Shown here: in pieces, positions 1-64,000 of the stretch
Layout of the letters: the number at the start of each line of letters is the position of its first letter
Position numbering within the stretch: the stretch's first letter is position 1
Position numbers and translations under genes: made by a program
Assembly (NCBI GenBank): GCA_001637315.1
Contig: LSZA01000001.1
Location: 1 to 64,000, forward strand
DNA length: 64,000 bases
Source: Phormidium willei BDU 130791
Lineage (GTDB): Bacteria; Cyanobacteriota; Cyanobacteriia; Cyanobacteriales; Geitlerinemataceae
Reading direction: 5' to 3'
Notes under the pieces: generated by a model
The model's database searches: none
Told to the model about the DNA's origin: nothing
What the model saw: only the letters and a program-made list of their open reading frames with translations

Positions 1-360
1 TTCTCCTGAGCGATCGCCCACTTCTCGCTGAATGGGTAAAGCCTGATTGTAGTAGTTCAGGGCTTCAGTCCGGTTGCCCAAGGCATAGTACACTGCACCA
101 ATGTTAGTGAGAGTGGCGGCTTCTCCAGAGCGATCGCCCACTTCTTGCTGAATCGGCAAAGCCTGATTGTAGTAGTCCAGGGCTTCAGTCTGGTTGCCCA
201 AGGTATGGTACACGAAACCAATGTTATTGAGAATGGTGGCCTCCCCTGAGCGATCGCTTACTTCTCGCGTAATAGGTAAAGCCCGATTGTAATAGTTCAG
301 GGCTTCAGTCCGGTTGCCCAAGTCACGGTACACTCCACCAATATTATTGAGAGTGGTGGC
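1..360 (-). repeat. Three 120-bp tandem coding repeats (TPR units)
   Basis: Units 1-120, 121-240 and 241-360 are near-identical 120-bp copies, each encoding one 40-residue TPR unit and each containing a GCGATCGC or close variant. The high DNA identity points to recent duplication or gene conversion, so copy number may vary between strains. Confidence 0.9.
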
Positions 361-720
361 TTTCCATGACCTGTTATTCGTATCTCGAAAAATAATCAGT
401 GCTTGTTCATAGAACTCTAAAGCCTTTTGTCTTTGTCCAATCTGGTCATAATTGCGACCAATTCCCAAAAGGGCTACAGCTTCCAACGGCTGATTTTGTA
501 ATTTTCGAGCAGCCCCTAAAGCACGCTCAAGTGTTTGAATCGCCTGCACAGGTCGCCCCGGTTGTGTCTGTTGAGTGCCCTGCAATAACAGTTCCAGAAC
601 TTCCTGTTCCGACATTCTCTCCTGCGCCAAAACCGTCTGTGCCCCCACCCAAGGCGACAGAGACCCCATCCCTAACAGCAGCGAAACCGTCAACAGCGAA
701 CTCACCCAGCGTCCAGTCAT
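1..720 (-). CDS. Secreted TPR-repeat protein, C-terminus cut by window edge
   Basis: The frame is open from an ATG at 720 down to base 1, giving 240 residues with no stop, so the gene continues beyond the window. The N-terminus (MTGRWVSSLLTVSLLLGMGS) is a signal peptide ending near VLAQ. After a helical linker come 40-residue tetratricopeptide units of the kinesin-light-chain type, each with a LxNIGxVYxxLGN core followed by TEALxYYNQALPI. Three units are nearly identical in DNA (1-360). Such proteins scaffold protein-protein contacts; in cyanobacteria many end in a CHAT peptidase domain, but that part is not visible here. Function unknown. Confidence 0.85.
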   Translation of the reverse strand, partial: MTGRWVSSLLTVSLLLGMGSLSPWVGAQTVLAQERMSEQEVLELLLQGTQQTQPGRPVQAIQTLERALGAARKLQNQPLEAVALLGIGRNYDQIGQRQKALEFYEQALIIFRDTNNRSWKATTLNNIGGVYRDLGNRTEALNYYNRALPITREVSDRSGEATILNNIGFVYHTLGNQTEALDYYNQALPIQQEVGDRSGEAATLTNIGAVYYALGNRTEALNYYNQALPIQREVGDRSGE

Positions 721-842
721 GGCTCAACTCTCCCCGTGACTCCATCTCTTCTATTATTGCCCAACTCCCCCAGTTGGCAGCTTCCTCGGCTTAGCTGAAC
801 CAGACATCTGACAACCAGGAGAACGGCCGTTATGGTAAGGGC

Positions 843-900
843 ATAACCCACCCCTGCCCCTCCCAGGAGGGATAACCCACCCCTGCCCCTCCCAGGAGGG
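843..900. repeat. 29-bp direct repeat, two perfect copies
   Basis: Copies at 843-871 and 872-900 are identical. Each carries CCCCTGCCCCTCCCAGGAGG, whose end (CTCCCAGGAGG) can fold on itself. They lie in the spacer between the start of the TPR gene and the end of the lipoprotein gene. No function is evident. Confidence 0.85.
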
Positions 901-931
901 GATTTTTCGCCCCTACCATGGCAAATTGGGG

Positions 932-1510
932 TTATTCCTCCCCGCCGCGACGCACTTTACTCACCACAATTTGTATCTCATCGGCTGACAAGGGGATAAT
1001 CTCATCCAAAACAAACTCAACATCGTTCTGGAGTTGCAATTTCCCCTGTAACGCCTGGCTATCCCAAGCCTCTTCACCGCGAATTATGAGCATCGTTGCC
1101 TCCTCCGAAGATAAAGCATTGAGGGGAACTTGCCAGGTTTCTGTTCCCAGGGTGTCCTCGCCGCGAATGTTGGCACGCCTTGCCAGAACTTCTCCCTGGT
1201 TCTGATCGCGATCGCGCTCAATTTTCTCCACCTCACTCAAGGATAATCCCTGAGACAGTCCCGCCAGTTGCAGAGTCCGGGTTTCTGGGTTAAATCCCAG
1301 CAGTTCATGGTTAGCGGTTCCTCCCTCGGCTAAGTCAATCCTGACTTGGACCGGTAACATCACTTGCAGCAGTCCCTGGTCCTGTAATTGATTCAGTTGT
1401 TCAAGGGGAGTCGGTTCAGTCCCCGAGGGGTTCCCCCCATTGCAGGCCAGCAAGCCCAGGGATGTCATAATGAGCAAGGGGACAATCAGTTTGGTCTGGG
1501 AATGTTTCAT
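932..1510 (-). CDS. Hypothetical lipoprotein
   Basis: 192 residues. The N-terminus has a positively charged stretch, a hydrophobic core and a lipobox (LGLLAC), so the mature protein should be a lipid-anchored periplasmic or thylakoid-lumen protein starting at Cys23. The remainder is acidic and soluble; I see no known domain. It is divergent from the membrane protein that starts at 1569, with only 58 bases between the two starts, so they probably share a control region. Function unknown. Confidence 0.75.
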   Translation of the reverse strand: MKHSQTKLIVPLLIMTSLGLLACNGGNPSGTEPTPLEQLNQLQDQGLLQVMLPVQVRIDLAEGGTANHELLGFNPETRTLQLAGLSQGLSLSEVEKIERDRDQNQGEVLARRANIRGEDTLGTETWQVPLNALSSEEATMLIIRGEEAWDSQALQGKLQLQNDVEFVLDEIIPLSADEIQIVVSKVRRGGEE

Positions 1511-1568
1511 GGTTTCACTGAAGTTGAGAACGCGATCGCCCAGTCTGACCTAGGGTTCACTGGATAAG

Positions 1569-2531
1569 ATGTCTCGTCACCAGGACCAGCCAACTGTTAT
1601 GAAAGAATCACCGCGTTTACCACCGGAAACCTTTGCCCTGGGACGATTGGCTAGTTTATTGGTACTCCTAGGAGCGGTACTATATTTCACGGGTTGGACC
1701 TATCGGTGGAGCTATTTTGCCTTTTTTCAACTGGAAGTTACCACTCTCCCATTGCCCCTAGAATCGTTTTATATGGCTTCCTTTCAGGTCTTTTTTGGAA
1801 ATTTTCGAGCGATTATTCATACTATTATAACGATTGTCCTAATTCTAGTGGGGGTCTATTGCAGTCTTTGGTTGCTCGAAGGTCAACCCTCGCAACAGGT
1901 TCAGAGGAGAGCCAAGAGGATTCGCCGGAGACTGCTGGCCGGTCTTAAGGGTCAATTACGGGGCGATCGCATTCCCCAAAACCCCTGGCTCCGCGTCCCG
2001 TTTTGCCTGTATCAAGGCTTACTGCGACTGCTCAAATCCTTCCTCAGTTTTCCCCTCCTGGATTATCAATCTTTGCGCTTCGTGCGATCGCTCCTCGATG
2101 AAACCGTGATCGTCTGTTGGCTGCTGACGGCCTGTTTCTGGCTGGCCCAATGGCAAGGGGAGGCCGATGCTTGGCGGGATGCGGTGAATGAAACCTCTTC
2201 TCTGCCGGTGGTGACGCTGGTGGTTCGAGACGACAACGTTCCCCTCGGGATTAACCCAGAGCCGGCTCCCAATCCCCAAGGAATCCGCGTCATTGGCGAC
2301 GATCTCAGCTACCAGCAACTCCTCGGACGTGCCATCAATAACCCCGGCCAGAATCGCGTCTGGCGGCTGCTGATTGATGTCGATGGCGATTATTATGTTT
2401 TCCCCAGCTTGGCTCAACGGGATGAAACGCGCCGTCCGCCGGTGGTGGTGGTTCCTCGCAGTCAGGAGGGCGATCGCCTGATTATCGTGCGGCCCACCCT
2501 CCAGCGAGATGTGCCGGGATTAACTCCCTGA
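1569..2531 (+). CDS. Hypothetical membrane protein
   Basis: 320 residues. Hydrophobic segments lie at roughly residues 28-50, 75-102 and 180-197, with a very basic stretch (QRRAKRIRRRLLAGLKGQLR) between the second and third that should face the cytoplasm. The C-terminal 120 residues are soluble and contain a region (VTLVVRDDNVPLGINPEP) that resembles an extracytoplasmic strand-rich domain. I do not recognise the family. The start ATG at 1569 lies 58 bases from the divergent lipoprotein gene. Confidence 0.7.
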   Translation: MSRHQDQPTVMKESPRLPPETFALGRLASLLVLLGAVLYFTGWTYRWSYFAFFQLEVTTLPLPLESFYMASFQVFFGNFRAIIHTIITIVLILVGVYCSLWLLEGQPSQQVQRRAKRIRRRLLAGLKGQLRGDRIPQNPWLRVPFCLYQGLLRLLKSFLSFPLLDYQSLRFVRSLLDETVIVCWLLTACFWLAQWQGEADAWRDAVNETSSLPVVTLVVRDDNVPLGINPEPAPNPQGIRVIGDDLSYQQLLGRAINNPGQNRVWRLLIDVDGDYYVFPSLAQRDETRRPPVVVVPRSQEGDRLIIVRPTLQRDVPGLTP

Positions 2532-2624
2532 GCGGCGATCGCCCAACTTCCCAATTCCCTTTCCCAGAAGATATCCTTTGTTAAAAATCTTAATCTACGG
2601 TTTATCGGTCAAGATACGAGAGTT

Positions 2625-2633
2625 TGCTATAAT
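2625..2633 (+). promoter_or_regulatory. Extended -10 promoter candidate
   Basis: TTTGCTATAAT contains a perfect TATAAT at 2628-2633 preceded by TGn, the extended -10 pattern, so a weak -35 can be tolerated. It is followed by a small hairpin (CCCC-N8-GGGG near 2655-2670) and then the cyclotransferase-like gene at 2695. Confidence 0.45.
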
Positions 2634-2694
2634 CTCGGAACAGTCCAAACGCTCACCCCAAGATAACGGGGAGACTTGTGGGAGACTGTAGCTG

Positions 2695-3339
2695 ATGCAA
2701 CGATTGCGAAACAATACGCCAAGAACCACCATGAGCGATCGCCCCCAAGCACACCTCACCCGAGCCAGTCGCCAGCCTTGCGTGACTCCTCGTTCTCTTC
2801 CCCCGAGTTCTGAACCCACGTTTTACTACTTCGCCTATGGGAGTTGTATGTGTCCGGTGGACTTGCAACGCACCTTGGGGGAAAATACCCGCGATTACGT
2901 CCTCGGAACCGCCACCCTACCCGGCTATCGTCTCGCCTTTAACCGTCGCTCAAAACGGCGCAATTGTGGCGTGTTAGATATTGTTCCTGACCCATCGCGG
3001 ACGGTGGAGGGGGTTCTCTATCGGCTTCCTTGGCGTTTGAGCGATCGCCTCGATGAGCGCGAAGAAATCCCCACTGGGGGTTATCGTCGCGAAACCATTA
3101 GCGTTCAATGCGGCGATCGTCACTATAGCCAGGTGCGAACCTATGTGGTGGTGAACAAACTCCCGGCTGAATTGGCTCCCAATGATTGGTATTTCAGCGT
3201 CGTTTTACGGGGTGCGATTACCTGTGGACTTTCGGAACCCTATTGCTGGCAATTGTTCGAGCATATGTATCGTTTGCAGCAAGGACAGGGAACTCCCCGG
3301 CCCCTACAACCCAATTGTTTTTTACCGCGATCGGCGTAG
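2695..3339 (+). CDS. Gamma-glutamylcyclotransferase-like protein
   Basis: 214 residues from ATG 2695; a second ATG at 2731 is equally possible because the first 40 residues look unstructured. The motif FYYFAYGSCM near residue 43 matches the YGS substrate-binding loop of the GGCT/AIG2 fold. A glutamate in the DEREEIPTGGYRRE stretch is the likely general base. Members cleave gamma-glutamyl amino acids to 5-oxoproline or act on related amides; the substrate here cannot be told. It stands alone, convergent with the small gene at 3347-3562. Confidence 0.75.
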   Translation: MQRLRNNTPRTTMSDRPQAHLTRASRQPCVTPRSLPPSSEPTFYYFAYGSCMCPVDLQRTLGENTRDYVLGTATLPGYRLAFNRRSKRRNCGVLDIVPDPSRTVEGVLYRLPWRLSDRLDEREEIPTGGYRRETISVQCGDRHYSQVRTYVVVNKLPAELAPNDWYFSVVLRGAITCGLSEPYCWQLFEHMYRLQQGQGTPRPLQPNCFLPRSA

Positions 3340-3346
3340 GGTTGAC

Positions 3347-3562
3347 CTAGCCAGTCCATGATGCTCGCTCCTGGTTCAAATAATCTTCGACATCAACTTG
3401 AGTCCAAATGTCTTCTCCCAATCCTTCAAGTTCTAAAAGACTAGATTTCTTGTCCTGACTGATGCCGCAACGGATGAGAACTGCTAAATCTTCAAGCAAT
3501 AACAGTTGCTCTTGGGGTGAGAGAGTTTCCAACTGTGAGCGAATTTCTAAGTAAGTTGACAT
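3347..3562 (-). CDS. Small antitoxin-like protein, orphan
   Basis: 71 residues. The helical N-terminus (SQLETLSPQEQLLLLEDLAV) and the tail with LELEGLGEDIW followed by VEDYLNQERASW follow the pattern of a common cyanobacterial antitoxin-type protein, where the C-terminal region normally binds a partner toxin. No toxin gene is next to it: downstream is the convergent cyclotransferase-like gene, upstream is ctaB. Role as an antitoxin is inferred from pattern only. Confidence 0.6.
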   Translation of the reverse strand: MSTYLEIRSQLETLSPQEQLLLLEDLAVLIRCGISQDKKSSLLELEGLGEDIWTQVDVEDYLNQERASWTG

Positions 3563-3661
3563 TGAGGGTTTTATATCTACAATACATCCACAACAACAGG
3601 TTGATTTGGAAAATTCAGGTTTTCAGAAAATGCGGTGTCAGCAACGTTAATTAGATATTAA

Positions 3662-3690
3662 GCCCCTTAGACAACAGCTATCTAAGGGGC
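3662..3690 (-). terminator. Hairpin terminator after ctaB
   Basis: GCCCCTTAGA (3662-3671) pairs perfectly with TCTAAGGGGC (3681-3690) around a 9-base loop. On the minus strand a T-rich tail follows, so it should end ctaA-ctaB transcripts. The tail is imperfect, so efficiency is uncertain. Confidence 0.65.
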
Positions 3691-3722
3691 ATTTGCCGTG
3701 TCAATTATCCATTCTCATCGCC

Positions 3723-4709
3723 CTAAGCTCCCAAACTAACCAAACTCAGTAACGTCTCAACCCGTTGCGCCACGCTGTAACTCACCTGTTGCGCCCAGGG
3801 GAGACTATCGAGGGCCATGCAGCCACAGAGCAACATCATATAGAGAATGGAATACTTAAACAGCGATCGCGCCACCTCCGTATCCTCACAATTGCCTAAC
3901 AATTGCCAAGCCTTCTTCACAAACGGGATACTGAGGGCGATCGCCGAAACCACATACACCAACCCACAATCACCCAACGGATAGACCAACAACACCGTCG
4001 AGGCCAGCATCAACCAGGTATAGATCCAAATTTGCTTGGCCGTTACCTCATTCCCAGCAATCACCGGTAACATCGGCACATCCACCCCAGCATACTCATC
4101 GCGGATATAAATCGCCAACGCCCAGAAATGGGGGGGAGTCCAGAGGAAAATAATCAAGAACAACACCCAAGCGGACCAACTCAACTCACCCGTCACAGCG
4201 GCCCAACCCACCAGAGGCGGAATCGCCCCCGCTGCACCGCCAATGACAATGTTTTGCGTCGAATGCCGTTTCAGCCAATGGGTGTAAATCAGCACATAAA
4301 AGACAATCCCCGCCTGGGCCAACAACGCCGCCAAAAGATTGGTCACCGTATTGAGGAGGATAAACGATAATCCTGCCAGAACCCCAGCAAAGATCATCGC
4401 ATCGCGAACCCGCACCCGTCCCGACGGTAACGGACGTAGGCTGGTGCGTTCCATGATTTGGTCAATATCCCGGTCATACAGACAATTGATGGTGTTCGCC
4501 GCCGCCGCCGCCAGCCATCCCCCTAGAAGCGTCGCCAAGAGAACAACCGGATCAACCTGTCCCTCAGAGGCCAGGAAAACCGCCGCCCCCGTCGTCACCA
4601 GTAACAAGACAATAATCCGGGGTTTGGTTAATTGAACATAACTTTGAATAACTTGGTAAAAATTGCGATTGAGGGGAGTAGAAGTCGCGGGAGAAATGGA
4701 ATTTTGCAT
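3723..4709 (-). CDS. ctaB: Protoheme IX farnesyltransferase (heme O synthase)
   Basis: Transfers a farnesyl group to heme B to make heme O, the first step towards heme A of cytochrome c oxidase. It is an integral membrane UbiA-type prenyltransferase with several hydrophobic helices. The diagnostic first Asp motif ([20 protein letters not shown]) and a second polar loop ([15 protein letters not shown]) are present. ATG 4709 is preferred (328 residues, AGGA upstream); the frame also opens at TTG 4775, which would add an arginine-rich extension unlike the family. It follows ctaA after a gap of under 80 bases and is divergent from ctaC-D-E. Confidence 0.95.
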
Positions 4710-4787
4710 GAATTTGCGTGTCCTTCTGAAATCTCTCAGATGTCTTAGGGAACCAAAACCGTTAAAACGGCTCAAATGAAGCGTGAG

Positions 4788-5699
4788 TTAAGCGAGGCGG
4801 CTGTCCCGATTCGCCAATACGGTAAAGGCCACCAGGGTACCGAGAAGCAATGCACCAATCGTCTGATGTGCCACCGAAAGGGGTTCAACCTGTAGCCGTA
4901 GATAAAACGTTGCTATCCCTAAGCCAATTTGCAGGGCCACCAAGACCAACGCGGCCTTCCCTAAGCGACGCAGGGGCCAACTCAACGCTGGAGTTCGCCA
5001 GGCCCAAATCCCTAAAGCTAAGACGGCCAGGGTTGGGGGAACCACCCCGAGTATATGGCTATTCATCACCGTACAGAGACTTTGGTAACTCAGACATTGG
5101 TGTAAGGCCCATTGAGAAGCCACTAACGCCCCGAGAAGACTTTGCCCATAGACGAGGATAGCGGCGACTAGGCTGAGCCAACGCAGCCGGTTGGCGGTTC
5201 CATTCCCCTGGTAGGGGAGTAAGGCTACGCCAATGGTGAGGACGGTGACGAAAAATAAGAGGGCGGTTCCGAGGTGGGCGGTCACGATGTCGAAGCGTAG
5301 CATCTCCGTTACCGTTAAGCCGCCTAATAGCCCTTGGACGAGAACTAGGGCCAACGAAGCTAGAGCGGCCCAGGGGAGCCACTTCGGTAGCACAGCCCGT
5401 CGCCACCAGGTTTGTCCCACCAAAACCATGGTTAATACGCCAATGATGGATGCATCAAGGCGGTGGAACCATTCTAGGAAGACCTGGAGGTTCATCTCGG
5501 CTGTAGGAACGAGCTGACCATAGCAGAGGGGCCAGTCTGGACAGGCTAAGCCGGCATTGGCCACGCGGGTGGCACTACCGATCGCCATGAGAATCACCGT
5601 TGCTACAGCGATTTTCCAGACGAGACGGCGGACTGAGGCGATCGCCTCAGTCGGAGAGCGAGAATCTGAAGACGTCGGAGTTAAAACAGAGTTAGCCAT
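4788..5699 (-). CDS. ctaA: Heme A synthase (COX15/CtaA)
   Basis: Oxidises the C8 methyl of heme O to the formyl group of heme A for cytochrome oxidase. 303 residues from ATG 5699 (a TTG at 5711 is the alternative). About eight membrane helices; conserved histidines occur in EWFHRLDASIIG, TAHLGTALLFF, NSHILGVVPP and VAHQTIGALLLG, which match the heme-ligand pattern of the family. The Cys pair of ACPDWPLCYGQL lies on the lumenal loop between helices 1 and 2, as in other CtaA proteins. First gene of a ctaA-ctaB unit. Confidence 0.93.
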   Translation of the reverse strand: MANSVLTPTSSDSRSPTEAIASVRRLVWKIAVATVILMAIGSATRVANAGLACPDWPLCYGQLVPTAEMNLQVFLEWFHRLDASIIGVLTMVLVGQTWWRRAVLPKWLPWAALASLALVLVQGLLGGLTVTEMLRFDIVTAHLGTALLFFVTVLTIGVALLPYQGNGTANRLRWLSLVAAILVYGQSLLGALVASQWALHQCLSYQSLCTVMNSHILGVVPPTLAVLALGIWAWRTPALSWPLRRLGKAALVLVALQIGLGIATFYLRLQVEPLSVAHQTIGALLLGTLVAFTVLANRDSRLA

Positions 5700-6063
5700 G
5701 GTGTTCGCCAATTCGGTCAGATTGTCAAGGTTTATTTAAAAAACGTTACGTCTTGTGAGTGGTTGACGTTTGGGGTCTCTGGCGACAACACAAGACCCAG
5801 AACCGTCTGGTTTAAGCTTAGAACTCTTATCTTTTAAACCAAACCGAGTTTTAGAAATGTTTTAGATTAGGCAAAATTCCTAAAAATCTACCCTTGCATC
5901 GTAACATTGGCTTACAAAGTCAGGAGGCGATCGCAAATTCTCAAAAAAAACCTAAAGATTTGGCAAATCCGCCACAGCTTTTCAGAACCTGTTCTACGGT
6001 ATAAAGAGATGACACGCCCTGACCCAAGCAGATTCATCCCACATTAGCCCGATCTATCGACTT
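5700..6063. other. Divergent spacer between ctaA and ctaC
   Basis: 364 bases, AT-rich, holding the control regions of both cytochrome-oxidase units. TATAAA at 6000-6005 is a plausible -10 for ctaC with no convincing -35. One HIP1 site (GGCGATCGCA) lies near 5930. I see no RNA gene or coding frame here. Confidence 0.5.
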
Positions 6064-7044
6064 GTGAAACTACCCACTTCCATTACGACTCTCATCGCCG
6101 GCATCCTGGTCACCCTAATCAGCCTCTGGTATGGACAACACCATGGCTGGATGCCCGAAGCCGCATCGCGAGAAGCGCCCCTCGTCGATGATCTCTTCAA
6201 TATGATGATGACCATCGCTACAGCCCTATTTTTACTCATCCAAGGGGCGCTCATCATTGCCATTTTTCGATTTCGTCAAAAACCTGGAGATAACACCGAT
6301 GGGCCACCCCTAGAGGGGGATATCGGCTTAGAAATTGTCTGGACTGCGATTCCCGTCGTGATTGTCATGGTGTTATCCATCTATAGCTTTGAGGTTTACA
6401 ACGAAATGGGGGGACTCGATCCCGCCGCCTCCAAAGATCCCGGTCCGCAAAAAACCGCCGTTGTCCCCGGAACCGCCATGGCGGCAACCCTCCCGGGCCA
6501 GGACAAGATTGCCCTTGGTGTCGGCGTCTCTCCGAGTCAACCGGCCAGTGAGGCGATCGTCAACGTGGATGTCCTCGGACTGCAATACGCCTGGATTTTT
6601 ACCTATCCCGATAGCGGTGTGGTCTCCGGTGAACTCCATGTCCCTGCCGGCCAAGATGTCAAACTGAAAATCTCGGCCCAAGATGTCATCCACGCCGTTT
6701 GGATTCCCCAATTCCGACTCAAACAAGATGCCATCCCCGGACGAGATACCCAACTTCGCTTCAAACCCGAAGTTCCCGGAACCTATCCCCTCGTCTGTGC
6801 CGAACTCTGTGGGTCTTACCACGGTGCCATGCGGACACAGGTAATTGTTCATACCCCCGAGGAGTATGACGAGTGGCTACAATCGCAAATTGCCGCTAAA
6901 GAACGCGGAGACGGCCTCACTGTGGCCCAAATCACGGCCAACAACGACAACCGCCTCGCGCGTCAGACTCAAGACTGGAACATCTCCCCCGAGGCGATCG
7001 CCGCCCTGCAACAGATGCAACCCGAGATGCACCATCACCTGTAA
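6064..7044 (+). CDS. ctaC: Cytochrome c oxidase subunit II
   Basis: Accepts electrons from cytochrome c6 or plastocyanin through a binuclear CuA centre. 326 residues from GTG 6064. Hydrophobic segments at about 6-24, 44-70 and 88-108 are followed by a cupredoxin domain. The CuA ligands are all visible: His210, Cys245, Cys249 (in CAELCG), His253 and Met256, with the bridging glutamate between the cysteines. A linker at 113-160 is longer than in many subunit II proteins. The tail is His-rich (EMHHHL). First gene of ctaC-D-E. Confidence 0.95.
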   Translation: MKLPTSITTLIAGILVTLISLWYGQHHGWMPEAASREAPLVDDLFNMMMTIATALFLLIQGALIIAIFRFRQKPGDNTDGPPLEGDIGLEIVWTAIPVVIVMVLSIYSFEVYNEMGGLDPAASKDPGPQKTAVVPGTAMAATLPGQDKIALGVGVSPSQPASEAIVNVDVLGLQYAWIFTYPDSGVVSGELHVPAGQDVKLKISAQDVIHAVWIPQFRLKQDAIPGRDTQLRFKPEVPGTYPLVCAELCGSYHGAMRTQVIVHTPEEYDEWLQSQIAAKERGDGLTVAQITANNDNRLARQTQDWNISPEAIAALQQMQPEMHHHL

Positions 7045-7056
7045 CCCTCTTGTATA

Positions 7057-7092
7057 GGGACTTGTGCAGGAACTTATGCAGGGACTTGTGCA
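7057..7092 (+). repeat. 12-bp tandem repeat, three copies
   Basis: GGGACTTGTGCA, GGAACTTATGCA and GGGACTTGTGCA run head to tail just after the ctaC stop, followed by a degenerate remnant near 7098. No coding role. Confidence 0.8.
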
Positions 7093-7183
7093 AGCAAGAA
7101 CTTGTCAAACCACCCCAAACGCCTGCAACGCGACATCTGGACAAAACCGCCTCGTGAATAGGATTTGACCTCTGCCATTTAAT

Positions 7184-8854
7184 ATGACAACCACTTCCGT
7201 TGAACCCAAAACCTCCCCACCCAATCCCGAACCCGAACGGCATTGGAAAGACTTTTTCGGCTTTAGTACCGATCACAAAGTCATCGGTATCCAATACTTC
7301 GTCACCAGTTTCTTCTTCTATCTCGTCGCCGGCTTAATGGCCACGAGTATCCGCATCGAACTGGCGACCCCCAATCCTGACTTCCTCGGGGCTGAGAACT
7401 ATAACGGCGTTCTCACTCTCCATGGAACCATGATGATTTTCCTCTGGATTGTGCCAACTGGGGCCGCTTTTGCCAACTACCTAATTCCCCTGATGATTGG
7501 AGCCAAGGACATGGCCTTTCCAGTCCTGAATGGCTTAGCCTTTTGGCTGGTTCCTCCTGGTGGCGTTCTCCTACTGACGAGTTTGATTATCCATGAGCCT
7601 CCCGTAGCCGGTTGGACTTCTTACCCTCCCCTGAGTCTGATTAGTGGTGAAGTCGGGGAGATGATGTGGATTCTCAGCATTCTTCTGTTGGGAACTTCCT
7701 CGATTTTGGGGGGAATTAACTTTGTCACCACCATCTTTAAGATGCGGATTAAGGAGATGTCACTCTATGACATGCCCTTGTTTTGCTGGTCGATGTTGGC
7801 GACATCTCTGCTCATTCTGGTCTCTACCCCCGTCCTGGCTGGGGCTTTAATTCTTCTTAGCTTCGACCTCCTCGCCGGTACGGCCTTTTTCAATCCCACC
7901 GGTGGTGGCGATCCGATTGTCTACCAGCATATGTTCTGGTTCTACTCCCACCCGGCGGTTTACATCATGATTCTGCCGGTCTTTGGCCTCATCTCTGATA
8001 TCCTGCCGGTTCACGCTCGCAAACCGATTTTTGGCTATAAAGCGATCGCCTACTCCAGTATCGCGATCGCCTTTCTCGGTAACATCGTTTGGGCGCACCA
8101 TATGTTTACCAGTGGAACCCCCGGCTGGTTGCGGGTGTTCTTTATGGCTGCAACCATGATTATTGCCGTTCCCACGGGAATTAAAGTCTTTAGTTGGGTC
8201 GCCACGGTTTGGGGGGGCAAACTTCGCCTCAACTCCGCGATGCTGTTTGCGATCGGCTTTGTCTCCATGTTCCTAATTGGTGGCTTAAGCGGCGTGATGG
8301 TCGCGTCGGTTCCCTTCGACATTCATGTTCACGATACCTATTTCATCGTCGCTCACTTCCACTATGTCCTCTTCGGCGGCAGCGTCTTTGGGATCTTCGC
8401 CGGAATTTACCACTGGTTCCCGAAAATGGTCGGGCGGATGATGAACGAAACCTGGGGCAAAGTTCACTTTGTCCTCACCTTCATCGGCTTCAACCTGGCA
8501 TTCTTCCCCATGCACATCTTAGGATTACAGGGAATGCCCCGCCGAGTGGTGCAATATGACCCCGCTTTCACCACCTTGAACCAGATTTGTACCGTGGGTT
8601 CCCTGATTTTGGCGGTGTCAACGTTGCCCTTTTTGGTCAATGCCGCTTGGAGTTGGTTCAAAGGCCCCGTTGCCAGTGCGAATCCTTGGAATGCTTTAAC
8701 CTTAGAGTGGCAAACCAGTTCTCCGCCGATTATTGAGAACTTCGAGGAAGAACCACTGTTGTGGTCGGGTCCTTATGATTATGGCGTCGATCGCGAACGG
8801 GATGATGATCGCTCGGTCTCTGAGTTACTCGCTGAAGTTAAGGCTCAGATGTAA
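7184..8854 (+). CDS. ctaD: Cytochrome c oxidase subunit I
   Basis: Catalytic subunit of the aa3-type oxidase that reduces O2 to water and pumps protons. 556 residues with about 12 membrane helices. The signature WFYSHPAVYIMILP holds the Tyr-His pair at CuB, HHMFTSG gives two further CuB histidines, and HDTYFIVAHFHYVLFGG gives the heme a3 and heme a axial histidines. The LHGTMMIFLW segment carries the other heme a ligand. Full length for the family, with a short charged C-terminal tail. Middle gene of ctaC-D-E. Confidence 0.97.
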   Translation: MTTTSVEPKTSPPNPEPERHWKDFFGFSTDHKVIGIQYFVTSFFFYLVAGLMATSIRIELATPNPDFLGAENYNGVLTLHGTMMIFLWIVPTGAAFANYLIPLMIGAKDMAFPVLNGLAFWLVPPGGVLLLTSLIIHEPPVAGWTSYPPLSLISGEVGEMMWILSILLLGTSSILGGINFVTTIFKMRIKEMSLYDMPLFCWSMLATSLLILVSTPVLAGALILLSFDLLAGTAFFNPTGGGDPIVYQHMFWFYSHPAVYIMILPVFGLISDILPVHARKPIFGYKAIAYSSIAIAFLGNIVWAHHMFTSGTPGWLRVFFMAATMIIAVPTGIKVFSWVATVWGGKLRLNSAMLFAIGFVSMFLIGGLSGVMVASVPFDIHVHDTYFIVAHFHYVLFGGSVFGIFAGIYHWFPKMVGRMMNETWGKVHFVLTFIGFNLAFFPMHILGLQGMPRRVVQYDPAFTTLNQICTVGSLILAVSTLPFLVNAAWSWFKGPVASANPWNALTLEWQTSSPPIIENFEEEPLLWSGPYDYGVDRERDDDRSVSELLAEVKAQM

Positions 8855-8863
8855 TTAACGTTC

Positions 8864-8933
8864 CCTGAATACCCCCAGAGACAGAATTAACTGTCAGATT
8901 CTTATTAGAAAGCTGTGATTGGGGGTATTCAGG
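8864..8933 (+). other. Structured element between ctaD and ctaE
   Basis: CCTGAATACCCCC (8864-8876) pairs perfectly over 13 bp with GGGGGTATTCAGG (8921-8933). Inside, GACAG-AATTAA-CTGTC (8880-8895) forms a hairpin, and TTCT-TATT-AGAA (about 8899-8910) can form another, giving a branched fold. No U-run follows, so it does not look like a simple terminator. It could be an RNA processing or stability element that adjusts ctaE relative to ctaD, or a small inserted palindromic element. No clear target duplication flanks it. Confidence 0.7.
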
Positions 8934-8998
8934 TCTTCAAGTTCTGGCACTTCAACATTGCCATTGCAACACCTGTCCCTAACCATTTGACTTAACTT

Positions 8999-9619
8999 AT
9001 GCAAGGTTCTACTGTCGATACCTCTCAAAATCCCCTAGCGACCGCATCTCATGCTGAAGCGGGACATCATGGAGAGCATCCGGATCATCGGATTTTTGGG
9101 CTTTATATGTTTCTGTTTGCTGAGGCGATGATTTTCCTCGGCTTGTTTGCGGCGTATCTCACGTTTCGCTCGGTGGCTCAGGTTTGGCCGCCTGAAGGAA
9201 CACCGGATTTAGAGTTGTTGTTACCTACGGTGAACACCGTTATTCTGGTGTCGAGTAGTTTTGTAATGAATCGTGGTAATCAGGCAATTCGCAACAATGA
9301 TGTGAAGGGGTTACGTACCTGGTTTGCCATTACGGCGGCCATGGGATTACTGTTTTTGTTTGGTCAAGGATACGAGTATTTTACGAATGAATTTGGCCTG
9401 ACCGATAATCTCTTTACTAGCACCTTTTATGTCCTGACTGGGTTTCACGGCTTACACGTCACCTTTGGTTTAGGCTTGATTTTGCTGGTTTTGGGGCGAT
9501 CGCTCAAGTCAGGTCGTTATACCAGTGACAGTCACTTTGGCCCCGAAGCAGCGGAACTCTATTGGCACTTTGTCGATATTGTTTGGATTGTCTTATTTGC
9601 CATTCTCTATCTGTTTTAG
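8999..9619 (+). CDS. ctaE: Cytochrome c oxidase subunit III
   Basis: 206 residues, the short five-helix form of subunit III. Motifs LFAEAMIFLGLFAAYLTFR, LTGFHGLHVTFGL and ELYWHFVDIVWIVLFAILYL are typical. It stabilises subunit I and its proton pathway and has no redox centre. The N-terminal 25 residues are His-rich (SHAEAGHHGEHPDH), common in cyanobacterial copies. Last gene of the ctaC-D-E unit; the terminator at 9653 follows within 35 bases. Confidence 0.95.
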   Translation: MQGSTVDTSQNPLATASHAEAGHHGEHPDHRIFGLYMFLFAEAMIFLGLFAAYLTFRSVAQVWPPEGTPDLELLLPTVNTVILVSSSFVMNRGNQAIRNNDVKGLRTWFAITAAMGLLFLFGQGYEYFTNEFGLTDNLFTSTFYVLTGFHGLHVTFGLGLILLVLGRSLKSGRYTSDSHFGPEAAELYWHFVDIVWIVLFAILYLF

Positions 9620-9652
9620 CGATTAACGCTGAACTTGACTGTAGCCACACAA

Positions 9653-9690
9653 AACCCCCTGAACTCATGAGAAGTTTAGGGGGTTTTTGT
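9653..9690. terminator. Bidirectional terminator between ctaE and rbcS
   Basis: AACCCCCTGAACT (9653-9665) pairs with AGTTTAGGGGGTT (9673-9685) with one G-T pair. A T-run follows on the plus strand and A residues precede it, giving a short T-run on the minus strand, so it suits both converging genes. Confidence 0.85.
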
Positions 9691-9777
9691 CTTATAACAT
9701 TAGAACAGTTATGCGATCGTGAATGAGGTCATTGTGCAAAACACAGTCCTAACCACGCGTCATAAACCATTCAAGAC

Positions 9778-10119
9778 TTAGTAACGACCAATGCCTTGAC
9801 CGGGTTTGTAAACGATGAAGCTCACCGTTTGGCATTGTTTGATGTTATCGAAACCAACCACACGGATGTAGCAGTTGGAGTACTCAGAACGGCACTCACG
9901 CACTTCGCTCAAGACATCCTGAGGAGTCGAAGCCGAGAACAGAGGCAGTTTCCACAGAGTCCAGTGGTGGTCCGTGGGGAGGGGATTTTCTTCAAATTCA
10001 ACCGCAGGAATAAAACCTTGGTCGAACATATATTGGATCTGGCTGATAATTTGTTGGTCAGTCAGAGGGGGAAGATACGAGAGAGTTTCGTAACGACGCT
10101 CTTTAGGCAGGGTTTTCAT
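9778..10119 (-). CDS. rbcS: Rubisco small subunit
   Basis: Caps the L8 core of form IB Rubisco. 113 residues from ATG 10119, chosen because AAGGAG lies 9 bases upstream and the protein then starts [20 protein letters not shown], as cyanobacterial RbcS does. The segment YCIRV-type strand ([20 protein letters not shown]) and the GRY C-terminus are typical. Last gene of rbcL-rbcX-rbcS, 33 bases after rbcX. Confidence 0.96.
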
Positions 10120-10152
10120 CAGAAATGACTCCTTGTTCTGTGACAAATAATG

Positions 10153-10560
10153 TTAATCCGGGACATTGGGATCCTCAGACTCCGGGGGTGACAAGTCTTC
10201 CACAGAAGTCGAGGCAGGCTCAGCCGTTCGGGTCAGGCGTTCAAGCAATTGACGGCGATGGTCCGTGTTGGACTGCTCAATTTGGGCCATGACCATACTC
10301 GGTAACAACTCCAAAATTGTCTCCGCCAGATGAGCGCGTACCGTCAAGACTCGCAGCATGAGTTCTTTATTCTCTTGCATCAAGCCTTGTAGATAGGCTT
10401 CACCATCTTGAACACGATTCCCCGAAGAATACTCGCTCAGCCAAAGGGCCAGGGAAGGATTGGTTTCTGAAAGCTGCTCGATAATTGTCCGAACCGCTTG
10501 ATAGGTCAGGTAACTTTGCAGCACCCGGGCCGTATCGTTGGCGACTTTTTTCGGATACAT
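10153..10560 (-). CDS. rbcX: Rubisco assembly chaperone RbcX
   Basis: 135 residues, all-helical. Homodimeric RbcX binds the C-terminal EIKFEFE-type tail of RbcL and stabilises L2 dimers during L8 assembly. The conserved helix (LTYQAVRTIIEQLSETNP) and the ALWLSEYSSG loop, which line the peptide-binding groove, are intact. The C-terminal 25 residues are Ser/Glu/Pro-rich and variable. Sits between rbcL and rbcS, the usual place. Confidence 0.95.
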   Translation of the reverse strand: MYPKKVANDTARVLQSYLTYQAVRTIIEQLSETNPSLALWLSEYSSGNRVQDGEAYLQGLMQENKELMLRVLTVRAHLAETILELLPSMVMAQIEQSNTDHRRQLLERLTRTAEPASTSVEDLSPPESEDPNVPD

Positions 10561-10674
10561 CTAGGCTTTATCCTTCCCGAAACGCCTTGGCAAAGTTGGA
10601 TAGAGGGTCATGAGCGCTCCTTAAATTAACCAGAAAATTAAGGGTCGCTCTTACCTCTAGCAACTTAAGCGAGA

Positions 10675-12087
10675 TTAGAGAGTATCAACCGCTTCATACT
10701 CGAACTTGATTTCTTTCCAGAGTTCGCAAGCCACGGCCAAGTCAGGAGACCATTTCGCCGCTTCGCGGATGATGTCACCACCTTCACGCATGAGGTCACG
10801 ACCTTCGTTACGGGCTTGAACACAAGCTTCGAGAGCAACCCGGTTAGCGGTTGCACCAGGAGCGTTACCCCAGGGGTGACCGAGGGTTCCACCACCGAAC
10901 TGTAAGCAGGAGTCATCGCCGAAGATTTCGAGCAATGCGGGCATATGCCAAACGTGAATCCCACCAGACGCGACGGGCATAACGCCAGGGATAGAAGCCC
11001 AGTCTTGGGTGAAGAAGATACCGCGAGAACGATCTTCTTCGACGAAGTCTTCACGCATCAGGTCAACGAAGCCCATGGTGATGCCTTTTTCCCCTTCGAG
11101 TTTACCGACGACGGTACCGGAGTGGAGGTGGTCACCACCCGACAGGCGCAGACATTTGGCCAGAACCCGGAAGTGAATTCCGTGGATTTTCTGACGGTCG
11201 ATGACGGCGTGCATGGCACGGTGAATGTGCAGCAGCACTCCGTTGTCACGACACCAACGAGCTAGGGTGGTGTTGGCGGTGAACCCACCGGTGAGGAAGT
11301 CGTGCATGATGATGGGGGTGCCGATTTCTTTGGCGAATTCGGCCCGTTTCATCATCTCCTCGACGGTCGGAGCGGTCACATTGAGGTAGTGACCTTTAAT
11401 TTCGTTGGTTTCAGCCTGAGCTTTCTCGATGGCTTCTTGCACGAACAAGAAGCGATCGCGCCAGCGCATGAAGGGCTGAGAGTTGATATTTTCGTCGTCT
11501 TTGGTGAAGTCCAAACCACCGCGCAGACATTCATAAACGGCGCGACCGTAGTTTTTCGCGGACAGACCCAATTTCGGTTTAATGGTGCAACCGAGTAGAG
11601 GACGACCGTATTTGTTCAATTTGTCCCGCTCAACGGTAATGCCGTGGGGAGGACCTTGGAAGGTTTTAACCAGGGCAACTGGGAAGCGGATATCTTCTAA
11701 GCGCAGGGCTTTGAGAGCCTTGAACCCAAATACGTTTCCGACGATGGAGGTGAGGATGTTGGTGACAGAGCCTTCTTCAAATAGATCCATCGGATAGGCG
11801 ACGAAGCAGAAGTACTGGTTGTCTTCGCCGGGGACGGATTCGATATCGTAGCAACGACCTTTGTAGCGATCGAGGTCAGTGAGTCCGTCGGTCCACACCG
11901 TGGTCCAGGTTCCGGTGGATGATTCAGCAGCAACAGCGGCAGCGGCTTCTTCTGCCGGAACACCGGGTTGGGGACTCATGCGGAAACATGCCAACAGGTC
12001 GGTGTCTTTGGGGGTGTAATCAGGGGTGTAGTAAGTCAGGCGGTAGTCCTGAACGCCTGCTTTATATCCAGCTTTCGCTTGTACCAT
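10675..12087 (-). CDS. rbcL: Rubisco large subunit, form IB
   Basis: Fixes CO2 on ribulose-1,5-bisphosphate. 470 residues from ATG 12087 ([20 protein letters not shown]); an in-frame extension to 12204 is not family-like. Visible active-site features: the carbamylated lysine motif [35 protein letters not shown], loop 6 in [13 protein letters not shown], and the [15 protein letters not shown] phosphate site. The C-terminus ([12 protein letters not shown]) keeps the RbcX recognition segment. It lies downstream of ccmN on the same strand, separated by a terminator and a 515-base leader region. Confidence 0.98.
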
Positions 12088-12602
12088 ATTCCTCGCTTTC
12101 TCCTTGGGTATCAGGGTTTCGTATAATGAACAACTGTCTACACGCTTCCTAGTCAAGACATCTACGACGGTTGGGTCGTGGTCTGAAGTCTTGATGTCCA
12201 ACACTCATAGGACCCGATACGGGAGTTGAATGAGCATCAGGGATGGTGAGATCGGTTGAGGTGACTTCCCGCGCGGGTCAGTGCTGGGGTTAGGAACCTG
12301 TACCCAGACGACCGACAACGTCGGCGAAAGGCTCAATTCGGCCGACGCTTCGTTTCGGAAACGCAGTCGAATCTTTTTTTCGCGTTAATTTGCGCGTTTG
12401 ATTTGGGAAGTTCGTGAAGCCAACAGTTCGGATTGAATATTTCCTTACCGAGAAGGATCCTATCATGGATCGGATCCTTTTTCTTTTAGAGTTGACTCAT
12501 TTTTTTTCGTGACGCCATTGCGATTTTTGGGGAGGCTGATTAGTTTGACTAATGCCAGTCTAATCCCCATCTCAATGTAAAGAAATCTGACAGACTTTAA
12601 AG
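12088..12602 (-). promoter_or_regulatory. rbcL upstream/leader region
   Basis: About 515 non-coding bases before rbcL. It contains several short inverted repeats (CCGAC-AA-GTCGG near 12313-12325; CGTTT-C-GGAAACG near 12351-12363) and the plus-strand terminator-like hairpin at 12453. The rbc promoter must lie here, because the ccm terminator sits just upstream, but I could not place a convincing -10/-35 pair. No coding frame. Confidence 0.55.
12453..12487 (+). terminator. Terminator-like hairpin on the strand opposite rbcL
   Basis: AAGGATCC (12453-12460) pairs with GGATCCTT (12472-12479) and is followed directly by a T-rich run (TTTTTCTTTT) on the plus strand only. The nearest genes on both sides are on the minus strand, so the transcript it would end is not an annotated gene; an antisense RNA to the rbcL 5' end is one possibility. 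Confidence 0.5.
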
Positions 12603-12670
12603 AAAAAAAAAGCCAAGCTCCCCTTGTCTATATCAAGACAAGAGGTCGCAAAGGGCATTTCACCGGCTTT
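12603..12670 (-). terminator. Terminator after ccmN
   Basis: Read on the minus strand, AAAGCC/GGCTTT (plus 12665-12670 and 12609-12614) closes a fold containing CTTGTCT/AGACAAG (12623-12629 with 12636-12642) and is followed by nine T residues (plus 12603-12611). It should separate ccmK2-N transcripts from rbcL, though read-through is possible. Confidence 0.7.
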
Positions 12671-12766
12671 GGGATGGCCGATATCGGTGAGTGGGCGCTC
12701 AAGCCCAGGGCAATTTTAGGGACAAATCATCGTCAAAATTCTCAATTTTACTCCCTAGGATTGGTC

Positions 12767-13546
12767 TTAAGGAGCGGATGAATCAGAGTCAGAACGAGGT
12801 TTTAAATGCTGAGCATGAGGAAACAGAGTTGTTAACATCTGATTCAGATGAACTTGGCCATAAATCAGTCGCTTGACAACAGCAGGATTGGATGGACTGT
12901 TTGTCGTTGTTTCTGAGTTCGAGGTGTTGGACGGACTCTCTGATGGGGAAGGGTCTGATTGTCTTTCCGGGGGGGGAGAAGATGAGTCTGCTAAATCGAT
13001 GGGGTCTTCGGGAGGGTCTGGGGAATCTTGGCTGGGGTTTTCACCTGATTCACCTCTGGAATCTGGGCTGATAATGGATTCCTCAGACGACTCGTTAGAA
13101 GGCTCATTTTCCCAGGGGGACGGTAGTTCATGAGGAAGGTTTGGGTCTGGCGATCGCATCTGACTGGACGTCCCCTCATCGGGTCTCTCATGAGGCCGAG
13201 AGCGATCGCCTAAGACGGTTCCCGCCGCCAGGACTTGATCAGCCGCCACATCCGTATCAATAATCGTTGAAGCGGCTCCAATACTGGCATAGGTGCCAAC
13301 GGTGCAAGTTCCGATAATTAAGACTCCAGCACCTAAATTCGCTCCGGCTTTGATGCAAATCTCACCTCGGCGAGCATGGAGAACAACGCCTAACCCCAAA
13401 CAGACCCCATCAGCAATGACGATACGCTCATTTTGTCCCGCTTGTAGCACAACTCCTGGAGCGATCGCCGCATTGGCATGAATCGTCACATCTCCACTGA
13501 CGAAGACATCCTCACGCTCTAGGGGGGAGATCGGTAGCGGTTGCAT
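12767..13546 (-). CDS. ccmN: Carboxysome assembly protein CcmN
   Basis: Bridges the CcmM-Rubisco core to the shell. 259 residues from ATG 13546 (TTG 13567 is the other choice). Residues about 10-135 form a left-handed beta-helix of hexapeptide repeats (IAPGVVLQAG, IVIADGVCLG, ICIKAGANLG). A long Ser/Pro/Asp-rich linker follows, then an amphipathic C-terminal helix (VVKRLIYGQVHLNQMLTTLF) that matches the encapsulation peptide binding CcmK. Last gene of ccmK2-K1-L-M-N. Confidence 0.93.
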   Translation of the reverse strand: MQPLPISPLEREDVFVSGDVTIHANAAIAPGVVLQAGQNERIVIADGVCLGLGVVLHARRGEICIKAGANLGAGVLIIGTCTVGTYASIGAASTIIDTDVAADQVLAAGTVLGDRSRPHERPDEGTSSQMRSPDPNLPHELPSPWENEPSNESSEESIISPDSRGESGENPSQDSPDPPEDPIDLADSSSPPPERQSDPSPSESPSNTSNSETTTNSPSNPAVVKRLIYGQVHLNQMLTTLFPHAQHLKPRSDSDSSAP

Positions 13547-13682
13547 TGGGTTCTCACGGGTTATCAAACGTCGGGAATCGGCGAAGGACGATCCGGTGAA
13601 GAAACAGCCGTGCCGAGGAGTCTAGTTAAACCAGACCTGCGATCGCACGACTATTTCTCCACCCAATCACCGGCCATCTTCC

Positions 13683-15713
13683 CTAAGGGCGCTGAATGAC
13701 CGTCTCCAGAACGCGGCGTTTCGCGTTGGGGTCAATACCAATTAAGCGTACATATTCACCGCGATGATCCTTCATGCAGGCTTCGAGGGCGGGAACCACA
13801 TCCGTTAACTGAGCGCTGTCGATGGGGGAACAGCTTTTCCACGATTGGGTTTTAAAGCGTCGTGGCGTCGCGTGTTCGGTCCCAATGCGGTATCCCTGAG
13901 CCAAGAGCGATCGCACCTGATCGAGAGTATCCTGCTCCAGTTGACGGCTCGTTACCCCACGAGTCCCACCGTTTTTCTGGGACTGATACTGACTAACGCT
14001 GGCACCAAAGCCTTTACGACTACTGCTGCTCGCGGCAGCTTGGCCATTAGTTTGAGATTCCGGACGCTGAATAATCGTTTCACTAACCCGGCGTTTCTCG
14101 TTAGGGTCAATGCCGATCAACTGAACATATTCCCCAGCATGATCGGCCACACAGGCTTCGAGTTGGCTGATCACCTGATTGAGTTGTTTTGACTCAATGG
14201 GGGCGCAGGTTTTCCAGGATTGGGTTTTGAACCGTCGTGGGCTGGCGTGTTCGGTGCCGATGCGATAGCCCTGAGAGAGCAGCGATCGCACCAATTCCAC
14301 CGTCTCCCCAGTCAGCACACCCTGGCCCGACGAACTCCGAGCGACGGGGCCGTTTCCGGTCACGGCGGCCACTTTCTCAACGGCCCCCTTACTCGGCGGT
14401 GTTACCCCATTAGGACGTTGCACGATCGCCTCGACGACGCGGCGTTTTTCATTGGGGTCAATGCCGATCAACTGGACATAGTCCCCGGCGGCCTCAGCGA
14501 GAATTTCATTGAGTTCAGAGATGGCCGTTTGGGGAGAGCCCGAAAGAGTCCCCACCGTCAACCAAGACTTCGTTTTGAAGCGACGAGCCGAGGCCCGTTC
14601 CACTCCAATCTGATAGCCCGACTGCAACAGAGAGCGCACCTGATCGGCCGCACTCGCATCAAGACTCGCGCCATGGCTCGACGCGGCCGGACGAGTGCCA
14701 TTGCCGCGACTAGCCCGATACGACGAGGTCCCGGACGATTGACCCCCACCAGCAGTTGGGGTTTCTCCGGGACGCTGAATAATCATTTCGCTGACACGCC
14801 GTTTAGCATCTGGGTCAATGGCGATCAAACGCACATATTCTCCAGAATGCTCTCGTAACACCGTTTCGAGTTCCGAGAGGGCGCGATCGGCGCGGGTGTT
14901 CGATAGAGTCCCGGCCGTCAGCCAAGACTTGGTTTTGAATCGGCGGGCGTTGGCGTGTTCGATGCCGATTTTATAGCCCTGTTGGAGCAAGCGCTTGACT
15001 TGCCCATTCACTTCATTATTTAAACTCATACTCCCTACTGACGTATCCTCAGATACAGCGATGTCCTTGCCGTCACCGTTACGATTTGCTGCAACAGCTT
15101 GCCGTCGCGCAGAAGACTCACCCCGTTGATGTAAGGATGAGGAGATTCCCCGCTGCACCGTAACATTAGCGTCAAGCAAATACTGTGCGAAATCCCGATC
15201 TACGGGTCGTACATCGGGCAGCCGATCCGCCTCGGCTTGGGTGGTAATCACAGAACCAGATGCCACATATTTTCCAGGAGGAATCTCAACATCCTGGACT
15301 AAGGTATGCATCATGACCACCGAACCTTGACCCACCCGTGCATTAAATACCGTCGAACGAAAGCCAATAAAGCAGTCGTCTCCGATGTATGCCGGGCCAT
15401 GAACCAAGGCTAAATGAGCAATACAACTATTGCGACCGATCCACACCGCGTATTCACGCTGGCGATCGCCCACAACTGTTGCACCATTCAGCCCATGAAT
15501 GATGACTCCATTTTGAATATTCGCGTGATCGCCGATATAGAACGGCGACTCCGCATCGGCTCGAACCGATGTCCCCGGTGCGATCGTTGCCCCTTCACCG
15601 ACGGTGACATCGCCGATGATATTGGCAAACGAATGCACATAGGCTGTGCTGTGGATTTTGGGTTCGGCAAGCTCCCGCTGGGGGGATGGAGCCGCGCGCT
15701 TGCGGACAACCAT
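13683..15713 (-). CDS. ccmM: Carboxysome scaffold CcmM, four SSUL repeats
   Basis: Condenses Rubisco inside the beta-carboxysome. 676 residues. Residues about 15-195 are a gamma-carbonic-anhydrase beta-helix with metal-ligand histidines at 73, 100 and 105. Four Rubisco-small-subunit-like (SSUL) repeats follow at about 233-315, 354-434, 470-551 and 595-676. Repeats 3 and 4 each have a Cys pair (503/521 and 628/646); repeats 1 and 2 have none. The segment after the gamma-CA domain has no cysteine, so a disulfide pair like the one that activates some CcmM enzymes is absent. Met229 (base 15029, GGGAG just upstream) is a candidate internal start for the short SSUL-only isoform. Confidence 0.95.
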
Positions 15714-15829
15714 AACGAATTTCGTTCCTCAATCAACTCAATGATCCCAAACTGCTCAGGCTTCACCTCGACAGTATGGGTTAAAACATGGCTAAAAACT
15801 TTAGTTCCTAGGCTGCGACCGGTTCACAA

Positions 15830-16129
15830 TTAGTAACGATCTTTTTTGTTATAAACCTGTCGGTTTTCCAAGCTCACAGTATCGATAATGCCCACGGTGA
15901 GTGCATCAATCGGACAACTCTCGCGGCCCGGTTCAACCCGAGCAGCACTACCGCGACTGAACAGAACCCACTCACCGGTTCCAGCACCGACGAGATCCGC
16001 TGCGACTTCATACTTGGGGATTAACTCTCCCTGAGCATCAACAAGTTGCAACACAAGGAGTTTAAGTCCCCTCATGGTCTCTAGTTTTTGGTTGCTGACG
16101 ACGGTTCCGCAGACTCTGGCAATTTGCAT
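15830..16129 (-). CDS. ccmL: Carboxysome vertex protein CcmL
   Basis: 99 residues, EutN/CcmL fold; pentamers close the twelve vertices of the shell. The start MQIARVCGTVVSNQKLETMR and the segments LLVLQLVDAQGE, VAADLVGAGTGEWVLFSRGS and PIDALTVGIIDTV are typical. It follows ccmK1 after 14 bases and precedes ccmM. Confidence 0.96.
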   Translation of the reverse strand: MQIARVCGTVVSNQKLETMRGLKLLVLQLVDAQGELIPKYEVAADLVGAGTGEWVLFSRGSAARVEPGRESCPIDALTVGIIDTVSLENRQVYNKKDRY

Positions 16130-16143
16130 TATCTTCTGCTGGC

Positions 16144-16482
16144 TTAGCGGCTAATGGAGCGGGGTGAGCCGATGCTCTCGCGGAACTGCTCAACCGCTTC
16201 GGTATAGCGAATCGGCAGAACATACTCCAGGTTCTCGTGAGGCCGAGCAATAATATGGGTCGATAAGACTTCTCCCCCATTGACCCGTTTCACATTATCC
16301 GTTCCGGCTGAGATAGACGCTTGCACTTCCGAGACATCGCCCCGGACGATGACCGTCACCCGACCTGAACCAATTTTTTCATACCCCACTAGGGTCACCC
16401 GAGCGGCTTTCACCATGGCGTCAGCGGCTTCGACCACTGCCGGAAACCCGAGGGTTTCAATCATTCCTACGGCAATTGACAT
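16144..16482 (-). CDS. ccmK1: Carboxysome shell protein CcmK1
   Basis: 112 residues, single BMC domain; hexamers tile the shell facets. Highly similar to the next gene, including MSIAVGM(V/I)[12 protein letters not shown] and [20 protein letters not shown]. The pore loop sequence KIGSGR is intact. It differs from CcmK2 by a longer C-terminal tail ([11 protein letters not shown]), the usual K1/K2 distinction. Second gene of the operon. Confidence 0.92.
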
Positions 16483-16608
16483 TGTTTTGTTAACTCCTGC
16501 AATAAATCATTATCCGGACTGAGAGCGTGGCCCGAGAGACCATGGGGTTCATGTCCTCAAGGCGATCACGAGCGATCGCCGACCCACGTCTAACGTTAGG
16601 TGTTTCGA

Positions 16609-16920
16609 TTAGTACGTCCGGAACTGATCGACTTCCTCGGTGTAGCGAATTGGCAGGACGTACTCCAAGTTCTCGTGAGGACGGGCAATGATGTGCGTCG
16701 ATAGCACCTGTCCACCATTGACTCGGTTAGCCGCATCAATCCCAGCTGAGACTGACGCTTGCACTTCCGAGACATCGCCCCGGACGATGACGGTGACGCG
16801 ACCTGAACCAATCTTTTCATAACCGACGAGAGTCACCCGAGCGGCTTTCACCATCGAGTCAGCCGCTTCCACCACTGCCGGAAACCCCAGCGTTTCAACC
16901 ATTCCTACCGCAATTGACAT
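16609..16920 (-). CDS. ccmK2: Carboxysome shell protein CcmK2
   Basis: 103 residues, single BMC domain with pore loop KIGSGR. Major shell hexamer; the short tail (EEVDQFRTY) matches CcmK2. First gene of ccmK2-K1-L-M-N, separated from ccmK1 by 126 bases. The start ATG 16920 has GGAGCGATACTCGTC upstream, a good ribosome-binding site. Confidence 0.93.
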
Positions 16921-17194
16921 GACGAGTATCGCTCCTTGAAAAAATGACGCGTGATGCGTTTGAACTCTAAATGAACCTGGCGATCGCCGTGAGCGATCCC
17001 CAATGGACGTGCCAAAACTTGGCTCGACAAAGCTTCTGGCTGCCAGGATAGTTCCAGACCAGACCGCGCAGGCCCATGTCTTCCGACATGACTGTTGGCT
17101 CCTCTGCCTACGGGCCTGACCCCTGGGCTGACCAGAAATTTCAGTGAGCGCAAAATTTTGACGGGGAAGGCGAATTTATTCAATCCCAATACAA

Positions 17195-17223
17195 AGATTA
17201 GGAAACTTTGGCTCCTTTGACAA
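17195..17223 (-). promoter_or_regulatory. Candidate promoter of the ccm operon
   Basis: On the minus strand TTGTCA (17218-17223), a 17-base spacer and TAATCT (17195-17200) resemble a sigma-70 type promoter. It would start transcription near 17188, well ahead of ccmK2. Confidence 0.4.
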
Positions 17224-17341
17224 TATAAAGCAAGATGATATTTTCAAATCGGATAGTTTAATAAAAGTTAACTCGCAACATCCGCCCCCATTCCTAGCCT
17301 CCCGGAACATCTCCAATGAGGGGATCGCGGACTCACTACCC

Positions 17342-17347
17342 TATAAT
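17342..17347 (+). promoter_or_regulatory. Candidate -10 box for ndhF operon
   Basis: A perfect TATAAT about 150 bases before the ndhF start. No good -35 is found 16-18 bases upstream, so it may depend on an activator or be chance. Confidence 0.3.
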
Positions 17348-17493
17348 TGCTGTATTGCTTAAAATTCTTCATTACACGTAGGCCAAGGGAAACGAGACCC
17401 CACCCGGTCGTCGTCCCGCTTGGGTTGGGGGTGTCTCCCGGCGCTCGGCCAGCCCATAAAACTGTTGTTAGATGTACTCAAACTCCCGATAAG

Positions 17494-19350
17494 ATGAGTG
17501 GTTTTCCCCTACAGACCTGCTGGTTCGTACCATTGTACGGACTCATAGGTGCCATCCTAACCCTACCCTGGTCCGTTGGCTGGGTGCGACGAACCGGACC
17601 CCGTCCGGCCGCCTACCTGAACCTACTGATGACCTTAGTGGCGTTCATCCATGGCTCCCTGGCCTACTTCCAAAGCTGGGGACAACCTCCCCAACAAATT
17701 GTCTTCTCCTGGCTCAACGCCGCCAACCTAGACCTCTCCCTGGCCATCGAAATTTCCCCCCTAAGTCTCGGGGCCATGGAACTCGTCACTGGGCTAGCTC
17801 TACTTTCCCAACTCTATGCCCTAGGCTACATGGAAAAAGACTGGTCTCTAGCCCGCTTCTTCGGGCTGATGGGGTTCTTTGAAGCCGCCCTCGGCGGCAT
17901 CGCCCTGAGTGACTCGCTGCTGCTGAGTTACGGACTCCTAGAAATGCTGACCCTATCGACCTATCTGCTGGTGGGCTTTTGGTACGCCCAACCCCTGGTC
18001 GTCACCGCAGCTCGGGATGCCTTCCTCACGAAACGGGTCGGCGATATCCTGCTCCTAATGGGCTTAGTGGCCCTATCGAGCTATGGAACCGGCTTAACCT
18101 TCAGCGAACTCGAAACCTGGGCCGAAACCAACCCCTTGCCTTTCTGGACTGCGACCTGGTTAGGACTCGGACTCATTGCCGGTCCTCTGGGCAAATGTGC
18201 CCAATTTCCCCTCAACCTCTGGCTCGACGAAGCCATGGAAGGTCCTAGCCCCGCCTCCATCATGCGTAACTCCGTGGTCGTTTCAGCGGGAGCCTATGTT
18301 CTCATTCGCCTGCAACCGGTCTTTACTCTCTCCCCGGTGGTCTACGATGCCCTAATTATCATCGGCACGGTCACCGCCATCGGCAGTTCGCTGATGTGTC
18401 TGGCGCAAATTGACCTAAAACGAGCCTTATCCCATTCCACCAGTGCCTACATGGGGCTAGTCTTTATCGCCGTCGGTCTCGGACAAGTGGATATTGCCCT
18501 ACTGCTACTGCTGACCCATGCGATCGCCAAAGCCCTAGTCTTTTCGAGCATCGGCTCAATTATCCTGGCCACCAACAGTCAGAACATGACCGAAATGGGT
18601 GGACTCTGGTCACGAATGCCGGCTACCACCACCGCCTTTTTAGTCGGGTCGGCCGGTCTGGTGTCGATCTTACCCCTCGGAACGTTTTGGACCTTTCGAC
18701 GTTGGGTCAACGGCTTTCAGGAAGTGCCTCCCGGCTTAGTCTTAATCCTGTTGTTGGTGAATGCTCTCATGGCCGTGAGCCTCACTCGAGTCTTCCGCTC
18801 CGTCTTTTTAGGGGAACATCAAGCCAAAACTCGCCGCACTCCCGAAGCCCCCTGGACTATGGCGGTTCCGATGGTCTCGTTGACCCTCGTGACCCTATTG
18901 GTTCCCCTCATGCTGCAACATTGGCAATTGCTTCTAACCTGGGATGGTCCTTGGGCCTTCTCCCACAATCCCCTGATTCAGTTTGGCAGCCCCCTCTTGA
19001 TTGCCAGTGGTGTCCTAGGGGTGATCCTGGGCAGTCTCATGCCCCTTCAACGTACTAACGCGCGATCGCAGCAACTCTCAGTCCGCTTCTGGCAAGATCT
19101 CCTCGCCTACGATTTCTATATTGATCGCCTCTACCGAGTCACCGTCGTCGCCTTGGTCTCTAGCTTCTCTCGCTTCGCCTCGGGCTTCGATCGCTACATC
19201 GTCGATGGGGCCGTTAACCTCGTCGGTTGGATGGCGATTTTCAGTGGCCAAGCCCTCAAATACAGCATTTCGGGTCAATCACAATCCTACGTCTTGACCA
19301 TTTTGGCGGCCACCGGTATCCTCGTCTTCCTAGCCTGGTGGGGGTTCTAG
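17494..19350 (+). CDS. ndhF4: NDH-1 subunit NdhF, CO2-uptake type (NdhF3/F4)
   Basis: Large antiporter-like subunit of the NDH-1 complexes that drive CO2 hydration. 618 residues from ATG 17494; the in-frame extension to 17347 is not family-like. About 15 membrane helices, the conserved KCAQFPLNLWLDEAMEGPSP segment (lysine and proton path of antiporter subunits) and LKRALSHSTSAYMGL. It is shorter than respiratory NdhF1 and is followed by ndhD and a Cup gene, which identifies the CO2-uptake form. No cupS follows, which favours the constitutive F4/D4/CupB set; F3/D3/CupA cannot be excluded without a tree. Confidence 0.8.
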   Translation: MSGFPLQTCWFVPLYGLIGAILTLPWSVGWVRRTGPRPAAYLNLLMTLVAFIHGSLAYFQSWGQPPQQIVFSWLNAANLDLSLAIEISPLSLGAMELVTGLALLSQLYALGYMEKDWSLARFFGLMGFFEAALGGIALSDSLLLSYGLLEMLTLSTYLLVGFWYAQPLVVTAARDAFLTKRVGDILLLMGLVALSSYGTGLTFSELETWAETNPLPFWTATWLGLGLIAGPLGKCAQFPLNLWLDEAMEGPSPASIMRNSVVVSAGAYVLIRLQPVFTLSPVVYDALIIIGTVTAIGSSLMCLAQIDLKRALSHSTSAYMGLVFIAVGLGQVDIALLLLLTHAIAKALVFSSIGSIILATNSQNMTEMGGLWSRMPATTTAFLVGSAGLVSILPLGTFWTFRRWVNGFQEVPPGLVLILLLVNALMAVSLTRVFRSVFLGEHQAKTRRTPEAPWTMAVPMVSLTLVTLLVPLMLQHWQLLLTWDGPWAFSHNPLIQFGSPLLIASGVLGVILGSLMPLQRTNARSQQLSVRFWQDLLAYDFYIDRLYRVTVVALVSSFSRFASGFDRYIVDGAVNLVGWMAIFSGQALKYSISGQSQSYVLTILAATGILVFLAWWGF

Positions 19351-19463
19351 TTCTCTCACCATTAACAGTCTTCCTCAACAACGCTCTTCCTCAACGTTGG
19401 TGCCTGAACCCCCCGATCGGTCAAAGCGAATCACGAACAAGAACTACGCCCTAAAAACTACGA

Positions 19464-20996
19464 ATGCTGAGTGCCTTACTTCTAATTCCCCTAACAAGCG
19501 CCATTATCATTTGTCTGCTGCCCGAATCTTTGCCCTCGCGGCGGTTTCGGAGCATCAGCTTTGTGGTGCTGACGATTGTCTTTGGCCTCACCCTCAGTCT
19601 CTTAGCTGACTTCGATTCCAGCCTGGGTGGATTGCAGTTGACTGAGCAGGTTGCCTGGGTCGATTGGCTCGGGTTGAGCTACCATCTGGGACTCGATGGC
19701 ATTTCCTTACCCCTAGTGCTTCTCAACCAACTGCTGACGGCGATCGCCATCCTCAGTAGCCCCGACAAACTTGAACGACCGCGCCTCTACTACAGTCTGA
19801 TTTTAATTCTCAACCTCAGCGTCACCGGGGCCTTTCTCTCCCTGGACTTGTTGCTGTTCTTCATCTTCTATGAACTCGAACTGATCCCCCTCTATCTCCT
19901 GATTGCGATTTGGGGGGGCGATCGCCGCAACTATGCCGCCACTAAATTTCTCCTCTACACCGCCACCTCGGGCATTTTCATCCTAGCCGCCTTCCTCGGA
20001 CTGGTCTGGCTCACCGGCGCCTCCAGTTTTGACTACAGCGTTCTCCCCGCAGGAGCCTTACCCATCGGCACTCAGTTACTGATCCTAACGGGCCTACTCA
20101 TTGGCTTTGCCATCAAAATCCCCATCTTTCCCTTTCACACCTGGCTTCCCGATGCCCACGTCGAGGCGTCAACCTCCGTCTCGGTTCTCTTAGCCGGCGT
20201 TCTCTTAAAACTGGGGACCTATGGCCTCCTACGCTTCTGTGTCGGGATGTTGCCCGAGGCTTGGTCTGTCGCTGCCCCCGTCCTGGCTATTTTTGCGGTC
20301 ATTAGCGTCCTCTATGGGGCGTTTACCGCCATTTCCCAGCAAGATATGAAAAAAATGGTGGCCTACTCCTCCATCGCCCATATGGGCTATATTTTGCTGG
20401 CCGCAGCGGCGGGAACGCACCTGAGTTTGTTGGCGGCGATCGCCCAATCGGTCAGTCATGGCCTCATCTCGGCCATGTTGTTCCTCCTGGTGGGAGTTGT
20501 GGGTAAGAAAACCGGCACTCGCGATATCGACCAACTCCGTGGCTTACTCAACCCAGAACGGGGTTTGCCCATTATCGGTAGTTTGATGATCGTCGGCGTC
20601 ATGGCCAGTGCCGGCATTCCCGGACTGGTGGGCTTTGTCTCAGAGTTTCTGGTGTTCCGAGGGAGTTTTCCGGTGTTTCCGCTGGCCACTCTCTTGTGTT
20701 TGGTGGGAACCGGCTTAACGGCGGTCTATTTCCTCTTGATGGTGAATCGCGTTTTCTTTGGCCGCCTCTCGGATATCGTGACCAACTTGCCTCCTGTGCA
20801 ATGGCGCGATCGCGTCCCGGCCTTAGTTCTAACCCTCTTATTGGTAGTGTTTGGCCTGCAACCCAATTGGCTCGTCCGTTGGAGTGATGCCGATGCAGCG
20901 CGATTGGTTCCCCCAGTGGCCCTGGCCCAACTGTCCTCGGCGGACTTATCCACACCGGAACGGGTTTCTAGCCAATTTTTGGACCCGACTCCCTAA
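19464..20996 (+). CDS. ndhD4: NDH-1 subunit NdhD, CO2-uptake type (NdhD3/D4)
   Basis: 510 residues, about 14 membrane helices. Proton-pumping subunit paired with the preceding NdhF. Key segments: FFIFYELELIPLYLLIAIWG (glutamate of helix 5), IKIPIFPFHTWLPDAHVEAS and QDMKKMVAYSSIAHMGYI (lysine in the broken helix). It follows ndhF by 113 bases and precedes cupB by 87. The D4 assignment is by context only. Confidence 0.82.
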   Translation: MLSALLLIPLTSAIIICLLPESLPSRRFRSISFVVLTIVFGLTLSLLADFDSSLGGLQLTEQVAWVDWLGLSYHLGLDGISLPLVLLNQLLTAIAILSSPDKLERPRLYYSLILILNLSVTGAFLSLDLLLFFIFYELELIPLYLLIAIWGGDRRNYAATKFLLYTATSGIFILAAFLGLVWLTGASSFDYSVLPAGALPIGTQLLILTGLLIGFAIKIPIFPFHTWLPDAHVEASTSVSVLLAGVLLKLGTYGLLRFCVGMLPEAWSVAAPVLAIFAVISVLYGAFTAISQQDMKKMVAYSSIAHMGYILLAAAAGTHLSLLAAIAQSVSHGLISAMLFLLVGVVGKKTGTRDIDQLRGLLNPERGLPIIGSLMIVGVMASAGIPGLVGFVSEFLVFRGSFPVFPLATLLCLVGTGLTAVYFLLMVNRVFFGRLSDIVTNLPPVQWRDRVPALVLTLLLVVFGLQPNWLVRWSDADAARLVPPVALAQLSSADLSTPERVSSQFLDPTP

Positions 20997-21083
20997 AGGA
21001 TGAGGATCTCCGGGCCAGCCATCGCCTCTATCCATGCCCTCCATCGCTCCCCTACTGTTAACCAACCGTCAACCGCTGATCTC

Positions 21084-22214
21084 ATGGTGACTACCCCTCT
21101 TGCCCCCTCAAACCACCCTCTGGCGGACTATATTCACCGCCTGGAACAAGGACAGGCCTTATTGAACGACACCCCGGAGAATGTCTTGGAAGTGGTCGGC
21201 ATTCTTAAAAGCTATGGGGTGGTTCTCGATGCCTATTCCAAGAACCTGATTTATATCGCCCAGGAGCAGTTTTTAGTGCTGTTTCCCTTCTTTAAGTATT
21301 TCAACGGGGAGGTGACGCTCTCGAAGCTGCTGCGCTTCTGGTGGCACGATCGCATCAACTATGAGTATGCCGAATACTGTATGCGAGGAATGCTCTGGCA
21401 CGGCGGCAATGGGGTGGACCGCTATGTCAATAGTGACGAGTTCAGTCAAGCCGCTGAAGAGGCGATTCAAGCCAAGCTACGAGGTAATCCGCTCCTGTCG
21501 CTCCTGCATCGTCTTTTCCCCGATTTTCTCCCCGAACAGGTGCGGATGTTTTGCTACTACAGCGCCCTGGGACAGTTCTGGCGGGTGATGAGTGATATGT
21601 TCTTGGCGTTGAGCGATCGCTATGATGCCCAAGAGATTCACTCGATTCGCGATGTAGTCAAACATATCCTCGATGGTCTCGTGGCGGCGGCCAATCAGCC
21701 CATTACCTACAGGGTTGAGATTCAGGGACAATCCTATGACATGATGCCCGAGTCAGCGGGACTAACGTTCCTGATGGATACCGCTGTCCCCTATGTCGAG
21801 GCGATTTTCTTCCGAGGAGCGCCTTTTCCCGGAACCGTCTCCTATAACGCTCAAGCGTTCCAGATTCCCGATGAACAGGGTGATTTTACCTATGGCGCCC
21901 TCTATGCTGACCCCTTACCCATTGGCGGTGCGGGGATTCCCCCCACTCAGTTAATGCAAGATATGCGCCATTTTCTACCGGAGTATCTCCATGAGGTCTA
22001 TCGGCGTGGGACTCGTGGCGAGGATGATATCCGGGTGCAGATCTGTGCCACGTTCCAGAAGTCGATGTTTTGCGTGACCACGGCGGCGATTCAAGGGCTG
22101 GCCCCTCATCCCCTAACGACTCAGGAGCCGCAGCAACAGGCGGAGAACCGGGCTTATTTGGAACATTGGATGAACCGCTTTCTAAGTTCTCGGATTCGGG
22201 AAGCCAACGCTTAA
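21084..22214 (+). CDS. cupB: CO2 hydration protein CupB/ChpX
   Basis: Peripheral subunit of the NDH-1 CO2-uptake complex thought to hydrate CO2 to bicarbonate as a carbonic-anhydrase-like site at the NdhF/NdhD end. 376 residues from ATG 21084; ATG 21000 would add 28 residues. The polar segment FWWHDRINYEYAEYCMRGML followed by WHGGNG offers His and Cys residues suitable for zinc binding. The length fits CupB rather than the longer CupA, and no cupS follows. The stop codon region overlaps the convergent kinase gene by 4 bases. Confidence 0.8.
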   Translation: MVTTPLAPSNHPLADYIHRLEQGQALLNDTPENVLEVVGILKSYGVVLDAYSKNLIYIAQEQFLVLFPFFKYFNGEVTLSKLLRFWWHDRINYEYAEYCMRGMLWHGGNGVDRYVNSDEFSQAAEEAIQAKLRGNPLLSLLHRLFPDFLPEQVRMFCYYSALGQFWRVMSDMFLALSDRYDAQEIHSIRDVVKHILDGLVAAANQPITYRVEIQGQSYDMMPESAGLTFLMDTAVPYVEAIFFRGAPFPGTVSYNAQAFQIPDEQGDFTYGALYADPLPIGGAGIPPTQLMQDMRHFLPEYLHEVYRRGTRGEDDIRVQICATFQKSMFCVTTAAIQGLAPHPLTTQEPQQQAENRAYLEHWMNRFLSSRIREANA

Positions 22215-23674
22215 GTCTCTGGAGTGGCTTCGGCTTGGGGGAAAACGGAGGCTTGCGGTAGCCAAAGGACAAAGGTGGTGCCGCGATCGCCGGGGAAGTC
22301 GTCGTCAGGATGGTGGGCTGGACTGATGACCCAGATATCTCCTTGCATCTGGCGCACCAAGTCTCGGGCGATGGCCAGTCCCAGGCCAGTTCCGGGAATC
22401 TCTCCTTGAGCCTGAATGCCCCGGAAACGACGCTGAAAGAGGTTGGCTTGGTCTTCAGGTGGAATTCCAACTCCGGTGTCGCTAAGGGTCATGGCAACGC
22501 CCGCTCCGAGTCCATCCTGATGGCTGGGGCGAACGTCGATGCGGATTTGACCGCCCGAGGGGGTGTATTTGAGGGCGTTGTCGATGAGATTACCGGCGGC
22601 TTCGATGACGGCGCGACGATGGCCGAGGACGGGGGGGAGGGGGTCGGCGAGGGTCCAGTTGAGTTGAAGTTGGCGATCGCCGGCAATGGCGGCGGCTGAG
22701 CTCAGGAGGGGGTCGAGAAGTTCCGCGAGGTCAAGGGGGCCGGTTGAGTCTTCGCCTCCGGGAAGTAGGGGATAGGGCTGGCTGGCTGGGGAGTCATTGG
22801 CTGGAGAGGGGTCGCAGGTAGAGGGGTCTGGGGAGACGTTGTCGCCTGCACTGGATTGGGGTAAGACGAAGGGATCGGTGTCGATCGCCCCTCGGAAGTC
22901 TTGGAATAAATCTTGCAGTCGGTAACTTTCTCGCAGGATGTTATCGGCATGGGAGCGGCGAGGATCGTCGCTCGGGAGTTGTTTGACGAGGAGTTTGCCG
23001 AAGATTTGTAGGGCCGTTAGGGGATTGCGGAATTGATGCAGCCAGTCATGAAGTAGGTCATGTTGTTGGCGTTGCAGGTGTTGGTGTTGTCGATAACGGC
23101 GTTCAGTCCATTGTTGCCGTTGTTCCATGAGACAGGCCAGGGCGATGGTATGGGCGACCTGTTCGACGAAGCGGCGATCGCCTTCGCTCCAAGGTTGATG
23201 GGTACGAGCCGTCACTAATAGCCCCACGGCAATGTTGTCATGGATCAGCGGCATGACCAGTTGATAGGTGTCGTCGCTATCATTGTCGTCTCCGGGCAAG
23301 TCGGCTTCTCGATTCGACTCGCCCTTAGAACCGGGGAGGAGGGGATAAGCCTGACGGTTGGCTGAGAGAACACCGGTTTCGGGGCGATGGCGGTCTCCGT
23401 TGGCTTGGCGATTGGGTTCGGCTGAACGCAGTTGGATCATTGGACGGCTCTGGCGATCGTCATCGACTGAGATGTCATCTGAGATGTCATCCCAGACGAC
23501 GCGGCGATCCGGGGACGGCTTGGCAATGGCAGCCACTAATTTGTGATCATCTCCCCCGAGAAAGGTCTCAGCCAGATAGACCACCACAGGGGAGGCCCCT
23601 AGGGTGGTTTCAAGCAGTGCCACTTGTTCTTGGCACAACAACATCAATTCGGAACTCATGGTTAATGTTGACAT
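22211..23674 (-). CDS. GAF-domain sensor histidine kinase
   Basis: 487 residues from ATG 23674 (ATG 23659 and TTG 23689 are alternatives). No membrane segment, so cytoplasmic. Residues about 10-200 are GAF-like, interrupted by a Ser/Asp/Arg-rich stretch. The H-box is LLHDWLHQFRNPLTALQIFG; the ATP-binding part has NLIDNALKYTPSGG (N box), DTGVGIPPED (G1) and [12 protein letters not shown] (G2). Two proline-rich linkers contain the same peptide YPLLPG. The regulator partner is not in the neighbourhood. Signal unknown. Confidence 0.85.
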   Translation of the reverse strand: MSTLTMSSELMLLCQEQVALLETTLGASPVVVYLAETFLGGDDHKLVAAIAKPSPDRRVVWDDISDDISVDDDRQSRPMIQLRSAEPNRQANGDRHRPETGVLSANRQAYPLLPGSKGESNREADLPGDDNDSDDTYQLVMPLIHDNIAVGLLVTARTHQPWSEGDRRFVEQVAHTIALACLMEQRQQWTERRYRQHQHLQRQQHDLLHDWLHQFRNPLTALQIFGKLLVKQLPSDDPRRSHADNILRESYRLQDLFQDFRGAIDTDPFVLPQSSAGDNVSPDPSTCDPSPANDSPASQPYPLLPGGEDSTGPLDLAELLDPLLSSAAAIAGDRQLQLNWTLADPLPPVLGHRRAVIEAAGNLIDNALKYTPSGGQIRIDVRPSHQDGLGAGVAMTLSDTGVGIPPEDQANLFQRRFRGIQAQGEIPGTGLGLAIARDLVRQMQGDIWVISPAHHPDDDFPGDRGTTFVLWLPQASVFPQAEATPET

Positions 23675-23878
23675 CGCGCTTGGCGTCAATCCTCAACGTG
23701 AGACTGCCCGTGAGTCCCTAACGATCCATCTGTAATCTCCCATTTTCCCTCCAGGGAGCCATTTTCTGAGAGCTTTGTTAATTTTTGTAACAGCTTAACT
23801 CGGGGTGGGAATGCCTGAACGTATTTCTGTGCGCTGAATAGACGCTTAAAAATAACTTATAGGATTTGCAAAAAGCAG

Positions 23879-23907
23879 TTGAAAATCTTGTCAAGATCTG
23901 ATATATT
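23879..23907 (+). promoter_or_regulatory. Promoter with palindromic spacer before DUF3155 gene
   Basis: TTGAAA (23879-23884), a 17-base spacer and TATATT (23902-23907) form a good sigma-70 promoter. The spacer contains the perfect palindrome ATCTTGTCAAGAT (23885-23897), which suggests a repressor site between the two boxes. Confidence 0.55.
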
Positions 23908-23966
23908 TTGCTCGGTTTTGGTAGCTATCACTACAACCCGTCGGCAAACAGAGGAGGTAATACACC

Positions 23967-24284
23967 TTGGCAAGAAGACGCAAGAGAAAGAGCCGTCGCC
24001 GTCAAGAAGGACGAAGAATCTTAGAACACGTTCCTCAGTATAGTATTGAGAGCGGTGAAGATAAACCCGTCACGGCTGCACGTAAGTATATCAAATCTGA
24101 GCAAATTGCGCCCCCGGCACTACTTTTAGTCAAGCGCAACGAGCATACAACTGACCGCTATTTTTGGGCAGAGAAAGGTCTGTTTGGCGCGCAATACGTC
24201 GAAGAAAACCATTTTCTGTTCCCCAGTTTGCGGTTAGTGATTGAACGGCAAGAGAAAATCCAAGCTGCGACCACGAGTTCCTAA
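23967..24284 (+). CDS. DUF3155 family protein
   Basis: 105 residues. The start codon is TTG, fixed by the strong ribosome-binding site AGAGGAGG (about 23950-23957) and by the family N-terminus MARRRKRKSRRRQEGRRILE. The N-terminal 17 residues are almost entirely basic, as in a nucleic-acid- or ribosome-binding tail, and the rest is a compact soluble domain (VKRNEHTTDRYFWAEKGLFG). The family is nearly confined to cyanobacteria. Function unknown; the assignment is from memory of the family pattern. Confidence 0.8.
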   Translation: MARRRKRKSRRRQEGRRILEHVPQYSIESGEDKPVTAARKYIKSEQIAPPALLLVKRNEHTTDRYFWAEKGLFGAQYVEENHFLFPSLRLVIERQEKIQAATTSS

Positions 24285-24345
24285 GTGCATGACGAGAACA
24301 CCCTAGCAAGGGTTCTTTGTACTAGATCTCACTTCGGCCGTTCGC

Positions 24346-24912
24346 TCACTCTGTGAGGGATTGGGGTTGTAAGTCTGGCAGGGCTCGTTGTAGAGCCGCC
24401 AACTCGTCCCGATGGCCGATAATTATGGCAATACTTCCCTCAGCTTCTAGGTTGGGGGGAGTTTTTTCATCGATGTTGTCTGTGGCTTTAACCGTCAGCG
24501 AAACCTGTTCGCGACGATTGGCCTGTTTCCAATAAAAAACACCGGCGAGGGGGGAAAGTAAGACTAGGGCTATGATACCTTGAGATAGACTCGGGATGAG
24601 GGTTGCCAGCACTAACGCCACACAGAGGAAACCCACGGCGGCTAAAAGACTCAGAAAAATAGCAAGAAACCAACTGGCACGAACATTGCCCTCGAAGGTA
24701 ACACGGTTGTCCTCTGGGTTAAATCCTGTAACCTGATAGCGACGTTGGCAGAGATAGTCTTTTAACTGACTCGAAAGGTCTTCAGGAGGGCGATGACTGG
24801 CGAGGTGCAAGACCTCGGTGCGATCCTTAACGGATGCACGGATGAAGAAGAAAAGCCCCACCGCCATTAACAACGTGGGGATGGCGATCGAGTTTAACGA
24901 GAGTGTATCCAT
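24346..24912 (-). CDS. Cofactor assembly of complex C, subunit B (CCB2/CCB4 family)
   Basis: 188 residues. In plastids CCB2/CCB4 proteins attach the covalent heme c' (cn) to cytochrome b6. This copy has an N-terminal helix (LLMAVGLFFFIRASVKDRTE), two central membrane helices (about 78-125) and a soluble C-terminus. The VTFEGNVRASWFLAIFLSLL segment is characteristic. Stands alone on the minus strand. The heme-attachment role is known for chloroplast homologs and inferred here. Confidence 0.75.
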   Translation of the reverse strand: MDTLSLNSIAIPTLLMAVGLFFFIRASVKDRTEVLHLASHRPPEDLSSQLKDYLCQRRYQVTGFNPEDNRVTFEGNVRASWFLAIFLSLLAAVGFLCVALVLATLIPSLSQGIIALVLLSPLAGVFYWKQANRREQVSLTVKATDNIDEKTPPNLEAEGSIAIIIGHRDELAALQRALPDLQPQSLTE

Positions 24913-25151
24913 TGAGACTGACTTTAACTTTACATAATTTTACAGTTTGGCCGTCCTCTCTGTCAGCCGATTCGACGAATCGGGTTTGGGGGAACAAGGC
25001 CATACAATACAATGTAAGGTAGGGGTCGTCGTTGGCACTGCTGACTGTTCGTCGGAGCCAATCTTCGGTTTGACCCATTCTCGGTTCTCGGGACATCCCT
25101 AGGGTCATCGATACACCACTCACCTGCATAACACCCATGGAGTTATCCGCC

Positions 25152-26099
25152 ATGTCAACTCCCATCATCTTAGTCCAACCGACATTAGCCCAGGCTCCCC
25201 CGGAAACGGGAGCGGCTGACGGTTCCTCTCCCCCCATTCTCTGGATGGGGGTTTCGGGGTTGCTATTGGTGAGTGCGATCGCCGCCGGTGTGGCCTACAA
25301 AACCACGAAAGACAAACTTGGTAAAAAACTACGCACCGAAGAGTTTAAGAACCGAGAACTTCACAAGAAATATAAACGGGCCATCGATACCATCAGCAAG
25401 ATGGAGCGCAACCCCGACTTAATCCACTCGCGGGAGTTCAACCTGGACTATCTGCGGATGCGCATGGAAGAAGAAACCTTCCACTTTGGCATTGTCAACC
25501 AGATCAAGGTCAAGGTGAAAAGTAAAATTTCCGTGGCCCTACGGCCAAGTGCAGAAAACCGAGGGACAGGACGGCAGGTTAACGAAACCTTCGATGTAGA
25601 ATACGAAACCGGGAGCGGGGCTAGCATCAAAAAACGAGTCCTGTTCCGCATTCAGATTAAACTCACCAAACTGCCAACGCAACCCACGAGCGCCACCATC
25701 AGCCAGATTATTGACTGTATTGAAACCTATCTCAGCCCAGCCGGAGATAATGATACTTGGCAGCCGGCCCTACAGGGTCGTGTCGCCTATATCCACTGGG
25801 ATCAGACCGCTAAACCGACTCCGCTACTGGTGCTTGAACAGAGTAATGAGGGGGTTAACGTGACCTTCCGCACCACCCGCAGCAATGCCGCCGGTGGGCC
25901 GCCGAGTAGTTCCTTACCCAAGTCAGGGGCCGCCTCAGGAGTGCCACCCCGTACTCGTCCGGCGACCAGCCGCCCGAAAACCAGCCGTCCCACAACAACC
26001 CGCCCGAAAACCAGCCGTCCCACAACGACCCGGCCCAACCGAGGCAGTTCGGGTTCATCGAAAACTCGCCGTTCTAGTCGCACCACTCGACCGTCTTAG
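25152..26099 (+). CDS. Membrane-anchored protein with basic repeat tail
   Basis: 315 residues from ATG 25152, with GGAG 10 bases upstream. A signal-like start is followed by one membrane helix (ILWMGVSGLLLVSAIAAGVA), a charged coiled-coil (KLGKKLRTEEFKNRELHKKY) and a soluble alpha/beta domain that is probably cytoplasmic. The last 60 residues are a low-complexity Arg/Thr/Pro/Ser tail with the repeated unit TSRPTTTRPK. I recognise a cyanobacterial hypothetical family but no function. The tail could bind nucleic acid or acidic polymers (inference). Confidence 0.7.
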   Translation: MSTPIILVQPTLAQAPPETGAADGSSPPILWMGVSGLLLVSAIAAGVAYKTTKDKLGKKLRTEEFKNRELHKKYKRAIDTISKMERNPDLIHSREFNLDYLRMRMEEETFHFGIVNQIKVKVKSKISVALRPSAENRGTGRQVNETFDVEYETGSGASIKKRVLFRIQIKLTKLPTQPTSATISQIIDCIETYLSPAGDNDTWQPALQGRVAYIHWDQTAKPTPLLVLEQSNEGVNVTFRTTRSNAAGGPPSSSLPKSGAASGVPPRTRPATSRPKTSRPTTTRPKTSRPTTTRPNRGSSGSSKTRRSSRTTRPS

Positions 26100-26120
26100 T
26101 TGACCTAAAAAAATGACACA

Positions 26121-26202
26121 AAAAAGAGGACGATAGTAATTTGGTTTATCCTTATGAGATTAAGCCTTTTTCGGGCTTTTGCGGTTTTTATCGTCCTCTT
26201 TT
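26121..26202. terminator. Bidirectional nested terminator
   Basis: AAAAAGAGGACGATA (26121-26135) pairs with TATCGTCCTCTTTT (26189-26202); within it AAGCC/GGCTT (26162-26178) forms a second hairpin followed by T residues. It separates the convergent gene at 25152 and leuD. The outer stem is long and perfect over about 14 bp. Confidence 0.8.
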
Positions 26203-26221
26203 AACTGTCCGAATTGACTGT

Positions 26222-26824
26222 CTAACGGCTATGAGACCAGGTGAGATAGGGCAGTTGAGTGGCCGTTTGGCGCACCGCATCGATTTGCGTCACCAGTTGT
26301 CCACAACTGTCCCAGAGTCCGTCTAGGAAACTGTGGCGAGCGCCTTCGGGCATGGAGACCGTCAAGACCAGTTTATCGCCAGCGCGGACTTCCATGCGGT
26401 CGAGATCGAGGGTTAGAGGGAGTTTGGGGCTGGTGGCGATCGCCGCTTGTAGGGCCTTGACATCATCCGGGGCGGCGGTGACACAGGGAACTCCCATCGC
26501 CACACAGTTTCCGAAGAAGATTTCAGCGAAACTTTCCCCGATTAAGCCTTGAATGCCCCAGCGTTGGATGGCTTGCGGGGCATGTTCACGACTCGAACCA
26601 CAGCCAAAATTGGCATTGACGACTAAGAGACTCGCCTCCTGATAGGCGGCGACATCAAAGGGATGTTCGCCTTTCATTTGGCTGCGATCGTCTTCAAACG
26701 CATGATCGCCGAGGCCGTCAAAAGTAACACAGCGCAGAAAGCGGGCGGGAATAATGCGATCGGTATCGATATCATCTCCCGTTAACGGGATACCGCGTCC
26801 AGAAATTTGTTTAACTTGAGTCAT
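26222..26824 (-). CDS. leuD: 3-isopropylmalate dehydratase small subunit
   Basis: 200 residues. With LeuC it isomerises 2-isopropylmalate to 3-isopropylmalate in leucine synthesis. Motifs DIDTDRIIPARFL and NFGCGSSREHAPQAI are the swivel-domain active-site signatures. Lies 137 bases after leuC on the same strand, the spacer carrying a heptad repeat array. Confidence 0.95.
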   Translation of the reverse strand: MTQVKQISGRGIPLTGDDIDTDRIIPARFLRCVTFDGLGDHAFEDDRSQMKGEHPFDVAAYQEASLLVVNANFGCGSSREHAPQAIQRWGIQGLIGESFAEIFFGNCVAMGVPCVTAAPDDVKALQAAIATSPKLPLTLDLDRMEVRAGDKLVLTVSMPEGARHSFLDGLWDSCGQLVTQIDAVRQTATQLPYLTWSHSR

Positions 26825-26835
26825 GGTTTGGGGAA

Positions 26836-26884
26836 GGGAACAGGGAATAGGGAACAGGGAACAGGGAATAGGGAACAGGGAAGA
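26836..26884. repeat. Heptanucleotide tandem repeat (STRR type), seven units
   Basis: Seven 7-bp units GGGAACA/GGGAATA/GGGAAGA run from 26836 to 26884 between leuC and leuD. This is the short tandemly repeated repetitive (STRR) class known in cyanobacteria. It separates the two subunits of one enzyme. Confidence 0.9.
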
Positions 26885-26961
26885 CTCACCCCTATCTCCA
26901 CCCGGCCGGGAAGAGATAACCTGTGATCGCTCCTAGGGAATAGGGGTTGGGGGATTTCGGG

Positions 26962-28365
26962 TTAAATCCAGTCCCGGACATCGGCTACGGTGCCGTGGAT
27001 GGCAGCGGCGACAACCATCGCTGGACTCATTAAGAGGGTTCGCCCCGAGGATGAGCCTTGACGGCCTTTGAAATTGCGGTTGGAGGATGAGGCGCTAATT
27101 TGATCGCCTTGTAACTTGTCTGGGTTCATGGCTAAACACATCGAACAGCCCGCATTACGCCATTCAAACCCAGCCTCAATGAAGACTTTGTCTAAGCCTT
27201 CAGCTTCCGCTTGGCGTTTGACCTCCTCAGAACCGGGAACGACAAAGGCTTTAATTCCCTCGGCGACTTTACGGCCTTGGGCAAACTTGGCGGCTTCGCG
27301 TAGGTCACTTAAACGGCCATTGGTGCAACTGCCGATGAAACAAACATCGATTTTTGTACCTTGGATGGGTTGTCCAGGGGATAGCTGCATGTACTGATAG
27401 GCTTCTTGGGCGATCGCGCGATCGCCCTGCGGCAGACTCTCTGGCATCGGAACCGATTCATCGACACCAATCCCCTGGCCCGGCGTAATCCCCCAGGTAA
27501 TTGTAGGAGGAATCTCCTGGGCATCGAAGACGACTACATCATCGTACTCAGCATCGGCATCACTACGAATCTCGTTCCACCAGCGTAGCGCTCGCTGCCA
27601 ATCTTCCCCTTGTGGGGCAAACTCGCGCCCCTGAATATAGTCATAGGTGGTCTGATCGGGGTTGACATAGCCGCAGCGAGCGCCCCCTTCGATGGACATA
27701 TTGCAAACGGTCATCCGTTCTTCCATCGTCATCTGCTCAAACGTCGTACCGGCATATTCATAGGCATAGCCGACGCCACCTTTGACCCCGAGTTTGCGGA
27801 TAATATGTAGAATCACATCCTTGGCATAGACCCCAGGACGCAGTTGGCCATTGACCTCAATGCGACGTACCTTGAGTTTGTTCATTGCCAGAGTTTGCGA
27901 GGCGAGAACATCGCGAACCTGACTGGTGCCAATACCAAAGGAAATCGCGCCAAAAGCGCCGTGGGTGGAGGTGTGGCTATCCCCACAGGCGATGGTCATT
28001 CCCGGCTGTGTCAGACCCTGTTCCGGGGCGATGACGTGAACAATGCCCTGACGGCCGGACCCGACATTATTGAAGCGAATTCCATATTGCTTGCAGTTGT
28101 CCTCAAGGGCTTGAATCATCTCTTCGGCGAGGACATCGCTAAAGGGACGAGCCTGGTTTTCGGTGGGGACAATATGATCGACCGTGGCCAGGGTGCGTTC
28201 GGGGAAGGGAACCGTTAGATCCCGTTCCCGCAACATGGCAAACGCTTGGGGGCTGGTCACTTCGTGAATTAGATGTAGCCCGATAAATAACTGTGTTTGT
28301 CCTGACGGCAATGTACCAACGCGGTGCGTTTGCCAGACTTTATCGAATAGTGTTCCCTTACTCAT
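26962..28365 (-). CDS. leuC: 3-isopropylmalate dehydratase large subunit
   Basis: 467 residues, aconitase family. The [4Fe-4S] ligands are in GSCTNGR and in [30 protein letters not shown] is the substrate-binding signature. Full length. Upstream gene of the leuC-leuD pair. Confidence 0.97.
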
Positions 28366-28432
28366 TACGGGCAGCGTTTTTGTGGTAGGCGTAGTCTTTG
28401 ATTTTATCGCAAATCTTCAGCACATTGATCAC

Positions 28433-28463
28433 AAAAAAGTCCCGATCTTAGAACAAGATCGGG
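28433..28463 (-). terminator. Terminator after ndhB
   Basis: On the minus strand CCCGATCTT-GTTCT-AAGATCGGG (plus 28441-28463) is a perfect 9-bp hairpin followed by six T residues (plus 28433-28438). It ends ndhB transcripts before leuC. Confidence 0.9.
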
Positions 28464-28499
28464 AGCATTGAGCTGTCGGTGAGGGGTGGGCCAAAACCG

Positions 28500-30056
28500 T
28501 TAGAGATCTGGGGCCGCGATCGCCGCCGCAACGGTCGGCGTTTCAGCCGTTGCTGACTGAAGGACTGGGGATTTAATGACCGCGTCATTGGCCAACGTAA
28601 ACAGAGGATTCGAGAGAATCCCGGCGACCGAGGTAAAGATGAGCGCGACCACTAATCCCACCTGTAGCGGACGCATTCCGGGCAAATTCCAGCGCACCTC
28701 GGGATAGGTTTGCACCGCCTCGGACATTTCCTGGGGTTCTTTGACAACCATCATCTTGACGACGCGGATGTAGTAGTAAATCGAGACAACACTCGTGACG
28801 AGACCGAGGAGAACCAGGCCATAGAGTCCCGCTTGCCAACCGGCCCAGAAGAGGTAGATTTTGCCGAAGAAGCCGGCCAGGGGTGGAATCCCTCCAAGGG
28901 ACAATAGGCAAATGCTCAAGCCTAGGGTGAGTAGGGGATCTTTATGATAGAGACCGGCATAGTCACTAATGCGATCGCTTCGTGTCCGTAGAGAGAAGAG
29001 AATCACACAGGTGAACGCTCCCAGGTTCATGAACAGGTACACCATGAGATAGAACATCATACTGGCGTAGCCGGCATCGGTTCCCGCGAGAAGGCCAATG
29101 GTGACAAATCCCGCTTGAGCGATGGAGGAGTAAGCCAGCATCCGTTTCATGCTGGTTTGAGCTAGGGCGACGACGTTCCCGAGGACCATACTGAGAATGG
29201 CCAGGGCCGTGAAGACAAAGTGCCATTGCTCGGTCATGGAGCCAAAGGCGGTCACCAGCAAGCGGATGGCGATCGCAAAACCAGCGGCTTTCGAGCCAAC
29301 GGAGAGAAAGGCCACGACAGGTGTCGGTGAGCCTTCATAGACATCAGGAGTCCATTGGTGAAAGGGAACCGCTGAGATTTTAAAGGCAATGCCGGTAATG
29401 ATGAAGACCAGAGCGATAGCCAGGCCAATGGCTTGACTATCGGGACTCTTGGCCACAGTGGTGGCAATTTCATCGAGTTGAGTTTGACCGCCCGAGAGTC
29501 CATACAGGAGAGACACTCCATAGAGAAAGACAGCGGAACTCGACGCACCAATCAACAAGTATTTTAAGGCGGCTTCATTCGAGCGAGTATCCCGTTTCAT
29601 ATAGCCCGTCAGTAGATAGGAGGAAATACTGAGGGTTTCGAGGGCGACAAACACGGTGACCAATTCATTGGCCCCGGCCAGAAACATCCCGCCTAGGGTG
29701 GCCGTCATGAGGATGGCTAAAAACTCAGCGAGAGAGGTGCCACTTTGTTCGACATAACGGACTGACATCAGAATCGTCACAGCCGTCGACAGGGCAATAA
29801 TGCCCCGAAACACCAAACTGAGGGGATCACTATTGAAGGCACCGAGGAACCCGAATGGCATGGGGTTATCCCATTGCAGGACGAGGGCGGCTACCGCAGC
29901 CAACAGTCCTAAAATTCCTAAATAGGGGGTCCATTTGGCCGATTTACGGCCGCTGATGAGATCAACAATCAGGACCAGGAGGAGGGTTGTCAGAACGATG
30001 CCCTCTGGCAAAATAGTCCCAGCATTCAACTGAGACGCAAGGTTGGCAACATCCAT
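28500..30056 (-). CDS. ndhB: NDH-1 subunit NdhB
   Basis: 518 residues, 14 membrane helices. Core antiporter-like subunit shared by all cyanobacterial NDH-1 forms (respiratory, cyclic and CO2 uptake), so it is needed by the NdhF/D/CupB module earlier in the window. Motifs: [40 protein letters not shown] and [17 protein letters not shown]. Single gene with its own terminator. Confidence 0.96.
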
Positions 30057-30322
30057 AGACGTTTAAGCTTAAGGTTTATTAACAGTATCGTCCCACATCG
30101 GCCCAAACGTGAACAGTCTGGACGGGGGAATAAGCATCTCTCGGCTAGAGATGTTGGGGGCCGACGTCCCGGTTGAGGAAGGCGACTCCCCGTTGATTGT
30201 ATCTTAAGGAACAGTTAACGGGGAATTGGTCTCGAAGAGTGAGTCCCGGTTGAGCAGCCATAGGAGGCAACATCCATGCCAAGATATAGACTAATCCCTC
30301 ACCTTCTTGATGGACTGCCCTC

Positions 30323-31879
30323 ATGGACTGGACGATTCCCCTACATGTGCAACAACAGGACTTTATCACGCGCCTACAAGAACTCAGGCGTTGTCCCAAT
30401 TCTTCACCCATTCTCAATCATGATTGTCCAGGGGTTTGGTCAGAACAGGTCAAGATTTATGGCGATCGCCTCTCGACGATTCGTGCTAACTGTCGGCAAC
30501 GAATTGTCAAATCTGATCCCATTATTCCCGTCAGTGAGCTGTGGAAACAGTATCTATTAGAAGGGTTAGCGGCGACAACGGTCAGCTTGATCTGGCCCCA
30601 TTCCTTGCGGACATCGGCCGCAGAGCAGGACCCCAATCACGACCCCAACCACGGCCACGAACACGGCCAAGACCCCAATCGCGCTCAGTGCTATTGGCTT
30701 GAGGATGCGTCAGGGGAGCCAGAATCCGGGTTGCGGGTTCAGGTGATGGCGGTGACGGGGGAGACCCTGACTGAGGTAGCGGGGCCAGTGAAGCCAAACG
30801 AGAGTGATCTGGTGATTTGGGTTTGGATTCAAGAGTCTCTCGATGATGCGTATCAGGACTATCATCCAATTATTTTAGGATTTCTGCCGAGCGATCGCCT
30901 CCCCTCTCAAAATACACTTCGTCTGGATCAACTTTGGTATGGGGGAGGGTTACGAGGCTACGTTGAGGCCAACAAATCGCGACAACTTCGTCAATCTCAA
31001 GCCTGGCTGCGTCCACTCATGGGAAGTGCCAATTGTCCTTACCCCTTAGCGATCGCCGCTGATGGCAAAACCATCGCCAGTACGAGCTATGATGGCAGTC
31101 TTAAACTCTGGCGCTTAAGTGACACCCAACTCCAAGATGCCTTGGGCGGACGAAGTTGGTCAACGGCCCCCTCGACGACGGGTTCAGCCGGACAAACCCT
31201 CTCGACACGAGATGCTGATCAGATCTACCATTGTTGTCACTCGGGCCAGGGTCAATTGTTGCGATCGTTGCCGGGCTTTCGCAGCGGGGTAACGGCGGTG
31301 CTACTCGATTTTCCGGGAGAACAACTCATTTGCGGGAGCCAGGGCGGTAGAATTGAGATTTGGCAGGTTGAAAGCGGCCAAAAACAACATTCATTTACGG
31401 CCCACGAGGGGGGAATCCGCTTTTTAGCCATTTCTGCCTCGGGGACCCTCTTTGCGAGTACAGGCAGCGATCGCCAGCTTCGGGTTTGGCAATGGTGCGA
31501 TCAGACCCTGACGCTCCTGTTTTCTCAGATCCGCGATGGTATTTCTAGCATTACCCTCTCCCCCGATGGATCTCAGGTTGGCTGTGGCTTTCAGAATGGA
31601 CAGATTGAAGTTTGGTCGGTGGCCAGCGGTGAAAGCTTTTATCGGCTTAAGGCCCATTCCGGTCCCGTGCGATCGCTGTCCCTGAGTGATGATGGCACCT
31701 CCCTGGCCAGTAGCAGCGTCGAGCGCACCCTCAAACTCTGGAAAACCGACAGCGGCGATCTTGAGGGTTTGCGCACCGGCCATGCCGATCCCCTAATTTC
31801 CGTCTCTCCCAATGCCGACGGCTGTTGGGTTGATGTCAGTTTATTCCAAGCCGATCCTCCGAGCTGGGCCGCCCGTTAA
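30323..31879 (+). CDS. WD40-repeat protein
   Basis: 518 residues. Residues about 1-230 are a soluble region I do not recognise, with a low-complexity acidic/His insertion (DPNHDPNHGHEHGQDPN) near 110. The C-terminal half has about six WD40 blades, e.g. TIASTSYDGSLKLWRL, LFASTGSDRQLRVWQW, QVGCGFQNGQIEVWSV and SLASSSVERTLKLWKT, which should form a beta-propeller binding platform. Partner unknown. Divergent from ndhB across a 266-base spacer that includes a hairpin (CATCTCT/AGAGATG, 30135-30153). Confidence 0.8.
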   Translation: MDWTIPLHVQQQDFITRLQELRRCPNSSPILNHDCPGVWSEQVKIYGDRLSTIRANCRQRIVKSDPIIPVSELWKQYLLEGLAATTVSLIWPHSLRTSAAEQDPNHDPNHGHEHGQDPNRAQCYWLEDASGEPESGLRVQVMAVTGETLTEVAGPVKPNESDLVIWVWIQESLDDAYQDYHPIILGFLPSDRLPSQNTLRLDQLWYGGGLRGYVEANKSRQLRQSQAWLRPLMGSANCPYPLAIAADGKTIASTSYDGSLKLWRLSDTQLQDALGGRSWSTAPSTTGSAGQTLSTRDADQIYHCCHSGQGQLLRSLPGFRSGVTAVLLDFPGEQLICGSQGGRIEIWQVESGQKQHSFTAHEGGIRFLAISASGTLFASTGSDRQLRVWQWCDQTLTLLFSQIRDGISSITLSPDGSQVGCGFQNGQIEVWSVASGESFYRLKAHSGPVRSLSLSDDGTSLASSSVERTLKLWKTDSGDLEGLRTGHADPLISVSPNADGCWVDVSLFQADPPSWAAR

Positions 31880-31925
31880 AATGGCTGGAGCCAGATTTCT
31901 ACAAAAGCGGACTTATTAACACAGG

Positions 31926-31942
31926 CTTGACGTTTTGTCAAG
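31926..31942. promoter_or_regulatory. Inverted repeat upstream of acyP
   Basis: CTTGAC-GTTTT-GTCAAG is a perfect 6-bp inverted repeat 104 bases before acyP. It lacks a following T-run on either strand, so it resembles an operator more than a terminator. Low certainty. Confidence 0.35.
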
Positions 31943-32045
31943 AAAAAATAGTGGGCGTGAATCGGGGATTTTTTCCGTCTAGGGCTAGATGTTTTGCGGA
32001 GTCAATTGGGCTAACGTAAGAAAGAAATGTTATAGCATCGCGCGA

Positions 32046-32354
32046 ATGAAAAGCCATGACTCTGCCAACCCACAACCGACCACCGCAATCCGAGTCATGA
32101 TTTCGGGACGAGTTCAAGGCGTCGGCTTTCGCTATTCAACCCAACAACAAGCCTTACAACTCGGTGTGTCCGGCTGGGTTCGCAACCGACGCAATGGAAC
32201 GGTTGAAGCCCTGTTTGAGGGAGATCCCACCCGAGTGCAAGACGCTGTAGCCTGGTGTCATCAAGGGCCAGCCGCTGCGCAAATTCAGACCGTCGAAACC
32301 TACCGAGACAACCCGCAACAGTTCTCGGACTTTGAAATCTGGCCAACGGTTTGA
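32046..32354 (+). CDS. acyP: Acylphosphatase
   Basis: 102 residues from ATG 32046; the frame opens at 31989 but the extra residues are not family-like. Hydrolyses acyl phosphates. The active-site loop VMISGRVQGVGFRYSTQQQA holds the phosphate-binding arginine, and GWVRNRRNGTVEALFEG includes the catalytic asparagine. Slightly longer N-terminus than the usual 90-residue enzyme. Stands alone ahead of devC by 203 bases. Confidence 0.92.
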   Translation: MKSHDSANPQPTTAIRVMISGRVQGVGFRYSTQQQALQLGVSGWVRNRRNGTVEALFEGDPTRVQDAVAWCHQGPAAAQIQTVETYRDNPQQFSDFEIWPTV

Positions 32355-32557
32355 CAGGGGCGACTTTCAGAGTGAATAAACAGTGACCCAAGCCCAGAGG
32401 GCAGAATTCACAGATCTAACATTTGGCAATTTGTCAACCCCTGACTGTGCGACTTCTGAATCTTCCATTAGGCTAGAAGAAGAGGTGAAGGTTCAGCCGT
32501 ATCGTAGGCTCTCACCCATTGCCGGATTCACTTGTCATCACTGTCACTCTACCGTTC

Positions 32558-33814
32558 ATGGCTTCCCTTGCCCGCAAGAACCTACTTGAAGACATTCCCC
32601 GCTTCCTCATTGCCCAAGCCGGAATCGTCTTTGCTGTGACTCTAGTCACCGTTCAAATTGGTATTTTTCGGGGGTTTCTCAAGTCCACCGCCTTAGTCCC
32701 CGAAGAATCCGCCGCCGACATTTGGGTCTCCTCAGCCGAGATGGTGTATTTTGAGTTGACCCCCTCCCTTCCGGTGGAACTTCTGTTCCTGGCCCGAGAG
32801 GTGGAAGGGGTCGACCTGGCCGAACCCTTGCTGTTACCTCCAGGCCAGTGGAAAGGACCCGGTGGCACCATTGCCCCGTTACGAGTGATTGGCTTTGACC
32901 CCGGAGGGGAACTCTTTTCCCCTTGGAATCTCAGCCAGGGGACTCTAGCCGATCTACAAACGCCCTATCACATCATCGTGGACGAGTCCCAACTCGATGC
33001 GCTCAACCTCCAAGGTCTTGGGGGTCAGGGAACCATCAATTCCTTGCCCGCGACCCTAGTGGGCATCACGGAAGGAACCCAGTCGATCGCCTCAAGCGTA
33101 TTTGTTTTTACATCCCTCGAAACCGCTAACACCTATGCTACTACTGGAATTGGCACTTCTGTAAATTGCCAAGTGGATGGGGAGGGCAACATTAGATGTG
33201 ATAACCGGTATCAGCGAGACCTCAGCGCCCTATCTGAGTCGGTGGAGCCTCCACCTACCCCGTCGCCTCTAAGACGTTCAGATGTGTTAACTCATATTCT
33301 GATTCGGGCCGAGAGGGGAGACGATTTACAGGAGTTAAAACAACGACTCAATGAGGCTCTTCCGGGAACCCAAGCCTTCACACGTCAAGAATTGGCGCAA
33401 CGAACCCGTAACTATTGGCAAAGCCGAACGGGAATCGGTTTTGTGTTAGGCTTCGGGGCTGGACTGGGTGTGGTGGTTGGAATTGCCATTGTCGGACAGA
33501 TTCTCTATTCTTCAGTCTCCGATCGCCTGAAGGAGTTTGGCACTCTCAAGGCCATGGGAGCGTCAGATTGGGTGTTGTATCGAGTCATTATCGAGCAAGC
33601 CCTCTGGATGGCGGTTTTAGGCTATCTCCCCGGCATGGCCCTCTGTCTAGGCTTATCTCACTGGGTCAGAACGGGGATGGGGATCATTATTCTGATTACC
33701 CCAGCCTCGGCAGCGGGAATTTTTCTGTTGACGACGGTGATGTGTGTCGGGTCTGGCTTTTTTGCAATTCAGAAAGTGACGCGAGTTGATCCGGCCATTG
33801 TTTTTAAAGCTTAG
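32558..33814 (+). CDS. devC: DevC-type ABC transporter permease (FtsX family)
   Basis: 418 residues from ATG 32558 (TTG 32519 possible). One N-terminal membrane helix (FLIAQAGIVFAVTLVTVQIG), a periplasmic domain of about 225 residues, then three C-terminal helices: the MacB/DevC layout. In heterocyst formers DevBCA exports glycolipids; in other cyanobacteria DevC homologs serve unknown exports. The usual membrane-fusion partner DevB is not upstream. Pairs with the ATPase at 34073. Confidence 0.85.
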   Translation: MASLARKNLLEDIPRFLIAQAGIVFAVTLVTVQIGIFRGFLKSTALVPEESAADIWVSSAEMVYFELTPSLPVELLFLAREVEGVDLAEPLLLPPGQWKGPGGTIAPLRVIGFDPGGELFSPWNLSQGTLADLQTPYHIIVDESQLDALNLQGLGGQGTINSLPATLVGITEGTQSIASSVFVFTSLETANTYATTGIGTSVNCQVDGEGNIRCDNRYQRDLSALSESVEPPPTPSPLRRSDVLTHILIRAERGDDLQELKQRLNEALPGTQAFTRQELAQRTRNYWQSRTGIGFVLGFGAGLGVVVGIAIVGQILYSSVSDRLKEFGTLKAMGASDWVLYRVIIEQALWMAVLGYLPGMALCLGLSHWVRTGMGIIILITPASAAGIFLLTTVMCVGSGFFAIQKVTRVDPAIVFKA

Positions 33815-34072
33815 ACAAGTTAAAGCCTAGAGAACTTAAAGCTTAGACAAAATTTGGGCGCGATCGCTTGAACTCCTGAAAAAATCGGTTAATGATGAAG
33901 CTACTTTTCGTCGAGTCCGCTCTATGAAAGTCCCCTAGTCGCTCAGGGATATCTCACACCGTTGTGTTCTGCCTAGAAGCTTGTATCTATGATTGTCTCC
34001 CCTTTCAAACTCCCGGTGTCTACTCAGCGTTCGACTCAGGATTCCTGTCTACCTTCGCCTTCGGTCAGTCCC

Positions 34073-34759
34073 ATGGCCAAAGGTCGCATGGCGGTGGCCG
34101 CCACAGATGTGGACATGTCCTATCTAACCGGCCAGAAGCGGACTCAAATTCTCAAACAAGTCAATCTCACCATCGAGCGAGGCCAGGTTCGTCTACTCAT
34201 GGGACCCTCGGGGTCTGGAAAAACGACCCTCTTGTCTATTCTGGCGGGCCTACTGGCTCCCACCTCTGGGTCTGTTTGTCTTCTCGGTGAGAACATTACA
34301 CGGATGTCCCGGAAACAGTTGTCCCAGTTCCGCCTCAAGCATTTGGGGTTTATTTTCCAGGGCTTTAATCTATTTCCGGCCCTGACGGCGGCAGAAAATG
34401 TGGAACTGGCCCTGAATCTACAGGGGATTCGTGGTCGCACGGCCCGCCAAGCCGCTCAGGAGATGCTCGATCGCGTGGGCTTGGGGGATAAAGGTCAAAA
34501 TCGTCCCCGAGACCTGTCTGGGGGGCAAAAACAGCGGGTGGCGATCGCCCGAGCCTTGGTGACGCGACCGGAGATTGTCATGGCTGATGAACCTACGGCG
34601 GCCTTGGACTCCAAGAGTGGCCATGCGGTGATGGAGTTGTTGCGGCGTTTGGCCATCGATGAGGATGTCACGGTGTTAATGGTCACCCATGATCCGCGCA
34701 TTTTGGATGTGGCTGATTCTGTGACCTATCTTGAGGATGGGGAAATTCGCCAAAGATAG
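34073..34759 (+). CDS. devA: DevA-type ABC transporter ATPase
   Basis: 228 residues from ATG 34073 (ATG 33989 would add 28). Walker [14 protein letters not shown]-loop [13 protein letters not shown], signature [15 protein letters not shown], Walker [12 protein letters not shown] and H-loop MVTHDPRI are all intact. Energises the DevC permease. The two genes are 258 bases apart, more than usual for a transporter pair. Confidence 0.9.
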
Positions 34760-34778
34760 GTGCTTGAGACCCTGAAAA

Positions 34779-35981
34779 TCAGGCTTTGAGGACTGACCAT
34801 TGCGTCACCGGGGCCAAGGCCGTCCAACTGAGAAATCGCCCGAGGGGTTTGGTTCGTTGAATGGCCATGCGCGTTAACGTGCCACCCCACTTCTGCTGGG
34901 CTTCGAACAACCTTTGTTCACTCTCGACGGTGACGGCGTTGGCCACCAGACGACCCCCTGAGGGTAACGCCTGCCAACAGGTCTCTAACAGGTCTGGTGT
35001 GGTCAGTCCCCCACCAATAAAGATGGTGTTCGGTTCCGGTAAATCTTGCAAGGCCGCCGGGGCTGGCCCGCTGACAATCTCTAACTGAGGAACCCCTAAG
35101 GCGGCGGCGTTATCGGCCAAGTAGCCGACTCGTTGGGGATGCTGTTCGATGGCGATCGCTTGACAGCGGCGATCGCTCCTCAGCCATTCAATACTAATCG
35201 AACCACACCCGGCCCCCACATCCCACAATCGTTGTCCCGGCTGCGGGGCCAGGCTAGACAGGGTCACGGAACGGACTTCCCGTTTGGTCAGTTGTCCATC
35301 GTGATGATAGGCCTCATCCGGCAATCCCGGCCCACAATGGTGAAAACTCTGGCCACAACAGTCGATGGCGATGGTGTTTAAGTCCGCTAATTCCCCTGGA
35401 TTCCAGGTGGCGGCTTGGCCCTGAATCAGCCGTTCCTGGGGGCCGCCGAGTCGTTCTAGGACGGTCATCTGACTTTGGCCAAATCCCGTCTCGGTCAGTC
35501 GTTGGGCGACGAGAGTGGGGGTATGGCGATCGCCACTCAACAGCAACAAACGCACTCCTGGATAAAGATAGCCCAGTAACAAGTCCGCCGGTCGTCCACA
35601 GAGGCTGAGGCTGTCCACATCCGCTAGGGGCCAACCCAGGCGGCTACAGGCGAGACTAAGGGCGGATGGCGCGGGAATCAGGGTCATCTCCTCTATGGGA
35701 ATCTGACGCGCTAGGGTGGCCCCAATTCCGTACCACATTGGGTCACCGGTGGCTAAGACACAGACTCGTTGGCCACGACGCTGGAGGATATTGTCAATGG
35801 TCTTTTGCAGGGGGGATTCCCAAACCAGGCGTTCTCGGCGATCGCCCTCGTCTAAAAATCCCAAATGTCGCCGGCCCCCTACCAGAATTTGAGCCTGTTG
35901 CAAGAGCGATCGCGCCGCTGCACTAAGTCCAGCCTGGCCCTCCTCACCGATGCCAATGACCGATAACCATTTCTCCGTCAT
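34779..35981 (-). CDS. cobL: Precorrin-6Y C5,15-methyltransferase, decarboxylating (CbiET/CobL)
   Basis: 400 residues from ATG 35981 (ATG 35996 possible). Fusion of two SAM methyltransferases: the N-terminal CbiE-like half (WLSVIGIGEEGQAGLS, LATGDPMWYGIG) methylates C5, and the C-terminal CbiT-like half (about 235-400; LWDVGAGCGSISIEWL) methylates C15 and decarboxylates. Step of corrin-ring synthesis. Divergent from the riboswitch-controlled cobG unit; no riboswitch is seen on its own side. Confidence 0.92.
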   Translation of the reverse strand: MTEKWLSVIGIGEEGQAGLSAAARSLLQQAQILVGGRRHLGFLDEGDRRERLVWESPLQKTIDNILQRRGQRVCVLATGDPMWYGIGATLARQIPIEEMTLIPAPSALSLACSRLGWPLADVDSLSLCGRPADLLLGYLYPGVRLLLLSGDRHTPTLVAQRLTETGFGQSQMTVLERLGGPQERLIQGQAATWNPGELADLNTIAIDCCGQSFHHCGPGLPDEAYHHDGQLTKREVRSVTLSSLAPQPGQRLWDVGAGCGSISIEWLRSDRRCQAIAIEQHPQRVGYLADNAAALGVPQLEIVSGPAPAALQDLPEPNTIFIGGGLTTPDLLETCWQALPSGGRLVANAVTVESEQRLFEAQQKWGGTLTRMAIQRTKPLGRFLSWTALAPVTQWSVLKA

Positions 35982-36007
35982 CCCTACCTGCCTCATGCCT
36001 CAATTCT

Positions 36008-36042
36008 AGTCGGGGCGAAAAGTTAATTTTTTCGCCCCGACT
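36008..36042. repeat. Perfect 14-bp inverted repeat between cobL and cobG
   Basis: AGTCGGGGCGAAAA (36008-36021) and TTTTCGCCCCGACT (36029-36042) are perfect complements around a 7-base loop. No U-run follows. It sits between the divergent cobalamin genes, just ahead of the riboswitch, so it may be an operator, a transcript boundary, or a dispersed palindromic repeat. Confidence 0.85.
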
Positions 36043-36049
36043 AGCTGTA

Positions 36050-36240
36050 CTGTCTCATGAAGGGGTCGTCCTATGCTACGGTGGAGGGATTGATTGTTGG
36101 GAAACTCCGGTGAGAGTCCGGGACTGTGCCGCAACTGCAATGGGGTGACCTCACCGATCATCTTGCACCCACAAGTCAGAACACCAACATCAAGCCGGAT
36201 CGAGTCCGGTCATTGTCGATTCTCTGCGTCGCACAGAGAA
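36050..36240 (+). promoter_or_regulatory. Cobalamin riboswitch
   Basis: The conserved core is clear: GGGAAACTCCGGTGAGAGTC (about 36100-36119) then CGGGACTGTGCCGCAACTG, matching the B12 box and its neighbours. A stem TTCTCTG/CAGAGAA (36220-36240) ends directly at the ribosome-binding site GGAAA of cobG, so control of translation start is likely. It should lower expression of cobG-cbiC-cbiL when cobalamin is plentiful. Outer limits are approximate. Confidence 0.9.
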
Positions 36241-36251
36241 GGAAACTCATT

Positions 36252-37745
36252 GTGAATTGGATCATTGACGCAAATCCCTGTCCGGGGGTGTTTTATGGAA
36301 CCCCGGCCCAGGATGGCTTTTTACTTCGGATTCGTACCCCAGGTGGGCAACTGACCCTGTCCCAAGGACGGGCCATCGCTCGTTGGATGGAGGCTTGGGG
36401 GTGCGATCGCCTACAAGTGACGAATCGGGGTAATCTACAACTGCGATCGCTCGGCCAGGCCCCCAGTCCCGAAATCTTCACAGAACTCAAAACCCTCGGT
36501 TTAGCGTCTCCCATCCCGCAAGTGGATCAGCTTCGTAACATCATGGCCAGCCCCACCGCCGGGATTGATCCCCAGGAACTCCTCGATACTCGTCCCTGGG
36601 TGCAAGCCTTAGATGAGTCGATCCAACAACAGCGCCAGTTAGAAGCTCTGCCGGCTAAGTTTAGCATTGGGATCGATGGCGGTGGATCTGTGGCGATCGG
36701 TACTCGCTCGCCGCTCTCCTGGGAATATCGCTATAACGAGATTCAATTGTCCGTCGTTGCCTCTAATGGCGCAACGGATGGCGCAAACGATGGCGCAAAC
36801 GAGAACTCGTCCCTTATGGTTCATCTGGCCCTAGGGGCCGGGAAACAACTCCATGACACGGCCTATTTGATTCCTCCAGACCAAGTTGTCGAAGCCGTCG
36901 CGGCTCTGACTCAAGCCTATCTCGATTACCTCCGTCACGCCGAACCGTTGCCTAAGCCGGGGCGCAAACGGCGGATGACGCATCTTTTGGCCGATTGGGG
37001 GCTAGAACGGTATCTGGACCAAGCAACCCGTTATCAGCCTCAAGCCTTCCTTCGAGGGAAACCGCTGCGTCTCACTCCGAGTACGGGGGCGGCTCACTTG
37101 GGTGTTCATCGTCAACGTCAACCGGGTGTCGCCTATATCGGCGTGGATTTGCCCTTGGGACAGTTGACGCTGGCCCAGGTTCAGGGACTTCTGGAGTTAG
37201 TCGCACAGGTTGACTCAGGATCTTTGCGCTTAACTCCTTGGCAAAGCTTGATGGTGGCCAATATCCCTGAGAACCAGGTAGAGAGGGTGTTGCAGCAGTT
37301 ACAGGACTTGGGATTGTCGGGGGAGGTTCCATCGTTGGCGATCGCCGCCTGTACTGGAAAACCCGGCTGTTCAGCGGCCACGACCGCCGCGCAACCTGAT
37401 GCGCGGCGTCTCCTGGCTGAACTCCCGCAACAGATGGGAGTAGAAACCCTCGAAACCCCCATTAACATCCATCTCACCGCCTGTCCAAAATCCTGCGCTC
37501 AACCCAGTCCAGCGGAGATCACCCTGTTGGGAACCGCTGACGAAACCTATCACCTGTATCTCGGCGATGGCCAGGATTCTTGGAAATATGATCTCGGTTC
37601 TGTGGCGGTTGAGGACCTCTCGCCGGTACTCGGTCGGGTCTTAACCGGCTATCAGCAGCACCGTCGTGGTCCTGAAGAATCCTTTACCGCTTGGGTGGGG
37701 CGATCGCAGCAAGCCGGAGTTCGGCTTCAGGAGTGGCGGTCATGA
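36252..37745 (+). CDS. cobG: Precorrin-3B synthase
   Basis: 497 residues from GTG 36252, chosen because AAGGA lies 10 bases upstream and the open frame further 5' runs through the riboswitch. Oxygen-dependent monooxygenase of the aerobic corrin pathway, related to nitrite/sulfite reductases. The iron-sulfur ligands follow the family pattern: CTGKPGC and TACPKSC. An N/D/G/A repeat (GATDGANDGANENS) sits in a loop near residue 175. Its stop overlaps the start of cbiC by 4 bases. Confidence 0.9.
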   Translation: MNWIIDANPCPGVFYGTPAQDGFLLRIRTPGGQLTLSQGRAIARWMEAWGCDRLQVTNRGNLQLRSLGQAPSPEIFTELKTLGLASPIPQVDQLRNIMASPTAGIDPQELLDTRPWVQALDESIQQQRQLEALPAKFSIGIDGGGSVAIGTRSPLSWEYRYNEIQLSVVASNGATDGANDGANENSSLMVHLALGAGKQLHDTAYLIPPDQVVEAVAALTQAYLDYLRHAEPLPKPGRKRRMTHLLADWGLERYLDQATRYQPQAFLRGKPLRLTPSTGAAHLGVHRQRQPGVAYIGVDLPLGQLTLAQVQGLLELVAQVDSGSLRLTPWQSLMVANIPENQVERVLQQLQDLGLSGEVPSLAIAACTGKPGCSAATTAAQPDARRLLAELPQQMGVETLETPINIHLTACPKSCAQPSPAEITLLGTADETYHLYLGDGQDSWKYDLGSVAVEDLSPVLGRVLTGYQQHRRGPEESFTAWVGRSQQAGVRLQEWRS

Positions 37746-38371
37746 TCGACTATATCCGTGACGGCCAGGAAATTTATAAACAATCTTTTGCCACGATTCG
37801 CGCTGAGGCGGCGTTAGAGACGTTGCCCACTGATTTGGCTCATGTTGCCGTTCGCTTGATTCACGCCTGTGGAATGACCGATATTGTGGCGGATTTGGTG
37901 GCATCTGAGGGGGCGGTGCAGGTCGGACGAGAGGCACTGCGTCAGGGGGCGCCGATTTTGTGCGATTCGCAGATGGTGGCTCATGGGGTGACTCGCGCTC
38001 GGCTACCGGCGGAGAATCCGGTGATTTGTACCCTACGGGAGCCGTTGGTTCCTGAGTTGGCTCAGGAGATTGGCAATACGCGATCAGCCGCAGCGTTAGA
38101 GTTATGGAAACCTCATTTATCGGGGTCAGTTGTGGTAATTGGCAATGCGCCGACAGCGTTGTTTTATCTGTTGGAATTGTTGGCGAAAGGGGTTGAGAAA
38201 CCGGCGTTAATTTTAGGCTTTCCGGTGGGCTTTGTGGGGGCGGCTGAGTCGAAAGCAGAGCTGGCTCGGGGGGAGTTTGGGGTTCCGTTTATGACGTTAC
38301 AGGGACGACGGGGTGGCAGTGCGATCGCCGCCGCTGCTGTGAATGCACTCGCTAAGGAGAATGAATTATGA
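37742..38371 (+). CDS. cobH: Precorrin-8X methylmutase
   Basis: 209 residues from ATG 37742 (ATGA overlap with cobG). Moves the C11 methyl to C12 to give hydrogenobyrinate. Motifs MTDIVADLVASEGAV, PILCDSQMVAHGVTR and VIGNAPTALFYLLEL are typical CobH/CbiC; the active-site histidine is in HACGMTD. Overlaps the next gene by 4 bases, so the three genes are translationally coupled. Confidence 0.94.
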   Translation: MIDYIRDGQEIYKQSFATIRAEAALETLPTDLAHVAVRLIHACGMTDIVADLVASEGAVQVGREALRQGAPILCDSQMVAHGVTRARLPAENPVICTLREPLVPELAQEIGNTRSAAALELWKPHLSGSVVVIGNAPTALFYLLELLAKGVEKPALILGFPVGFVGAAESKAELARGEFGVPFMTLQGRRGGSAIAAAAVNALAKENEL

Positions 38372-39072
38372 CGGAATTGGGACGACTCTATGGATTGGGA
38401 ATTGGCCCCGGTGATCCAGAACTTTTAACGTTAAAAGCTCATCGAATTTTAACGTCGGTTCCGGTGATTGCTTATCCAACATTAGAAAATGGTAAGGCAT
38501 TGGCTCGGGCAATTGTTGCCGATTTTATTCGCCCGGAACAGCATGAGATTGCCATGCCGTTGCCCTTTAGTGTGCAGCGATCGTCTCAACCGTATTATGA
38601 TTTGGGCGCGGAAAAAATTGCCGAACAATTAAGTTTGGGACGAGATGTTGCCGTGTTATGTGAAGGGGAACCGATGCTATATGGAAGTTTTATGTATCTG
38701 TTTCAACGACTCGCTCCCCGATTTCCGACTGAAGTCGTTCCCGGCATTTCTTCGACCTTTGCTAGTGCCGCCATGTTGGGGGTTCCGATTACCTTCCGCA
38801 ATGATGTGTTGAGTATTATGCCGGCGACGTTGGAGGCTGATCAATTGCGCGATCGCCTTCAAGGTGTTGATGCCGCCGTTATTATTAAATTGGGGCGACA
38901 TTTTGCCAAAGTTCGAGAGATTTTAGGGGAATTAGGACTCTTAGACCGGGCGCTCTATATCGAGCGAGCCACTCAACCCACGCAGCGCATTCTTCCGATT
39001 CGCGATCTCGACCCAGAGGAAGCCACCTATTGGGCCTTGATTCTGATTCCAAGTCAGACTCAACCTAGTTAG
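38368..39072 (+). CDS. cobI: Precorrin-2 C20-methyltransferase
   Basis: 234 residues. SAM-dependent methylation of precorrin-2 at C20. Motifs LYGLGIGPGDPELLTLKAHR, VAVLCEGEPMLYGSFMYL and VVPGISSTFASAAMLGVP belong to the tetrapyrrole methylase fold. Third gene of cobG-cobH-cobI under the riboswitch. Confidence 0.94.
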   Translation: MTELGRLYGLGIGPGDPELLTLKAHRILTSVPVIAYPTLENGKALARAIVADFIRPEQHEIAMPLPFSVQRSSQPYYDLGAEKIAEQLSLGRDVAVLCEGEPMLYGSFMYLFQRLAPRFPTEVVPGISSTFASAAMLGVPITFRNDVLSIMPATLEADQLRDRLQGVDAAVIIKLGRHFAKVREILGELGLLDRALYIERATQPTQRILPIRDLDPEEATYWALILIPSQTQPS

Positions 39073-39210
39073 TTGATCCAGTGATTTGACCCAGTGAGTT
39101 GTCTGAAATTAGTAGGGGTTTAATGTCGCCTTAACCCCATCCCTCTGGAATTTTGCTAGATTGGTCGAGATTGGGTGCGATCGCGCGTCTTAATAACGAG
39201 CTTAATAACC

Positions 39211-40098
39211 ATGCGACGACGTCAACTGCTCGGCTATAGTCTTCTTTTTCTAACTGGTTGTGCTGGATCGAGATCACAACGGGTAGCCCCCTATGAAAAT
39301 CGTGCTAATTCGCCTTTGACCTTTAGTGTGACAGACGAACAAGGACTAGCTCCTCTGACCGCTAAATATGAGCCGCTGCGGGCTAAATTGTCCCAACTCC
39401 TCAACCGGAACATTGAGTTCTATCCTGTCAGGACAACCACCGTCGCCGCAGCTGGATTACAAGCCGGAAGCATTGATTTGGCCCTAGCCGGCCCTACAGA
39501 ATATGTTCTGATTCGAGCCAGGACCAACGCCACACCGGTTTTTGCCATTACCCGTCCCGATTATTACAGTATAGGGGTTGTTCCCGCCGATAGCCCGATT
39601 ACGAAACTCAGCGATCTCAAGGGTAAAGTGTTGGCCATGTCTGACATCGGTTCGACCAGTGGTCATCTTGGCCCCACAAGCCTCTTGGTTGCGGCTGGAC
39701 TGGACCCCAAAACTGACTACACTGTTGAGTTTTCAAGAGATGAGGGGAGTCTTGAGGCGCTGCAAAACGGAGAAGTAGATGCCTGGTTTGGGTCTTTAAC
39801 GGATTATCGCAACTTCCTGGACCGAGATGACATCTCTCGTGATGATTATCGGCAATTGGCTCAAAGTTCCCCTCTTCCCAATGATGTCGTCGTGGTCAAT
39901 AGCCGCACCTCCCCTCAGTTTATTGAGGAATTTCGCCAACTCGCTCAAGAGCATAGCGAGGAAATTGTAGCCGCCATTACAGCGGTTCCAGCCAATAACA
40001 AATACATGGGTTCGCGAATCGTCTCGGTGGCTGATCACGACTATGACAGTATCCGGGACGCGTATCGTATCATTGGCCAAGGTAGCTTTCTCGATTAG
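39211..40098 (+). CDS. PhnD-like substrate-binding lipoprotein
   Basis: 295 residues from ATG 39211. The Arg-rich start and lipobox (LLFLTGC) mark a lipid-anchored periplasmic protein. The fold matches PhnD/PtxB binding proteins for phosphate, phosphite or phosphonate: SIDLALAGPTEYVLIRAR, DLKGKVLAMSDIGSTSGHLG and NGEVDAWFGSLTDY. No phnC or phnE lies nearby; the next gene, 69 bases on, is a membrane hybrid kinase. This layout suggests a sensor subunit rather than an importer (inference). Confidence 0.85.
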   Translation: MRRRQLLGYSLLFLTGCAGSRSQRVAPYENRANSPLTFSVTDEQGLAPLTAKYEPLRAKLSQLLNRNIEFYPVRTTTVAAAGLQAGSIDLALAGPTEYVLIRARTNATPVFAITRPDYYSIGVVPADSPITKLSDLKGKVLAMSDIGSTSGHLGPTSLLVAAGLDPKTDYTVEFSRDEGSLEALQNGEVDAWFGSLTDYRNFLDRDDISRDDYRQLAQSSPLPNDVVVVNSRTSPQFIEEFRQLAQEHSEEIVAAITAVPANNKYMGSRIVSVADHDYDSIRDAYRIIGQGSFLD

Positions 40099-40167
40099 GG
40101 ATGCGATTTGATTCGCGAGTCTGAGGGATGATGGCTTCTGGGTTAGTGTTTTCAAACAGGCGATCGC

Positions 40168-42567
40168 ATGACTTTATCTTCACAATTCCTGAATCTTAGG
40201 CAGCGTTTACAGCAACGCTGGCAACAGCTCCCTCTACCCGGTCGCCAATCGTTTACTCAGCCAATTCATGGCTTGAGTATTAGCCAGAAACTGGCTTTTG
40301 GCTCTAGTTTAGTCATTGGTGTTGCCATTTGCGGAACCGTTAGCGGCTTATCCATCGGCAATTATTATCAACAGCGTGCCTATTTTAAGTTTGCTGTCGC
40401 CGATCGCCAACGGGATTTACTCTACAACTTAGAAAACTCTGTCGGGGCGATGCGGTTACATCCCCAACGCTTAATCACAGTCCTTGGGGATACGATCTGG
40501 TTTGATTACGAAGTTTCTAAATTTCAAGCCGACGTCAATCGGGTGAACGAGACCCTTTCTGAATTTGAAATCTTCCTAGACAACTACGCCCAAGAATCAG
40601 AGATTGATGTTGAGAAATTGCGGTCTATCCTGCTCGATTATGAGCAAGTTACCCGAGACTACGAAACGGATATTCAGCAACTTTGGCAACAGCTTAATCC
40701 AGCCCAACTCACCGACGCAGAAATCCCCAACGCCCAACAACAAATCCTCGATAGTCTCACCAGTCAGGACGCCAAAGCTTTAGAGGTTCGTTTCGATCGC
40801 CTCCTCGAATACCTCATTTGGCTCGATGCCGCCGCAGATGCTCAACATGAACTGGCTCAAGCGGGACTCGAAGACGCCGAAATTTGGCGACAGTGGATTA
40901 TTTATCTCAGTATTAGCCTCTCGGGATTATTATCAATTCTCGTAGCACTGATGACCAGTCGGACGTTAACACGTCCGCTCCTTGACGTGGAAAAAGTGGC
41001 CCGAGATGTGACCCAAAATGCTGATTTTAGTCTCCGTTGTCCTATTCATCATCAAGATGAAATCGGATCGGTCGCTGAGTCTTTAAATCGACTGATTCAA
41101 CAGGTTGAAATCCATACTCAAGACTTAAAAGTTGCACGAGAACGAGCGGATCGAGCGTCTCAAGCCAAGAGTGAGTTTTTGGCGAATATGAGTCACGAAT
41201 TGCGCACACCCCTCAACGGTATTCTGGGTTATAGTCAAATTCTGCAACGACGCGATGATTTAAATCAGATTCAACGACAGGGTGTTGAGGTGATTCATCA
41301 ATGTGGGTCTCACCTGCTGACGTTGATTAACGATATCCTCGATCTCTCGAAAATTGAGGCGCAAAAAATGGAACTTCATCCAGGTGTTGTTTCATTACCG
41401 GCGTTGCTGACTGGGGTTACGGAAATGTGTCAAATCCGGGCTGTTCAGAAACGTTTAACCTTTACCTATCAACCCAGTGATCAGTTACCTGAAATCATTG
41501 AAGTTGATGAGAAGCGATTGCGACAAGTTTTAATTAATTTACTCGGGAATGCGGCAAAATATACGGAGCATGGGGGCATTATTTTCTCGGTACTACCGGT
41601 CTCTGGGTTGTCAACGAGTGACGGGTCAGTTAGCTTGCGATTTTCCATTGAAGATACAGGAGTGGGAATGACGCCTGAACAGTTAGATCGCATCTTTTTA
41701 CCCTTTGAACAGGTGGGAGAGTCTTATCAGTTATCGGAAGGAACGGGATTGGGGTTGGCGATCGCCCAACGTATTGTTAGCATGATGGGCGGTGAAATTC
41801 AGGTGAGTAGTGAGTTTAGGAAAGGGAGTTGTTTTTGGTTTGAAATTACAGTTCCTATTGCTGATGAAAGCCAAATTAAAACCGATAGCCAATCGCGAAT
41901 TGTGGGCTATGACGGTCGCCGACGAAGGGTTTTGTTGGTCGATGATAAACCACAAAACCGGATGTTACTGACGAATTTACTATATCCCTTAGGCTTTGAG
42001 ATGCTTGAGGCGGACAATGGGGCTGAGGGATTAAAAAAAGCTAAACAGCATCGTCCAGATTTGATTATCACTGATTTAGTGATGCCCGTTCTCGATGGCT
42101 TTGAAATGATGCGACAAATCCGCCGCACCCCATCGTTAGAGAACGTGACGATTATCGCCTCTTCAGCGAGTGTCTTTGAGCGCGATCGCCATTTTAGTAC
42201 CAGCGCCGGTAGTGATGATTTTCTACCGCGACCCATTGAGTTTGACCGTCTCTTATTGATGTTAGAACAACATCTCCATCTCGTCTGGATTCGGGAAACA
42301 GCCCTAGAAGCCTCCTCCTCAACGGCGTCAGCCGAAGCCATCGAAGCCGACCAGACCGGGCGAGTTCCCCTAGCGGAAGACTTAGAACGTCTGCTTCATG
42401 CGGCCCGTCGTGGCGCTCTTAAGCAGGTGATTCAGCAATGTCAGGCGCTACAGGAGGAAGACAGCCATTATGCGGCTTTTGCCACAACTATCACTCAATT
42501 GGCGCGGAAGTTTCAGGAAAAGGCGGTCATTTCTACTCTTGAGGAGGCTTATGATCGGAGTCGCTAG
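40168..42567 (+). CDS. Hybrid sensor histidine kinase
   Basis: 799 residues. Membrane helices at about 40-62 and 243-265 enclose a helical periplasmic domain of about 180 residues. HAMP follows (about 266-320), then HisKA with His343 ([20 protein letters not shown]), HATPase with [17 protein letters not shown] and [12 protein letters not shown], and a receiver with Asp636 ([13 protein letters not shown]). In the receiver the usual conserved lysine is arginine (FLPRPIE, residue 688). A helical C-terminal tail lacks a clear HPt histidine. Probably works with the PhnD-like protein just upstream. The 3' end overlaps the convergent DUF1997 gene by 35 bases. Confidence 0.93.
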
Positions 42568-43282
42568 TCTCGCGGGGAACACAAGCAAAGCTGGTGCGAT
42601 GTTTCCTCAACTGACGGTACTGTGTCAGAGATTCAGGACCGAGACGTTCATGAAAGTCCTCTTGGACTTTACAGGTTAAACGGCGGGACACTTGTTTGAC
42701 AATTTGTGTAATGAGCCGATCGCCCGTTCGTTGAATCAACTTGGGAGATAAGGAATGAATAAACTTCGGGAAACACACCCCAACATTGAGATCTAACTCC
42801 CAACTCACTCGAGTCATCGGGAAATCCACCTGTTCTAATTCCTCGGTGGATGGCGAGTCCAAGACTTGGGTGGCCCGAAACTCAACCTGATATCCTGGAG
42901 GAACATAATCAGGAATGGGAATGGTCTCAATGCGATAGACGCGATCGCGTTGGGGAATTAACTCTAAGCCAATTTTTGGCTCGACATAATAGCCTAAGGC
43001 TCCAAACTTACCAATGGTCAAATCGTAGCCGTTTTCTCCCAAGGGCGTCACTTGCATCGGCGCAGCACAGCGACGAAACCAGCCCTGATGGACATCGAGA
43101 TACTGACGAACTGTATCGGCTTCAGCATACATCTCCATGACGCCCTCGAACTGGGTATAAAACCAGTAGAGGCGATCGCCGACCTGAGAGTCGCCCGTCT
43201 CCAAATGAGTCATCGGCTCATCCTCAACAGATGCTGGATGGTCTTGGGCGTTCGTGAACTGCGAGTTAACAGACGACTGCAT
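42533..43282 (-). CDS. DUF1997 family protein
   Basis: 249 residues; ATG 43282 or Met24 (MTHLETGD) could be the start. Shared by cyanobacteria and plastids. Conserved pieces are [37 protein letters not shown] and [17 protein letters not shown], which build a START/SRPBCC-like beta-rich domain that may bind a lipid or pigment (inference). No membrane segment. Overlaps the kinase gene tail-to-tail by 35 bases. Confidence 0.75.
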
Positions 43283-43484
43283 CGTTCCAATGTCCTTTAG
43301 TATGAGGCGATCGTGCTTCTAGGAGACAATTCGCCTTTCCTCTGTTCTAGCTTAGCCTGTTCATCTACCCTGGCAATGAGTAATATCTCGGAACTTTGAC
43401 CGAATTCGCTAAGATATTCAGCAGCACTCTTGTTTCTTAACCTGAAACATCACCCTAGCCACTACCATAGCCACTATAGGAACC

Positions 43485-44144
43485 GTGAAAGCATTTGTCG
43501 CTGGAGCCACTGGAGCCACGGGACGTCACATCGTCCAAGAACTTGTTCAACGGGAGATTCCCGTGCGAGCTTTCGTTCGTAACCTCGATCGCGCCCGAGA
43601 AATTCTCCCCCATCAAGCCGAATTCGTTGCTGGAGATGTCCTCGATGCTCAAACGCTCCCCAACGCCCTCGCCGACTGTACTACGCTGCTGTGCGCCACC
43701 GGAGCGCGTCCCAGCCTCGATCCCACCGGTCCCTACAAGGTGGACTACCAAGGCACCCAAAACCTGATTCAAGCCGCTCAAACGGCAAATATCGAGCAAT
43801 TTGTCCTGGTGAGTTCTCTGTGTACCTCGGAGTTTTTCCATCCCCTGAACCTGTTTTGGCTCGTCCTATATTGGAAAAAACAAGCCGAGGAGGCGCTGCG
43901 TCAAAGTGGACTCACTTACACCATTGTGCGTCCAGGGGGACTCAAAAATGAGGATACCCCCGCACCCATTATCATGAGATCGGCTGATTCTCTCTCGGAC
44001 GGGAGTATTCCTCGGCAAAAAGTCGCTCATGTTTGTGTCGAAGCGCTGTTCTCTCCTGAGGCTCGCAATAAAATTGTTGAAATTGTCGCCAAGGAGGATG
44101 CGCCAACCCGAGACATTGCTCAGCTATTCGCTGGAGTTGCCTAG
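43485..44144 (+). CDS. NAD(P)-binding atypical SDR protein
   Basis: 219 residues from GTG 43485. The N-terminal Rossmann motif is AGATGATGRHIVQELV (GxxGxxG), with FVLVSSLCTSEFF and YWKKQAEEAL (the YxxxK pair is replaced by YWKKQ). It belongs to the NAD(P)H-binding group with Tic62, HCF173 and Ycf39-like proteins, which often act in photosystem assembly or pigment metabolism rather than as classic dehydrogenases. Substrate unknown. Confidence 0.8.
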   Translation: MKAFVAGATGATGRHIVQELVQREIPVRAFVRNLDRAREILPHQAEFVAGDVLDAQTLPNALADCTTLLCATGARPSLDPTGPYKVDYQGTQNLIQAAQTANIEQFVLVSSLCTSEFFHPLNLFWLVLYWKKQAEEALRQSGLTYTIVRPGGLKNEDTPAPIIMRSADSLSDGSIPRQKVAHVCVEALFSPEARNKIVEIVAKEDAPTRDIAQLFAGVA

Positions 44145-44188
44145 ATCCCTGAACTGTCTCAACGCTTGTCTACGACTGGCTTAAACCC

Positions 44189-45016
44189 GTGCTCTACTCT
44201 TTCTCTCTTGCCCGAATCTTTCCTGTTGTCGCCTTGGGGGCGATCGCTATCCCGCTCGTGACGCCTCCACCCCTCGTGCAAGCGGCCACCGAGCGGCTCA
44301 CGGTCACCCTCAGCCGCCAACAGGGCGAGCGGTTTCTGGAGCTACTCACGCGGGCTGAAATCATTGCTCAGGAGGAGATTGAGCGGACGTTTAACGCTGA
44401 TATTGTGGTCAGCGATATTTCGTTGGTGGTGATGGGGGAAAATCAGGGCTTGATGACCCCTCTGTTGTCGGTCGATGTGCGGCGCGATCGCTGGCGGCGA
44501 ATTCCCGAACTTTCCGAATGGGTGCGCTACTACAGCAATGCTGAGGAGTTACTGGGATTTAATCAAACACCACCGGAAGGAACCAGCGCCGCTGAGCCGG
44601 TGTTAGGAACTGGGGATGTCCAAGTGACGCTACGTTGGACGAGCTTAGATGATCTCGATTTAGCGGTTACGGATCCCAGTGGGGAGACGGCCTTCTTTGC
44701 TAATCCGTCGATTCCCTCAGGCGGCCAGCTTGATGTTGACTCCAACGCCGGTTGTATGTCTCAATTCCAAAACCCCGTGGAAAATATATTTTGGCCGCCA
44801 GGAAATGCGCCGGAAGGGAATTACACGGCCAGCGTCACTCTCTTTACCCGCTGCAACGGCGATCGCGCCCCCATCCCCTTTGAACTCTCGATTAGCCTCG
44901 ATGGCGAAACCCAAACCCAGACTGGAACCGTCAGTGATGAGGCCCCGAGTCAGGTGTTTGAGTTCACTTTTCCCCCAACCTCACCGCCTGAGGAATCGGA
45001 AGAAAATAGACAGTAA
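44189..45016 (+). CDS. Secreted DUF2135-like protein
   Basis: 275 residues from GTG 44189. A signal peptide (about 1-32) is followed by a helical region and then a beta-sandwich domain (about 140-260): VQVTLRWTSLDDLDLAVTDP, PSGGQLDVDSNAGC, ENIFWPPGNAPEGNYTASV. That set matches the YfaP/DUF2135 extracellular domain. Two cysteines (in NAGC and TRCNGD) could form a disulfide. Extracytoplasmic; function unknown. Confidence 0.75.
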   Translation: MLYSFSLARIFPVVALGAIAIPLVTPPPLVQAATERLTVTLSRQQGERFLELLTRAEIIAQEEIERTFNADIVVSDISLVVMGENQGLMTPLLSVDVRRDRWRRIPELSEWVRYYSNAEELLGFNQTPPEGTSAAEPVLGTGDVQVTLRWTSLDDLDLAVTDPSGETAFFANPSIPSGGQLDVDSNAGCMSQFQNPVENIFWPPGNAPEGNYTASVTLFTRCNGDRAPIPFELSISLDGETQTQTGTVSDEAPSQVFEFTFPPTSPPEESEENRQ

Positions 45017-45086
45017 AGTTAGGACGATAATAACCCTCTAAACCTTAAAAAAAAGGATTTCAGAAAAATATTAAGTCCTATATTGT

Positions 45087-45160
45087 CTGTCTCAGCAAGT
45101 TTCTGTCCCAGCAAATTTCTGTCCCAGCAAGTTTCTGTCCCAGCAAGTTTCTGTCTCAAC
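45087..45160. repeat. 16-bp tandem repeat, about 4.6 units
   Basis: CTGTCCCAGCAAGTTT and close variants run at 45087-45102, 45103-45118, 45119-45134 and 45135-45150, with a partial unit to 45160. It ends 9 bases before the argJ stop, in the spacer with the convergent DUF2135 gene. Confidence 0.9.
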
Positions 45161-45168
45161 AACTGGTG

Positions 45169-46443
45169 TTAGGTTGTGTATTCAGCGTTGATGCGAACAT
45201 AGTCATAACTGAGATCGCAGCCCCAGGCGACCCCCTGACCGGGTCCTGGGCCGATGGTGACGCCAATTTCAACCGTATCCGTCTTGAGATACTCACCCTC
45301 GGCCTTCTCCCGTAAATAGGCACTGGCGGCCGCGCGGTCAAAGGGAAGCGGTTGTCCCCCATCCATCAATTGAAACGTTCCCAGTTGAATTTGCAACTGG
45401 TCTTGACTAAACGTCACCCCAGCTCGTCCAGCGGCGGCCGCAATTCGCCCCCAGTTGGGATCTCGTCCAAACATGGCCGATTTCACTAACGATGAGCCAG
45501 CAATGGTACGGGCAATTTTGCGAGCATCGGCGTCTGTGGCTGCACCCTTAACCGAGACTTCGAGTAAACAACTGGCTCCCTCTCCATCACGGGCGATCGC
45601 CTTGGCTAGATGCTGACAGACGGCGGTGAGCATCGCTTCGAGCTTCTTGGCTTCGGGTCCTTCGCGGACAATGGCCGGAGTGCGAGACTGGCCATTGGCC
45701 AAGGCGATCACAGTGTCATTCGTACTGGTATCGCCATCGACGGTAATCTGATTAAAACTCTGATCGACTGCCCGACTGAGCATTTCCTGCCACAGTTGGG
45801 ACGAGACCACCGCATCACAGGTGATAAAGCCCAACATCGTCGCCATATTGGGGTGAATCATGCCTGATCCCTTACAGATGCCCCCCATACGAACGGTGCG
45901 ATCGCCAAATTGGGCTTCTAGGGCAATGGATTTCGTCACCAAGTCTGTGGTAATAATCGCCTCAGCGGCTTCATCCCCCCCGCTTTCGGATAGCTGGGAG
46001 ACCACCTGAGGGACTCCCTGACGTAGAGCGTCCATCTTAATCCGTTGCCCGATGACCCCCGTCGAGGCCAACAAGACCGCATCACCGGGGATTCCCAGGG
46101 ACTGAGAGACTAAGGCGGCACTTTCTCGTACATCCTCCCATCCTCCCTCACCGGTGGCGGCATTGGCTTGACCGGCATTACAGAGAATGGCTCGGGCGCT
46201 CGCTTTACGTTGTAACTGTTGGCGGCAATAATCGACACAGGCCGCCCGCACTTGAGTTGTCGTAAAGACCCCGGCGGCGATCGCATCGACCTCAGAATAA
46301 ATCAACGCCAAATCTTTGGCCCCTGAAGGTTTCAAGCCGGCGGTAATCCCAGCCGCTTGATAGCCCCGAGGAGCGGTCACTGCCCCTGAAATTTCTTGCC
46401 ACTGTGCCACGATCTCTTGCCCCCAAGTCAAAACAATAGTCAT
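45169..46443 (-). CDS. argJ: Bifunctional ornithine acetyltransferase/N-acetylglutamate synthase
   Basis: 424 residues from ATG 46443 (TTG 46491 would give 440). Recycles the acetyl group in arginine synthesis. The self-cleavage site is in NMATMLGFITCDAVV, where the Thr before MLGF becomes the nucleophile of the beta subunit. KGSGMIHPNM and FGRDPNWGRIAAAAGRAG are family signatures. Single gene. Confidence 0.95.
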   Translation of the reverse strand: MTIVLTWGQEIVAQWQEISGAVTAPRGYQAAGITAGLKPSGAKDLALIYSEVDAIAAGVFTTTQVRAACVDYCRQQLQRKASARAILCNAGQANAATGEGGWEDVRESAALVSQSLGIPGDAVLLASTGVIGQRIKMDALRQGVPQVVSQLSESGGDEAAEAIITTDLVTKSIALEAQFGDRTVRMGGICKGSGMIHPNMATMLGFITCDAVVSSQLWQEMLSRAVDQSFNQITVDGDTSTNDTVIALANGQSRTPAIVREGPEAKKLEAMLTAVCQHLAKAIARDGEGASCLLEVSVKGAATDADARKIARTIAGSSLVKSAMFGRDPNWGRIAAAAGRAGVTFSQDQLQIQLGTFQLMDGGQPLPFDRAAASAYLREKAEGEYLKTDTVEIGVTIGPGPGQGVAWGCDLSYDYVRINAEYTT

Positions 46444-46511
46444 TCCTTGAGAGGGGATTATACCAGTCTCTGTCCCCGTCTCTCGGGTCAATCACGAGCT
46501 ATTCGCCGCCA

Positions 46512-47459
46512 TCAGCGTACGCTACGAATCGAATGGCGAAACTCGCGATCGCCGTCATACCCTGATAACCGCGCCAACTCCCGCAATTCTCGGGTTCCCT
46601 CATAGAGTTCCCCATCAATCTCCCAGGTGGGATAGGCCCGCACTCCGGCATCTTGACAAACTTGGGGTTGAGCCTGATAGCCATTGGCGTCACATTCGAC
46701 ATAGGTCAGCTTGTCAAAGGCCTCGGAGCCAAACAGTTGTTTCTGGCTATAACAGTGGGGACACCAATAGGCCCCAAAATAGCGAGCGCCAACGGCCGTT
46801 AAATGCTCCGCCAGAGCCACTTCTGACCGGCCAGACTCCGTTGTGATCGCCGGGCCGCGCTGTCCGGTCTCAGCGATGGCCCCGGCTGGTGTGGCCGCCA
46901 CTCCGGGTTGATCGGCGTAGAGGCCAGTGACGCCAATTAGGGTGACAAACATGAGAATCACGCTGGTGAACAGGGGTTGTCCCTCGTCATCCCAATGTTG
47001 TCCAAAGGCCGCTAAGCCAAAGAGACTAAAGGAGAAGAGAGCGGAGAGGAGACAGTAGGGACAAAACTCATGCAGTTCGTTCACCAGAAGAAACATGAGG
47101 TAGCCACTGAAGGCCGCCATAATGCTGCCTCCGATCAAGAGTCCCCAGCCGCTGAGGCGATCGAGACGATCGTGGCCCTTGCGATCGCGATCGCGGCGAA
47201 CACTGTAGGGGGCAAAGGCCAACAGGGTCATCACCGCATATCCCAAGAGACCCAACAGGGTCAGCGGGACTCCGAACACGGTGGCATAGGAACTGGTTAA
47301 GACCTGATTACAGCCCTCGGTCGGGCAAATGGTCGCCACCTGGTCCGTTAGCTTCACCACCGTTAAAAACGTCGTCTCTAGGACTCCTAAAACGGCGATC
47401 GCCCCAATGAGGGGACGGAACCCAGGGTTAAAGCGGGGCGTGGCGAATCGACGGGTCAT
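46512..47459 (-). CDS. VKOR-thioredoxin fusion, disulfide-forming oxidase
   Basis: 315 residues. The N-terminal four-helix VKOR domain has the loop cysteines 45 and 50 (CPTEGC), the catalytic FCPYC (133/136) and the conserved serine in TSSYATVFGVP. A fifth helix links to a thioredoxin-like domain with CPHC (233/236). In cyanobacteria this fusion puts disulfides into lumenal proteins using quinone as acceptor. The pair of C-terminal cysteines (ECDANGYQAQPQVC) is also kept. Confidence 0.93.
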   Translation of the reverse strand: MTRRFATPRFNPGFRPLIGAIAVLGVLETTFLTVVKLTDQVATICPTEGCNQVLTSSYATVFGVPLTLLGLLGYAVMTLLAFAPYSVRRDRDRKGHDRLDRLSGWGLLIGGSIMAAFSGYLMFLLVNELHEFCPYCLLSALFSFSLFGLAAFGQHWDDEGQPLFTSVILMFVTLIGVTGLYADQPGVAATPAGAIAETGQRGPAITTESGRSEVALAEHLTAVGARYFGAYWCPHCYSQKQLFGSEAFDKLTYVECDANGYQAQPQVCQDAGVRAYPTWEIDGELYEGTRELRELARLSGYDGDREFRHSIRSVR

Positions 47460-47507
47460 GGTTGAATCTCCTCCAAATTCGGATCACAGGTTAAGACGGC
47501 ACAGGTT

Positions 47508-47540
47508 CAGACGGCACATTCAGACGGCACATTCAGACGA
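47508..47540. repeat. 13-bp tandem repeat
   Basis: CAGACGGCACATT occurs at 47508-47520 and 47521-47533, followed by a partial copy, with degenerate AGACGGCACA copies near 47494 and 47547. Lies between btpA and the VKOR gene. Confidence 0.75.
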
Positions 47541-47557
47541 AACCATGAGACGGCACA

Positions 47558-48421
47558 TTAAGACCGTACCTTGTTCAAGGCCCGACTATTCACCATTGCT
47601 GCCGTCTCATTAGTCCCCGTTGAGGTTTCTTGTTGGACGGCTTCGACAAACTGACTCACTCGAATCGGGTCAATGGGTTCATTGATTTTGCCATGTCGTT
47701 TCAGAGAACTCGACACAATGGCCCCATCGGCCGCTTTCATCAAATGGGGGATATTCTCCCAGGTGGCGCCACTGCCGATCAAGACGGGTTTCGACCCAGC
47801 GGCGGCTTGAGCGATTTCTAAGTCTTCGAGGCTCGGCGGCATTCCCGTGGCGACCCCCGAGAGAATGACCCCGTCCGCTAACCCCCGTTCTAGGGTTTCT
47901 CGGACCGTCAGGCTCAGACTCGGCCGACCCACGGGTTGGGCGTGTTTGACCAACACATCAGCCAGGATCTGGACATCGCTGCCCAGTTCTCGCCGGTATC
48001 GCATCAGGTCATGGGCGCACCCTTCAATGATGCCTTGATCGGTGGCCATCACGCCGGTCAGCACGTTAACACGAATGAATTTGGCGCCCACACAACTGGC
48101 GATGGCCAAACTGCTACGGGCATCATTGCGTAAGACATTGACCCCAATGGGAACTGTAACTAACCCCATTAGGCGCTCCACAATCACTGTCATCGCACTG
48201 ACAACAACGGGATCGACTTGTCCATTGGTGAATGGGGCATCGAAAAAGTTTTCGACAATCATGCCATCCACGCCGCCCGCTGCTAAGGCCGCAGCTTCTC
48301 GTTCGGCGCGATCGATGACTGTCTTCAAATTCCCTCCCCATCGGGGCGAGGAGGGCAAAGGAAGTAGGTGTACAACTCCGATTACTGGGTTTGAGGTTGG
48401 GAAAATCTGCTTGAAGTCCAC
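47558..48421 (-). CDS. btpA: BtpA-family protein (photosystem I biogenesis)
   Basis: 287 residues from GTG 48421, which gives the family start (VDFKQIFPTSNPVIGVVHLL) and length; the open frame to 48619 is not conserved-looking. A TIM-barrel-like fold: GVDGMIVENFFDAPF, VTVPIGVNVLRNDA, KFIRVNVLTGVMATDQGIIE and KPVLIGSGATWENI. In Synechocystis BtpA is a thylakoid-associated protein needed to keep photosystem I reaction centre proteins stable, notably in the cold. Confidence 0.9.
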   Translation of the reverse strand: MDFKQIFPTSNPVIGVVHLLPLPSSPRWGGNLKTVIDRAEREAAALAAGGVDGMIVENFFDAPFTNGQVDPVVVSAMTVIVERLMGLVTVPIGVNVLRNDARSSLAIASCVGAKFIRVNVLTGVMATDQGIIEGCAHDLMRYRRELGSDVQILADVLVKHAQPVGRPSLSLTVRETLERGLADGVILSGVATGMPPSLEDLEIAQAAAGSKPVLIGSGATWENIPHLMKAADGAIVSSSLKRHGKINEPIDPIRVSQFVEAVQQETSTGTNETAAMVNSRALNKVRS

Positions 48422-48675
48422 GTTTTTGCTAATCTCGGACTTGGTTGGTCGGGAGACGTGACCCGGTGCGGGTTGGATGCCGCCACGGTCAATCATCGTC
48501 CCAGGCGTTGGGCCGATTGAACAGGGGGCATGACTGCCAGCCTGTCCCAGATCAACTATACCGTTTGTTCGTTGCAGTTCTCGGGCTTGGGTCGATTCTT
48601 GCTCGTGGGATTTTGGCACAAGCTACCCTCTATACTGGGTGTAGCGATGCTGAATGGGAGCCTGACCGCTCCAAA

Positions 48676-49632
48676 ATGATTGTGAAAGTTGTGCAAATTC
48701 TCCTTGTGTCCATGGTTCTGCTGGCGATCGCCTCGGAGTTAGGGCTACGTTGGTTTCTTGGCTTTGGAAACCCAGTTCTCTATGTGGCTGATGAGGCCAC
48801 GGGTTATCGTCTGGCCCCCAATCAACGGACTCGCCGCTTCGGGAATCGTATTAGCGTCAACGAGTTTTCTTTGCGCGGTCCGCAGATTACCCCGGAACCC
48901 GCTCCTCATGTTCACCGAGTCTTATTATTGGGGGATTCTATTGCCAATGGAGGCTGGTGGACGGATGATTCTCAGACCATTTCAGCCCAGTTGCAGGAGC
49001 GTCTCGGAGAGGCGATGGGGCCGGTCGAGGTCTTGAATGCTTCGGCTAACTCCTGGGGACCGCGTAATCAATGGCAATATATCCGTAAGTTTGGCATTTT
49101 CGCGGCGGCGGATGTGGTGTTATTGCTCAACACCGATGATCTGTTTTCTCGTCAACCGACATCTGTGGTCGTCGGACGCGATCGCAACTATCCGGATCAA
49201 CGACCCCCTCTGGCTTGGCTAGAACTGATTAACCGATTTCGTCCTCCGGTTGAGATCCCGGAGTTAGCCCAAATCCGTGAGCAAGATGGGGATGTTGTCC
49301 AGAAAAATTTGCAGGCCATTGGCCAAATTTGTGCTGAGTTAGAGGCACGACAGGTTCGCCTGATGATTTTCTTAACGCCCTTAAAACGGGAGTTAGGAGA
49401 GCCAGGACCGCGACCTTATGAATGGGAGGCTCGCCGTCGCCTTGAGGCATATCTTGAGGATTATTCGGCGACCTATATCGATGTGTTGCCGATTTTTAAT
49501 GGTCTTAAAAGTCCTGAAAATTTATATCGAGATAGCATTCATGTTAATGCCTCAGGTAATCACATTTTAACGGAATTACTCTATTTAAGACTCTCAGGAA
49601 AACATGAAATTCCGGTCTGGAATCTTGGTTGA
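48676..49632 (+). CDS. Membrane-anchored SGNH/GDSL hydrolase
   Basis: 318 residues from ATG 48676; the longer open frame from 48445 overlaps the btpA 5' end and is not protein-like. One N-terminal helix (VVQILLVSMVLLAIASELGL) anchors or exports it. SGNH blocks: LLLGDSIANGG (Ser), NASANSWGP (block II/III region) and DSIHVNASGNHIL (Asp and His). Related proteins remove or transfer acyl groups on surface sugars. It precedes aminotransferase and exosortase genes on the same strand. Confidence 0.8.
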   Translation: MIVKVVQILLVSMVLLAIASELGLRWFLGFGNPVLYVADEATGYRLAPNQRTRRFGNRISVNEFSLRGPQITPEPAPHVHRVLLLGDSIANGGWWTDDSQTISAQLQERLGEAMGPVEVLNASANSWGPRNQWQYIRKFGIFAAADVVLLLNTDDLFSRQPTSVVVGRDRNYPDQRPPLAWLELINRFRPPVEIPELAQIREQDGDVVQKNLQAIGQICAELEARQVRLMIFLTPLKRELGEPGPRPYEWEARRRLEAYLEDYSATYIDVLPIFNGLKSPENLYRDSIHVNASGNHILTELLYLRLSGKHEIPVWNLG

Positions 49633-49676
49633 TTGACTCAAGATTAAGGGTCGGCAGCCCCGGAGCCTGATTTTGA

Positions 49677-49737
49677 TCACGGTGAAGATTCACGGTGAAG
49701 ATTCACTATAAAGATTCTATGAAGTTTCTATGAAGTT
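49677..49737 (+). repeat. 13-bp and 11-bp tandem repeats
   Basis: TCACGGTGAAGAT occurs twice (49677-49702), followed by TCACTATAAAGAT, then TCTATGAAGTT twice (49716-49737). Lies in the 235-base spacer before the DegT gene; related ATAACCG words recur near 49769-49820. Confidence 0.8.
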
Positions 49738-49867
49738 TTTCCCAACCTGCTCGCGATCGCCAAAATAACCGGGCTACAGTGGAATAACCGAGGAATCACT
49801 GAAAATAACCGAACATCACGTCTCCTCTCTATTCACATTCTAGCCCCCCATTCTAGCCCCTGTTGCC

Positions 49868-51019
49868 ATGACCTCAGTTCCCCAGCCAATTCCCTTCGTC
49901 GATTTACACGCCCTTCACCAGCCGATTCAAAAGGACATTGATGAGGCGATCGCCCAAGTCTTAGAACGGGGTGACTTTATTTTAGGACAGGCGGTTCGTG
50001 ATTTTGAAGCCGCCTTCGCCCAAGCCTGTGGCGTTGAACATGCGGTCGGGGTAGCCTGTGGGACCGATGCGATCGCCCTAGGATTACAAGCCTGTGGTAT
50101 CGGTCAAGGGGATGAAGTCATTGTTCCGGCGAACACCTTCATTGCGACGGTGATTGGTGTTCTCCATGCTGAAGCCACCCCGGTTCTCGTCGATTGTGAT
50201 CCTCACACGGCCCTGATTGACCTCGATGCGGTGGAACAGGCGATTACACCCCGAACTCGGGCGATTTTACCAGTTCATCTTTACGGACAGGTGGTGTCGC
50301 CAGGAAAACTACGGGAGATTGCTGCCATTCATAATCTGATTATCTTTGAAGATGCGGCCCAAGCCCATTTGGGCCAACGAGATGGAGAAATCGCCGGTTC
50401 AATCGGGATGGCGGCGGCCTTTAGTTTCTACCCTAGTAAAAACCTCGGTACGGTGGGGAATGGGGGAATGGTGGTTACCCAAAATCCTGATGTGGCTGAA
50501 CGGGTGCGATCATTACGCAACTATGGCGCCCCCAAAAAATATGTTCATGTTTACCGAGGAACCAACAGCCGCCTCGATACCTTGCAAGGAACCGTCCTGA
50601 ATGTGAAACTCCCCTATCTCGGGCCATGGAACCAACAACGAAACCACGCCGCCCAAACTTACGATCGCCGACTGAGTCCCCTCAAGGAGTTGGGCGTTGT
50701 GCCGATGCGAAATGACTGTGGTCCTGGTCATGTTTATCATCTCTATGTGATTCAGGTCGACAGTCCCCACGGGAATCGCGATACCCTCAGTCAAGCCTTA
50801 GCCGAACAAGGGATTCAAACGGGGATTCACTACCCCATTCCCTGTCACCTACAACCGGCTTATCGCAACCTCGGCTATAGTGCCGGTAATTTTCCGGTCT
50901 CGGAACAGTTGAGTGAACAGATCCTCTCATTACCGATGTATCCCGGCTTAAGTGACGAGGATATTGAGCGGGTTGTCTGTGCCATTAAAGCCCATCTTTC
51001 GACTTCATCTTCAGATTAA
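49868..51019 (+). CDS. DegT/DnrJ/EryC1/StrS aminotransferase
   Basis: 383 residues. PLP enzyme that aminates keto-sugars of nucleotide sugars for surface glycans. Motifs: VACGTDAIALGLQACG, DEVIVPANTFIATVIG, EDAAQAHLGQ and the PLP lysine in SFYPSKNLGTVGNGGMV; IHYPIPCHLQPAY is near the C-terminus. 235 bases after the SGNH gene and 30 before the exosortase gene, in line with an extracellular polysaccharide role. Confidence 0.92.
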   Translation: MTSVPQPIPFVDLHALHQPIQKDIDEAIAQVLERGDFILGQAVRDFEAAFAQACGVEHAVGVACGTDAIALGLQACGIGQGDEVIVPANTFIATVIGVLHAEATPVLVDCDPHTALIDLDAVEQAITPRTRAILPVHLYGQVVSPGKLREIAAIHNLIIFEDAAQAHLGQRDGEIAGSIGMAAAFSFYPSKNLGTVGNGGMVVTQNPDVAERVRSLRNYGAPKKYVHVYRGTNSRLDTLQGTVLNVKLPYLGPWNQQRNHAAQTYDRRLSPLKELGVVPMRNDCGPGHVYHLYVIQVDSPHGNRDTLSQALAEQGIQTGIHYPIPCHLQPAYRNLGYSAGNFPVSEQLSEQILSLPMYPGLSDEDIERVVCAIKAHLSTSSSD

Positions 51020-51049
51020 CGTTTCATCAATTTTGTATCAGCTAAAGAC

Positions 51050-51943
51050 ATGACCGTACAAACCCCCCTAAAATGGAATCTACAACGACATTCCACCGAA
51101 ATTATGGTGGCAGTTTTGCTGGCAGTTTTATACATCCCCTTGATTCTCTATTGGTATGATGGCTGGCTCAATAAAAGTATTAGCCTAGAGCATGAATACT
51201 ACAGTCATGGCGTGATTGGTTTACCATTTGCCGCCTATATTGTTTGGGAAAAACGGCATCAATGGCAAAAACTCCCCGATCGCTTTAATCCTTTTGGGGC
51301 TGTGTTACTGGGGTTAGCCGCCGTGTTTTATCTCAGTGGTGTTCCTGATTTAGTGAATCTCTCGTTACCCATTGTATTGTCGGGACTTTGTTTTGGTCTC
51401 AAGGGTATTCCGGGGATGAAGCTGTTTAGTATTCCTTGGTTTCTAGTTTTGTTAGCTACTCCCACGGATATCCCCTATTTAATTGCCCCATTTTCATATC
51501 CCTTACAAAGCTTTATTGCTGGCACAGCGGGTTTTATTTTGACTCAATGGGGATTTGATGTGAATGTTCAAGAAATTTTTATTTATGTGGGGGGACGTAT
51601 CGTAGAAGTTGCCCCGCACTGTGCCGGGTTTAAGATGCTGTTTACAACCTTGTATGTGGCGTTGATGTTACTCTACTGGACTGGGGCATTTAAATCCCGT
51701 AAAACGGTAGTTGTCTTTCTCTTCTGTGGCGTTATCATTAGTGTTGTGACCAACATTTTACGCAACACCTTTTTAACCCTCTTTCACGGTCAGGGTTATG
51801 ATAATTTATTTGACTGGCTTCACGAAGGTTGGGGAGGAGATATGGTGTCGGCGTTGATGTTATTGGCGTTAGTGCCGACTCTCATTGCGTTAGAAAAACT
51901 CCGAGATGCACTCTCGGGAACGGGGACGACGGAATCAATTTAA
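51050..51943 (+). CDS. Exosortase, cyanoexosortase B-like
   Basis: 297 residues, about eight membrane helices. Proposed membrane peptidase/transferase that processes PEP-CTERM-type sorting tails. Catalytic triad pattern present: Cys191 (VAPHCAGFKMLFT), Arg238 (NILRNTFLTLFHG) and His258 (DWLHEGWGG). The class assignment to cyanoexosortase B is from sequence pattern only. The short associated protein gene usually found next to it is absent: the next gene is on the other strand. Confidence 0.85.
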   Translation: MTVQTPLKWNLQRHSTEIMVAVLLAVLYIPLILYWYDGWLNKSISLEHEYYSHGVIGLPFAAYIVWEKRHQWQKLPDRFNPFGAVLLGLAAVFYLSGVPDLVNLSLPIVLSGLCFGLKGIPGMKLFSIPWFLVLLATPTDIPYLIAPFSYPLQSFIAGTAGFILTQWGFDVNVQEIFIYVGGRIVEVAPHCAGFKMLFTTLYVALMLLYWTGAFKSRKTVVVFLFCGVIISVVTNILRNTFLTLFHGQGYDNLFDWLHEGWGGDMVSALMLLALVPTLIALEKLRDALSGTGTTESI

Positions 51944-51961
51944 CTATCGATTTAACTTGGG

Positions 51962-53893
51962 TTAATCCATATTTTCGATCGCCAGAGGTTCGATCGCCTC
52001 GGCGGGTTCATAGCCAAAGACACGGGAGTAGAAATAAAACTCCGCTTCTAAGGCCCGTTTGATATTCGCCGCTTGACGAAATCCGTGAGACTCGCCCTCA
52101 AAGGGAACATAGGCCACCGGTAGGCCTTTCTCCCGTAGGGCCTCAACCATACGTTCGGCTTGATTGGGGGGAACGACTTTATCCTCAAGTCCTTGGAAGA
52201 AGACCACGGGACAGGAGAGGCGATCGGTAAAATGAATCGGCGATCGCGCCATGTAGCGTTCTTTTTCCTCGGGATAGGGACCCACGAGACGATCTAAATA
52301 GCGAGACTCAAACTTATGAGTATCCGTGGCGAGGGCTTCGAGATCACTAATTCCGTAGTAACTGGCCCCGGCTTTGAAGGTATCCCGGAAGGTTAACGCC
52401 GCTAGGGTGGTATAGCCTCCAGCGCTACTACCGGTAATGGCCAGGCGATCGCCATCGACCCAACCCTGTTCGGCTAAAAACTTAGCCCCATTGGCGCAAT
52501 CATCGACATCTGCGATGCCCCATTGGCCATCTAACGCCTGACGGTAATCCCGGCCGAAGCCCGTACTACCGCGATAGTTCACATCTAAAAAGGCAAAGCC
52601 GCGACTGGTCCAATACTGAACCGACAACCGTAAGGCGCTCGATGCGGCGGCGGTGGGGCCACCATGACTTTTGACCAGTAACGGCGGTTTCTCCCCGTCT
52701 AAGGGGTCATAATCGCGGTTTTGGGGGGGATAGAAGAAGCCATAGGCTGTTGCCCCTTCACTGGTGGGGAACTCAATCGACTGCGGTTGCGAGAGATAGC
52801 CTGGATCCATCTCTAAGGTCGTCGATCGCCGTAACACCTCAACTTCCCCCTCATCGAGATCCATCAGCAAGAACGCACTCGACTCGGTCGCGGACGCCCC
52901 TAAAAAGGCCAGGCGATCGCCGTGGGCGGTCAGAGAGGAAATTTGGCTGTAGGGGGTTTCGAGATTTTGCAAACGGCGGCTTTTCGGGTTGAGGGTGGCT
53001 AACTGCCATAATCCCCGCTGGGTATAGGTGCAAACCAAGCGTTCAGCACTGAGGAACGTATAGGTAGACATCCCAAACACCCATTGAGGCGTGGCAAACT
53101 CAGCATTGAGGGGAAATAGGGGTTCAACACCGTTGTCTCCCTGGCGGTAGAGATTCCACCAACTGGCGCGATCGCTGACGAAATATAGCACTCCATCCGG
53201 GGACCATTGAGGGCCAAACACGGACTCAGCCGTTCCCCCGGTGATCTTCTTCGGTGCGCTCAAGCGTCCCGCCTCGGTCACCTGCGCCGTCCAGAGTTCT
53301 GTCCCATCCCAGGGGAGATTAGGATGATTCCAACTGAGCCAGGCTAGGGTTTGCCCATCGGGACTGAGGCGAGGGGAGGCGTAGAAATCGCTTCCGGACA
53401 CCAACACCTCCATAGAACCATCGAAGCCAACGGCGACAATCTCATTTTTGGCTTCCCCGTCACCGTGATGATCTTCACGGACTCCAATCAGGCGCGATCG
53501 CGTCCCATCAACGCGAAAATCCGCATAGCGCCACTCACCCTCAGGGGTGATGGCTTCGGGTTCGCCGCCAAGACGTTGTTGATACAACCGTCCATCGGCG
53601 AAATTGGAAAAATAGACTCTGCCATCAGCTACCGTAAAGGCAGCACCGCCATATTCATGGACTCGATTGCGAACGTTATACCCCCCAGGGGTGACATCCT
53701 CAACCCCGCCATCCGAACGACGACGGACTAACACATTGCGTCCTCCTTCCGAGGGACGACGTTCGATCCAGTAGAGGCAGTTTCCATCTGAGGCAATGCC
53801 TCCTAAGCCAATGCTTTCAGAAACAATCAAATCAGCAGTAATGGGGGATTTCCAAGCACCATAGGCTGCTTTTTGCTTTAGGGAGGAAGTCAT
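51962..53893 (-). CDS. S9-family prolyl oligopeptidase-like peptidase
   Basis: 643 residues. The N-terminal two-thirds is a beta-propeller (e.g. SPDGQTLAWLSWNHPNLPWD, GPQWSPDGVLYFVSDRA); the C-terminal alpha/beta-hydrolase has the nucleophile in ITGSSAGGYTTLAAL, the acid in LEDKVVPPNQ and the His in GESHGFR. No signal peptide, so cytoplasmic dipeptidyl or acylaminoacyl peptidase. GGAGG lies upstream of the ATG at 53893. Confidence 0.92.
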   Translation of the reverse strand: MTSSLKQKAAYGAWKSPITADLIVSESIGLGGIASDGNCLYWIERRPSEGGRNVLVRRRSDGGVEDVTPGGYNVRNRVHEYGGAAFTVADGRVYFSNFADGRLYQQRLGGEPEAITPEGEWRYADFRVDGTRSRLIGVREDHHGDGEAKNEIVAVGFDGSMEVLVSGSDFYASPRLSPDGQTLAWLSWNHPNLPWDGTELWTAQVTEAGRLSAPKKITGGTAESVFGPQWSPDGVLYFVSDRASWWNLYRQGDNGVEPLFPLNAEFATPQWVFGMSTYTFLSAERLVCTYTQRGLWQLATLNPKSRRLQNLETPYSQISSLTAHGDRLAFLGASATESSAFLLMDLDEGEVEVLRRSTTLEMDPGYLSQPQSIEFPTSEGATAYGFFYPPQNRDYDPLDGEKPPLLVKSHGGPTAAASSALRLSVQYWTSRGFAFLDVNYRGSTGFGRDYRQALDGQWGIADVDDCANGAKFLAEQGWVDGDRLAITGSSAGGYTTLAALTFRDTFKAGASYYGISDLEALATDTHKFESRYLDRLVGPYPEEKERYMARSPIHFTDRLSCPVVFFQGLEDKVVPPNQAERMVEALREKGLPVAYVPFEGESHGFRQAANIKRALEAEFYFYSRVFGYEPAEAIEPLAIENMD

Positions 53894-54024
53894 GGGAAGC
53901 CTCTAAGGAGTTGGTATGGGTTGAGTTAACGGGGTAATTTATCTCTTGACAATCGTATTTTGACAATCAAGGGCAATCATCAATGGTGATCGCGCCTATT
54001 CAATTGCGCCTCAATTGCGCCTCA

Positions 54025-55218
54025 TCAATCATCATCATTGGAGATGAGAGCATTACCATCGCCGCCGAGGAGTTCGGCGATCGCCTGATGTTCCCGAGGA
54101 ACACGGGAAGGGGGGTCTTGACGAGCGTCAGTAATCAGCCAATCGAGGGCTGCCGCCTGGACATCAATGGTATTGCCGAGGCGATCGACACAGTAGCGTC
54201 CAAAGACCAACTTATCGACTAAGCGAATGCCTCGGCCCAGGCGGGAGTAATCGAAAATCACCGTATTGTCCACCGTGGCATTGGCCCCGATGCGACAGCT
54301 AGAGCCGATGGCTGTCGGTCCAATAATTTTCACCCCATCTTCAATGCGCGTCATCGAGCCGATATACACGGGTCCTTGGATATCAACCTTGTCCCAGTTA
54401 ACCACCACATTCAGCCCCGTATAGATACCGGGAGCCACCTCTCGTCCGGGAATATCGACATTGCGGACTTCACCACGCAACACGGTACGAATGGCTTGCC
54501 AGTAGTCGGGGACACGTCCAATGTCAACCCATTGGAAATCCATGCTTAACCCATAGAAGGGAGCACCCATTTCCACGAGTTTGGGGAACAAATCCCCACC
54601 AATATCAAATTCGGTCGCCGAGGGGATATAGTCAAACACCTCCGGCTCAAAGATATAAATTCCGGTGTTGATGTTATTGCTGAGGGCTTCATCAACCCCA
54701 GGTTTTTCTTGGAAGGCTTTAATTCGGCCGTCATCGTCGGTGACGACAACCCCATAACTCGACACTTCCTCTTTCGGAACCGGCTTGAGAATCACGGTCG
54801 CCACGGCTCCCTTCTGACGATGCCAGGCGACCGCTTCACTGATATCAAGGTCAATCAGGGCATCTCCACAGAGGACAACGAACGTATCATCAAAGAAGGG
54901 GTAGAAGTCCTGAATCCGTTTCATCCCACCAGCGGAACCGAGGGCTTTGCCGACGAGTTCTCCATCAGCGGTAATTTTGCCTTCAAAAGAATAGCCAATT
55001 TGGACTCCGAACCGCTGGCCATCGCGAAAATAGTTCTCAATTTCGTTGGCCAGGTGGCTGACGTTGACCATAATCTGGTCAAAGCCGTTCTGACGCAGCA
55101 GATCCACGAGAAATTCCATCACTGGCTTTTGCAGGATGGGAATCATGGGTTTGGGAATGGTGTAGGTAATCGGGCGCACGCGGGTACCTTTTCCCGCCGC
55201 TAGAATCATCGCTTTCAT
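54025..55218 (-). CDS. cugP: NDP-sugar pyrophosphorylase, likely UDP-glucose type (CugP)
   Basis: 397 residues. N-terminal nucleotidyltransferase: MILAAGKGTRVRPITYTIPK (signature), VVLCGDALIDLD and EFDIGGDLFPKLV. C-terminal left-handed beta-helix from about residue 255 (VYIGSMTRIEDGV, AIGSSCRIGANATVDN). This is often labelled mannose-1-phosphate guanylyltransferase; the cyanobacterial non-GalU UDP-glucose pyrophosphorylase CugP has the same layout and length. Substrate is inferred. Probably supplies UDP-glucose for glycans and glycolipids. Confidence 0.75.
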   Translation of the reverse strand: MKAMILAAGKGTRVRPITYTIPKPMIPILQKPVMEFLVDLLRQNGFDQIMVNVSHLANEIENYFRDGQRFGVQIGYSFEGKITADGELVGKALGSAGGMKRIQDFYPFFDDTFVVLCGDALIDLDISEAVAWHRQKGAVATVILKPVPKEEVSSYGVVVTDDDGRIKAFQEKPGVDEALSNNINTGIYIFEPEVFDYIPSATEFDIGGDLFPKLVEMGAPFYGLSMDFQWVDIGRVPDYWQAIRTVLRGEVRNVDIPGREVAPGIYTGLNVVVNWDKVDIQGPVYIGSMTRIEDGVKIIGPTAIGSSCRIGANATVDNTVIFDYSRLGRGIRLVDKLVFGRYCVDRLGNTIDVQAAALDWLITDARQDPPSRVPREHQAIAELLGGDGNALISNDDD

Positions 55219-55361
55219 GAATTTTTCTGTTCCAACCCTTGGTCAACTGGCTAGTTTGATGGATCTGCCGATGCGGATGCCGATTTCTTTCTCACTATAC
55301 GACACGATCGCCGAGGACAAAACCAAATTCAGGCATTCTTGCGGCGAACGATCGCATTGAG

Positions 55362-56159
55362 TTAGGCGGTTTCCGGTGCGATCGGCGACTCTGGAGTTAA
55401 TTTAATCTGGATATCTCGATAGAACTGCTCTTGGAAAAGTTCCACCTTAGACTGGGAGGCCAACAGTAGCAAGGCCCAGAAAACAGCCACTTGACGTTCG
55501 GCGAGGTTTTGTTGGTTCTGGCCCCGACGACTCCAGCCGTCGAGGAGACGCTCAAAACTGACCCAGGGTTTCCCCGCCGAGATCGTCTCCCAGTGCTGGA
55601 GTAGGAAGGTTTCGATCTCCTCGGCGGTTTCCGTGAGGTTTTCTTCATGGGCGAGTTGGCCGATTTCGGCGGCGGTTTCGAGTTTTGTGCTTTTTCGGCG
55701 GCGGCGCGATCGCCCTTCTCGGGGGTCATCTTCAATTTGTTGGGCGATGGTTTCGAGTTGCGCAATCATCTCGCCGAGGCTGACGGGCCGGCTTTGTCGG
55801 GGGGGCGCAACGGCCCGTCGTTGCAGTTGGGTTTCGAGACGGAAGGGAAGGGATAATTGCTGTCCATCTCCGTCAAGGGGCCAGAACTCTGGGATGAATT
55901 CCTCGGGTTCTTCGTCGAGGGGGGTGCGAACGAGGGTATCGGCTTTGAGGAGTAATAGCATGGACGCATAGAGAAAGGCTTGTCCTGAGCGGGATAAATC
56001 CGCTTCGTAGGGAATCCCCCCCGGTGAGAGACTGGGGGCTAATTGACTGAGGTGGCGATCGATCACTTCAATCACCTGAACATCCCAGGGATCAATTTCT
56101 CCTCGTTCGGCTAAATCGAGGAGTAGTTCAATAGCGTCTTGAGCAAGCGATGTAGTCAC
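55362..56159 (-). CDS. scpA: Segregation and condensation protein A
   Basis: 265 residues from GTG 56159. ScpA is the kleisin of the Smc-ScpAB complex that organises chromosomes. N-terminal AIELLLDLAERGEIDPWDV and FLYASMLLLLKADTLVRTPL, and the C-terminal winged-helix VAVFWALLLLASQSKVELFQ, are conserved. The middle is charged and variable. Divergent from cobK (96 bases between starts). Confidence 0.92.
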   Translation of the reverse strand: MTTSLAQDAIELLLDLAERGEIDPWDVQVIEVIDRHLSQLAPSLSPGGIPYEADLSRSGQAFLYASMLLLLKADTLVRTPLDEEPEEFIPEFWPLDGDGQQLSLPFRLETQLQRRAVAPPRQSRPVSLGEMIAQLETIAQQIEDDPREGRSRRRRKSTKLETAAEIGQLAHEENLTETAEEIETFLLQHWETISAGKPWVSFERLLDGWSRRGQNQQNLAERQVAVFWALLLLASQSKVELFQEQFYRDIQIKLTPESPIAPETA

Positions 56160-56255
56160 AGGGCGATCGGAAGATGAATAATGAGATGAACGACTCGTGT
56201 TTCCCCTTTACAGATGGATACGGATGGATGAAGACAGACGGATAGAGATACAGCG

Positions 56256-57008
56256 ATGAGGTTGCGTAAACGGGTTTTAATTTTAGTCGGAACTGGGGAG
56301 GGGCGAAAACTGGCCCGCCAAGCGTCGCAACGGGGGGATATTGAGGCGATCGCCTCTCTGGCGGGCCGCACTCGTCACCCGGATATTCCCATTGAAACCA
56401 CTCGCATCGGTGGTTTTGGTGGCGTTGAGGGATTGCGGGAGTATCTAAGAGAGCAACAGATCGAGGCGTTAGTCGATGCGACTCATCCCTTTGCGGCCCA
56501 AATTTCTCAGAATGCGGCCCAAGCGGCTGAGGAGGCGGGGATTCCCCATTTACGGCTGACTCGTCCCCCGTGGTCGCCCCAGCCAGGAGATCACTGGTTG
56601 GAGGTGTCGAGTTATGCTGAGGCGGCTCAGCGGGTTCGGGAGGTGGCCGGGCGGGTCTTTTTAACGATTGGTCGTCAAGAGTTGGCCCGTTTTGCTCAGG
56701 TGCGACAGGTGTGGTTCTTGATGCGTATGATTGATCCGCCAGCGGCGGATTGTCCGTGTCCTCCTGGGGAGATTCTGTTGGCTCGAGGGCCGTTTTCCCT
56801 TGATGAGGAGCGGAGGCTTTTGCAGGATTATCAGATTGGGGCGATCGTCAGTAAAAACAGCGGTGGGGATGGAACCTACGCCAAAATTGTCGCGGCCCGA
56901 GATTTGCAGCTTCCCATCATTATGGTGCAACGGCCAGCCATGCCGATGGGGGACTGTGTGAGTGATCTGGCTGATGTGTTTGATTGGTTGTATGGTCTGG
57001 GGAGATAA
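56256..57008 (+). CDS. cobK: Precorrin-6A reductase
   Basis: 250 residues. Reduces precorrin-6A to dihydroprecorrin-6A with NADPH. Motifs: VLILVGTGEGRKLARQAS (dinucleotide site), IEALVDATHPFAAQISQNAA and IVSKNSGGDGTYAKI. It supplies a step of the same pathway as the cobalamin cluster 18 kb upstream but is not linked to it, and no riboswitch is seen before it. Confidence 0.9.
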   Translation: MRLRKRVLILVGTGEGRKLARQASQRGDIEAIASLAGRTRHPDIPIETTRIGGFGGVEGLREYLREQQIEALVDATHPFAAQISQNAAQAAEEAGIPHLRLTRPPWSPQPGDHWLEVSSYAEAAQRVREVAGRVFLTIGRQELARFAQVRQVWFLMRMIDPPAADCPCPPGEILLARGPFSLDEERRLLQDYQIGAIVSKNSGGDGTYAKIVAARDLQLPIIMVQRPAMPMGDCVSDLADVFDWLYGLGR

Positions 57009-57077
57009 TCCACCGCGTCCCGTGAATTCAGGGTATCCTGGCCAGGATGTTCGCCTGGGCTGGCTCCCTGCTGGATC

Positions 57078-58598
57078 ATGACTGTCGGTATTTGGATTCT
57101 TGGTCATCAACTCTCGCTGAATCATCCGGCGTTGCAGCGGTTTGATGCGTTGGATGGGTCTGAACGGCCCCCGATTCTCTTGATTGAGTCTCTCAGGTTG
57201 GCTGGCGATCGCCCCTATCATCGTCAAAAACTGGTGCTGGTTTGGTCCGCCATGCGTCATTTTGCTGCTGAACTGAGCGAGGCTGGCTGGGATGTAACCT
57301 ATTGCACTGAGGAGACCTTCGCAACGCCTTTAACGGAGTGGATTGAGGACCAGCGCCTTTCGGAAGTCTGGCTGATGGACCCTGAAGATTTTCCCTTTAA
57401 GCACCATCTGGAGACTCTCGATCTTCCTTGTCCTCTGAAATTTCTTGATAATAACCTGTTTCTTTGGAGTCAAGCCGAGTTTTTCGACTGGGCTACTTCC
57501 CGCAAGTCGTTGTTACTTGAATCGTTCTACCGAGAGGGGCGAAAACGCTTTCAGGTGTTGATGAAGGGTCATGATCCCAAAGGCGGAATTTGGAATTATG
57601 ACAAGCAAAATCGTCAACCGCCCCGGGGTGATTTAAATCCCCCTAAACCTCTCAGTTTTCCGCCTGATGAGGTGACTCAAGCGGTGATGGAACAGGTCAA
57701 CCAGGTATCTCAGTCGTCGGGGTATGGGGAGATGGAGGGGTTTGCTTGGGCGGTGACGCGATCGCAAGCCTTGGAGGTGCTGGACTATTTTCTTGAGCAT
57801 CAGTTACCCCAGTTCGGTCCCTATCAAGATGCGATGGTTACCCGAGAAGAGACGCTTTGGCATTCTCTGCTCTCACCTTATCTCAATCTGGGGTTATTGC
57901 ATCCTCGGGAGGTGATTGCGGCGGTTGAAACAGCCTACGACCGAGATCAGTTCCCGATTGCGAGTGTAGAAGGGTTTATCCGACAGGTTCTCGGTTGGCG
58001 GGAATATATGCGGGGACTGTATCTCTATTTTGGCCCCGAGTACGCTCACAGTAACTGGTTTGACCATGATGCGCCTCTACCGGAGTTTTTCTGGGATGCT
58101 GAAAAAACGGATCTCAATTGTTTGTATCAGGTTCTGAAACAGGTTGAACGTAGTGGCTATGCGCATCATATCCAACGCTTGATGATTTTGGGCAATTTTG
58201 CCACGATCGCCGGGTTGTCGCCTCAGGCGGTGGTGGCTTGGTTTCACGCCGCCTTTATTGATGGCTATGATTGGGTGATGCAAACGAATGTGTTGGGAAT
58301 GGCCCTGTTCGCCGATGGGGGACGCTTAGCGACGAAACCCTATGTGGCGTCGGCGAACTATATCCACAAGATGAGTGATTATTGTCAACACTGTCGCTAC
58401 GATCGCCGCTCTCGCACGGGGGATCGGGCCTGTCCTGTTAATGTGTTCTATTGGGACTTTCTAATCCGACATCGCGATCGCCTCAAGGATCTCGGACGCA
58501 TGAATTTGATGTTAAGCCATATCAAACGCATTTCCCCGGAAGAACAGGCCCAGATTCAGGGGTTGGCGGAGGAGTGGCGGGCCGCTCAGGGGAGATAA
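57078..58598 (+). CDS. FeS-type bacterial cryptochrome/photolyase (PhrB-like)
   Basis: 506 residues. N-terminal antenna domain (WILGHQLSLNHPAL), then an FAD-binding helical domain (FIRQVLGWREYMRGLYLYFG; TNVLGMALFADGG). Four cysteines at 348, 436, 439 and 452 (NCLY; YCQHC; ACPVN) match the spacing of the [4Fe-4S] ligands in Agrobacterium PhrB, a (6-4) photolyase, so this is the FeS-BCP (CryPro) class, often labelled photolyase-related protein. Blue-light repair or signalling. Confidence 0.92.
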   Translation: MTVGIWILGHQLSLNHPALQRFDALDGSERPPILLIESLRLAGDRPYHRQKLVLVWSAMRHFAAELSEAGWDVTYCTEETFATPLTEWIEDQRLSEVWLMDPEDFPFKHHLETLDLPCPLKFLDNNLFLWSQAEFFDWATSRKSLLLESFYREGRKRFQVLMKGHDPKGGIWNYDKQNRQPPRGDLNPPKPLSFPPDEVTQAVMEQVNQVSQSSGYGEMEGFAWAVTRSQALEVLDYFLEHQLPQFGPYQDAMVTREETLWHSLLSPYLNLGLLHPREVIAAVETAYDRDQFPIASVEGFIRQVLGWREYMRGLYLYFGPEYAHSNWFDHDAPLPEFFWDAEKTDLNCLYQVLKQVERSGYAHHIQRLMILGNFATIAGLSPQAVVAWFHAAFIDGYDWVMQTNVLGMALFADGGRLATKPYVASANYIHKMSDYCQHCRYDRRSRTGDRACPVNVFYWDFLIRHRDRLKDLGRMNLMLSHIKRISPEEQAQIQGLAEEWRAAQGR

Positions 58599-58622
58599 TG
58601 GAGTTGTTTTATCGCGTCAACC

Positions 58623-60026
58623 ATGGGGTTTGAGTACGATTGGCTGGTTGTGGGAGATAGTGAGGGGGCGGTGCATTCGGCGTCTCTGGCGGCCCAGTGG
58701 GGGGCGCGGGTGGCTTGGGTGGTCCCTGCGGGAGAGACGTGGAGAAGGCGGGTTTGTGGTGAGTTGGCGATGGCTCAACTTCAGTCTTTGGCTTCAAGGG
58801 CTGATTTGGACCTGATCGATTTAGCGGCGAATTGGCGCTTGGCGGAGGAAATGACGGAGAATTTAGGGATTCTTCGGTCTCCGGCGACTCTCGCGCTGCA
58901 AGGGGTGGATGTCCACATCGGCTCTGTTGAGTTTATGCTCGATCCTCATCTACGGGTGCGGCTGCATGAGGCTGGGGCGTTGGGGTCGCGGCGGGAGCTG
59001 CGATCGCGCCACTATCTTCTGGCTCCCGCACCTCAACCTTATATTCCCCCGATTCCCGGTCTTCAGGAGATCCCGTATTATGACCTCAATCATCTTAAAC
59101 CGCTTCTGAGTGGGAAACTTCCCCAACATCTAACGATTGTCGGAGCGGATCCCCAGGGAGCTGTTTTAGCGCAAACTCTAGCTCGTTTGGGGGGTTCGGT
59201 GCAACTTCTCGTCGGTGAACCGTTCCTGTTACCTTACGAAGATCCTCAATTGGGGAAACGGCTGTACGCTCATCTGGAGGCGGCGGGGGTGCGGGTTCTC
59301 ACGGGAACGCCACTGATGCAGATTCGCGAGATTGAGGGCAAAATTTGGCTGCAAGGGGGGAATCAGGCCCTAGAAACTGAGGGGTTGGTTTTGGCTCAGG
59401 GCTGGCAAGGAAATTTACAGGGGATAGGGGTTGACAATTTGCAAATTAAATGGTACATGGGACGAATTGGAACGAATCCTAGGTTAGAGACGGCCCAGCC
59501 GAGCGTTTATGCTTGTGGTTCGCTGTTAGGGGGATATTGCGATCGCGAACTCGAACGCTATGAGGCGGAACTGGCGACGTATAATGCTCTGGTTTTACCG
59601 CGCGATCGCCTCGATTACAGTCGTCTACCTCGCATCGTCTCAACGGCTCCCCCCATTGCTGCGGTTGGCTTAACCACTCCCCAGGCTCAACAACGCTTTG
59701 GTGAGGAGTTTGTGACTCTATCATTACCCTTGTATCAGGTTGACTCGTGTCAGCGACGGGGACACCTCGATGGTTTGGCGACGTTACTGGTTCGTCCCTC
59801 GGGGCAAATCATTGGTGCGTATAGTATCGCAGACGAGGCGCCGCGCTGGATTCAGGCGATCGCCCTGTTGATGAAACAGAGATCTCATATCCGCAACCTC
59901 GCCACACTTCCACCTCCAGATCGAGATCTCTTTGACGGCTTTCTCCGACTCTGGAACCCGGTTTGGCGACAACAGCATCCCCAGCTTCATCGTCTGCAAC
60001 AGGCCTGGTTTGACTGGCGACGTTAA
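58623..60026 (+). CDS. Degenerate pyridine-nucleotide-disulfide oxidoreductase-like protein
   Basis: 467 residues. Overall order matches FAD/NAD oxidoreductases of the mercuric reductase/dihydrolipoamide dehydrogenase class: an N-terminal dinucleotide fold, a second one (LTIVGADPQGAVLAQTLARL), an ACGSLLGG segment in place of the usual second FAD motif, and a dimerisation domain (about 345-455). The first fold reads VVGDSEGAVHSA rather than GxGxxG, and the redox CxxxxC pair after it is missing (only VCGELA). It may not do disulfide chemistry. Begins 24 bases after the photolyase-like gene, so co-transcription is likely. Confidence 0.8.
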   Translation: MGFEYDWLVVGDSEGAVHSASLAAQWGARVAWVVPAGETWRRRVCGELAMAQLQSLASRADLDLIDLAANWRLAEEMTENLGILRSPATLALQGVDVHIGSVEFMLDPHLRVRLHEAGALGSRRELRSRHYLLAPAPQPYIPPIPGLQEIPYYDLNHLKPLLSGKLPQHLTIVGADPQGAVLAQTLARLGGSVQLLVGEPFLLPYEDPQLGKRLYAHLEAAGVRVLTGTPLMQIREIEGKIWLQGGNQALETEGLVLAQGWQGNLQGIGVDNLQIKWYMGRIGTNPRLETAQPSVYACGSLLGGYCDRELERYEAELATYNALVLPRDRLDYSRLPRIVSTAPPIAAVGLTTPQAQQRFGEEFVTLSLPLYQVDSCQRRGHLDGLATLLVRPSGQIIGAYSIADEAPRWIQAIALLMKQRSHIRNLATLPPPDRDLFDGFLRLWNPVWRQQHPQLHRLQQAWFDWRR

Positions 60027-60056
60027 CGGTTAATTGAGTTAATTTTTTGAGTCCAT

Positions 60057-60512
60057 ATGAAAGACGATTTCGCGATCCGCTTTGCTCCCCTCTCTTTAAC
60101 AGACGCCTATCAACGAGCCGATGACTCGGGTAATGGTGCGATTGTGGTGATGAGCGGTATGGTACGGGATAACACCGAGGGACGAGGGGTGAACTATTTG
60201 GAGTATCAAGCCTATGAACCGATGGCGTTAGAGGTGTTTCGTCAGATTGGTGAGCAAATTCGCCAACGCTGGCCGATGATCACGTCTGTGGTGATTCATC
60301 ATCGTATTGGCAAGCTGACGGTGGGTGAAATTAGTGTGTTAGTTGTGGTAGGTTGTCCCCATCGTGGTGAGGCGTTTGAGGCTTGTCGCTATGCGATCGA
60401 TACGCTCAAACATAATGCTCCGATTTGGAAAAAGGAACATTGGCAAGATGGGGCCAGTAGTTGGGTGAGTATTGGGGCCTGTGAGGAGAATCATCCCCTC
60501 ACAGACATCTAG
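60057..60512 (+). CDS. moaE: Molybdopterin synthase catalytic subunit
   Basis: 151 residues. Inserts dithiolene sulfur into precursor Z, taking it from the MoaD thiocarboxylate. The family core is intact: GAIVVMSGMVRDNTEGRGV, LEYQAYEPMAL, HHRIGKLTVGEISVLV and DTLKHNAPIWKKEHW (catalytic lysines). No moaD is adjacent. Starts 30 bases after the oxidoreductase-like gene, so it may share its transcript. Confidence 0.94.
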   Translation: MKDDFAIRFAPLSLTDAYQRADDSGNGAIVVMSGMVRDNTEGRGVNYLEYQAYEPMALEVFRQIGEQIRQRWPMITSVVIHHRIGKLTVGEISVLVVVGCPHRGEAFEACRYAIDTLKHNAPIWKKEHWQDGASSWVSIGACEENHPLTDI

Positions 60513-60542
60513 CACGACTTTAAAGTTAAAGTTGGTTTGACT

Positions 60543-61724
60543 CTAATCGGCCTGCCAACGGTCTAAATACTGCCAGGCGGAATAGGCTAAGGTAATCACT
60601 CCCGTTATAATCGCCTCTTCATCAATATCAAATTGAGGATGATGCAAGGCATAATTGCGTTGGTTGGCATGACCCACTCCGAGACGGAACATGGTTCCTG
60701 GGGCATGATCTAAATAGACCGAAAAATCTTCCGCTCCCAGGGAGGGTTCCATCAACAGTTGCATCCCCGTTTCCCCCCAGGCCTGACGTACTGTCGATTC
60801 GACAATCTGAGTTAAGGCCGTGTCGTTAAATACAGAAGGAACCAAACGGCGATAGTTCATTTCATACTTCGCCCCGTAGGTTTTGCAGACTCCGGCGACG
60901 ATGTTCTCAATCCAATCCGGGAGTTCGCGGTGGGTTTCCGGGTGCAGCGATCGCACCGTTCCCAGAAGTTGCACCGAGTCGGCGATCGCATTGGGGGCTC
61001 GTCCTCCCTGAATTTTACCAATGGTCAACACCACCGGCCGCAAGGGATTATGGGTGCGGGAAATGGCCTGCTGCAAGGTGGTAATCACCTGGGCCGCAAT
61101 CCAAATGGCATCCACCGCCTCATAGGGACGCGCCCCATGGCCCGACTCGCCGGTAATCATCAGTTCCAAGTCATCCGCCGCCGCCGTCAAAGCCCCATAA
61201 CGCACCCCCACAATACCGCCAGGAATGCTAGGAAACACATGAACCCCAAAAATGGCATCCACCTCCGCCATCGCCCCATCTGCGACCATCCAATGGGCGC
61301 CCTGGGCGATTTCTTCAGCGGGTTGGAAGAGGAATCGCACGGCTCCTGGCAACTCATCCACGAACCGAGAGAGGACCATGGCGGTTCCTAATCCCAGAGT
61401 GGTATGGACATCATGGCCGCAGGCGTGCATCACACCTGGATTGCGGGAGGCGAAGGGTAAGCCGGTGCGTTCTTCGATGGGGAGGGCATCCATATCGGTG
61501 CGAATGGCAACCCGAGGCTGTTGGCGGTCCCCGAGTTCCCCAATGACACCGGTTTGACCCACTCCCTCTCGGACTTGTACGCCACAGGAAGAAAGAACGC
61601 CAGCGACGTAGGCGGCGGTTTGGTACTCATGGCCACTCAGTTCAGGATGGCTGTGGATATGACGACGGATTTCAATCAGCCGAGGGGCGATTTCTTTGGC
61701 AAGGCTTTGGATGCGATCGAGCAT
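60543..61724 (-). CDS. M20-family amidohydrolase
   Basis: 393 residues from ATG 61724 (TTG 61784 would add 20). Zinc or manganese peptidase-fold enzyme like IAA-amino acid hydrolases and N-acyl amino acid amidohydrolases. Metal-ligand motifs: VMHACGHDVHTTLG, FQPAEEIAQGA, IFGVHVFP and HHPQFDIDEEAI. A lid/dimer domain lies at about 175-290. Substrate unknown. Convergent with moaE. Confidence 0.92.
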   Translation of the reverse strand: MLDRIQSLAKEIAPRLIEIRRHIHSHPELSGHEYQTAAYVAGVLSSCGVQVREGVGQTGVIGELGDRQQPRVAIRTDMDALPIEERTGLPFASRNPGVMHACGHDVHTTLGLGTAMVLSRFVDELPGAVRFLFQPAEEIAQGAHWMVADGAMAEVDAIFGVHVFPSIPGGIVGVRYGALTAAADDLELMITGESGHGARPYEAVDAIWIAAQVITTLQQAISRTHNPLRPVVLTIGKIQGGRAPNAIADSVQLLGTVRSLHPETHRELPDWIENIVAGVCKTYGAKYEMNYRRLVPSVFNDTALTQIVESTVRQAWGETGMQLLMEPSLGAEDFSVYLDHAPGTMFRLGVGHANQRNYALHHPQFDIDEEAIITGVITLAYSAWQYLDRWQAD

Positions 61725-61883
61725 CGTGAGGTTGGTCACTCCGAAAGGTCTTCTCTCTCTAGTGTCGCGAATGAGAGAGGACAAGGCGAATATCTAGTGG
61801 TTTTCTATTTTCGTCAATGGACTGGACGAGACTCAACTGATTGCTTCGTTGGTCATCGCTTTGTGAACGAACAGGTTGAGGGG

Positions 61884-62392
61884 TTATGAATTCGGTGCGA
61901 TCGCCCGTTCAAAGTCTTCTAGGGAGGAGAGGGTGACGGCTTGAATCAGTAAGGTTTTCAGGTAGGTGGCGTCGTCGATGGCGTTGATGCGATCGCTCAG
62001 GGAACTGGGAACGGGTCCAAACCGAGTTTCCAAGATATCCAGGATATCTTCGCGACGACTGGTTAACACTCCGGCTGAGACTCCGGCTTCTTGAGCGAAA
62101 CGCTCTAGGGGGGTGATATAAGGCATTTTTTCCTCCTCCTCAAAGGCGGCAATTTCAGTGTTAAACGATGACTCCAACTCTTCCGGGAGAGTCATGATCC
62201 AGTTGACCAGTCGGAAGAGTTCCAGAATATTTTGACGGCTATAGCCCCGACGGTAGAGGCTTTTAGTTACCTCCAGCTTCCATTGTAGTCGTTGGTTGGG
62301 CTGCTGTCGGGTGGCTTGGGTTTTCAAATGGGCCATCACCATCACCGCAAAGGGGTTCACATCCTCTTGTAGCTGGTCCCACTGGTCTTGAT
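61884..62392 (-). pseudogene. Rpn-family nuclease gene, 3' half
   Basis: The frame reads from TYQDQWDQLQEDVNPFAVMV through RLQWKLEVTKSLYRRGYSRQ to a natural stop at 61884, so the C-terminal half of an Rpn/PD-(D/E)XK recombination-promoting nuclease-like protein is intact. The 5' half lies at 63808-64000 on the same strand beyond the tnpB element. An internal ATG (62360) could still start a 158-residue fragment without the nuclease domain. Confidence 0.85.
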
Positions 62393-62598
62393 ACGTGAAT
62401 AGGTCGGGAGCTTGATAGCCCTGCTGCTTTAGCGCGGGGTGGAAAAGCGACTCGTGCGGCTTTAGCCGCCGTCAGCTTCTTAATCCTGTCTATCCAATCT
62501 TCGATTAGTTGAGTCATCGTTTTGCGCTTCTGCTTGGCAACCCGTCTCAGCTTCTCAAGTCGTCCTGTCTCAATCCTGACACTTAATCTTAATTTCAT
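62263..62598 (-). CDS. Ribbon-helix-helix-like small protein of the tnpB element
   Basis: 111 codons in frame. The first 45 residues (MKLRLSVRIETGRLEKLRRV then TMTQLIEDWIDRI) look like a CopG/Arc ribbon-helix-helix DNA-binding domain. It starts 46 bases from tnpB on the opposite strand, so the two share a control region. After about residue 68 the frame leaves the element and runs through the broken host gene in another frame, so the last 43 residues are accidental. Possibly a repressor of tnpB (inference). Confidence 0.65.
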   Translation of the reverse strand: MKLRLSVRIETGRLEKLRRVAKQKRKTMTQLIEDWIDRIKKLTAAKAARVAFPPRAKAAGLSSSRPIHVSRPVGPATRGCEPLCGDGDGPFENPSHPTAAQPTTTMEAGGN

Positions 62599-62643
62599 GG
62601 GACTGGCTACCCACTGGCTACCTCAATCGGCTATTATAATAGC

Positions 62644-63768
62644 ATGAAGACGCTCAAGTTCAAGCTGTACAACCACAAGCGAAATCATCACCTGAAGTGC
62701 ATCGTTAATGCCTCGGGAACGATTTACAACCACTGTATTGCGTTGCATCGTCGGTACTATCGGATGTGGGGCAAACACTTGAACTGCTCCAAGCTCCAGA
62801 AGCATATTGCTAAGCTCAGAAAACGTAATCCTTCCTGGAAAACCGTTGACGCTCAAGCAGTGCAAGACATCTGCCAGCGTATCGAAAAAGCGTATCAGTT
62901 GTTTTTTAAGCACAGAGACAAAGGGGTTCGTCCTCCTGGGTTTAAAAAAGTCAAAAAGTACAAATCGTTTACTCTCAAACAGAACAACTACAAGTTTCTC
63001 GGTGAAAACCGGGTGAAGATCTGCGGTCGAGTGTATCAGTTCTGGAAGTCCAGAGAAATTGAGGGGAAAATCAAAACGGTGACAGTTAAACGGACTCCAT
63101 TGGGAGAGATGTGTATGTTCGTCACGGTAGACGCTCCTTCGGAGCCGACTGTCAAAGTCGAGACGGGTAAAAGCGCTGGCTTTGACTTCGGACTGAAAAT
63201 GTTTCTCACGACCTCTGAAGGCTTCAGTATTGACGCCCCGCTGTTTTTTAAGCAATCTCTCCGTGAGATTCAGAAGGCGAACCGAGAACTGTCCCGCAAA
63301 CAGAAAAGCTCGAACAAGCGAGAACGCGCTCGAAAGAACCTAGTTCGTCGCCACGAAGACATTGTTCATCGGCGAGAGGACTGGTTCTGGAAACTAGCTC
63401 ACTGGCTGACCGATCGGTTTGACGTTCTCTATTTCGAGACGTTGAACCTAAAAGCCATGCAGCGACTCTGGGGACGCAAAGTCTCTGACTTAGGATTTCG
63501 GTCGTTCCTGAAAATCTTGGAATGGGTCGCTCAAAAGAAAGGAAAAGTCGTTGCCTACATCGACCGTTGGTTTCCATCCAGTAAGACCTGCTCGGGCTGT
63601 GGGTATGTTTTGGACGAGTTGGATTTGAGCGTGAGACGGTGGCGCTGCCCGTCTTGTGGGTCGAAAAACGACCGTGACGAAAACGCCGCCATCAATATCA
63701 AACAGGTTGGGGCATCAACCTGTGGGCGAGGTAAAGTCAGTCAGGCTCAGCCTGCATTTACTGTTTGA
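62644..63768 (+). CDS. tnpB: TnpB RNA-guided nuclease (IS605 family)
   Basis: 374 residues, full length. RuvC active-site residues are present: Asp181 (GFDFGLKMF), Glu265 (YFETLNLKAM) and Asp345 (NDRDENAAINI). The zinc ribbon is intact: Cys316/319 and Cys335/338. TnpB proteins are programmable nucleases guided by an RNA from the element's right end and help keep the element in place. No frameshift or missing key residue, so probably active. Confidence 0.93.
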   Translation: MKTLKFKLYNHKRNHHLKCIVNASGTIYNHCIALHRRYYRMWGKHLNCSKLQKHIAKLRKRNPSWKTVDAQAVQDICQRIEKAYQLFFKHRDKGVRPPGFKKVKKYKSFTLKQNNYKFLGENRVKICGRVYQFWKSREIEGKIKTVTVKRTPLGEMCMFVTVDAPSEPTVKVETGKSAGFDFGLKMFLTTSEGFSIDAPLFFKQSLREIQKANRELSRKQKSSNKRERARKNLVRRHEDIVHRREDWFWKLAHWLTDRFDVLYFETLNLKAMQRLWGRKVSDLGFRSFLKILEWVAQKKGKVVAYIDRWFPSSKTCSGCGYVLDELDLSVRRWRCPSCGSKNDRDENAAINIKQVGASTCGRGKVSQAQPAFTV

Positions 63769-63807
63769 CCCCAGAATCCCCGTCGCGTGATTCGCGGGGA
63801 GTTTGTC
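63640..63807 (+). ncRNA. Putative omega RNA (reRNA) at the tnpB 3' end
   Basis: By analogy with ISDra2 the guide RNA of TnpB overlaps the tnpB 3' end and runs through the right end into the flank. The hairpin at 63777-63799 and the right-end position fit. The guide would then be copied from the host sequence after 63807 (AATGTAAGAGTTTGACGC). The 5' limit is a guess. Confidence 0.4.
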
Positions 63808-64000
63808 AATGTAAGAGTTTGACGCTGGGAAACTCGAATGAGATTTTGCTATCCCAGAGCTCATAGCCGAAGTTTTTAGGGGTCCAGTTGGGTCGATCAT
63901 CGGCCAAAATCACCAAGCTGGCCACGGGTAGCTTGTAGCGGTCAAAGATGCGATAGTTATAGACGAACACCCGTTGGTTGAAGAGTGCTTCGTATTGACT
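63808..64000 (-). pseudogene. Rpn-family nuclease gene, 5' half (runs off window)
   Basis: Open on the minus strand from the window edge: QYEALFNQRVFVYNYRIFDR, then LPVASLVILADDRPNW and FGYELWDSKISFEFPSVKLL, typical of the N-terminal nuclease half of Rpn-family proteins. It then meets a stop (TGA) at 63806-63808, at the element's right end. The start codon lies outside the window. Confidence 0.85.

Follow-up and report, generated by a model that had tools for sequence, protein, structure and literature searches.

Several described systems place stable RNA structures at the junctions between bacterial genes. In E. coli, RNA structures guide the differential decay of operons, mostly from within coding regions (PMC5927463, in excerpt). 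The element described here, a stem in the spacer between the cytochrome c oxidase genes ctaD and ctaE of a cyanobacterium, resembles them as a stable RNA structure at the border of two operon segments, for which protection of one segment is proposed, and in that structures persist among related species. The E. coli structures, for which decay was measured, are found chiefly inside coding regions, whereas the stem here is predicted, lies in a spacer and has a sequence that is not kept beyond the genus. In S. elongatus, hairpins between genes of the same operon, for example the phycocyanin operon, lower downstream transcripts (PMC3219970, in excerpt). These partial terminators share with our element the position between genes of one cyanobacterial operon; they were predicted from a hairpin with a T-rich tail and linked to lower downstream transcripts, whereas the outer stem at ctaD-ctaE has no U-run and is predicted from sequence. 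The stabilising REP elements of E. coli, named in PMC13289151, are likewise U-less palindromic stems that follow a gene and are thought to protect the RNA 3' end, but REPs are dispersed repeats, whereas the ctaD-ctaE element is single in its genome. The element is an intercistronic stem conserved by position, a kind already known; its unusual trait is that so little of the sequence has been preserved.

Other reports bear on what such a stem might do. In S. elongatus, only 46% (75/163) of the U-less defined 3' ends are structured (PMC13289151, in excerpt), and in PCC 7002 hairpins without a U-tract go with shorter half-lives than hairpins with one (PMC7406221, in excerpt); both results count against, or are neutral to, the reading of the stem as a barrier that protects an RNA end. 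The main text of PMC13289151 contains no word beginning with cox or cta. In Acaryochloris, coxB is at least threefold above coxA and coxC, and this passage, the one expression statement found, places the drop after coxB (ctaC) and makes no comparison of coxA with coxC (PMC5295598). Our literature search, which had most subscription journals outside its reach, found no paper on this stem.

The window, that is, the whole stretch of 64,000 nucleotides that was analysed, comes from a cyanobacterium; among the matches listed, the closest named locus is that of Geitlerinema sp. BBD 1991-9, with 83% identity in ctaE. Pfam assigns ctaC, ctaD and ctaE to COX2, COX1 and COX3, and the next genes after ctaE, on the opposite strand, to the RuBisCO small subunit, RbcX and the RuBisCO large subunit. 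The ctaD-ctaE spacer is 144 nt long and contains the element at 8864-8933; its sequence and coordinates had been given correctly by the sequence-only reading, and Pfam confirmed the flanking genes. The features of the locus are as follows.

7184..8854, plus strand: ctaD (cytochrome c oxidase subunit I), the upstream gene; Pfam COX1, E 1.3e-163.
8864..8877, plus strand: 5' arm of the outer stem, CCTGAATACCCCCA; 14 perfect pairs with 8920-8933.
8880..8895, plus strand: first inner hairpin (5 pairs), predicted by both the minimum-energy fold and the centroid; accepted by a loose terminator scan, tail AGATTCTTAT.
8899..8910, plus strand: second inner hairpin (4 pairs), likewise predicted by both; the fold of congener G002 lacks it.
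8920..8933, plus strand: 3' arm of the outer stem, TGGGGGTATTCAGG; pairs with 8864-8877.
8934..8998, plus strand: open ctaE leader; windows round the ctaE start have a positive mean z over 80 junctions.
8999..9619, plus strand: ctaE (cytochrome c oxidase subunit III), the downstream gene; Pfam COX3, E 1.9e-34.
9651..9687, plus strand: terminator-like hairpin with a T-rich tail after ctaE, for comparison; 15 pairs, tail TGTCTTATAA.

Judging from gene order, the spacer would be transcribed, with read-through of the stem. An own promoter for ctaE was rejected, a sigma-70 consensus scan of the spacer having returned no promoter-like site. A small protein encoded in the spacer was likewise set aside: apart from a 41-aa plus-strand frame that overlaps ctaD at its end, the open reading frames there are confined to frames of 23 and 26 aa on the plus strand and a minus-strand frame of 44 aa that extends into ctaE. 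At 8990-9007 of the window, and at the same place in relatives, the sequence before the ctaE start is A/T-rich and shows no obvious Shine-Dalgarno consensus; the first ctaE codons, ATGCAAGGT, are well conserved across 76 junctions.

The outer stem starts 9 nt past the ctaD stop codon, and 65 nt separate its end from the ctaE start. A perfect stem of 13 bp had been described from the sequence; the pairing is indeed perfect and its length is 14 pairs, one above that claim. The 70-mer folds at -31.6 kcal/mol, compared with -14.4 (sd 3.05) for shuffled sequences (z -5.6, 0/200 shuffles as good). When flanks are included (101 nt), z is -3.1 for the plus strand (1/200 shuffles as good) and -4.3 for the minus strand (0/200), the minus strand of the window's own element folding slightly better than the plus strand. 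The two hairpins drawn within the outer stem were recovered in the minimum-energy fold and in the centroid. The minimum-energy fold carrying both makes up 15% of the ensemble. The arms can alternatively be drawn as one 21-nt, 86% complementary imperfect pair, in which the 5' arm of the first inner hairpin also takes part. G002, the closest congener, has G-U in place of one G-C pair of the stem, and the interior of its minimum-energy fold is unbranched; the inner hairpins are not retained there. The branching is weakly supported, and the inner hairpins are the least secure part of the element.

The element possesses the stable hairpin of a canonical intrinsic terminator and lacks the U-tract: the outer stem is followed by TCTTCAAGTT, in agreement with the earlier statement that there is no U-run, and only the weak inner hairpin at 8880-8895 passes the loose scan. 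No Rfam family matched the window at the gathering score, so that a known RNA family was rejected and the description of the element as neither a plain terminator nor a known RNA family stands. A search of its genome (G000; 171 contigs, 91.7% complete) found no copy besides the element itself, which gave the one full match, the other matches being of 14-22 bases with E 1.27 or worse; a dispersed palindromic repeat (REP or MITE) in its own genome was rejected, and the suggestion of a small palindromic insertion found no support for this single copy, yet a dispersed palindrome adjoins the stem in G003 and a dispersed repeat forms it in G021. The placement is that of an intercistronic stabilising or processing stem, i.e., a stable stem within one operon, near the upstream stop codon and recurring in relatives, and its structure persists through sequence change, as seen in double-sided changes among congeners and in the surplus of structured spacers among relatives that cannot be aligned.

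The junction was obtained from six of the seven genomes belonging to the genus; in G006, the ctaD match stops at residue 516 of 556 and ctaE was not detected. In 6/6 congeners the stem has a C5/G5 core, beginning about 17-31 nt after the ctaD stop codon, and the loop is longer in the window and G002 than in the other four. The spacers have z values of -3.8 (window), -3.5 (G002), -2.7 (G001), -5.5 (G003), -2.4 (G004) and -1.45 (G005), the last alone not being significant (p 0.08). The sequences were placed by hand on the C5/G5 core, with one bulged 3'-side base allowed in G001, G003 and G005, and in this structure-based placement, which leans towards structure, three pairs changed on both sides: O1 (A-U or C-G), O2 (U-A or C-G) and I1 (A-U, U-A or G-U). 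Pair I2 changes on one side only, and pairing does not hold at O3 and O4 in G004, nor at I3 in the window and G002. Alignability of the spacer and compensatory changes in close relatives had been set beforehand as the test on which the claim would stand or fall, and the common core and the three pairs provide both.

The wider sample consisted of 84 loci, reduced to 80 distinct junctions by the removal of 4 duplicates. Among the 56 genomes with a ctaE match, G000 is that of the window and 51 are in the sample, with G011, G027, G042 and G053 outside the counts; 32 named loci (L038-L069), of at least 80, belong to the main sample, and L070-L117 were used only in the comparison with paralogous and non-cyanobacterial operons. 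Five ctaD-ctaE and 12 ctaC-ctaD spacers were too short or not found. Folding covered the first 200 nt of a spacer, with 100 dinucleotide shuffles per spacer and 60 per window in the position profile. Significant structure (p<=0.01) was detected in 48/75 ctaD-ctaE spacers (mean z -3.03) vs 19/68 ctaC-ctaD spacers (mean z -1.33), and in a pairwise comparison the ctaD-ctaE member showed the stronger structure in 49/66 (Wilcoxon p 6e-6). The same threshold was reached by 21/118 codirectional control spacers, drawn from 20 fetched 20-kb stretches and the window, a set that includes the window's own ctaC-ctaD and ctaD-ctaE spacers and in which any ORF of 100 aa or more (90 aa for the rbc and pet junctions considered below) was taken as a gene, in place of annotation. 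Outside the genus, the excess of structure comprises 43/69 ctaD-ctaE spacers. The p values overstate independence because the species are related. For the genomes outside the counts, z is -3.76 in G011 (p 0), -5.48 in G053 (p 0) and -0.88 in G042 (p 0.23), and G027 yielded no spacer; adding the four changes 48/75 to 50/78. The idea that Nostocales carry the stem after ctaC instead of ctaD was unsupported (5/13 vs 14/55, Fisher p 0.49), with Nostocales picked from record titles and every other genome counted among the others. Paralogous and non-cyanobacterial operons supplied six junctions, of which four could be folded, too few to judge: z was -0.31, -2.31 and -0.40 at the three paralogous cyanobacterial junctions and 0.07 at the one from Chloroflexi.

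The signal is concentrated in position and biased in strand. Its peak is the 60-nt segment counted from the ctaD stop codon (mean z -1.98, 47% of 80 junctions below -2); segments within ctaD have mean z values of -0.41 to +0.24, and those round the ctaE start are positive. The mRNA strand of the ctaD-ctaE spacers folds better than the complement by a mean of 2.53 kcal/mol (p 2e-4; z difference, p 0.0015). Neither the ctaC-ctaD spacers nor the control spacers share this bias, and after ctaE it is weaker (-1.29, p 0.025). The bias points to an RNA read in the direction of ctaD rather than to a DNA palindrome, although the window copy slightly favours the minus strand.

The data show a stable stem that recurs at one place, is biased towards the mRNA strand and is kept through sequence change within the genus. 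That many relatives carry a stem at the same spot with differing sequences suggests that structure rather than sequence is kept. The stem probably marks or protects the end of the upstream message. As the best reading, we infer that an intercistronic stem of the ctaCDE mRNA serves as a 3' barrier for the ctaC-ctaD segment, or else terminates leakily, and that selection is on where it lies and how stable it is. A block to 3'-5' exonucleases, or a processed end of the ctaCD segment formed by the stem, we consider a near-even prospect, falling slightly on the side of doubt. The ctaCDE message would first be cleaved in the spacer or within ctaE; 3'-5' exonucleases would then halt at the stem, such that the ctaC-ctaD segment survives with a 3' end of its own, and some leaky termination at the stem may contribute. 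The stem begins 9 nt past the ctaD stop codon and would leave the ctaE leader open. Selection would act on a stable stem at this place and not on its sequence, and therefore the sequence would turn over and dispersed repeats would supply the stem in some lineages. An effect on ctaE or on the ctaD/ctaE ratio would belong to the same model, and the setting of subunit ratios, proposed earlier from the sequence, is possible. Several observations count against the barrier: the minus strand folds slightly better in the window copy, the G005 spacer is not significant by itself, and the stem is not specific to this junction.

The alternative that fares best is a leaky intrinsic terminator, at which some polymerases would stop and thereby lower the transcription of ctaE relative to ctaCD. 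We consider it possible, albeit rather unlikely. Structure is about equally frequent in the ctaD-ctaE spacer and at the operon end, the first 60 nt falling below z -2 at 41/71 ctaD-ctaE junctions vs 40/79 stretches after ctaE. Most hairpins at the ctaE end are themselves without TTTT: among hairpins of -12 kcal/mol or lower, TTTT occurs within the next 10 nt in 3/61 after ctaD vs 7/72 after ctaE (p 0.34), and the absence of a U-run alone does not separate ctaD-ctaE from operon ends in these genomes. The inner hairpin that passes the loose scan, and the intra-operon terminators that lower downstream transcripts in S. elongatus (PMC3219970, in excerpt), are also in its favour. However, the outer stem has no U-run, the mean T content is lower after ctaD hairpins than after ctaE hairpins (p 0.011), and the scan returned 10 sites in 4.3 kb vs 4.8 expected, several of them in coding sequence. 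Moreover, the three oxidase subunits are expected in equal numbers, which argues against a lowering of ctaE.

The comparison was extended to junctions of the rbc and pet genes, whose upstream members (e.g., rbcL before rbcX) we take to be those of the usual gene order. With gaps of at least 60 nt, the first 60 nt fell below z -2 at 14/24 rbcL-rbcX junctions (L190-L219), 7/19 petC-petA junctions and 6/18 petB-petD junctions; the fraction was 7/13 after petA when a codirectional gene follows and 1/17 after petD. One-sided tests of ctaD-ctaE gave p 0.03 against petB-petD, 0.052 against petC-petA and 0.20 against rbcL-rbcX. The stem is not specific to ctaD-ctaE because rbcL-rbcX is alike and the ctaE ends are equally structured, and ctaD-ctaE as a unique junction was accordingly ruled out. 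The likeness to rbcL-rbcX, within the same genome group, is one of fold statistics, a structured first 60 nt past the upstream stop codon; the difference is that other genes are involved.

Elsewhere in the window, a very strong hairpin is found on the minus strand at 13568-13682 (-60.1 kcal/mol, z -6.1, 0/200 shuffles as good). It sits between a CcmM-like gene, with hexapeptide and RuBisCO small-chain repeats, and a following hexapeptide-like gene that falls below the Pfam cut-off and is perhaps ccmN. By its predicted fold and placement, this hairpin is another putative intercistronic stem in the window.

An insulating role, in which the stem would separate the folding of the ctaD end from that of the ctaE leader and hold the ctaE start open for ribosomes, appears unlikely. 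The stem lies immediately past the stop codon and the mean z round the ctaE start is positive, as such a role would have it, but open starts are common among genes, and in the window the stem ends 65 nt short of the ctaE start.

Sequence turnover at the junction involves repeats in part of the genomes. Matches elsewhere, meaning in any fetched locus and so not proof of a repeat within the same genome, were found for 27/76 spacers searched, many of them to short tandem or palindromic repeats. G003 has an extra perfect palindrome, GGGCGAAAAATTTTTCGCCC, directly past the ctaD stop codon and ahead of the stem; with at most 2 mismatches, it occurs at 35 places in G003 (for example, G003:C1:1211566-1211585), 17 in G000 and 8 in G021, against 0 in the backward control, and at none in G009 or G012. 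In G021 the stem arms consist of AGAAACCGGGTTTCT and its complement; this motif matches that genome 312 times in the forward and 324 times in the reverse direction, against 0 in the backward control, and among the listed places it often forms inverted pairs about 50 bases apart. The G009 motif is almost restricted to this junction: of its three places, two are within the ctaD-ctaE spacer of that genome. Recruitment of the stem from repeats thus happens in some cases, and in many it does not. Stems of the form AACCCCC..GGGGGTT were rejected as a repeat family; their loops vary, and they were counted against a backward control (places/control: G000 10/3, G002 8/3, G003 8/3, G001 4/6, G005 4/4).

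That the stem has no function, palindromes and repeats simply landing in spacers and being tolerated past stop codons, would account for these matches, for the G003 palindrome and for the G021 arm motif, but is improbable, given that the window copy is single in its genome, that structure is no less frequent in spacers lacking a match elsewhere than in those with one (p<=0.01 in 35/48 vs 13/27), that the ctaC-ctaD spacer, within the same operon, has less structure, and that mRNA-strand bias and double-sided changes are not expected of inert palindromes.

We propose, tentatively and at somewhat short of an even chance, a widespread control element of cyanobacterial cox operons whose only defining traits are position and stability: a U-less stem immediately past ctaD, its sequence repeatedly replaced, sometimes by any dispersed palindrome present in the genome, with structure being what is selected. 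Such an element would be invisible to sequence conservation and, beyond the genus, to covariation, and would be detectable by position. Cyanobacteria are without Rho, and according to a recent study known mechanisms explain few of their RNA ends (PMC13289151, in excerpt). A U-less stem that recurs at one operon junction would offer a defined place to test how U-less ends are formed, and the same junction would be a place to test whether dispersed palindromes are recruited as parts of RNAs.
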